IMG/VR virus record: IMGVR_UViG_3300044633_001124
Location: 1 to 26,110 of that record
DNA length: 26,110 nucleotides
Strand: one strand, 5' to 3'
From: a virus
The position numbers and the translations under genes were made by a program. Positions within the stretch are counted from its first letter, which is position 1; the number at the start of each line of letters is the position of its first letter. Shown one piece after another: positions 1-26,110 of the stretch. Under the pieces are notes generated by a model. The model searched no databases. It was given only the letters and a program-made list of their open reading frames with translations, and was not told the origin of the DNA.

Positions 1-1
1 T

Positions 2-589
2 CTCGAGCGCATGATGGGCGTGACGGACGTCAATGAAATCTCGGCCACGCTCGACGCGATGGCTGCCGACCCCGCGGTCGAGAAGATTGCCTTTAACATC
101 TCGTCCCCTGGCGGCACGGTCACCGGCATCGAGGAACTTGCCAACAAGATCCGCGACGTGGGCAAGCCGAGCATGGCCTATACCGATAGCGAGATGGCCT
201 CAGCTGCTTACTGGCTCGGCTCTCAGGCCGATCGCGTCGTCGCCTCCCCCTCGGCCACCGTCGGCAGCGTCGGCGTCTACATGGCCATCCCTGACATGTC
301 CAAGCTCTACGAGTCCCAGGGCGTGCGCATGGTCGTCATCAAGTCGTCCGGCTCTCCCCTCAAGGGCGCCGGCATCGAGGGCACGTCTCTCTCCGACGAG
401 CAGCTCGCCGACCTTCAGGCCTCGGTTGACGGCATCCATGAAGACTTCAAGGCCGCCATCCGCGGGAAGCGGGCCATGGTCGCCGACTCCGCCCTCCGCG
501 GTCAGGTCTTCTCCGGCAAGCAAGCCGCCGCCCAGGGCCTAGTCACCGGCCTTGCGGACTCCTTCTCCAAAGCCCTCGCATCCTTTTAA
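2..589 (+). CDS. S49 family prohead protease (SppA/protein C-like), 5' partial
   Basis: Serine protease of family S49, expected to act inside the immature head where it degrades scaffold or trims head proteins. The frame is open to the left edge, so the start lies outside the window; the first internal ATG is at 11. Numbering from that ATG, the SPGG motif is at residues 32-35, the block EMASAAYW with the likely nucleophile Ser64 follows, then the conserved SATVGSVGVY strand, and Lys118 in SPLKGAG sits at the spacing expected for the catalytic lysine of the Ser/Lys dyad. About 50-60 N-terminal residues usual for the family are missing. It lies directly upstream of the scaffold-like and capsid genes, which matches lambda gene C. 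The family call is secure; the head-maturation role comes from context. Confidence 0.93.
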   Translation, partial: LERMMGVTDVNEISATLDAMAADPAVEKIAFNISSPGGTVTGIEELANKIRDVGKPSMAYTDSEMASAAYWLGSQADRVVASPSATVGSVGVYMAIPDMSKLYESQGVRMVVIKSSGSPLKGAGIEGTSLSDEQLADLQASVDGIHEDFKAAIRGKRAMVADSALRGQVFSGKQAAAQGLVTGLADSFSKALASF

Positions 590-593
590 TCTT

Positions 594-1466
594 ATGCCCC
601 GCATCTTCACCGACATCGACGACACCCTTCTGAAAGACGGCCAGCCCGTCGAGCGCGTCATCGACTACATCGACGAGACCGCCGAAGAGGTGGTCGTCCT
701 GACCAACCGCCCGGAGTCCGACCGCGAGAAAACCGTGGCCGACCTCGCCGCCACTGGTCTCGAGTATCAGGAGCTCATCATGAATGACGGCTCCGAAGAG
801 GCTCCCGCCTTTAAGGCCCGCATCATCAAGGAACGCCTCGACGCCGGCGAAGTGGTCGACCTGTTCATCGACAACCGGGCCGACAGCCGCGAGGCCGTGG
901 CCGCCCTGGGCGTCGAAGTCATGGATCCCGCCGCCGTCCCTGAGGTCGTCGAAGAGTCCGAAGAGGAAGTCGAAGACGAGGTCGAAGAGGCCGTCGTCCC
1001 CTCGGCCAAGGTTGCCAATTTCCGCAGGACTAGCATGACCATCGAAGAGCAACTCGTCCAGGCCGCCGCCTCGCTTGCGGGCCTTACCGCTGAACGCGAC
1101 GACCTCCGCACCACTGTCGAGAAGATGACCGTCGGCACCTCTGCCGAACTGGAGTCCCTCAAGGTGGAAGCCGCCGCATCGTCCTCCAAGGTCGCCGAAC
1201 TGACCGCCGCCCTCGAAGCCTCCGCCAAGGAAGCCTCCGAGCTGAAGGCCAAGGTCGCCGAGCTCGAAGGCTCGAAGGCCACCGCCTCGAAGGAAGCCGC
1301 GAAGATCGTCGCCTCCTTCGGCACCGAGCCCGTCGAACTCCCTAAGGGCGACTCCCCGGTCAAGATGAGCAACGCCGACATCAAGGCTGCTTATCTCGCT
1401 CTCCCTCCTGGTCAGGCCCGCATCGCGTTCTTCAACGCGCACAAGGCCGCTCTCATTTCCCTCTAA
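594..1466 (+). CDS. HAD-phosphatase domain fused to coiled-coil scaffold-like region
   Basis: 290 residues from the ATG at 594, chosen because it begins directly with the HAD fold; an in-frame ATG at 552 would overlap the protease gene. Residues 1-115 look like a capless HAD hydrolase: DIDDT at 7-11 (nucleophile Asp7, Asp9), LTN at 36-38 (motif II), lysines 74/79 (motif III) and FIDN with Asp93 (motif IV). An acidic linker follows (about 116-137, rich in Glu and Asp), then from Met148 a long Ala/Glu/Lys heptad-like coiled coil to about 250 and a short C-terminal region. Position between protease and capsid gene, and the coil, suggest a scaffold. Substrate of the HAD domain is unknown; candidates are nucleotide or nucleic-acid 3' phosphates. 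A second start at Met148 is likely and is listed separately. Confidence 0.8.
   Translation: MPRIFTDIDDTLLKDGQPVERVIDYIDETAEEVVVLTNRPESDREKTVADLAATGLEYQELIMNDGSEEAPAFKARIIKERLDAGEVVDLFIDNRADSREAVAALGVEVMDPAAVPEVVEESEEEVEDEVEEAVVPSAKVANFRRTSMTIEEQLVQAAASLAGLTAERDDLRTTVEKMTVGTSAELESLKVEAAASSSKVAELTAALEASAKEASELKAKVAELEGSKATASKEAAKIVASFGTEPVELPKGDSPVKMSNADIKAAYLALPPGQARIAFFNAHKAALISL
1011..1030 (+). promoter_or_regulatory. TTGCCAAT/GCAGG leader motif, copy 1 (inside the HAD-scaffold frame)
   Basis: TTGCCAAT at 1012-1019, 4 nt, GCAGGAC at 1024-1030, then an ATG at 1035. It is the only one of five copies lying well inside a longer reading frame. The AGGA at 1026-1029 is placed as a Shine-Dalgarno for the internal ATG. 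Function of the TTGCCAAT half is unknown. Confidence 0.6.
1035..1466 (+). CDS. Nested in-frame scaffold protein (internal start of the HAD-scaffold gene)
   Basis: Proposed shorter product of 143 residues beginning MTIEEQL, in the same frame as the HAD fusion. The ATG is preceded by the TTGCCAAT-GCAGG motif that precedes four other starts in this window, and by AGGA five to six bases upstream. The product would be nearly all coiled coil (about residues 10-105, Ala/Glu/Lys-rich) plus a C-terminal segment containing ADIKAAYLALPPGQAR, the architecture expected of a phage scaffold. Lambda does the same with Nu3, made from an internal start inside gene C. The coil is seen directly and the separate translation is inferred; the region might instead be made only as part of the fusion. 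Confidence 0.45.
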   Translation: MTIEEQLVQAAASLAGLTAERDDLRTTVEKMTVGTSAELESLKVEAAASSSKVAELTAALEASAKEASELKAKVAELEGSKATASKEAAKIVASFGTEPVELPKGDSPVKMSNADIKAAYLALPPGQARIAFFNAHKAALISL

Positions 1467-1489
1467 CCCTCACTCCCTAACACACTACT

Positions 1490-2368
1490 ATGGCTACCGT
1501 CCTCCCTACCGCTCCGGCTATCCTGTCTGACTACATCGTCCAGACCGTCGCCGGCAAGCTGCCCATCCTCAACAACATCTCCGTCAACCTCTCGGCCTCC
1601 GTCGGCCGCGCGGGCAAAACCGTTTTCGTCCCGATCATGGGTTCGGGCACGGCCTCGGAATTCAACAAGGCCACCAACACCCTCGCGGATGTTGACGGCG
1701 CCACGATGACCAACTCCTCGGTCACCCTCAAACATTTCAAGTACGTCGACGAGTTCAGCCCCCTGGACATCCAGGAGTTCGGCATGCAGTACCTGATCAA
1801 CGCTTACGCGAAGACCGCCGCTCAGGCCATCGTCGACAAGTGCTGGGAAGAAATCGGCGCCGTCTTCACGACCGCCAACTTCGCCACGGAAGAAATCGTC
1901 ACCGTCAATGACTTTGGCTATGACGACGTCGTGAATGCCCAGTTCCTCCTCGACACCGCCAAGGCTGGCCAGCCTCGTTCCTTCCTCGTCGGCAACGGCT
2001 ACCTGAAGGCCCTCCGCAACTCGGCCTCCCTCGTCAGCTCCCTCAACCCGAGCGCCAACACCGTTGTTACCACCGGCAACGTCGGTCAGGTCGCCGGCAT
2101 GGACATCTACCAGTGGAACCAGATCCCGAACGTCGAGAATCTCGCGGGCGTGGCTATGGGCCCGGATTCCCTGCTCGTCGCGACTGGCGTGCCGATGGCT
2201 GAAATCGCCGGCTTCAACGCCAGCGTCGCCACCGCCGAGTCTGGTCTCTCCGTCCAGGTTCTCGTCGGTCAGGCTGAAACGGGCAACATCCGTTGCATCG
2301 CTCAGATCCTCATCGGCGCCAATAAGGGCCGTGGGACGAGTGCTGTCCGCTACGTCACCGCTGCCTAA
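1490..2368 (+). CDS. Major capsid protein (HK97-fold, putative)
   Basis: 292 residues, expected to form the icosahedral shell. The assignment rests on size, position after protease and scaffold, abundance of Ala/Val/Thr/Asn with few Lys/Cys, and P22/HK97-type features: a start AAPAIL-like with SDYIVQTVAGKLP, then a segment with HFKYVDEFSPLDIQEFG (E-loop to spine region), and a C-terminal domain with FLVGNGYLKALRN and GMDIYQWNQIPN. The gene is very even in composition, as expected for strong expression. The 23-nt gap upstream is C/A-rich with no purine-rich ribosome site. It is followed within 20 nt by the best terminator in the window, which would isolate its transcript end. I saw no sign of an N-terminal delta domain, so the scaffold is probably a separate protein. 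Confidence 0.85.
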   Translation: MATVLPTAPAILSDYIVQTVAGKLPILNNISVNLSASVGRAGKTVFVPIMGSGTASEFNKATNTLADVDGATMTNSSVTLKHFKYVDEFSPLDIQEFGMQYLINAYAKTAAQAIVDKCWEEIGAVFTTANFATEEIVTVNDFGYDDVVNAQFLLDTAKAGQPRSFLVGNGYLKALRNSASLVSSLNPSANTVVTTGNVGQVAGMDIYQWNQIPNVENLAGVAMGPDSLLVATGVPMAEIAGFNASVATAESGLSVQVLVGQAETGNIRCIAQILIGANKGRGTSAVRYVTAA

Positions 2369-2388
2369 GCGGCCTGACATCGAAAACG

Positions 2389-2414
2389 GGGGCTCCGCAA
2401 GGGGCCCCTTTTTT
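2389..2414 (+). terminator. Rho-independent terminator after the capsid gene
   Basis: An 8-bp stem (GGGGCTCC at 2389-2396 with GGGGCCCC at 2401-2408, one G-T wobble) closes on a GCAA tetraloop of the stable GNRA type. It is followed by six T at 2409-2414. It sits 21 nt after the capsid stop. Confidence 0.88.
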
Positions 2415-2422
2415 GTGCCTGT
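2411..2422 (+). repeat. TTTTGTGCCTGT, copy 1
   Basis: A 12-base sequence overlapping the T-run of the capsid terminator. It is found again at 12860-12871, also overlapping the T-run of a terminator. Here it runs directly into the TTGCCAAT motif. Confidence 0.6.
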
Positions 2423-2442
2423 TTGCCAATGGCCGCAGGGTT
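2423..2442 (+). promoter_or_regulatory. TTGCCAAT/GCAGG leader motif, copy 2
   Basis: TTGCCAAT at 2423-2430, 4 nt, GCAGGGTTA at 2435-2443 overlapping the ATG at 2443. It lies between the capsid terminator and the head-closure gene, where a new promoter would be needed for the downstream genes. Confidence 0.65.
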
Positions 2443-2820
2443 ATGAGTTTATACTCTGAGTTCCTGCCCGACGCGAAGGAGATGGTCGCCGATTTTGCCG
2501 TGGCCGGTTCGGCCAACTCTGGAGCGATTACATTCGCTTGTCTCATCTCCGACCCCGCCGTGCAGACCGTGCTCGAGGCTGGGGGCTATATGGAGCGAAC
2601 CCAGTACAACGTCCGCCTCCCCGCCGCAACGGCCTCCTGGAGCCTCCCAGATGGGTCTATCGGGGCTTCCACGGCCATCATCGTCGGCGGCTCCCCCATC
2701 GCTTCCCTCGCCCAGGGCAAGAAGATCGTGGCCGGCGGGAAGAACGTCCGCATCACGACCCAGACCTACAAGCCCGGTTCGGCTTGGGTGACCCTCGTCG
2801 TCATCGACGATAACCAGTAA
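2443..2820 (+). CDS. Putative head-closure / head-tail joining protein
   Basis: 125 residues. The start at 2443 is chosen over the in-frame ATG at 2413 because the latter lies inside the terminator T-run, while 2443 follows the conserved leader motif. The protein has an N-terminal helix (SEFLPDAKEMVADFAV) and then a beta-rich body with PDGS..AS, GKKIVAGGKNVRITTQTYK and a C-terminal strand VTLVVID. Size, beta-rich fold and place right after the capsid resemble the lambda FII/SPP1 gp16 class of stopper proteins. That is a context-based guess; no diagnostic motif is visible. Its TAA overlaps the next ATG by one base (TAATG), indicating translational coupling. Confidence 0.7.
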   Translation: MSLYSEFLPDAKEMVADFAVAGSANSGAITFACLISDPAVQTVLEAGGYMERTQYNVRLPAATASWSLPDGSIGASTAIIVGGSPIASLAQGKKIVAGGKNVRITTQTYKPGSAWVTLVVIDDNQ

Positions 2821-3782
2821 TGGCCAAGAAAGGCGCCATCGAGCCGAAGTCCCTCGCTCAGTTCGTGGAGGCCTGTCGCCAGTTTGCGGCTCAGACCGGC
2901 ATCACCATGCGCGACGCCGTCCTCGAGCAAGCGGCCTTTGCTTGCCAAGATGCGGCCATGTTCACCCCTCCATTGCCTAGGGGTGGGGGCAACGGACTAA
3001 GCCCTGGGGCTAAGAAGGCTGGCTTAAAAGCCGTAGCCGGCGACATCTCCAAGATCTTCGTGGCCGCTAACGACTCCTCGGCCAAGGGCAGAGCTGGGAA
3101 CATCGTGAACCAAATTGCATTCGCAGTTAAGGCCGGTGACTTCGGGACTTTTAAACGCCTGACCGATGGCGGCAAGCTACAGGGCATGCTCGGACAACGC
3201 AGCATACTTGCTAAGATTGCGGCAGACGCGGATAAGCAGCGGGCCTTTACCAAGGCTAGGAACTTTCTAAGCCGTGCAAACCCAGTCAAGACGGAGTACG
3301 GCACGCAGGGTTTTGTCCGTGATCTGCGACCGATTCACAACCAGGTTAAAGGGCGGTTCGGCGGACGCATCAAGAAAGGCAACCGGGCAGTGTCCGTCAA
3401 ACTGCTTGTGCAAGATAAGTCCGAGCTCAATGAATACATCCAAAGGCGGCAGCAGATGGTCGGGGCGGTCAAGTCAGGTTGGGCCAAGGCTCTCGCAAGT
3501 CTTCCCCGCCCTAAGGATAACAACGGCCAAAAAGGCGAACCTGGCGCAGAGCTGCGGAAGGCTACTTGGATCACCTTGCATACGGCAATTTCTGGGTACA
3601 ATAGCACGACCTTTACCGATAAGATTTGTGAAGCATCCGTGACTAACAGCCTAGGCAACATCAACGGCATCGCCGACCAAGCCGGCGTTTTAGGGCTGGT
3701 CTACGGTAACCGCGTCAAGCAGATGCCAGGCATGATCCGTCACCGCATGCAAAAACCAATCAATAAGTTTAACCGCAAATAA
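2820..3782 (+). CDS. Putative head-tail/minor tail protein (HK97 gp10 or gpZ-like position)
   Basis: 320 residues with no recognised domain. It is basic, with Lys/Arg-rich stretches such as KGRFGGRIKKGNR and a basic tail ending NKFNRK. The N-terminal third resembles the start of gp10/gpZ-type proteins in having a helix with LAQFVEACRQFAAQTG then FACQDAAMFTPP. The gene sits between the closure protein and the tail-terminator candidate, where that class is expected, but it is about twice the length of HK97 gp10. Base composition is visibly less GC-rich, with more A- and T-ending codons than the capsid gene before it or the gene after it, which suggests recent exchange of this cassette. The start is coupled to the previous stop. 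Confidence 0.72.
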   Translation: MAKKGAIEPKSLAQFVEACRQFAAQTGITMRDAVLEQAAFACQDAAMFTPPLPRGGGNGLSPGAKKAGLKAVAGDISKIFVAANDSSAKGRAGNIVNQIAFAVKAGDFGTFKRLTDGGKLQGMLGQRSILAKIAADADKQRAFTKARNFLSRANPVKTEYGTQGFVRDLRPIHNQVKGRFGGRIKKGNRAVSVKLLVQDKSELNEYIQRRQQMVGAVKSGWAKALASLPRPKDNNGQKGEPGAELRKATWITLHTAISGYNSTTFTDKICEASVTNSLGNINGIADQAGVLGLVYGNRVKQMPGMIRHRMQKPINKFNRK

Positions 3783-3783
3783 C

Positions 3784-4221
3784 ATGGCCTTCACCAAATC
3801 CATCCGCCACATCGTCGAGGGCACGCTCGCGACCTATCTCACCGCCCAGGCTGGTCTCGCCGGCGTGGCCATCCTCACGGGTGACAGCGCCGCGACCCAG
3901 ACCCTGCCGAAGGCCGTCGTCCTCTGCGACTCCGCCCGGGCCCCTGGCGACCTCCCCGAAGGCCTCGGGAATTACGATTGCTCCGTCCGCGTGACCCTGT
4001 TCTCGAACGCCGACGACACGACGCTGGCCGTCCACCGCGAACGCTGCGCCGCCCTTTCGGACTGCATGAAAAGTTTTGATTTGATTGAAGCCGCCTTTGC
4101 GGCTGGAGGTTCCGCGATCTGTTACGACTTGTCTTATCGCTCCGAAGACGAGGGCATCGACGAGCGCTCCTGGGCGACTTCCTTTGCCTTCGACGTCCTC
4201 ACTTGCCTGAACCCCGAGTAG
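3784..4221 (+). CDS. Putative tail terminator protein (gpU/DUF3168-like)
   Basis: 145 residues. The pattern is an N-terminal helix (SIRHIVEGTLATYLT), a strand pair with KAVVLCDSA, a central strand NYDCSVRVTLFSNADD, a helix HRERCAALSDCMKSFDLIEAAF, and late strands CYDLSYRSEDEG and WATSFAFDVLTC. That alternation and length fit the tail terminator/neck proteins that stop tube growth and join the tail to the head. Its position just before the tail tube candidate agrees. High-GC composition returns here. The start follows the previous stop as TAA-C-ATG, a junction form seen at three other places in the window. Function is inferred from fold pattern and order. Confidence 0.75.
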   Translation: MAFTKSIRHIVEGTLATYLTAQAGLAGVAILTGDSAATQTLPKAVVLCDSARAPGDLPEGLGNYDCSVRVTLFSNADDTTLAVHRERCAALSDCMKSFDLIEAAFAAGGSAICYDLSYRSEDEGIDERSWATSFAFDVLTCLNPE

Positions 4222-4222
4222 G

Positions 4223-4244
4223 TTGCCAATTAAAGCAGGAGTAA
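4223..4244 (+). promoter_or_regulatory. TTGCCAAT/GCAGG leader motif, copy 3
   Basis: TTGCCAAT at 4223-4230, 4 nt, GCAGGAGTAA at 4235-4244, ATG at 4246. It begins immediately after the previous stop codon and fills the whole 24-nt gap. AGGAG is a good Shine-Dalgarno here. Confidence 0.65.
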
Positions 4245-4245
4245 G

Positions 4246-4626
4246 ATGAGCGAAGTAAACAAAGGCGTGGTGTGCTTGTACGGAATCGGCGCCGGCCAGC
4301 AGGCCTCGCTTTACGTTCAAAGCTACACGGTCACCTCTAATTTCAACAACTCGGCGACCGTCATGGATGAGGATGGCCTCACCGTAACCGCCCGTTACGA
4401 CGACAGGAAATCCGAAATTAACATTGAAGGCGTGGCCAAGGCCACCAGCGTTCCGGCCCTTGGGACGACCCTGTCCTTTACGGCCAAGACTGCGTCTGCT
4501 TACCCGGGCGGAGCGGCTTCTGTTTCTTTCAGCGGAACGGTGACAAAGGTAGACGACAAGGGCTCGAGCTCTGGATTCGTCAGCGTCTCAGTCACTGCTG
4601 AGTCCTACGAGACCATCACCTATTAA
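4246..4626 (+). CDS. Putative major tail tube protein
   Basis: 126 residues, almost entirely beta-strand in character with many Ser, Thr, Val and Gly. Strands visible are QSYTVTSNFNNSATVMDEDG, TVTARYDDRKSEINIEG, TTLSFTAKTAS, ASVSFSGTVTKVDDKG and FVSVSVTAESYETITY. Such a small beta-sandwich between tail terminator and tape-measure candidates is where the tail tube subunit belongs; the polypeptide is short for a tube protein. Being structural it should be strongly made, and it has its own leader motif with the best ribosome site of the five copies. An alternative is a beta-rich neck or minor tail protein. Confidence 0.68.
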   Translation: MSEVNKGVVCLYGIGAGQQASLYVQSYTVTSNFNNSATVMDEDGLTVTARYDDRKSEINIEGVAKATSVPALGTTLSFTAKTASAYPGGAASVSFSGTVTKVDDKGSSSGFVSVSVTAESYETITY

Positions 4627-4653
4627 TTGACACCCCCGAAAGTGGGGTAGGCT
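4627..4653 (+). promoter_or_regulatory. Candidate promoter with small hairpin in the tail module
   Basis: TTGACA at 4627-4632 is a perfect -35 box just after the tail-tube stop. Downstream, TAGGCT at 4648-4653 gives a 15-nt spacer, which is short, and the 17-nt position reads GGCTAG, so the -10 is poor. The spacer also forms a short hairpin, ACCCC with GGGGT around a GAAA-containing loop. There is no T-run, so it is unlikely to terminate. Confidence 0.35.
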
Positions 4654-4660
4654 AGGGGGA

Positions 4661-5245
4661 GTGGATCGTCGCTTCCTGAATGCCCACATCGACCCGGCTC
4701 CTTTTAGGATTCTGGGTCGAACTCTTTACCCGTTTTGCCTTAAGTACCGCGTGCGCCTGCATGCGTTAGACTCTCCCCTGGTTACCGGTGCCCGTGGGGT
4801 TACCCCGTCCGATCTCATCTTCGCCTGCCAAGTCTGCGCCGAGGAGCCCCTGGGCGGACTCGGGTTCATGGACAAGATGCGCGTCATATATCTTAACGAG
4901 AACTTTCCACATTTCGAGCGTCTGCTAAAAGCTTTCTCTGATTATGTTCTGATTCACGACTGGCCTAAGTTCTGGGAGCAAACGAACAAGAAAAGCGGAG
5001 GAAGCAAAGGCCCGCCATGGCCGCTGTCGATTGTGGCAAACCTAGTGGCGAACGGCGTGCCATATAAGCAAGCATGGGAAATGCCCGAGTGCCAAGCCAT
5101 CTGGCTGAACGCGGCCTTCGCCATGCGCAAGGGTGTCGACGTGGCGATCATGTGCCCGGAGGAAGAGGCCTTCATCGAGTCAGAGCTAAAGCGCGAAGCC
5201 GAAGAAGCCGCGGCCGCCAAAGCCGTTGCCAATCCAGCAGGGTAA
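4661..5245 (+). CDS. Putative tail assembly chaperone
   Basis: 194 residues starting at GTG 4661, preceded at once by a G-rich stretch (AGGGGGA) that is too close to be a normal ribosome site, so the start is uncertain. The sequence is alpha-helical with an N-terminal part FRILGRTLYPFCLKYRV and a region PSDLIFACQVCAEEP. It ends with PPWPLSIVANLVANGVPYK, WLNAAFAMRKGVDVAIM and a Glu/Ala-rich tail. Position between the tube and tape-measure candidates and helical, acidic-tailed character fit a tail assembly chaperone. I found no slippery site or second frame that would make a longer gpGT-like product. Composition is lower in GC than the early genes. Confidence 0.65.
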   Translation: MDRRFLNAHIDPAPFRILGRTLYPFCLKYRVRLHALDSPLVTGARGVTPSDLIFACQVCAEEPLGGLGFMDKMRVIYLNENFPHFERLLKAFSDYVLIHDWPKFWEQTNKKSGGSKGPPWPLSIVANLVANGVPYKQAWEMPECQAIWLNAAFAMRKGVDVAIMCPEEEAFIESELKREAEEAAAAKAVANPAG

Positions 5246-5246
5246 A
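5226..5246 (+). promoter_or_regulatory. TTGCCAAT/GCAGG leader motif, copy 4
   Basis: TTGCCAAT at 5226-5233, 3 nt, GCAGGGTAAA at 5237-5246, ATG at 5253. This copy lies across the last codons of the previous gene, so the motif is kept at the DNA or RNA level even where it must also encode protein. Confidence 0.62.
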
Positions 5247-5252
5247 GAGACC

Positions 5253-6020
5253 ATGGCCCAAGACCTGACCGTAAACATCAAGACGACCTCCGACGTCCCC
5301 CAGGCTATGGGTAAGGCTGGCGCGGCCGTAAGCAACTTTGACAAGCAGTTGTCAGGCATCGGGCAGGCGTTTAGTAATTCTTTCAAGAGTATCTTCCTTT
5401 CATTCCTCGGGCCGATGGCGCTGCTTACCGGGGCGATGGCTCTGATCGGCAAGCTTATTGCGGATAATCAAAAGAAACGAGAGGACGCAAACCAGGCAGC
5501 AATCGATGACACAAACAAGCTCATGTCTTCTGAGGACAAGTACTGGGCCAGAAAGCGCGAAAGACAAAAGCAAAGCCAAGAATCAACAGAAGAAGCGAAG
5601 ACTCAAAGAATCACGACTACGGAGGAATTTCTTTCTAAAGACCCGCGCGGTAAACAATTATGGAAAGACATCCAAGCGGGCCGACATTCTATCAAACCTT
5701 TTACCGCATCTCACAGGGCAATCAAAGATCCTGAGCTTCAAAAAGAAGTTCAAAGAATGCTCTCAGAAGACATTCAAAATGACCCCCAAAGCGGTGCAGC
5801 TTTAGAAAGTAAAAACGAAAAGGCCGGCACCTTCAAAGGCCCCGAAGGCTTCGGCAATGTGATCGGCGTGGGCGCCAACCCGGTCATGGAAGCGATGACC
5901 AGACAGACCGAAGTCCTCGAGGAAATCAAAGCCGTCCTCGAATCGCAACGCTCCTCCGGCGGCGTTCCTCCTCCCTTCACTGAAAAGCCGATGTCCACCC
6001 GAACCATCTTTAACGTATAA
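5253..6020 (+). CDS. Very short tape-measure protein candidate
   Basis: 255 residues from the ATG at 5253, chosen over an in-frame TTG at 5226 because it follows the leader motif. The N-terminal 50 residues (AVSNFDKQLSGIGQAFSNSFK) resemble the start of tape-measure proteins. A hydrophobic segment at about 50-72 (LSFLGPMALLTGAMALIGKL) could be a membrane helix, followed by a charged Lys/Glu/Gln-rich helical stretch to about 200 and a Pro-rich C-terminus. Tape-measure proteins normally exceed 600 residues; no other gene here could be one. If it is one, at roughly 0.15 nm per residue the tail would be near 38 nm. The middle (about 5440-5820) is conspicuously A-rich, unlike the flanks. Confidence 0.68.
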   Translation: MAQDLTVNIKTTSDVPQAMGKAGAAVSNFDKQLSGIGQAFSNSFKSIFLSFLGPMALLTGAMALIGKLIADNQKKREDANQAAIDDTNKLMSSEDKYWARKRERQKQSQESTEEAKTQRITTTEEFLSKDPRGKQLWKDIQAGRHSIKPFTASHRAIKDPELQKEVQRMLSEDIQNDPQSGAALESKNEKAGTFKGPEGFGNVIGVGANPVMEAMTRQTEVLEEIKAVLESQRSSGGVPPPFTEKPMSTRTIFNV

Positions 6021-6021
6021 C

Positions 6022-6858
6022 ATGGCCCTTGTATCAAACGGAAACCCCCTAAGCGCACCGGTCATCCTCCCGGGCTGGACGTACAACCGCGACCCGTTCG
6101 GCCTCGGCACTTCGACTACAAAGTACAAGTGTAATTGGGACGTAGACATGGCGGCCTTTGCTGCCCGCGGTCAACCGCACCCTGACTCGACTTATTCCTT
6201 CCTCAAGGCCAACTCCTATTCCATCAGCTGGGACTCCTTGGACATTGCGACTCTGACCGTGGACTACGTCGGCATCCCGCCTAGCGTGAACGGGGGCGTA
6301 TACACCAACCCGAACACGTCCTCGGCCAACGGCTTGACCGCGGAGAACATCACGAGCCACCCCAACTTCTTTAGCCTGCAAGCTGGCTTCCTTGGCCCAA
6401 TCGCTGGCCCTTCTCCCTATACCCAGGACGCCCCGGACAACCTTGCCCCAGTCGTCAACGGCAAGCCCGCTTTCCTCGGTCTTAACGGATCGTGCTTCGA
6501 GAAGGCGAGCGGCGGCCGCTTCATCGGCTTTGTCGACCCGACTTATCCTCAATACTACGGCAAGACCCAGTACCTGGCTAAGACCTCTACCTACTCGGGC
6601 GTGATGTACACGACCCAGCTCGGGAACGTGCAAGCCCTTCTTGGACTTCTGAACACGGCCACGGCGACTAACTCATGGGGAGCGTCTTTCCCTCTTCTCC
6701 CCGCATGGGCACCGGTAGGCGTGGGCGACTTCGGAAACAACGTGAACCTCCTTTCTCAGGTCAACGTCGAGGAGTACGGTTCTCTTTACAAAATGATGTA
6801 TGAAATCCGTTATGCCAAGGCCGGCTGGGAGCGCGACGTCTACGTCAACCTAGCCTGA
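6022..6858 (+). CDS. Tail-tip structural protein, unknown family
   Basis: 278 residues, no recognised domain. It is rich in aromatic residues, Gly, Asn and Pro (for example VILPGWTYNRDPFGLGTS, YSISWDSLDIATLTVDYVG, YPQYYGKTQYLAK), as seen in virion proteins, and lacks a signal peptide. It follows the tape-measure candidate with a TAA-C-ATG junction and precedes another large virion-type gene, so a distal tail or baseplate role is likely. The C-terminus NVEEYGSLYKMMYEIRYAK looks like the end of a beta-sandwich. I cannot name a family. Confidence 0.72.
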   Translation: MALVSNGNPLSAPVILPGWTYNRDPFGLGTSTTKYKCNWDVDMAAFAARGQPHPDSTYSFLKANSYSISWDSLDIATLTVDYVGIPPSVNGGVYTNPNTSSANGLTAENITSHPNFFSLQAGFLGPIAGPSPYTQDAPDNLAPVVNGKPAFLGLNGSCFEKASGGRFIGFVDPTYPQYYGKTQYLAKTSTYSGVMYTTQLGNVQALLGLLNTATATNSWGASFPLLPAWAPVGVGDFGNNVNLLSQVNVEEYGSLYKMMYEIRYAKAGWERDVYVNLA

Positions 6859-8288
6859 TGAGCATCCAGCCAGGAGTCGGCTATACTTTCACTTCGTCCA
6901 GCCAAGGGACGAACATGAACATCGAGACTCCCTGGAGCGAATGGGATTCCTCGGCGGTCATCGACCGAACCTATCAGCAGTTCCAACTGCGCTCCGTCCG
7001 CGTCGGCACGACCAACAAGCTGCAACTGGCCAAGGGCACGGTGGCCTTCACGCAGAGCAACATGCCCCGCGTCAGGCTTGGCGGCCATTACGACCAGCGC
7101 CAGACATGGATCAGCAAGGTCGCCGTCTACGGCTCCGGCGTCTCCCGCACGGCCGGCGCTGCCCCTGCGTCGGACATCTGGATGGAAGCGGGCGGATACT
7201 ATAACATCACGACCGCGGGGACGTACTACGTCACGGTCAGCAAGTTCGACATTAACCAGTCTAACGACGACACCGAGTCGGCCCTACTCAACGCCGAAGC
7301 CCCTTGGGTGTCCATCTTCCCCGCCGGCGACGCCATCGAGTCGGCCATCTTCTCCGAGACGGGGCCGTCCGAGTACGTCAACAAGACGAACGTGCAGAAG
7401 ATGGTCGGCTATGACGCCATGTCCACCGGCCTACCGGGCGACTGGGGCAACTGCCACACGACTTGGTTCAACCCGGTCAAGTGGGGGTACTCCGTCAAGC
7501 TCATCGCAACCGTCACGGCTACGGCAAACCCTCTCGGCGAAGGCATGGTCTTCTCCATCGACCAGCACATCGTCGGGCCTATCGACCTCCAGATTCCCGT
7601 CCTATTCATCGGGACGACCCTCTGCAATCAGGACGACCTGACCGAGACGAACGACCCCTATAACCTGAACAAGGACTCCGACCCCGCATGGTCTTTCATC
7701 GTCAACGCCGACACCCTTACCGCGTTGAACACGATCACCCCCGCTAACGACGACTGGTTCCAGGAGTTCGTCGGGCCGGCCGACTGGACTTCGACCAACT
7801 ACATCGGGCTCACCGCGGGAAGCTGCGCGGCTCAGGACGACAACGCTTGCGAGCATCCGTTCCAGTTCCACCCCTTCACCGTTGCAAGCGGGGAGAGCTT
7901 CCTCTTCCGGGCCAACGTCTGCGCCGGCATGGCCAACAACCTCGTCCCCCTCGACGAGCCTGGCTCGGGCACGCTGCTCCCCGCGACCATCGACTTCCTC
8001 ACGACGGGGGACACCTTTATCTATCTCCGCATGGGCACGGAGGCCTACGCGTCGAGCGCCCCCGTCTTCCCGGTCACGGACGTCACGGACGAGTACTACC
8101 CGACGATCGTGCAGTCCCCGACGGCCCTCACGGATACCGACGAGTATTGCTATATCCTCATGGGCATGGCGCGCAACGTCGGCGACCCCGACACCTTCAC
8201 CGTCGACCAGACCATCTCCGGCTCTGTCTGGGCCGAGCGTCTTAAGATCGGCGAAGAAACCGCCCGTTACTACTGGGCGGGAGTCTAA
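6858..8288 (+). CDS. Large tail-tip/virion protein, unknown family
   Basis: 476 residues, coupled to the previous gene by TGATGA with its ATG at 6858. It is beta-rich, with a high content of Thr, Asp, Ser, Pro and Tyr and few Lys. There are several short repeats of acidic-aromatic type such as TAGTYYVTVSKFDIN, GDTFIYLRMGTEAY and TDTDEYCYILMGMA, consistent with surface-exposed beta-sandwich domains. Five or more Cys are spread along the chain. No protease, lysozyme or hub motif was found. By order it lies where tail hub or tail-associated proteins are found; function is not determined by the sequence alone. Confidence 0.72.
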   Translation: MSIQPGVGYTFTSSSQGTNMNIETPWSEWDSSAVIDRTYQQFQLRSVRVGTTNKLQLAKGTVAFTQSNMPRVRLGGHYDQRQTWISKVAVYGSGVSRTAGAAPASDIWMEAGGYYNITTAGTYYVTVSKFDINQSNDDTESALLNAEAPWVSIFPAGDAIESAIFSETGPSEYVNKTNVQKMVGYDAMSTGLPGDWGNCHTTWFNPVKWGYSVKLIATVTATANPLGEGMVFSIDQHIVGPIDLQIPVLFIGTTLCNQDDLTETNDPYNLNKDSDPAWSFIVNADTLTALNTITPANDDWFQEFVGPADWTSTNYIGLTAGSCAAQDDNACEHPFQFHPFTVASGESFLFRANVCAGMANNLVPLDEPGSGTLLPATIDFLTTGDTFIYLRMGTEAYASSAPVFPVTDVTDEYYPTIVQSPTALTDTDEYCYILMGMARNVGDPDTFTVDQTISGSVWAERLKIGEETARYYWAGV

Positions 8289-8779
8289 TGCCTATCCGCA
8301 TCGGAGGCCCGTCAACGGGAAGCCCTGCCACGGTTCCTCCGTGCACCTGGGGTTCCATGCGCTCGCCGATTGTGCTTAACGGTTTTCTGCACGGCGCATC
8401 CTATACGCGTTTCTCTCGTGCTTGGCCGTCGTCGTCTAGCCCGATTAAGTTCTTTAAATGGGAAAGCGGCTCCCTGTTCAGGCAAAGGCCCTACGCTTCC
8501 TTCGGCCCTGCTGCCCCGCCCTTGCTTCCGTATTACTGGATTTTTGCAGAAGAGTTTGACGGCACCACATACACGAACTGGGGAATCGGCGTTTATACAA
8601 AGCCCTACATGGCCGTAGACAATTCAGACTTCCTTCAGCTTGTCGGCGAAGCCGTCGACACCGACATCGGCACGTTTATTATCACGGCAGACGCGCATGA
8701 GGGAGACGGTCAGAACCTTTCCACGGCCACCCCTGGCGGGACAGAGATCTACGACATAGGCAAACTGACCGGGTTCTGA
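8288..8779 (+). CDS. Small virion-associated protein, unknown
   Basis: 163 residues, starting at ATG 8288 in a TAATG overlap with the gene before it. It is Gly/Pro/Ser/aromatic-rich (PSTGSPATVPPCTWGS, WAPSSSS-like Ser run, PYYWIFAEEFDG). No domain is recognised. The late-module position and residue composition suggest a tail-tip or fibre-base protein. Composition is slightly less GC-rich than the 476-residue neighbour. Confidence 0.62.
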   Translation: MPIRIGGPSTGSPATVPPCTWGSMRSPIVLNGFLHGASYTRFSRAWPSSSSPIKFFKWESGSLFRQRPYASFGPAAPPLLPYYWIFAEEFDGTTYTNWGIGVYTKPYMAVDNSDFLQLVGEAVDTDIGTFIITADAHEGDGQNLSTATPGGTEIYDIGKLTGF

Positions 8780-8786
8780 CCTCCCC

Positions 8787-8808
8787 TTGCCAATCTCCGC
8801 AGGGTTAA
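8787..8808 (+). promoter_or_regulatory. TTGCCAAT/GCAGG leader motif, copy 5
   Basis: TTGCCAAT at 8787-8794, 4 nt, GCAGGGTTAA at 8799-8808, ATG at 8818. It fills the 38-nt gap before the fibre-associated gene. Here GCAGG lies 19 bases before the ATG, farther than a normal ribosome site, which argues that the motif is not only a Shine-Dalgarno. Confidence 0.65.
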
Positions 8809-8817
8809 GAAGACCCG

Positions 8818-9141
8818 ATGAGCTGCTCCAATACCGCCGTATTCTCCCGAGGGGACAGTTTCTCCAGCGTCTGGACTTGGGTTCCCGGGGCCGGCGAGCC
8901 CGTCAATCTCCTCGGCACGACCATCGCCTCGACCCTCCGCGATCGGAGCGGGAAGGAATACCCGCTCGTAATCGTGCTCGCCGTCAATGGCCTGTCCTTT
9001 ACGGCCACCTTCCCCGGTGACACCGCCGACTGGGCGCTCGGCCTTGCGAGCTGGGACATCCGCTTCACCTTCCCGGGCGGCCCCGTGACGCATTCGACCA
9101 TCTTCCGCGTGCAGATCCAGGAGACCATCACTCAAGCTTAA
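8818..9141 (+). CDS. BppU N-terminal-like tail fibre/baseplate protein
   Basis: 107 residues forming a plausible single Ig-like beta domain. The opening FSRGDSFSSVWTW, the central LLGTTIASTLRDRSGKEYPL and the closing WDIRFTFPGGPVTHSTIFRVQIQETIT follow the pattern of the BppU/DUF2479 N-terminal domain, in which 'DIxF...G...TI..G...I...IT' ends the sandwich. These domains anchor receptor-binding proteins to the tail. The gene lies directly before the collagen-like fibre (next ATG two bases after the stop), which fits an adaptor that attaches the fibre. It is shorter than BppU, so it would be the anchoring domain alone. Confidence 0.72.
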   Translation: MSCSNTAVFSRGDSFSSVWTWVPGAGEPVNLLGTTIASTLRDRSGKEYPLVIVLAVNGLSFTATFPGDTADWALGLASWDIRFTFPGGPVTHSTIFRVQIQETITQA

Positions 9142-9142
9142 C

Positions 9143-10939
9143 ATGGCGACCATCAACGGAACATTCAACAGCCTGATCGCGGGAACGCTGTCGGGCACCG
9201 TCGCCACCCCTGGCGCTACTGGCCCTGCCGGCCCCGCTGGCCCGACCGGCCCGACGGGCGCTCAGGGCATCCCAGGCGTGGGCGTCCCCGCTGGCGGCAG
9301 CACGGGGCAGTTCCTGACCAAGTCGAGCAACCTCGATTACGCGACTGGCTGGTCTACCCTATCTCTCGCCGGCTACGCGACCGAGTCTTGGGTGACCGCT
9401 GGCTTCTATCCCCTGACGGGTAACCCTTCGGGCTTCCTGACGGCCTCGGCGCTTACGCCCTACCTGACCAAAGCCGACAACCTCGGCTCCCTGACCAACT
9501 TCGCCACGGCCCGCGATAACCTCAACCTAGGCACGCTCAATAACCCGACCTTTGCCGGCCTTACGCTGCAAGGCTCAGGCGCTAACGTCGGCCAGTATAC
9601 GCCGACCTCCCTGAGCCTTAGCCATACGACCTTCGGTTCCTTCGTGATCTCGCCCTCCTCGGGCATAACGTTCCCTGACACCTCCATTCAGACGACTGCC
9701 TTCGTCGCCGGCTCCGGCTTGCCCACTGGCGGCACGGTCGGCCAAGTCCTGACGAAGAACTCGGGCACGAACTTCGACGCGTCCTTTGCGACGCTCATCC
9801 CGGGCGACCGCTACCTGACGACCTCGACGACGAGCAACACCCTTAGCAATACGACTAAAACCTTCACGATTGGCACCGGCCTCTCTTACACGCCGACCCA
9901 AAGCATCACGATCTCTTACGACGCGTCGAACCATATGCACGGCGAGGTGCTGACGTACAACTCCGGCACTGGCGTCCTGACCGTGGACATCAATCACCAC
10001 ACCGGGTCGGGAACGTACGCCTCTTGGACGGTCAACGTGGGCGGGGTTGTCCCTGCGGCCTCCGTTGCCTGGGGCGGCATCACCGGCACGCTCGGCAATC
10101 AGACCGACCTTGCGACGGCGCTGAATGCGAAGCTCGAAGTCACGACCGCGGCCTCGACCTACTTCACGATCGCATCGGCTGCGGGCAAGGCGAACCTCTC
10201 CGGGGCGACGTTCACGGGCAAGGTCAACCTCCCAGACCTCGGCGTAAACACTCCTTCTCTGAACCTCGGCGGCACGGCCCTAAGCACGACCGCTACTTCG
10301 GCGGCCTCTGGCGATGTTTGGATCTCTGGAGCGACGTCCCCGAAACTCACCTACAAGGTCGGCGGCGCTAACCTTTATTGTGCGACCTCGAACCTGACGA
10401 ATACTTTTACGTCTTCGCAAATCATCGACGTCACGACGGCGACGTCTGCGGCCCTGCGCGTCACGCAAAAGGGAACGGCAAACGCCATCGAAGTCGAGGA
10501 CAGCACGTCCCCTGACTCGACCCGCTTCGCCGTGGATCAGTTCGGCAAGGTCGGCATCGGCGTCGCCCCGGATGGCACGGCTGCGCTGAAGGTGGACACG
10601 AACGGGATTATGTTCGGAGACGGTTCGGTGCAGACCACGGCGGCGACGGGTGCGAATTACATTAACCGTTTATGGCTGTCTCAGAACTTTTGGGGACAAG
10701 TATCCAGCGGGTCTTATGACTCAATGATGAATAGGTTTACATTTTATCATTCTAGCTCAGTCATTGACGCTATCATCGCAGATAGCGGTGCCATCTTTAG
10801 TTTTAACGGGAATGACTATTCTGTAACTTACTCTGCTGCCGGAGAGGTTGGTATCTCTGGTGACGCAACTGGATATAATGTTTATATCACCACGCCTCCA
10901 AACTTGTCCCTGCCAGGTTATTTCAAATATTTCCCATAA
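9143..10939 (+). CDS. Tail fibre with collagen-like segment
   Basis: 598 residues. The N-terminus is followed by eight Gly-X-Y triplets at about residues 24-47, with Pro in many X positions: a collagen-like trimer stalk. Downstream are fibre-type repeats with GQFLTKSS, GQVLTKNS and NFATARDNLNLG, and two copies of the fibre motif 'F-(D/G)-D/GS-(I/V)QTTA' near residues 180 and 496. The block from about 225 to 290 (TFTIGTGLSYTP, VDINHHTGSG) is a beta-structured shaft domain. From about residue 505 to the end, the DNA is strikingly AT-richer and the protein has more Tyr, Ile and Phe, marking a replaceable receptor-binding tip. Start is two bases after the previous stop. Fibre call is strong; receptor unknown. 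Confidence 0.88.
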   Translation: MATINGTFNSLIAGTLSGTVATPGATGPAGPAGPTGPTGAQGIPGVGVPAGGSTGQFLTKSSNLDYATGWSTLSLAGYATESWVTAGFYPLTGNPSGFLTASALTPYLTKADNLGSLTNFATARDNLNLGTLNNPTFAGLTLQGSGANVGQYTPTSLSLSHTTFGSFVISPSSGITFPDTSIQTTAFVAGSGLPTGGTVGQVLTKNSGTNFDASFATLIPGDRYLTTSTTSNTLSNTTKTFTIGTGLSYTPTQSITISYDASNHMHGEVLTYNSGTGVLTVDINHHTGSGTYASWTVNVGGVVPAASVAWGGITGTLGNQTDLATALNAKLEVTTAASTYFTIASAAGKANLSGATFTGKVNLPDLGVNTPSLNLGGTALSTTATSAASGDVWISGATSPKLTYKVGGANLYCATSNLTNTFTSSQIIDVTTATSAALRVTQKGTANAIEVEDSTSPDSTRFAVDQFGKVGIGVAPDGTAALKVDTNGIMFGDGSVQTTAATGANYINRLWLSQNFWGQVSSGSYDSMMNRFTFYHSSSVIDAIIADSGAIFSFNGNDYSVTYSAAGEVGISGDATGYNVYITTPPNLSLPGYFKYFP

Positions 10940-10943
10940 TCCC

Positions 10944-11075
10944 ATGATCGCCATCCTTCTCTCCTTCATCGCCGGCCTGGTCACGGGTCTGCTCGTCATG
11001 CGGAAGCACTCCGCCAAAGCCTCCGAGCTGGAGGCCAAGGGCAAGGCCGCTCTCGACGCGCTCAAGGGACGCTAA
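10944..11075 (+). CDS. Small single-span membrane protein (lysis cassette)
   Basis: 43 residues from the ATG at 10944, chosen because it follows the fibre stop and a C-rich leader (TTCCCATAATCCC); an earlier in-frame ATG at 10848 would overlap the fibre heavily. Residues 2-20 are a hydrophobic helix (IAILLSFIAGLVTGLLVM) followed by a Lys/Glu/Ala-rich coil. This is the shape of an inner-membrane i-spanin-like or antiholin-like peptide. It is five bases upstream of the lipoprotein gene, whose GTG follows its stop closely. Confidence 0.6.
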   Translation: MIAILLSFIAGLVTGLLVMRKHSAKASELEAKGKAALDALKGR

Positions 11076-11079
11076 GGCC

Positions 11080-11823
11080 GTGCGCTTGCTCCTGGTCATC
11101 GCCGTCCTGGCCCTGACCGGGTGCAGTCTGTTCCGCAAGGGTGACGCCCTGCCGCCCCTGCCCGTCCAGCCGCCGGCCCCGACGAAGCCTGACGCCGTCC
11201 AGACCCTAGGCAAAGACCTCGACAAGACGGATCACCGCGTAGGCGCTGCGCTAGTGGCCATCGAGAAGAACGCCGACAAGCCGAAGGTGGTCGTCGCGGA
11301 GTCTCGCCTCGCTCAGTCCTATCTGCCCCCGCCCCCCGAGGCGGACGTCGCCTTCGCCGTGGCCCGGGCTACCAAGGCCGACCCCATCGACTACGCCAAG
11401 CAAATGGAGTTCGGACGCAAACTCGCCACCGCCGTCAACAAGGCCTGGGAGAAACTCGAGGCCGACCAGAAGGAAGCCGCCCGCGTCTCGCAGCTGAAGG
11501 ACGCCCGCATCGTCGAGCTGACTAAGGAGGTCGAGCGCGTGAAGAAGGACGCCTCCGCCCAGACGTGGACGCTCGTCGGTGCCGGCCTCGCCGTCATCGG
11601 TGCCCTGACGACCGCCTTCATGGGCCCGCGCATCGGTCTGCCACTGCTACTCTGCGGAGCCTTCTGCGGTTCCGTCCCCTTCATCATCGACTCGCCCTGG
11701 TTCGGGTATGCGGCCGGGGCTACGCTGGTCATCTCCTGCGGCCTCGGCCTCTGGTGGCTGGCCGACAAGGTTCGCGACTCGGTGAACAAGCCCTCTCCTT
11801 CCGATGTCCCGCCGCAAGAATAA
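11080..11823 (+). CDS. Lipoprotein with C-terminal membrane segments (unimolecular spanin-like)
   Basis: 247 residues from GTG 11080, with AAGG six bases upstream. The first 14 residues form a type II signal peptide with lipobox LTGC, so Cys15 should be lipidated; Ser at +2 would favour the outer membrane. A Pro-rich linker (PPLPVQPPAPTKP) follows, then a long helical region with coiled coil at about 117-160 (LEADQKEAARVSQLKDARIVELTKEVERVKKD), then three hydrophobic segments at about 162-230. A lipid anchor at one end and membrane spans at the other is the plan of the u-spanin of phage T1, here with three spans rather than one. Function is inferred; a plain periplasmic lipoprotein is the alternative. 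Confidence 0.72.
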   Translation: MRLLLVIAVLALTGCSLFRKGDALPPLPVQPPAPTKPDAVQTLGKDLDKTDHRVGAALVAIEKNADKPKVVVAESRLAQSYLPPPPEADVAFAVARATKADPIDYAKQMEFGRKLATAVNKAWEKLEADQKEAARVSQLKDARIVELTKEVERVKKDASAQTWTLVGAGLAVIGALTTAFMGPRIGLPLLLCGAFCGSVPFIIDSPWFGYAAGATLVISCGLGLWWLADKVRDSVNKPSPSDVPPQE

Positions 11824-12091
11824 GGGAGCGAAGGTCATCTGGCGCAAACTCGGCAAGGAGCGCGCATGGGGTCAGGCCACGATCGGCGAGAACCTCATCG
11901 AGATTGACCCCCGCCTCGGAGCCAAGCGTCAGCTCGAAGTCCTCTGCCATGAGCAGATTCACCTGACCTTCCCCGAACTCAGTGAGCCCCAAGTCGACCG
12001 CGCCGGCAAAGACCTCGCCGCCCTGCTCTGGGCTCAGGACTACCGCCGCGTCCTCATCTCGCCCAACTCTAAGCCGCCCCGCATCTCGTGA
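11804..12091 (+). CDS. Minimal HExxH metallopeptidase-like protein
   Basis: 95 residues starting at ATG 11804, overlapping the previous gene by 20 nt. HEQIH at residues 49-53, preceded by hydrophobic QLEVLC, is a zinc-binding HExxH motif; Glu58 or Glu61 in FPELSEPQVDRA could be the third ligand. The N-terminus is basic (SRRKNKGAKVIWRKLGK). No signal peptide. It could be a cytoplasmic protease or SprT/ImmA-like fragment of a larger family; its membership in the lysis cassette is unexplained. Only the HExxH and its context are seen, and a chance HExxH is possible in a small protein. Confidence 0.68.
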   Translation: MSRRKNKGAKVIWRKLGKERAWGQATIGENLIEIDPRLGAKRQLEVLCHEQIHLTFPELSEPQVDRAGKDLAALLWAQDYRRVLISPNSKPPRIS

Positions 12092-12468
12092 GCCCGCCCC
12101 CTCCGCCCATCGACCCTGAGTCCCTGCCGAAAGAGCTGAAGGACGGCATCGTGGCCTCAGTCCTTGGCGGCCTCGCCATGACGGCCCGCCTCCTGCTCTC
12201 GACCGAACCCGTGTCCCTGGGCTGGGTCGTGCGCCGTGTCCTCGCCGCCGCGATCACCGCGGCCTTGGTCGGCTACGGCATCCAAGACCATATCCAAAGC
12301 CCGGGCCTGCGGATGGCCGTCGTCGGTGCGGCCGGCTACGCGGCCCCCGAGTGTCTGGACTACCTGATGAAATACATCAAGGCCCGCGGAGAGAAGGAAG
12401 TCGCCGCGGTCGTCGGCAAACCCAAACCCCATGGCAAAGGTAAAGCAGTCACCAAGCGGAAGCGGTAA
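12088..12468 (+). CDS. Holin-like protein (LydA/Phage_holin_3-type candidate)
   Basis: 126 residues from GTG 12088, overlapping the previous stop by 4 nt (GTGA). Hydrophobic segments at about 20-37 (GIVASVLGGLAMTARLLL), 47-66 (VVRRVLAAAITAALVGYGI) and 76-96 (MAVVGAAGYAAPECLDYLM) suggest a three-span membrane protein. A strongly basic C-terminus (KPKPHGKGKAVTKRKR) follows. Small size, three spans and a basic tail are typical of holins, which form lethal holes in the inner membrane; the last segment with 'GAAGYAAPECLDYLMKYI' resembles the LydA family. Position in the lysis cassette agrees. Timing would depend on the adjacent two-span protein. Confidence 0.72.
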   Translation: MSPPPPPIDPESLPKELKDGIVASVLGGLAMTARLLLSTEPVSLGWVVRRVLAAAITAALVGYGIQDHIQSPGLRMAVVGAAGYAAPECLDYLMKYIKARGEKEVAAVVGKPKPHGKGKAVTKRKR

Positions 12469-12754
12469 CCTCCTGCTCGCGGTCACGCTGCTCACCGGCT
12501 TTGCGGGAGTCTCGGCCCTGTCCTCGGCCTACATCGCCGGGTATGTCCTCGACCAGCTGCAATCGACCGACGCCCTGGTCATGATCGTGACGGACGCGGG
12601 CCTGAAGTCCGACTCCGCCGACCTCGAGCGCAACATGAGCACGGCGACCCTAGCCCTGAAGTCCGTCCGCGACCTTGGCTGGGCCTTGGCCGTAGGGTGC
12701 TTAGGGGTAGGGGTGGCGGTCTTCTTACGCTCCCGCCGTCAAAACGCCTCCTAG
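12431..12754 (+). CDS. Small membrane protein (second holin/antiholin candidate)
   Basis: 107 residues from ATG 12431, overlapping the holin by 38 nt in another frame. Two hydrophobic segments are at about 14-38 (LLLAVTLLTGFAGVSALSSAYIAGYV) and 83-101 (LGWALAVGCLGVGVAVFL), with a hydrophilic middle carrying Asp and Ser. The basic end RSRRQN follows. Pairs of small membrane proteins encoded by overlapping frames often act as holin and regulator. This is inferred. The TAG stop at 12752-12754 lies inside the left arm of an inverted repeat. Confidence 0.6.
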   Translation: MAKVKQSPSGSGNLLLAVTLLTGFAGVSALSSAYIAGYVLDQLQSTDALVMIVTDAGLKSDSADLERNMSTATLALKSVRDLGWALAVGCLGVGVAVFLRSRRQNAS

Positions 12755-12798
12755 GGCAAGCCAGAGGGGTCTAATGCCCCTTGACGCGGCGCCCTAGG
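12750..12798 (+). promoter_or_regulatory. Nested inverted repeats after the lysis cassette
   Basis: An outer 8-bp inverted repeat, CCTAGGGC (12750-12757) and GCCCTAGG (12791-12798), encloses an inner 5-bp hairpin, AGGGG (12765-12769) and CCCCT (12777-12781), with a 7-nt loop. The last stop codon falls inside the left arm. No T-run follows, so it is not a simple intrinsic terminator. Confidence 0.5.
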
Positions 12799-12820
12799 GT
12801 GGCACATTAGCCTTAGTAAA

Positions 12821-12863
12821 CCCCCCGGCCCTCTCAACGATGGTTTCTCTCGGGGGGTCTTTT
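12821..12863 (+). terminator. Probable terminator between late and early regions
   Basis: A perfect 7-bp GC stem, CCCCCCG (12821-12827) with CGGGGGG (12851-12857), has a 23-nt loop and is followed by TCTTTT. The loop is long, but the stem and T-rich tail suit intrinsic termination. It shares the downstream TTTTGTGCCTGT with the capsid terminator. Confidence 0.65.
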
Positions 12864-12871
12864 GTGCCTGT
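12860..12871 (+). repeat. TTTTGTGCCTGT, copy 2
   Basis: Exact 12-base match to 2411-2422, in the same place relative to a terminator T-run. The gap to 12941 also carries TTGACG at 12892 and another TTGACG at 12781, possible -35 boxes without a convincing -10. Confidence 0.55.
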
Positions 12872-12941
12872 CAAAAGTTTCGGCAAAAGAGTTTGACGGA
12901 ATGCATTTGGTCTGAGAGATTGGTCTGGCACCACAAAAAAC

Positions 12942-13136
12942 ATGACCACCGCCGAAGCCATTACCGCCCTCCGTATCGCCGCCACCGCCCGCCTGACCGA
13001 AGACAAGGTCGCTCGTCGTAAAGCAAACAAAGCCTTCAAGGCCGCCGCCCTCAACCTTTGGGCCGCTTGGCAGATCGAAGGCTACCCGGAAGACGCTAAC
13101 GAAGTCCTTCGCGCCTACGGCATCTGCTTCGCCTAA
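12942..13136 (+). CDS. Small hypothetical protein, first gene of the early region
   Basis: 64 residues, Ala/Lys/Arg-rich and helical (TEDKVARRKANKAFKAAALNLWAAW). No family is recognised. It is the first gene after the terminator block and is probably the head of the early operon. Upstream are a poor TTGACG box (12892) and an A-rich run (CAAAAAAC) before the ATG, without a purine-rich ribosome site. Confidence 0.55.
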   Translation: MTTAEAITALRIAATARLTEDKVARRKANKAFKAAALNLWAAWQIEGYPEDANEVLRAYGICFA

Positions 13137-13159
13137 TCTCCACCCACGCAAACACACCC
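13137..13159 (+). promoter_or_regulatory. C/A-rich leader before a small gene
   Basis: A 23-nt leader containing CCACCCACG and CACACCC that directly abuts the ATG. It is one of a set of C-rich leaders in the early region and lacks a Shine-Dalgarno. Confidence 0.45.
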
Positions 13160-13297
13160 ATGAAGTCCCTCATCGCCCTCTCCTTCCTCATCATCTTCGG
13201 CTGGCTCGCCGTCGTCACCTTCTGCGGCCCCGAACTGGCCCGGGCCATCAACGGCCCCGAGCCGGTCAAGGCCAAGGCCGTCCGCAGCGCCCGCTAA
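13160..13297 (+). CDS. Small membrane protein, 45 residues
   Basis: Translation gives MKSLIALSFLIIFGWLAVV, a hydrophobic N-terminal segment that could be a signal anchor, followed by CGPELARAINGPEPVKAKAV and a basic end. Length is 45 residues. It is bounded by a C-rich leader before it and another after it. The residue pattern is protein-like (strong C-ending codons), so it is likely a real gene. Function unknown. Confidence 0.55.
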   Translation: MKSLIALSFLIIFGWLAVVTFCGPELARAINGPEPVKAKAVRSAR

Positions 13298-13317
13298 TTT
13301 CCCACCCACACCACACC
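13298..13317 (+). promoter_or_regulatory. C/A-rich leader, second example
   Basis: The leader has core TTCCCACCCACACC and abuts the ATG at 13318. It is nearly identical to the leader at 13579-13593, although the genes that follow are unrelated. Confidence 0.5.
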
Positions 13318-13578
13318 ATGACCTGGCGCTGCATCAAAACCTTTAACTCAAGCAAGTTTAAGCACGAGGATGCCTGCTTGTTTTTCCATAAAAAATACAA
13401 GTATCCGATGCTTCTCAGTCTCTTCAGGTTTGATGAAGAATACATCAAGGCCTGCGAAAAGAGAGACGGTTACAGTTACGGAGAACCGCGAGATGATTGG
13501 GATGACATTAACGGCGACACCGAAAGTCTCGATCAGTTTTCCCATTGGATGCCTATCAACAAACCCAAAAAGAAATAA
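13318..13578 (+). CDS. DUF551-like small protein, probably acquired
   Basis: 86 residues. The C-terminal SLDQFSHWMPINKPKK resembles the closing '(T/S)HWMPLP.PP' of DUF551 phage proteins, and the start MTWRCIK suits the opening of that family; the middle is Asp/Tyr/Lys-rich. Its base composition is far lower in GC than its neighbours, with many A/T-ending codons, so horizontal acquisition is likely. Function is unknown. The family link rests on one short motif and is weak. Confidence 0.62.
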   Translation: MTWRCIKTFNSSKFKHEDACLFFHKKYKYPMLLSLFRFDEEYIKACEKRDGYSYGEPRDDWDDINGDTESLDQFSHWMPINKPKKK

Positions 13579-13593
13579 CTTCCCACCCACACC
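13579..13593 (+). promoter_or_regulatory. C/A-rich leader, third example
   Basis: CTTCCCACCCACACC abuts the ATG at 13594. This is the shortest and cleanest copy of the leader type. Confidence 0.5.
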
Positions 13594-13854
13594 ATGAACC
13601 AAGACCCCATCGACCACATCACCGTCGGCGACCGCCCCCTCCGGCTGTCCCGCCCGGTGCTCCCCCACGCCGCCCGCCGTCTGGCCGGCGTGCTCCCGCA
13701 ACTGAACGCTCTCAACACGGCCGGCAAGTCTCAGGCCGATGCGGCCGAGGCCCTCGGCGTCTCCGTCGGCGCCGTCCGCTCTTGGATCGCGCTGGCGAAC
13801 CTGTCCTGGTCGAACATCAACCGCCGCGGCCCCTACGCCAAGCGCACGAAGTAA
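13594..13854 (+). CDS. Helix-turn-helix DNA-binding protein
   Basis: 86 residues. Residues about 49-72 (GKSQADAAEALGVSVGAVRSW) form a clear HTH of the sigma-like or transposase-like type: a helix with Ala residues, a Gly-Val turn, and a recognition helix SVGAVRSW. It ends in a basic tail (RRGPYAKRTK). It is likely a DNA-binding regulator. The next gene begins four bases after its stop and also carries HTH motifs, so the two may form a regulatory pair. Confidence 0.72.
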   Translation: MNQDPIDHITVGDRPLRLSRPVLPHAARRLAGVLPQLNALNTAGKSQADAAEALGVSVGAVRSWIALANLSWSNINRRGPYAKRTK

Positions 13855-13858
13855 GACC

Positions 13859-14296
13859 ATGACTGCCCCCAAACCTCCCCGCGGCGCCAAGGCCACGCAG
13901 ACCTTGAACGGCGTCAAGATGAGCCAACTCAAGTTCGACCGCATTCTCGCCTTCCGCGCTCAACTCCCGCAGCTCGACCACAAGGAACGCCTCGGCGCCC
14001 TCGACATCGCCGCTCGCTTGGGCATCTCGTCGTCCTGCGTCAATCAGTGGCTGCGCATCCTCGGCTACCGCCTGAACAACCACAACGGCCGCACGATCTA
14101 CAAGCACGACCACACCGGATGGGAGGAGAAGATCCTGCCCGTCTACAAGTCCACGGGCTACAAGGCCGGCGCTACCGCCGTCGCCCTGGGCATGGACAAG
14201 TCGGTCGTCTACCGCTGGCTGGCGAACACCGGGCATCTCAAGCCGACCTACGCTCCCCGCGACATCTCGACCTATAAGTTCCAATCCTACCGCTAA
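13859..14296 (+). CDS. Protein with two helix-turn-helix motifs
   Basis: 145 residues from ATG 13859; an earlier in-frame ATG at 13739 would overlap the previous gene. Two HTH-like segments are visible: about 48-72 (GALDIAARLGISSSCVNQWL) and about 95-121 (TGYKAGATAVALGMDKSVVYRWL), separated by KHDHTGWEEK. Twin HTH units could bind adjacent DNA half-sites. It may be a regulator or a recombinase/terminase-type accessory; no catalytic motif is present. Its stop overlaps the following upstream ATG at 14296. Confidence 0.7.
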   Translation: MTAPKPPRGAKATQTLNGVKMSQLKFDRILAFRAQLPQLDHKERLGALDIAARLGISSSCVNQWLRILGYRLNNHNGRTIYKHDHTGWEEKILPVYKSTGYKAGATAVALGMDKSVVYRWLANTGHLKPTYAPRDISTYKFQSYR

Positions 14297-14328
14297 TGCC
14301 TGACCCTTCCCACCGACCCTATCAACCC

Positions 14329-14688
14329 ATGACCATCATCCGACCCGACTCCCTGCCCGCCTTCTGGTGGCTCTTCCCCTGGAGCATGGCCCGCCAGCTG
14401 CACAAGAACGCCGTGGCCCTCAAGGCCTTCTCCGACCGCCTCGACCAAGCCGTGACCATGCAGACGCATATCATCTCCGACCAGTCCGAGGAGATCGCGA
14501 ACCTCCGCACCGAGGCCGAGCGTCTCGCCGGCAACGTGAACTATTGGCGCATCGAGGCCGAGACCGATCACGCCCGCTGGCTCCGCGTCCTCGAGGAGAA
14601 TGACAAGCTGCGCAAGCAGATCGCCGACATCGACGCCGCCATCATGCTAGGCCGCGCCATCACCCCCGACGCTCACCCCCATGAGTAG
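14329..14688 (+). CDS. Coiled-coil protein with hydrophobic N-terminus, unknown
   Basis: 119 residues from ATG 14329 (MTIIRPDSLPAFWWLFPW). The alternative start at 14296 overlaps the previous stop (TAATG) and adds MPDPSHRPYQP; I prefer 14329 because it follows a TTCCCACC-type leader. Residues about 12-19 are aromatic (AFWWLFPW), followed by helical coil (FSDRLDQAV, NLRTEAERLAGNVNYW, LEENDKLRKQIADI). It may be membrane-associated. Function unknown. Confidence 0.55.
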   Translation: MTIIRPDSLPAFWWLFPWSMARQLHKNAVALKAFSDRLDQAVTMQTHIISDQSEEIANLRTEAERLAGNVNYWRIEAETDHARWLRVLEENDKLRKQIADIDAAIMLGRAITPDAHPHE

Positions 14689-14965
14689 TTTCCGCCACTT
14701 GGACGGCATGATCGCCCTGCTCTCCGAGGTATATGAAATCAATGAGCGAATCCTGACCGGTGACATCACGTCCAACAAGACCGCCATCGCCTCCGGCCGC
14801 ATGAAGAAACTCCTGCACCACTATCACGAGGCCCTGCACGAGGACGGCGCCGTGAAGGTATCGCTCCAGGCTTACGCCGCCGCCGGTGGCTGGGTCGGCA
14901 TCACCTACTCCTATGAGCTCGACGGCTTCGAAGTCGCCGGATCACAAGTCCCGAGACGCGTATGA
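14681..14965 (+). CDS. Hypothetical protein, 94 residues
   Basis: It overlaps the previous gene by 8 nt and the next by 4 nt (ATGA), so it is translationally coupled on both sides. The sequence has a helical start (LDGMIALLSEVYEINERIL) and then a beta-like end (GGWVGITYSYELDGFEVAG). No domain is recognised. High GC is typical of the module. Confidence 0.55.
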   Translation: MSSFRHLDGMIALLSEVYEINERILTGDITSNKTAIASGRMKKLLHHYHEALHEDGAVKVSLQAYAAAGGWVGITYSYELDGFEVAGSQVPRRV

Positions 14966-15162
14966 GCATCCGCGAAGAGTTACTTCAAGACCATATCAAC
15001 ATGCTAATTGATGACCTCAGAAAGTCCGAAAGAAAGGTCGAGCGGCTGACCAAGGCAGGGGATGCGATGGTTGACATGGTCGATTGGGAAGTGCCTTACG
15101 AACGCCGCAAGAAGTTAGAAGCAGATTGGAACGCCGCCAAGGAGGGCAAGCCCCGTGCATAA
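14962..15162 (+). CDS. Small coiled-coil protein, unknown
   Basis: 66 residues, helical throughout: INMLIDDLRKSERKVERL then KAGDAMVDMVD and RKKLEADWNAAKEG. The 'LxxAGDAM' followed by a short Trp-containing helix and 'W..AKxG' is a common pattern in small early phage proteins. GC is lower than in its neighbours. The start overlaps the prior stop by 4 nt. Function unknown. Confidence 0.55.
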   Translation: MSIREELLQDHINMLIDDLRKSERKVERLTKAGDAMVDMVDWEVPYERRKKLEADWNAAKEGKPRA

Positions 15163-15610
15163 GCCCATGCGCCCCTTCTCCATCGTCGCCCTGCTGCTCC
15201 TAGGCTTCAACGCCGCCGCCGCAGCTGAGGCCACCCTTCTCGAGTGTATCGCCATGGTCGAGTCCGGCCAGAACCGCAAGGCCGTAGGCAAGGCCGGGGA
15301 GCGCGGGATGTATCAGGTCGGGAAGGCCGCTTGGGACGATGCAAACGAACGGCTAAAGAGGGAAGGCCACTACCACTTCCAGTTCAGCAAGTGGCGCAAC
15401 CCCACCGCCCAGGACATGATCGCGGCGGCCCACCTCCGCACGATCCGCGAAAACTTCAAGCGCATCGGCAAGCCCGACCCGACCCCCGAACAACTCGCCC
15501 TGGTCTGGAACGTGGGCTGGTCGGGGGCCGTCTCCCGGCGGTTCGCTCCGAACGACTACGCCGAACGCGTGGCTAATTTATTCCGCTCGCAAAAGGTTTT
15601 GAGCCGTTGA
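15155..15610 (+). CDS. Secreted lytic transglycosylase-like protein (endolysin candidate)
   Basis: 151 residues from GTG 15155, overlapping the previous gene by 8 nt; ATG 15167 is an alternative. Residues 5-24 form a signal peptide (SIVALLLLGFNAAAAA) with an Ala-rich cleavage region. The mature part begins LLECIAMVESGQN, where Glu36 lies in the SLT 'E-S-x-x-N' motif, followed by AVGKAGERGMYQVGKAAW and a late LALVWNVGWSGAVSRR like the 'YN-x-G' motif. It should cleave peptidoglycan glycan strands after export. It is distant (about 2.4 kb) from the holin cassette, which is odd for an endolysin; an ejection or virion role is possible but it lacks virion-gene context. Confidence 0.82.
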   Translation: MHKPMRPFSIVALLLLGFNAAAAAEATLLECIAMVESGQNRKAVGKAGERGMYQVGKAAWDDANERLKREGHYHFQFSKWRNPTAQDMIAAAHLRTIRENFKRIGKPDPTPEQLALVWNVGWSGAVSRRFAPNDYAERVANLFRSQKVLSR

Positions 15611-15621
15611 AAGTTTCGACC

Positions 15622-16086
15622 ATGTCTCACATGGTCATCGCTGTCGACCCCGGTGCCAACGGCGCCTTCGTCTGGTCGGTCGACGGCATCGGCATCGAGA
15701 CGCGGAAGATGCCCGGCTCCGATGTCGAGATCTGCGAACTGATGGCCGAGCTCTCCTGCAAGGCCAAGTCCGTCGCCCTGTTCCTCGAGACGCCGAGCGT
15801 CGCCGGCTACAGCCCGAAGATTCCCGGCGCGTCAATTGCGAAACTCCAGTTCAACGTCGGCCTGATCTACGGCGCATCAATCGCCATGGGCTGGCAAGTC
15901 CGCCGCATCGACCCGAAGGCATGGCAGAAGACGCACCCCGTCGGCAAGAAGGCCGACCACGGCTCCGGCTGGAAGCGACACCTCAAGGCCCGGGCGAAAG
16001 AGCTCTTCCCGCAGACCGATGTCTTCGACTATAACGCCGACGCCCTCCTGATCTACGACTCCGCCATCCGCGGCGTCATTAACTGA
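15622..16086 (+). CDS. RuvC-like Holliday junction resolvase
   Basis: 154 residues from ATG 15622; an in-frame TTG at 15607 overlaps the previous stop and is less likely. It has the RNase H-fold pattern of RuvC: AVDPGANGA with Asp9 (strand 1), ALFLETPS with Glu56 (strand 4), and a C-terminal DYNADALLIYD with Asp140 plus Asp136/Asp146 for metal binding. Conserved GASIAK and WQVRRIDPKAWQKT match phage resolvases. It would cut four-way DNA junctions or resolve concatemers before packaging. It lies next to the recombination genes. Confidence 0.86.
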   Translation: MSHMVIAVDPGANGAFVWSVDGIGIETRKMPGSDVEICELMAELSCKAKSVALFLETPSVAGYSPKIPGASIAKLQFNVGLIYGASIAMGWQVRRIDPKAWQKTHPVGKKADHGSGWKRHLKARAKELFPQTDVFDYNADALLIYDSAIRGVIN

Positions 16087-16120
16087 GTTTCCATAACTCG
16101 ACTAAACCCTCCCATTTGGA

Positions 16121-16132
16121 ACCTTTCCCATT
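16121..16132 (+). promoter_or_regulatory. C-rich leader before the 74-residue gene
   Basis: ACCTTTCCCATT abuts ATG 16133, a relaxed version of the TTCCCACC leader. The 46-nt gap from 16087 contains nothing else recognisable. Confidence 0.35.
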
Positions 16133-16357
16133 ATGAAAAAGAACACCCTTAAACCGACGACCGAAATCCGCCTCATCCCTGGCACGCAGTATATCCTTCT
16201 TCCGGATAACAAGGTTGCCCGCCTCCTGACGCCCACCGTCCGCCCCTCCGGCGACAACTATAACCTCCGCATCAACGGCCGCACCCGTCAGTTCACGCTC
16301 GAGGCCATCAAGGCCATCATCGCCGGCGCCGACCCGGCCACCGTCGGCAACAAGTAA
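16133..16357 (+). CDS. Small hypothetical protein, 74 residues
   Basis: A basic N-terminus (KKNTLKPTTEIRLIPGTQYILLPDNKVARLL) is followed by YNLRINGRTRQFTLEAIKAII. The pattern of short strands followed by one helix resembles small DNA-binding NUMOD/AP2-type modules, but no family is assigned. It lies between the resolvase and the recombinase, and could be an accessory DNA-binding protein. Confidence 0.55.
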   Translation: MKKNTLKPTTEIRLIPGTQYILLPDNKVARLLTPTVRPSGDNYNLRINGRTRQFTLEAIKAIIAGADPATVGNK

Positions 16358-16366
16358 CCTCTTCCC

Positions 16367-16822
16367 ATGAGCACCACGCCCAAGACCCCCACCGCCACCG
16401 CCGCACTTGTCGCCGCCCTCGCGGCCCTCGACAACGTGAAGGCCAACAAGATCGTGAAGGCCAACTTCACCGCCAAGTACGTGTCCCTCGACGCGTTGCT
16501 CGACGCCGTGAAGCCCGTCCTTCTCGACCACGACCTCGCCCTGATCCAGACGCTCGTCAGCCAGGACGGCAAGGTCGGCGTCTCGACCGCCTTCCTCCAC
16601 GCGTCCGGCGAACGCTTCGACTTCGGGACGCTCCTGGTCAAAGCCGAAGGCCTGACCGCCCAGCAGATCGGCGGGGCTATCACATACATCCGCCGCCAGT
16701 CGATTCAGACCGCTTGCGGCATCTCGGTCGACCTCGACGACGACGGCTCCTTGGCCTCTGGCATCCGTTCTGCGGCCATTTCCCCCGTCACCCCTGCCAC
16801 CCCCCGCCCCCTGACCCGATGA
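16367..16822 (+). CDS. ERF-family single-strand annealing protein
   Basis: 151 residues. ERF features are the opening with KANFTAKYVSLDALLDAVKPVL, the middle FLHASGERFDFGTLLVKAEGL, and the signature QIGGAITYIRRQSIQTACGI with the acidic DLDDDGS at about 121-127. ERF proteins anneal complementary single strands and drive phage recombination. It is paired with the RecE-like exonuclease downstream, making an annealase/exonuclease system. The unstructured C-terminus (SPVTPATPRP) is normal for the family. The start follows the leader CCTCTTCCC directly. Confidence 0.88.
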   Translation: MSTTPKTPTATAALVAALAALDNVKANKIVKANFTAKYVSLDALLDAVKPVLLDHDLALIQTLVSQDGKVGVSTAFLHASGERFDFGTLLVKAEGLTAQQIGGAITYIRRQSIQTACGISVDLDDDGSLASGIRSAAISPVTPATPRPLTR

Positions 16823-17058
16823 GCGACCCTAAAGACTTCAATCCCTTCGACCCCATCTCCGCCGCGATGGGGGCCATGCACGGCCAGAACCTCCTCGCGG
16901 CTAAGGACGCCCGGATCCGGCAACTGGAAGAGCGCCTTGAGGGTATGCGCGAGGCCGGCGACCAACTCTGGTACTGCGTCCGCCACGCGCAGCGCATCCA
17001 AGCCGAAGAGCTTATCGACGCCATCGAGGAATGGCAGGAGGCCCGCAACCATGGCTGA
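16819..17058 (+). CDS. Small helical hypothetical protein, 79 residues
   Basis: Starts at ATG 16819, overlapping the ERF gene by 4 nt, and ends overlapping the next gene by 8 nt. The N-terminus is FDPISAAMGAMHG, and the rest is helical with LEERLEGMREAGDQLWYC and ELIDAIEEWQEARN. The 'AGDxLWYC....A...W' pattern is shared with several small early phage proteins of unknown role. It likely shares the recombination operon transcript. Confidence 0.55.
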   Translation: MSDPKDFNPFDPISAAMGAMHGQNLLAAKDARIRQLEERLEGMREAGDQLWYCVRHAQRIQAEELIDAIEEWQEARNHG

Positions 17059-17290
17059 AGTCCCCAAGGGCATCGCCACGATCGCGAAGACCGTGCCCCG
17101 CCAGTTCGCCCTCCTGCTGCTCCTGGACGGCTACCCCTACGTAGAAATGACCGCCCGCAAGTCCGCCGACTTCCTGACCGACCTGAACGCCTGGAAGCGC
17201 AAGACCTACCCCTCCTTCTCCCGCTCCGTCGTCCGATTCTTTACGCTCGCACCTAACGGGGAGCTTAAAGAACTTACCTTTACCAAATGA
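17051..17290 (+). CDS. Small hypothetical protein, 79 residues
   Basis: Starts at ATG 17051. The N-terminal half (KGIATIAKTVPRQFALLLLLDGYPYVEMTARKSADFLTDL) mixes a hydrophobic strand and helix, and the C-terminal half is strand-like (SVVRFFTLAPNGELKELTF). It is coupled by 8-nt and 4-nt overlaps to the genes around it. No family is recognised. Confidence 0.5.
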   Translation: MAEVPKGIATIAKTVPRQFALLLLLDGYPYVEMTARKSADFLTDLNAWKRKTYPSFSRSVVRFFTLAPNGELKELTFTK

Positions 17291-17643
17291 CCAACCGCGA
17301 ATACCTGAGGAACATCCTCAACCAGTTAGCCGGCGAAGTCTCCGCCCTCCGCCCGACCCCCGAAGACTCCGTCACCCTGGCCGGGTCTGATCTGATGCAA
17401 CTCCAGATCGCCATCAATGAAGCCGCAGCCGAACTCGACCGCCTTGACGTCGAGAACATCGAGGAGGCCTATCACATCAAGCCGATCTATGACCGCATCA
17501 AGGCCGTCATCGCCCATGAGCGCGTCCTCCGCAATCAGCTCGACCGCGTGGCCCTCGCCGCCGACAACGCCATCGACCTCTGCAACCTCCTTTCCGCCCA
17601 CGTCGAAGAGCACAACCCGAACGACGAAGACGAAGCCCTCTGA
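17287..17643 (+). CDS. Acidic helical hypothetical protein, 118 residues
   Basis: Starts in an ATGA overlap with the previous gene. The protein is helical and acidic: LRNILNQLAGEVSALR, QLQIAINEAAAELDRLD, YDRIKAVIAHERVLRNQLDRVALAAD, ending NPNDEDEAL. It sits before the exonuclease and could be an accessory of recombination, but nothing in the sequence proves it. No catalytic or DNA-binding motif was seen. Confidence 0.5.
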   Translation: MTNREYLRNILNQLAGEVSALRPTPEDSVTLAGSDLMQLQIAINEAAAELDRLDVENIEEAYHIKPIYDRIKAVIAHERVLRNQLDRVALAADNAIDLCNLLSAHVEEHNPNDEDEAL

Positions 17644-17655
17644 ACCTTTCCCACC
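17644..17655 (+). promoter_or_regulatory. C-rich leader before the exonuclease gene
   Basis: ACCTTTCCCACC fills the entire gap between the previous stop and ATG 17656. It is another instance of the TTCCCACC leader. Confidence 0.4.
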
Positions 17656-18456
17656 ATGCCACAAATCCACGACCGCAAAGAATACCGCGCCTTCCCGGCG
17701 TTCAACCAATCAGCCGCCAAGCACATCCTGACCTCGCCGGCGCATTATCAGGCCTACATCAACACGCCCCAGGAAGAGACCAAGGCCCTGCGCTTTGGAA
17801 CCTTCGTTCACTCGGCCGTGCTCGAACCGCACACCCTAAATGACCTCTACGCGACCGCCCCGGACTGCGATCGCCGCACTAAGGAAGGCAAGGCCGCTTG
17901 GGCTGAGTTCGCCACGGCCAATGCTGGCAAGACCATCCTCGACTATGAAGAGTCCGCCCTCGGGCATCTCGTCGCCTCGTCCGCCCGCTTCGCCCTCAAG
18001 CGCCTCGGCGTGGAGTTCGACGCGACCGAGGTCATGTATCACGTCGACTACAACGGAGTCCCGCTGAAGGCCGCCATCGACGGCGTGGCCGGCGACTACC
18101 TCTGGGACATCAAGACCACAGGCGCCGGAGAGGCCACGGCCGCCGGCATGCTCAAGAGCATCCGCTCGTATAAATACGCATTGCAAGCATACTGGTACCG
18201 CCTCGTCTACGAGCTCGCAACGGGCAAACGCCCTCTCGGCTTCCGTTTCCTCTTCGTCGAGAAGGAGCCGCCCTTCGCTTGCGCCGTCTGTGAGATCGGC
18301 CCTGAGCTCATGTCCTGGGCCATCGCCGACTTCGAGAAAGCCGTGACCCTGTATAAGGAATGCACGGCCTCCGGCGTCTGGCCCGCCTACACCGAGGAGA
18401 TTCAGGTCATCGACGTGAAGTCCACGACCACCGCCGCCCCCATTAACTTCGCCTAA
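17656..18456 (+). CDS. RecE-like PD-(D/E)XK exonuclease
   Basis: 266 residues. The family (exodeoxyribonuclease VIII/RecE C-terminal type, DUF3799-like) is visible in FNQSAAKHILTSPAHYQAYI near the start, GTFVH at 48-52 with His52, PLKAAIDGV with Asp142, WDIKTT with Asp151 and Lys153, and SYKYALQAYWY with Gln177 in the final motif. It should resect double-stranded ends 5' to 3' and load the ERF annealase encoded upstream. The C-terminal CAVCEIGPELMSWAIADFEKAV matches the helical end of the fold. No key residue is missing. Confidence 0.87.
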   Translation: MPQIHDRKEYRAFPAFNQSAAKHILTSPAHYQAYINTPQEETKALRFGTFVHSAVLEPHTLNDLYATAPDCDRRTKEGKAAWAEFATANAGKTILDYEESALGHLVASSARFALKRLGVEFDATEVMYHVDYNGVPLKAAIDGVAGDYLWDIKTTGAGEATAAGMLKSIRSYKYALQAYWYRLVYELATGKRPLGFRFLFVEKEPPFACAVCEIGPELMSWAIADFEKAVTLYKECTASGVWPAYTEEIQVIDVKSTTTAAPINFA

Positions 18457-18457
18457 C

Positions 18458-18892
18458 ATGGAACCCAACAACGACCGCAAGCCCCTGAAGTCCATCGAGA
18501 CCGCGGGCACCTATAAACTCAAACTCATCAAGCCCGCTTTCGATAAGATCCGCGCGTGGGAAGACGGCACCGTCTCCTGCCGCCTCTTCTTCCTCGACGA
18601 CCAGGGCAATTGCCTGAGCAAGTCCTTCTCCTCGAAGTGGGGCAAGCCTCTGGCCATGCTCGTCGGCAAGTTCTCCGGCAAGTTCACCGAAGAGCTGCGC
18701 CTTGATGCCACCCCGGCCGAGTTTATGGAATACATCACCCCGGCCTGTGGCAAGACGTGCCTCCTCGGCGTCGAGGCCGAGCCCTCCGGCGAGTATAACG
18801 GCAAACAGCAATTTAAGTATAAATTGACGTATCCCAAGGGCAGTCAGAAGCCGACCGTCTCCGAGCCCCTGCCGGACAACCCGCCCTTCTGA
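18458..18892 (+). CDS. SSB-like single-stranded DNA-binding protein
   Basis: 144 residues. The beta-rich sequence (GTYKLKLIKPAFDKIRAWEDGTVSCRLFFLDDQG, LGVEAEPSGEYNGKQQFKYKL) has the length and pattern of an OB fold, and the C-terminus ends PLPDNPPF, like the acidic-aromatic tail of SSB proteins that recruits partners (usual DDDIPF). It is DUF669-like in parts. In the recombination operon after the exonuclease an SSB role is expected. The start follows the exonuclease stop as TAA-C-ATG. Moderately confident; sequence identity to classical SSB is not visible. Confidence 0.72.
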   Translation: MEPNNDRKPLKSIETAGTYKLKLIKPAFDKIRAWEDGTVSCRLFFLDDQGNCLSKSFSSKWGKPLAMLVGKFSGKFTEELRLDATPAEFMEYITPACGKTCLLGVEAEPSGEYNGKQQFKYKLTYPKGSQKPTVSEPLPDNPPF

Positions 18893-19056
18893 TGAACAAC
18901 CTCGCCAAGATCCGCGAGGCCCTGGTCGACGCGCTGCTCAAGGCGCCCGACCTTAACCTCCGCCGCGTGCGTCGTAAGCTCGGCATCTCCGGCCGCCAGA
19001 CCCGCATCGCCTCCCGAATCGCAAAAGCCACGCGCAAGGCCTCCGCCGCCGCATGA
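18892..19056 (+). CDS. Small basic DNA-binding-like protein, 54 residues
   Basis: The ATG at 18892 overlaps the previous stop in a TGATGA junction, and the stop overlaps the next ATG (ATGA), so it is tightly coupled. The sequence MNNLAKIREALVDALL is followed by the HTH-like NLRRVRRKLGISGRQTRIASRI and a basic Ala-rich tail. It could bind DNA. It is short, but its placement fills the gap exactly, which supports it. Confidence 0.58.
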   Translation: MNNLAKIREALVDALLKAPDLNLRRVRRKLGISGRQTRIASRIAKATRKASAAA

Positions 19057-19634
19057 CCACCATGTCCGCCCCGACCCTTGTCCTTATCTCTGGCTTCGCA
19101 AGGGCGGGGAAGGACACCCTCGCCTCGGGAATCCTCGAATGGTCGACCCGTCCGTCCCGCAAGGTCAACTTCGCCGACTACCTGAAGGACGCGGGGAATG
19201 ACTTCCTGATGTCCCTCAACCTGGAGGGCAACTTTCACGACGACCGCTTCAAGACCCTACACCGGGACTTTCTCGTGGCCGGCGGCAAACTCGCCCGGTC
19301 GCTCGACGTCGACATCTTCGCGAAGAACCTCGCGAACTTCTGCCCCATTCAGATGGGCCCGGATGAGGTCGCCCCCGAGACTGTCGTATGCAGTGATCTT
19401 AGATACGCTAACGAAGTCGCCGTCTGTCAGGATACGCTGCACGACCTCGGCTGGAAGGTGCGCACGATCTACGTCGCCACCGCCGGCGTCGGCCCAGCCA
19501 ACCAGGAGGAGATGGACAGCATCCTCGAGATCCGCGAGAAGCACGCCTTCGACCTCGAACTGACGTTCGCCCCCAACTCGCGGAATACGATCCTCATGGA
19601 GGGCCGCTATATCGCGAAGACATGGAGGCTCTAG
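19053..19634 (+). CDS. Deoxynucleoside monophosphate kinase-like P-loop protein
   Basis: 193 residues. The P-loop is GFARAGKDT at residues 14-22 (the 'GxARSGKDT' form of T4 gp1-type dNMP kinases). A lid/base region follows with FADYLKDAGNDFL and DDRFKTLHRDFL, and a mid strand VVCSDLRYANEV. It would phosphorylate dNMPs to supply nucleotides for replication. Start MTT at 19053 overlaps the 54-residue gene by 4 nt; a second ATG at 19062 is possible. Confidence 0.8.
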   Translation: MTTMSAPTLVLISGFARAGKDTLASGILEWSTRPSRKVNFADYLKDAGNDFLMSLNLEGNFHDDRFKTLHRDFLVAGGKLARSLDVDIFAKNLANFCPIQMGPDEVAPETVVCSDLRYANEVAVCQDTLHDLGWKVRTIYVATAGVGPANQEEMDSILEIREKHAFDLELTFAPNSRNTILMEGRYIAKTWRL

Positions 19635-19636
19635 TC

Positions 19637-19954
19637 ATGAATGACGACCTGAGCATGGACGAGCGCATAGCCTGGGCCAGACGCTCAGGCCTGACCGACG
19701 AGCGCATTGCCTTCCTGCTCGCCTGTCCCAAGTACACCCGCACCGGGCGTAAAGACCAGCCCGCCTACATCAAGACCGACAACCCTAACCACCACCTCCA
19801 GAAGCTCGGCGACTGCTGGTGGCTGCGCATCCGCCGGCGGAAGACGAACATCGTCCACAACCTGGGCAAAGACCTCGAGACCGCCCGCAAGAACCGCGAC
19901 GAGATGCTCGCGGCCTATGACGCCGGCAAACCTATCCCACACCTCGACCAATGA
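19637..19954 (+). CDS. Putative DNA-binding protein, 105 residues
   Basis: Start at ATG 19637 chosen over 19622 because GGAGG at 19624-19628 lies eight bases before it, one of the few classical ribosome sites here; the site lies across the end of the dNMP kinase gene. Residues about 8-25 (MDERIAWARRSGLTDERIAF) are helical, and the C-terminal half, KLGDCWWLRIRRRKTNIVHNLGKDLETARKNRDEML, resembles the arm-binding/AP2-like N-terminal domain of phage integrases ('LRIR...A..RD'). There is no catalytic domain, so it may be a stand-alone DNA-binding domain. Function unproven. Confidence 0.62.
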   Translation: MNDDLSMDERIAWARRSGLTDERIAFLLACPKYTRTGRKDQPAYIKTDNPNHHLQKLGDCWWLRIRRRKTNIVHNLGKDLETARKNRDEMLAAYDAGKPIPHLDQ

Positions 19955-20715
19955 GCACCCCTACCCGCTTCGTCGCCTTCGGTGATAACCATGGCGACAT
20001 GGCCGACGAGAACGCCGTCGAGGCCTTGGTCGAGTTTATCAAGGACTACAAGCCGACCGTCCGCGTGCACCTCGGCGACTGCTTCGACTTCCGATCGCTG
20101 CGCCGTGGAGCCGGGCAGGATGCCGAAGGCGCTGAGTCCCTCATCTCCGACATCGAGGCCGGTGAAGCCTTCCTCGAGCGCACCAAGCCCACCGTCTACC
20201 TGATGGGCAATCACGAGCACCGCGCCCAAGCCCTCCAGAACACCTCCGGCTCCGCCCTGGTGCGTGACTACTGCGCCGACCTAGAGGCCCGCATCAAAAC
20301 CGCCGCGAAGAGCTGCGGAGCCAAGACCATCCTCCCCTACCACGCCGAGAAGGGCGTCTACCGACTAGGTCAGGTCGCCTTCATTCATGGTTACGCCCAC
20401 GGCCTGAACGCCACCGCCGAGCAGGGTAAGCATTACGCCGACCGCGGCGGGGCTCTGATCCACGGCCACACCCACACGCTCGCCCAGGTTAACTTGACCA
20501 AGGCCGAAGGCGGCGCCGCTTTCTCCGCCGGCTGTCTCTGTCAGAAGGACGCCATGGCCTACGCGTCGCACCGGCTCGCCACCTCCCGCTGGGGCTCAGG
20601 CTTCGCCGCCGGCTGGGTCGACGGCAAAGACTGGAAGGTCTGGCTCGTCCACCGCGTCGGCTCCCGCTGGGTATGGACCACCGACCTCAAGGTCTTCACC
20701 CCGAAGGCCCGATGA
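19951..20715 (+). CDS. Calcineurin-like metallophosphoesterase
   Basis: 254 residues. The family motifs are all present: GDNHGD with Asp12/His14, LGDCFD with Asp43, GNHEH at 86-90, FIHGYAH with His146, and HGHTHT with His173/His175. They bind two metals for phosphoester hydrolysis. Members can be nucleic acid phosphatases or diesterases, and phages often keep one next to replication genes. Start overlaps the previous gene by 4 nt. Substrate cannot be deduced. Confidence 0.86.
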   Translation: MSTPTRFVAFGDNHGDMADENAVEALVEFIKDYKPTVRVHLGDCFDFRSLRRGAGQDAEGAESLISDIEAGEAFLERTKPTVYLMGNHEHRAQALQNTSGSALVRDYCADLEARIKTAAKSCGAKTILPYHAEKGVYRLGQVAFIHGYAHGLNATAEQGKHYADRGGALIHGHTHTLAQVNLTKAEGGAAFSAGCLCQKDAMAYASHRLATSRWGSGFAAGWVDGKDWKVWLVHRVGSRWVWTTDLKVFTPKAR

Positions 20716-21143
20716 AGCGCTTCGACGCCCACGCCCTCGTCGCCGCGATCAACGCCGACGACACCCCTGAAGGCTGGCACAAGACCACGGAGGTCGTCCG
20801 CCTCCTAGGCTACAACACCCGAGCCGGAGTCGCCCTGCCTCTCGCCCGCATCGTCAAGGCTGGCTACGCCGAGCAGAAGACCATCCGCCGAGGCCGCTTC
20901 ATCTATCGCCTGTCGACCAGGTTCAAGACTTGGGCCGCCGCCAAGGCCGCAGCTGAAGCCCTCGACAAGTTCAAGGCCCCCAAGGGATGGGTCACCCTCT
21001 CCGAGTATGCCCACAAGCACCGGCGCACCGTCCGCGGCGTGCAATACCGCATCGACGGCATGGCCCTCCCTGTCCGCATCCTCCGCAACCCTCGGAGCGT
21101 CCCCTACTACCGCAAGTCAGACCTCGACCGGGTCTGTCGTTAA
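20712..21143 (+). CDS. Winged-helix DNA-binding protein, 143 residues
   Basis: Start at ATG 20712, overlapping the previous gene by 4 nt. Residues about 20-65 form an apparent winged helix (GWHKTTEVVRLLGYNTRAG, LARIVKAGYAEQKTIRRGRFIYRL). Residues about 92-130 (WVTLSEYAHKHRRTVRGVQYRIDG) look like a second HTH. It may regulate the operon or assist replication initiation, since the helicase gene follows; DNA binding is predicted, targets are not. Confidence 0.68.
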   Translation: MKRFDAHALVAAINADDTPEGWHKTTEVVRLLGYNTRAGVALPLARIVKAGYAEQKTIRRGRFIYRLSTRFKTWAAAKAAAEALDKFKAPKGWVTLSEYAHKHRRTVRGVQYRIDGMALPVRILRNPRSVPYYRKSDLDRVCR

Positions 21144-21194
21144 AACATTTGACGCAGGGCCTCCACGCCCCCATCCCTCCCCTCCTCTCTTCTA
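21144..21194 (+). promoter_or_regulatory. Leader and possible promoter before the helicase gene
   Basis: Contains TTGACG at about 21149, possible -35, with no clear -10, followed by a very C-rich stretch (CCCCCATCCCTCCCCTCC) ending just before the ATG. There is no Shine-Dalgarno. The gap could carry a promoter. Confidence 0.35.
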
Positions 21195-22502
21195 ATGATC
21201 CCGCCGAACAACGTCGCCGCGGAACGCCACCTTATCGGCGTACTCCTCCGCGATGCCCTCCCCCTTCCCCCTGAGCTCAAGCCGTCGGACTTCTTCGAGC
21301 CCGCCCACGTCGATATCTACTCGGCCGCCCTGTCCCTAGCCGTCGACGGCATCCGGGCAGACGAGCACACGGTCAGCCAGAAGCTACGCGAGATGAAGTC
21401 GCCGGTCGAGGCCGCCGCCGTCTCGCTCCTGGTCAGCGACTCCGGCTTCGGCGAGTATCGCCCCGAGCACGTCGACCTGATCACAAGCGCCGCCCTGCTA
21501 CGTCAGGCCGCAGACGCCGCGGCGAACGCCACCGACCCGGATACCCTCCTCGAGCATTATGCCCGCCTGTCCGAGCAGCGCAAGGCCACCAAGCGCGAGA
21601 AGGACACCGGCGAATGGTTCGACCTCGACGCCCTCGACGCCTTCAACCCGCTCGACGACCCGACCGTCCTCGTCGGCAAGGCCCGCCGCTGGCTATGCCA
21701 AGGTTACGCGGTTTCAATCGTCGGCTTCTCTGGCACCGGCAAGTCCTCCCTCATGATGCAGATCGCGACCTCTTGGGCCCTGGGGCAATCGACCTTCGGC
21801 CTGACTCCCGTCCGCCCGCTCAGGACGCTCATCCTCCAAGCTGAGAACGACGGCGGCGACATCGCCGAGGCATGGCAGGGCTCGACGTGCAAGATGACCG
21901 AGAGCGAGAAGACCAGGCTCAAGCAGAACATCGCCATCGTCCGCGACACGAAGCACATCGGCACGGCCTTCCCGGCCTTCCTCGAGAACCTCATCGTCAA
22001 GCACGGCGCCGAGGTCGTCTGGATTGACCCGCTTCTCGCGTATGCCGGATTTGACATCGCAGATCAGTCCCTGACCACCGACTGGCTCCGCACGCAAGTC
22101 GACCCTGTCCTCAAGCGAACCAAGTGCGCCATGATCTACATGCACCACACGACCAAGCCGAAGTCGGCCGACGACTTGGACACCATGACGCCGTCCCAGC
22201 TCGCCTACCTCGGTGCAGGATCCGCGGAGTGGGTAAACTATTCAAGAGACGCGGGGTTCCTCTACCGCACCAAAGGCGAGCCCGCCCGGTACAAGTTCGG
22301 CTTCTCCAAGCGCGCATCCCGCTGCGGCCTTCAGGACATGGACGGCAACTGGGCCAAGTCCGGCTTCGTCTACCTTCAACACTCCCCGGAGGCCAAGGTG
22401 CTCCGCTGGGAATACGCCCCGACCGCTGGCTCCGACCCCGCCCCCCAGCGTACCGATTCCAGCCCCGCCAAGGGGCCTAGGAGCCGTCCCGACTACGTCT
22501 GA
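21195..22502 (+). CDS. DnaB N-terminal domain fused to RepA/AAA_25-type helicase
   Basis: 435 residues. Residues 5-100 resemble the N-terminal domain of DnaB (NNVAAERHLIGVLLRD, FFEPAHVDIYSAAL). The core is RecA-like: Walker A GFSGTGKS at 177-184, LILQAENDGG at 212-221, Walker B VVWIDPLL at 274-281, and MIYMHHTTKP at about 313-322, which is the RepA/AAA_25 sensor ('xxHHTxK') form. The combination suggests a replicative helicase acting at the fork. No primase or polymerase gene is in the window. The C-terminus (PRSRPDYV) is Pro/Ser rich. The gene is followed by the inverted-repeat region, a candidate origin. Confidence 0.83.
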   Translation: MIPPNNVAAERHLIGVLLRDALPLPPELKPSDFFEPAHVDIYSAALSLAVDGIRADEHTVSQKLREMKSPVEAAAVSLLVSDSGFGEYRPEHVDLITSAALLRQAADAAANATDPDTLLEHYARLSEQRKATKREKDTGEWFDLDALDAFNPLDDPTVLVGKARRWLCQGYAVSIVGFSGTGKSSLMMQIATSWALGQSTFGLTPVRPLRTLILQAENDGGDIAEAWQGSTCKMTESEKTRLKQNIAIVRDTKHIGTAFPAFLENLIVKHGAEVVWIDPLLAYAGFDIADQSLTTDWLRTQVDPVLKRTKCAMIYMHHTTKPKSADDLDTMTPSQLAYLGAGSAEWVNYSRDAGFLYRTKGEPARYKFGFSKRASRCGLQDMDGNWAKSGFVYLQHSPEAKVLRWEYAPTAGSDPAPQRTDSSPAKGPRSRPDYV

Positions 22503-22680
22503 GGGGTCTCCTCTCCTTCACCCCCTTAAGCCCCCCTCTTTCCGCCTAATCATGACCTCGTCACTAGGGTATGCAAGTCCGTCTACCGCAGGGGTAGTTA
22601 TTTATACTTCTACCCCCTCTGCTGGCGCGACGGGGGAAGATAAATAATATTCAGGCCGCAAGCCTCCCGAGTCTACGCAC
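22503..22680 (+). other. Non-coding AT-rich segment with overlapping inverted repeats (candidate origin or control region)
   Basis: A 178-nt gap, one of the longest in the window, directly after the helicase. Hairpin A pairs GGGGTAG (22591-22597) with CTACCCC (22610-22616), 12-nt loop. Hairpin B pairs TTATTTAT (22598-22605), CTTC (22607-22610) and CCCC (22613-22616) with GGGG (22632-22635), GAAG (22636-22639) and ATAAATAA (22640-22647). A and B share bases and so exclude each other. A small hairpin AGGC/GCCT (22653-22665) follows. AT-rich DNA beside a helicase gene suits an origin; two exclusive hairpins also suit an attenuator or operator. Confidence 0.55.
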
Positions 22681-23097
22681 ATGCCTAGGAAACTCTCCGC
22701 CAAGCAACTGGCCTACCTCTCAGTCCGCCGCGAGATCTCTAAGCGCCGACGCTGGCTCTGGAAAAACAAAAGACAGGTCATGGAGAAGGGTCGGCTCAAG
22801 GCCACCGCCAGGGCCACCGAGATCAGAGACGGGGCGAAGACCTACCTCCTCGAGACCGTCAGAGATTGGCCGGCAACCCTGACACCCGCGCAGCTCGACG
22901 CCCTGCTCCTGGACATCCCCTATACCCGAAAGGGCAAGAAGCGACGCAAGCGCCGTGACTCCCTGATCCGCCGGCTCCGCCTCCTCGGCCTCATCGATTA
23001 CGTCCCGAGGACTAACACCTGGCACAACCTTTGCACGTTGCCCCCGTCAAAACCTTCAGCACCGTCCGAGATGAATGACCAAGGCCCGACTGAATGA
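22681..23097 (+). CDS. Basic hypothetical protein, 138 residues
   Basis: Very basic N-terminal half (RREISKRRRWLWKNKRQV, KGRLKATARATEIR), then LTPAQLDALLLDIPYTRKGKKRRKRRDSLIRRLRLLGLIDYVPRTNTWHNL. That part reads as a winged helix: recognition-like helix SLIRRLRLLGLI with a wing. DNA binding is likely; family not recognised. It follows the control region, with no ribosome site visible, and its 3' end overlaps the next gene by 23 nt. Confidence 0.6.
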   Translation: MPRKLSAKQLAYLSVRREISKRRRWLWKNKRQVMEKGRLKATARATEIRDGAKTYLLETVRDWPATLTPAQLDALLLDIPYTRKGKKRRKRRDSLIRRLRLLGLIDYVPRTNTWHNLCTLPPSKPSAPSEMNDQGPTE

Positions 23098-23593
23098 CCT
23101 GACCGCTCCGGCGGAAGAGGCACGGTCTTTCGACGCATGGTTCTTCTCTCAGCCGAAGAAGGTGCAAGAGAAGATGCGCAACTCCGGCGTGCTGCCTTAC
23201 CGCGAGATGGTGCAGTCTCGGCACGTCTTCAAGGTGAAGGACGAGCACACCGCCTGGATGAACACCGGCACGGATGAGCACGTCGAGGTCGATGCCTTCA
23301 TCAGTCGAGACCTAGTGGCCGTGATGCTCAAGGCCTTCATCGATGCCCTGGCTATGTCCGACAACTTCTACTTCCGCCGGCACGTCGAGCTCATCAGGTG
23401 GGCGCTCAGTCTTCCCGGCTGTCTGTCGTCGCGTATGATCGCACGGATGTATGGCAAATCCCATGAGGCCATGCGCAAGCGAGCCAGGGCCATCCAGTTG
23501 TCCGTCAACTCCGACGCCCACGGCCTGTTCCCTCACTGCAACTCTAAGCGCGATAAGATGCGCGTATCATTCGACCGCCATATAGCGTCATAA
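23075..23593 (+). CDS. Hypothetical protein, 172 residues, before terminase
   Basis: Starts inside the previous gene (23-nt overlap). The C-terminal third has an HTH-like segment (LSSRMIARMYGKSHEAMRKRARAIQL) and a basic tail. The N-terminal part has FFSQPKKVQEKMRNSGVLPYREMV. As the last gene before the terminase pair, it might be a late regulator. I recognise no family. Confidence 0.55.
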   Translation: MTKARLNDLTAPAEEARSFDAWFFSQPKKVQEKMRNSGVLPYREMVQSRHVFKVKDEHTAWMNTGTDEHVEVDAFISRDLVAVMLKAFIDALAMSDNFYFRRHVELIRWALSLPGCLSSRMIARMYGKSHEAMRKRARAIQLSVNSDAHGLFPHCNSKRDKMRVSFDRHIAS

Positions 23594-23783
23594 ATATATG
23601 ATTACTTGTCGTTTAGATATGAGCGAGGCCTTTCGTATCGCTTTCCCCACTACGGACAACCGCCCTAAGGAATCTCTTTTGGGCCTTATTCCGCCGCGTT
23701 GGACGGCACCTGCCCCTCTTTTTTACGAGGGGAAACGAAGGTTTTGACCAAAACAGCAAACGGGGGAACTCCAGCACTCGGCC
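23594..23783 (+). promoter_or_regulatory. 190-nt non-coding leader of terminase genes with hairpin and dyad
   Basis: It holds a 6-bp hairpin CCCCTC (23713-23718)/GAGGGG (23727-23732) with a TTTTTTAC loop. It also holds a 6-bp dyad GTTTTG (23741-23746)/CAAAAC (23749-23754) two bases apart, an operator-like site. An AT-rich start (ATATATGATTACTTGTC) lies at 23594. A promoter could be here, but no good -35/-10 pair is visible. No ORF is credible. Confidence 0.5.
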
Positions 23784-24347
23784 ATGACGCGTAAACTTAG
23801 CAACCTCGAGATCGGCACGGCCTTGAACATCACGCCGCAGCGCGTGAGCGTGCTCAAACGCGAAGGCCTTCCCACTGACAGCATCGAAGCCGCCCTGGCA
23901 TGGCGGGCTCAACGCGAGGAGCAGCGCAAGGCGAAGGCGCCGAAGGCCGCGCCGGCGCAGCTCGACGACGGCACGCTCTCCGACACGATCGCAGAACACC
24001 GGGCGCTCGTCGGTCGGGCCCGCGGCGTCTGGCTTGCGTCGATGGAGGGCGGAGACCCGAACCAGGGCAAGTACCAGACCGCATACAACCAGAGCCTCAA
24101 GACCCTCGTCGCCCTCGAGGAGGAGCAAGAACGCCGGCTCATCCTGGCGAAGGACTACATCGCCGCGAAGGAAGCGACGGAGGCCATGCGTCAACTGATG
24201 GGCGAGGTCGTCAACCGCCTCGACAAGCTGGCCCTCGACGTGGCCGAAGGGTGCAACCCCGAGAACCCGGCGAAGGCCGTGAAGGCGCTCGAGACTTGGG
24301 TACGCAAGACGAAGGCCGACCTCTCCGCGAACGATGAACAAGACTGA
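23784..24347 (+). CDS. Terminase small subunit (putative)
   Basis: 187 residues. The N-terminus LSNLEIGTALNITPQRVSVLKREGLP is a winged-helix/HTH of the Nu1 type that binds the packaging site. The middle (QKYQTAYNQSLKTLVALEEEQERRLI) is helical and oligomerising. The C-terminus binds the large subunit in related phages. Position directly before, and overlapping by 14 nt, the large subunit gene gives strong support. The dyad at 23741-23754 or the region upstream could contain the packaging site it recognises. Confidence 0.8.
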   Translation: MTRKLSNLEIGTALNITPQRVSVLKREGLPTDSIEAALAWRAQREEQRKAKAPKAAPAQLDDGTLSDTIAEHRALVGRARGVWLASMEGGDPNQGKYQTAYNQSLKTLVALEEEQERRLILAKDYIAAKEATEAMRQLMGEVVNRLDKLALDVAEGCNPENPAKAVKALETWVRKTKADLSANDEQD

Positions 24348-26110
24348 CCTCCTCCGCGTAGGCCGTGACGTGCTGAAGCCTTCCGACTCCGGCGACGTCG
24401 TCGAGTGGCTGGAGGAGAACGTGCTCGCCATCCCTGACTCGCCGATGCCCGGGCCGTTCCGCTCCGAGCGCACGCCGTGGATCGCCGAGGCCTTGCGCAT
24501 CGCGGCCGACCCCGAGACGCGTATGCTCACCGTGCTCGCGAGCATCCAGTCCGGCAAGTCCCTCTTCGCCCGCCTGTTTACTTGCCACATCATCGCGAAC
24601 GCTCCCGGCCCTACCTGTGTTTTTCAAAGCACGGATGCGGAATCTAAGGACTTCGCCCTTCGCTACATGCGGCCCGTCTGGAACAACTGCCCGCCAGTGA
24701 AGGCCCGCATCTCGGTCGACGACATGGATCGCTCGACGACGACGGACTTCGACCGCATGACGCTTTACTGTCGCGGCCTGTGGAACGAGTCCAACCTTCA
24801 GCGCCTGTCCCTGCGTTATACCATCGCCGACGAGTGCTGGATGGCGCCGCCCGGACACTTGGCCGAACTGAGCGCGCGCGTGACGGCGTTCGGCTGGATG
24901 GGCAAACGCATCTTCATGTCCCAGGGCGGAAGGGCTGGTCAGGAGTTCCATCAGCTGCACGAGTCCACCGATCAACGTGACTGGAACTTTCGGTGTGTCC
25001 GATGCGACACGCTCCAGCCCTGGGTATGGGAACAGGTCAGGTTCCCGGACGAGGCAAAGCAGACAGGAACATGGGATTTGCAGAAGGTCAGCACCGGCAC
25101 GACTTACGAATGCGCCGGCTGTCAGGAGCGACTGCCCGACAACAACGCCACGCGCCTCGAGGCGAACCGACGCGGCGCCTTTGTCGCGACGGCATCGGCC
25201 GCTAACTCCGGGCACATCGGGCTTCACTGGAACAGCCTTGCGACGATGAGCTGGGGCGAGCTGGCCGTGATGATGATCAAGGCGAAGGAGGCCGCGGACA
25301 TCTACGGAGACGAGGACGGTCGTCGCCAATTCAAGCAGAAGCGTCTGGCTCTTAGCTGGGCCGAAGAGGGCGGGGAGATCGTGAACATCGCCCAGGCCGC
25401 CAACTACAACATGACCGACGACTGGGAAGGCGAGTCAGTCATCACGCCGAAGGGCAGGGTCGTCGACCGCGAGGGAGCACCCGAAGGCTCGTTCCCTTTC
25501 CGCACGGCCGGCATCGACGTGCAGCGAGGTTTCTTTTATTGTGCCATCCGCCGGTGGAGTCGCACCGGGCATAGCCGGCTCAAGGCCTTCGCGAAGATTG
25601 ACACATGGAACGACCTCGAGGCCTTCGTCAAAAAGCACGGCGTACATCAGGCCATGGTCATGGTCGACTCGGGTGACCAGGCTACGGACGTATATCGGCA
25701 GACCGCGGCCCGCGGCTGGAAGTGTGCGAAGGGGTCGGGCAACGAAGACTTCTCGGTCACGACTAAGGACGGTAAGACCACCCGCCGATTCTACTCCGAT
25801 AAACAGGCCATCATGGTGCCCGGTCTTCAGGCGCGGGCCGTCCTGATCGTCTGGTCGAACCTCGCCGGCAAAGACCTCCTGCACGGCCTACGCTCTCGGA
25901 AAGTATTCACCTATTCCCTCGACGCTGGTCAGGACTACGTCGACCAGATGAACGCCGAAGTCCGCGTAAAGGATAGGCGCACCGGGAAGCCCCAGTGGCT
26001 GCTCCCTCAGGGCAAGAAGGATAACCATGCTTTCGACTGCGAACTTCTCGGCCTCCTGGCCGCCGTCCGTTGGGGCATCGTCGGGAAGGAAACAACCGAA
26101 ACCGACTTGC
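24334..26110 (+). CDS. Terminase large subunit, GpA family, 3' partial
   Basis: 592 residues visible from ATG 24334; the C-terminus runs off the window. ATPase motor: Walker A-like ASIQSGKSL at about 69-77, Walker B TIADECW at about 163-169. Zinc-ribbon-like cysteine pairs at 221/224 and about 260/263. Nuclease domain: AGIDVQRGFF with Asp395, and HAFDCE with Asp568. All of these are typical of the lambda GpA/Terminase_GpA family, which cuts cohesive ends and drives DNA into the procapsid. About 30-60 residues are probably missing. The family predicts cos-type packaging, but the ends are not seen. Confidence 0.92.
   Translation, partial: MNKTDLLRVGRDVLKPSDSGDVVEWLEENVLAIPDSPMPGPFRSERTPWIAEALRIAADPETRMLTVLASIQSGKSLFARLFTCHIIANAPGPTCVFQSTDAESKDFALRYMRPVWNNCPPVKARISVDDMDRSTTTDFDRMTLYCRGLWNESNLQRLSLRYTIADECWMAPPGHLAELSARVTAFGWMGKRIFMSQGGRAGQEFHQLHESTDQRDWNFRCVRCDTLQPWVWEQVRFPDEAKQTGTWDLQKVSTGTTYECAGCQERLPDNNATRLEANRRGAFVATASAANSGHIGLHWNSLATMSWGELAVMMIKAKEAADIYGDEDGRRQFKQKRLALSWAEEGGEIVNIAQAANYNMTDDWEGESVITPKGRVVDREGAPEGSFPFRTAGIDVQRGFFYCAIRRWSRTGHSRLKAFAKIDTWNDLEAFVKKHGVHQAMVMVDSGDQATDVYRQTAARGWKCAKGSGNEDFSVTTKDGKTTRRFYSDKQAIMVPGLQARAVLIVWSNLAGKDLLHGLRSRKVFTYSLDAGQDYVDQMNAEVRVKDRRTGKPQWLLPQGKKDNHAFDCELLGLLAAVRWGIVGKETTETDL

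Follow-up and report, generated by a model that had tools for sequence, protein, structure and literature searches.

A repeated motif before late start codons

The window analysed here, 26,110 bases long, is a record from IMG/VR; it ends with terL and lacks the stretch from terL to the capsid-protease gene. Within it, the exact sequence TTGCCAAT occurs at 1012, 2423, 4223, 5226 and 8787, always on the + strand and never on the − strand. Only 0.28 copies are expected per shuffle, and 0 of 100 shuffles reached 5. Extending the search to TTGCCAAT-N3/4-GCAGG, for which 0 copies are expected in shuffled sequence, returned exactly the same five places. The initial annotation's five copies upstream of start codons were thus recovered, as was the enrichment over shuffled sequence. 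The motif copies and the other features considered here are as follows.

1012..1032, + strand: motif copy before the nested, in-frame scaffold ATG at 1035, with a conserved A at 1032; the orthologous site carries the motif in 50/53 distinct relatives
2388..2416, + strand: intrinsic terminator after the capsid gene, with 9 pairs and a T run, about 7 bases before the next motif copy
2423..2443, + strand: motif copy after the capsid-gene terminator (32/34 distinct relatives)
4223..4243, + strand: motif copy before gene 4246–4626, tail-tube-like by position (56/59 distinct relatives)
5226..5245, + strand: motif copy with an N3 gap, within the end of gene 4661–5245 and before gene 5253–6020
8787..8807, + strand: motif copy before gene 8818–9141, PHROG 1084-like (40/41 distinct relatives)
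12893..12921, + strand: early σ70-like promoter, TTGACG-N17-GAGATT, before the first early gene (ATG 12942)
23075..23593, + strand: 172-aa protein with a C-terminal helix-turn-helix (HTH), a candidate motif reader and the last gene before the apparent genome end

The ATGs behind the five copies are at 1035, 2443, 4246, 5253 and 8818, the first being a nested scaffold start inside ORF 552–1466. Measured from the G of GCAGG, they lie 11 (copy 1012), 8 (2423), 11 (4223), 16 (5226) and 19 (8787) bases away, the same set of distances as originally listed. The fuller motif, (S)GTTGCCAAT-N3/4-GCAGG-N2/3-TAAR, is longer than first described. No hidden copies were found in the window; with two mismatches allowed, the only additional matches were unrelated ones at 25323 (+) and 9876 (−). 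The early half of the window has no copy at all, as had been claimed.

Conservation and concerted change among relatives

Relatives were collected using the terminase, its counterpart from a sister clade, the capsid protein and the candidate regulator as queries, and more than 300 loci were obtained. The motif-carrying phages are lake phages. In the first 1.3 Mb of relatives, TTGCCAAT was found 443 times in the forward and 13 times in the reverse orientation, and together with GCAGG 365 times versus 0. Copies on the opposite strand, which if frequent were to count against the motif, are therefore rare. By comparison, the metagenome-assembled genome (MAG) of an Opitutae bacterium contains background matches on both strands (27 and 28). 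The most complete relatives of the window's own clade (clade A) have exactly six copies, all on the late strand, and in near-complete relatives the sixth precedes a small gene right after terL. Because the contig ends right after terL, the five copies in the window are an undercount. Hence, the earlier statement that no other copies exist on either strand holds for the window but not as a total.

Upstream regions were next picked by gene orthology rather than by the motif. The core (N)T(N)CCA-N2-N3/4-GCA was present in 287/298 distinct ortholog-anchored starts, representing six gene starts. The gap between the two halves is 3 at the 5253 site in 52/52 relatives and 4 elsewhere (235/235). Bases within N3/4 vary freely, while the core is kept. 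The finding is real, and the motif is strongly conserved. Its description as a functional, start-associated signal of late genes only, kept at the nucleic-acid level, holds.

The sister clade (clade B), with terminases 76–80% identical, lacks TTGCCAAT. At the same starts it has TTCCAWW-N3/4-GCAW or a close form, on one strand only, and the counterpart of GCAGG is GCAAN. Here the scaffold is a gene of its own, and a stop codon immediately precedes the motif. The sites in front of six unrelated genes have thus changed together, which implies a trans-acting reader.

Spacing, start codons and genomic context

When sites are aligned on GCA, position +8 is A in 285/287 of them, including those in which the ATG is 13 or more bases away, and this A is usually followed by another A and a purine. 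The ATG lies 8–25 bases from GCA, never fewer than 8, and hence on or after the conserved A but never before it. At the closest spacing, represented by copy 2423, the two coincide, the conserved A at 2443 being the first base of the start codon of gene 2443–2820. Thus, the distance to the ATG varies widely while the conserved A is fixed relative to the motif. Such a pattern would be expected were the mRNA to begin at the conserved A, as we infer that it does.

These data argue against a Shine–Dalgarno site, for which a fixed spacing of 5–9 nt would be required rather than 8–25, and GCAGG is not kept in clade B. The earlier view that the motif is preserved as DNA or RNA and is not explained by ribosome binding is borne out. 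A scan for the σ70 consensus gave matches at chance level, and there are no conserved upstream or −10 columns. If transcription began no later than the ATG, the −10 position would fall on the unconserved NNNN and on GC. More generally, the geometries of σ70, σ54 and σ28 promoters either did not match or would not fit ahead of the ATG (σ54 and σ28 were judged by eye). An RNA hairpin was likewise rejected. The small dyad, TTG-C-CAA, that had been noted in the motif is not maintained, as clade B loses its G (TTNCCAWW) and the 2–13 pair goes from 100% paired in clade A to 0% in clade B, with no compensation. Antisense pairing with the phage's structured RNA was discarded too, since the same variants of this RNA occur in both clades.

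The terminator after the capsid gene is the only strong one of the late region, and its run of at least six T is present in 34/34 distinct relatives. Most late genes without the motif overlap the preceding gene or adjoin it directly. The capsid gene and gene 4661 are clearly separated from the gene upstream, yet neither has the motif (0/45 and 0/42). In the phage genomes compared, late transcription units have the motif and early ones do not. The early element, TTGACG-N17-nAnnnT, lies ∼20 bases before the first early ATG and occurs once per genome, in 13/17 genomes; early and late starts therefore look different.

Five clade B contigs have an opposite-strand gene inserted between genes 2820 and 3784, which from its KxDG motif looks like an ATP-dependent DNA ligase. 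A TTGAC element facing this gene lies ∼10 bases to the left of an extra motif copy facing gene 3784. Such a copy before gene 3784 was found in 5/5 contigs with the ligase-like gene versus 3/71 without it. That the motif accompanies a late gene separated from its operon favours a role in starting transcription, although lost translational coupling is another possible reason for the extra copy.

A candidate reader and the interpretation of the motif

To identify genes that follow motif type, we compared 8 genomes of clade A with 9 of clade B. Strict separation was limited to capsid and packaging genes, the 172-aa protein and a small number of other genes, either for replication or of unknown function. 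The gene for the 172-aa protein (23075–23593) adjoins terS, and the second helix of its HTH starts with HEAMRKRAR in clade A and with HFWMRxRAK or close forms in clade B. Among contigs with both gene and motif, helix type matches motif type in 26 from clade A and ∼35 from clade B, and none is mixed. These patterns make the protein a candidate for the reader of the motif. One caveat here is that the A/B split is a single divergence, and hence the link between HTH and motif is a correlation. Genome G017 has a third regulator type (HIW helix); as its motif is B-like, it adds no independent event.

AlphaFold2 modelling of the 172-aa protein was weak at first and improved with 38 sequences, reaching a pLDDT of 61 overall and ∼84–89 in the HTH part. 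No significant relative was found by sequence or fold search. The best Foldseek matches were DnaA, σ region 4 and response-regulator HTH domains, with E values of 0.16 or worse, and weak profile matches were to terminase small subunits. Genes 13594 (a small HTH protein) and 22681 are exchanged freely by recombination among phages of either motif type and were rejected as specificity factors. Genes 16133 and 17287 do follow motif type; having no DNA-binding signature, they are weaker candidates.

We consider it probable that the motif is a phage-specific late promoter, that is, an element for transcription initiation. The element spans 21–24 bp, its full form being TTGCCAAT-N3/4-GCAGG-N2/3-TAAR in clade A and TTCCAWW-N3/4-GCAW-N-YAAR in clade B, and it marks the gene that opens each late cluster. 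Transcription would begin eight bases after GCA, on the conserved A. The two conserved elements would then occupy −20 to −13 and −8 to −4, and a late mRNA would have either no leader or one of 1–17 nt. The capsid gene and gene 4661 would be transcribed from the scaffold and tube sites, and the early genes from an ordinary σ70-like promoter. Host RNA polymerase would be recruited by a phage protein, for which the HTH protein is the best candidate. The suggestion of a late promoter or activator site made in the initial annotation has thereby gained specific support, from the agreement of helix and motif type, the terminator, the conserved A and the copy at the ligase insertion; an mRNA element, suggested alongside it, keeps a lesser chance.

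The main difficulty for a late promoter is that there is no place for a −10 element and that no gene of these 29-kb genomes was recognised as encoding an RNA polymerase. The large ORFs encode terL, fibre, portal and helicase; a search with PF00940 gave no match, but neither did its positive control. It follows that either host RNA polymerase is retargeted in an unusual way or the element acts in RNA. Under the first option, the motif may represent a promoter class of Verrucomicrobia phages without −35 and −10 elements, in which a compact bipartite element at −20 and −8 and an initiator A are used, a small phage HTH protein retargets the host polymerase, late mRNAs are leaderless, and at least two specificities (TTGCCAAT/GCAGG and TTCCAWW/GCAW) have coevolved. 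We put this fuller account forward tentatively, as somewhat short of an even chance.

Under the second option, a phage protein bound to the polycistronic late mRNA would license or repress the next start, or an RNase cut would produce leaderless mRNAs. The constant placement of the motif 8–25 bases from a start codon and the lack of σ70 geometry fit such an element, and the motif-free genes, most of which overlap or abut the gene upstream, could be translationally coupled, a coupling that the ligase insertion would also break. However, the capsid gene and gene 4661 are uncoupled and never have the motif, the hairpin has no covariation support (0% pairing at 2–13 in clade B), and the conserved A keeps its place relative to the motif while the ATG distance varies. 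Moreover, the HTH of the candidate reader is a DNA-binding fold, and the phage's structured RNA does not covary with motif type. We therefore regard action in RNA as unlikely, if well worth keeping in mind.

An operator, at which a repressor or roadblock keeps late genes off early in infection, as at the stoperators of cluster A mycobacteriophages, would account for the single orientation, the position between genes and the trans-acting reader. It is improbable given that the motif is tied to start codons even within an ORF (1012), that one copy follows a terminator, where no transcription needs stopping, and that there is no other visible promoter on which it could act. Chance, shared ancestry of the flanks or an ordinary ribosome-binding site can draw on the AGG before the ATG in clade A and on the relatedness of the phages, but a single sequence common to six unrelated genes, with N3/4 free to vary and the core kept, ATG distances of up to 25 and a concerted change that took GCAGG to GCAAN, excludes chance and a plain ribosome site and leaves this group of explanations with next to no weight.

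Known systems, host and implications

By terminase E-value, the nearest isolate is Verrucomicrobia phage P8625, whose host belongs to the Puniceicoccales, and one relative lies inside the Opitutae MAG; the host is therefore probably in the Opitutae (Verrucomicrobiota). The phage family is large, has not been described before and probably infects Verrucomicrobia. A search of a phage collection gave no relative by DNA and none for the capsid or the candidate regulator, only distant terminases.

In P8625, σ70-like promoters of the form TTGMCA-N17-TATNNG precede four ATGs at a distance of exactly 7 bases, against ∼0.1 expected per strand from mononucleotide shuffles, and one of these promoters lies right after a terminator ending in TTTTTTGTGCC, the same as in the window. 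A related phage thus sets promoters directly against late ATGs. These late promoters are new here, and are not described in PMC4642752. As in P8625, which probably shares the host class, the window motif precedes late genes, among them the small gene after terL and the gene following the capsid terminator, with the ATG set at a start point, a presumed one for the window motif. The P8625 promoters are of the standard form and take up 36 bases to the ATG, whereas the window motif takes up 20–37 bases and has no −10.

T7-type promoters, used by single-subunit RNA polymerases, consist of ∼23 contiguous bases ending at +1. The window motif resembles them in its compactness and in ending at its presumed +1, but no such polymerase was recognised, and a spacing of 3 or 4 is tolerated here. 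In the systems of P2 Ogr, Mu C and RinA/ArpU, a small phage DNA-binding protein turns on late genes with the host polymerase, at promoters that keep a −10. The regulator gene near terS is a shared feature, while the missing −10 sets the window motif apart, and no sequence relation of the 172-aa protein to these families was found.

Among described elements, the SAS and ESAS of cluster K mycobacteriophages come closest; by lineage, the P8625 promoters do. SAS is a 13-bp sequence, GGGATAGGAGCCC, defined with up to 2 mismatches and with a Shine–Dalgarno core, located 3–7 bp from the start in the non-structural half (PMC3203893). Its role is unclear, presumably in translation, and ESAS contain SigA-like promoters (cluster K mycobacteriophage papers). 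Like SAS, the window motif is short, asymmetric and repeated in a single orientation immediately ahead of many start codons, and it is absent from the host; like ESAS, with its subcluster-specific variants, it has clade variants. Unlike SAS, it has no Shine–Dalgarno core and stands only ahead of late structural genes, and no −35 or −10 is present. The sequences are unrelated, the SAS consensus having no resemblance to the motif logos.

Gene control in Verrucomicrobia phages is essentially undescribed. The motif aids annotation of late genes, as with the nested scaffold start in ORF 552–1466, and its two types, paired with two helix types, offer a ready specificity-swap system. If the promoter reading is true, sequence alone would have yielded, for a phage family with hundreds of public metagenome records, a late promoter with a presumed start point, a second specificity that coevolved and a candidate for the activator, and the promoter layout would lie outside σ70 rules.

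Leaders and start sites

C-rich leaders, of which CTTTCCCACC-ATG is an example, are common to the early genes starting at window positions 13318, 13594, 16133, 16367 and 17656, and the leader of the capsid gene is conserved as AACCCTCA...CTAACACA-ATG (window 1467-1489). Both are present in clade A, the lineage of the window's phage, and in its sister, clade B; they represent a further start-associated pattern that lacks a Shine-Dalgarno sequence. In Verrucomicrobia phage P8625, the annotated TTG start of gp13 occupies the position of the -35 box (TTGCCA-N17-TATTGG; L364, NC_029047.1, 9620-9656), and translation of the gene more probably begins in the same frame at the ATG at 9656.

Gene arrangement in the late region

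552-1466: fused ORF, with a kinase/phosphatase-like front, a coiled-coil scaffold and, at 1035, an internal start in the same frame
12820-12870: long G/C stem with T run, CCCCCCGGCCC...GGGGGGTCTTTT, where the late region meets the early one
7790-8719 of L071/G006 (clade B), antisense: ligase-like gene, also in L064, L297, L333 and L342

The two parts of the fused ORF are separate genes in the sister clade, and its internal start is reminiscent of phage lambda, whose protease and scaffold genes are nested. The stem with its T run, found in several relatives as well, is likely a late terminator. In some clade B phages, an antisense gene resembling ATP-dependent DNA ligase is inserted in the late region, with a TTGAC element of its own.

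Structured RNA and probable genome ends

22545-22668: structured RNA with compensatory pairs, intergenic, before genes 22681-23075
23594-23783: region between gene 23075 (23075-23593; 172-aa HTH protein) and terS, matched in relatives with contigs of 28.9-29.6 kb (G016-G018, G020, G021)

Comparison of 21 distinct relatives revealed several compensatory pairs in the long stem of the RNA (e.g. UUAUUUAUACUUC/GAAGAUAAAUAA versus UAUUUAAUAACG/CGUAUUAAAUA). A second element is a hairpin, CUACC/GGUAG versus CUCCC/GGGAG, and CCGUC/GACGG may form a pseudoknot. No match was found in Rfam, and the apparent order of the crossed stems recalls that of HDV-like ribozymes.

The region between gene 23075 and terS contains conserved blocks, CCCCCTAAGGAATCT and GCGTTGGACGACACCTGCCC. 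Because the contigs of many relatives end there, the virion genome probably has fixed, cos-like ends at this location.
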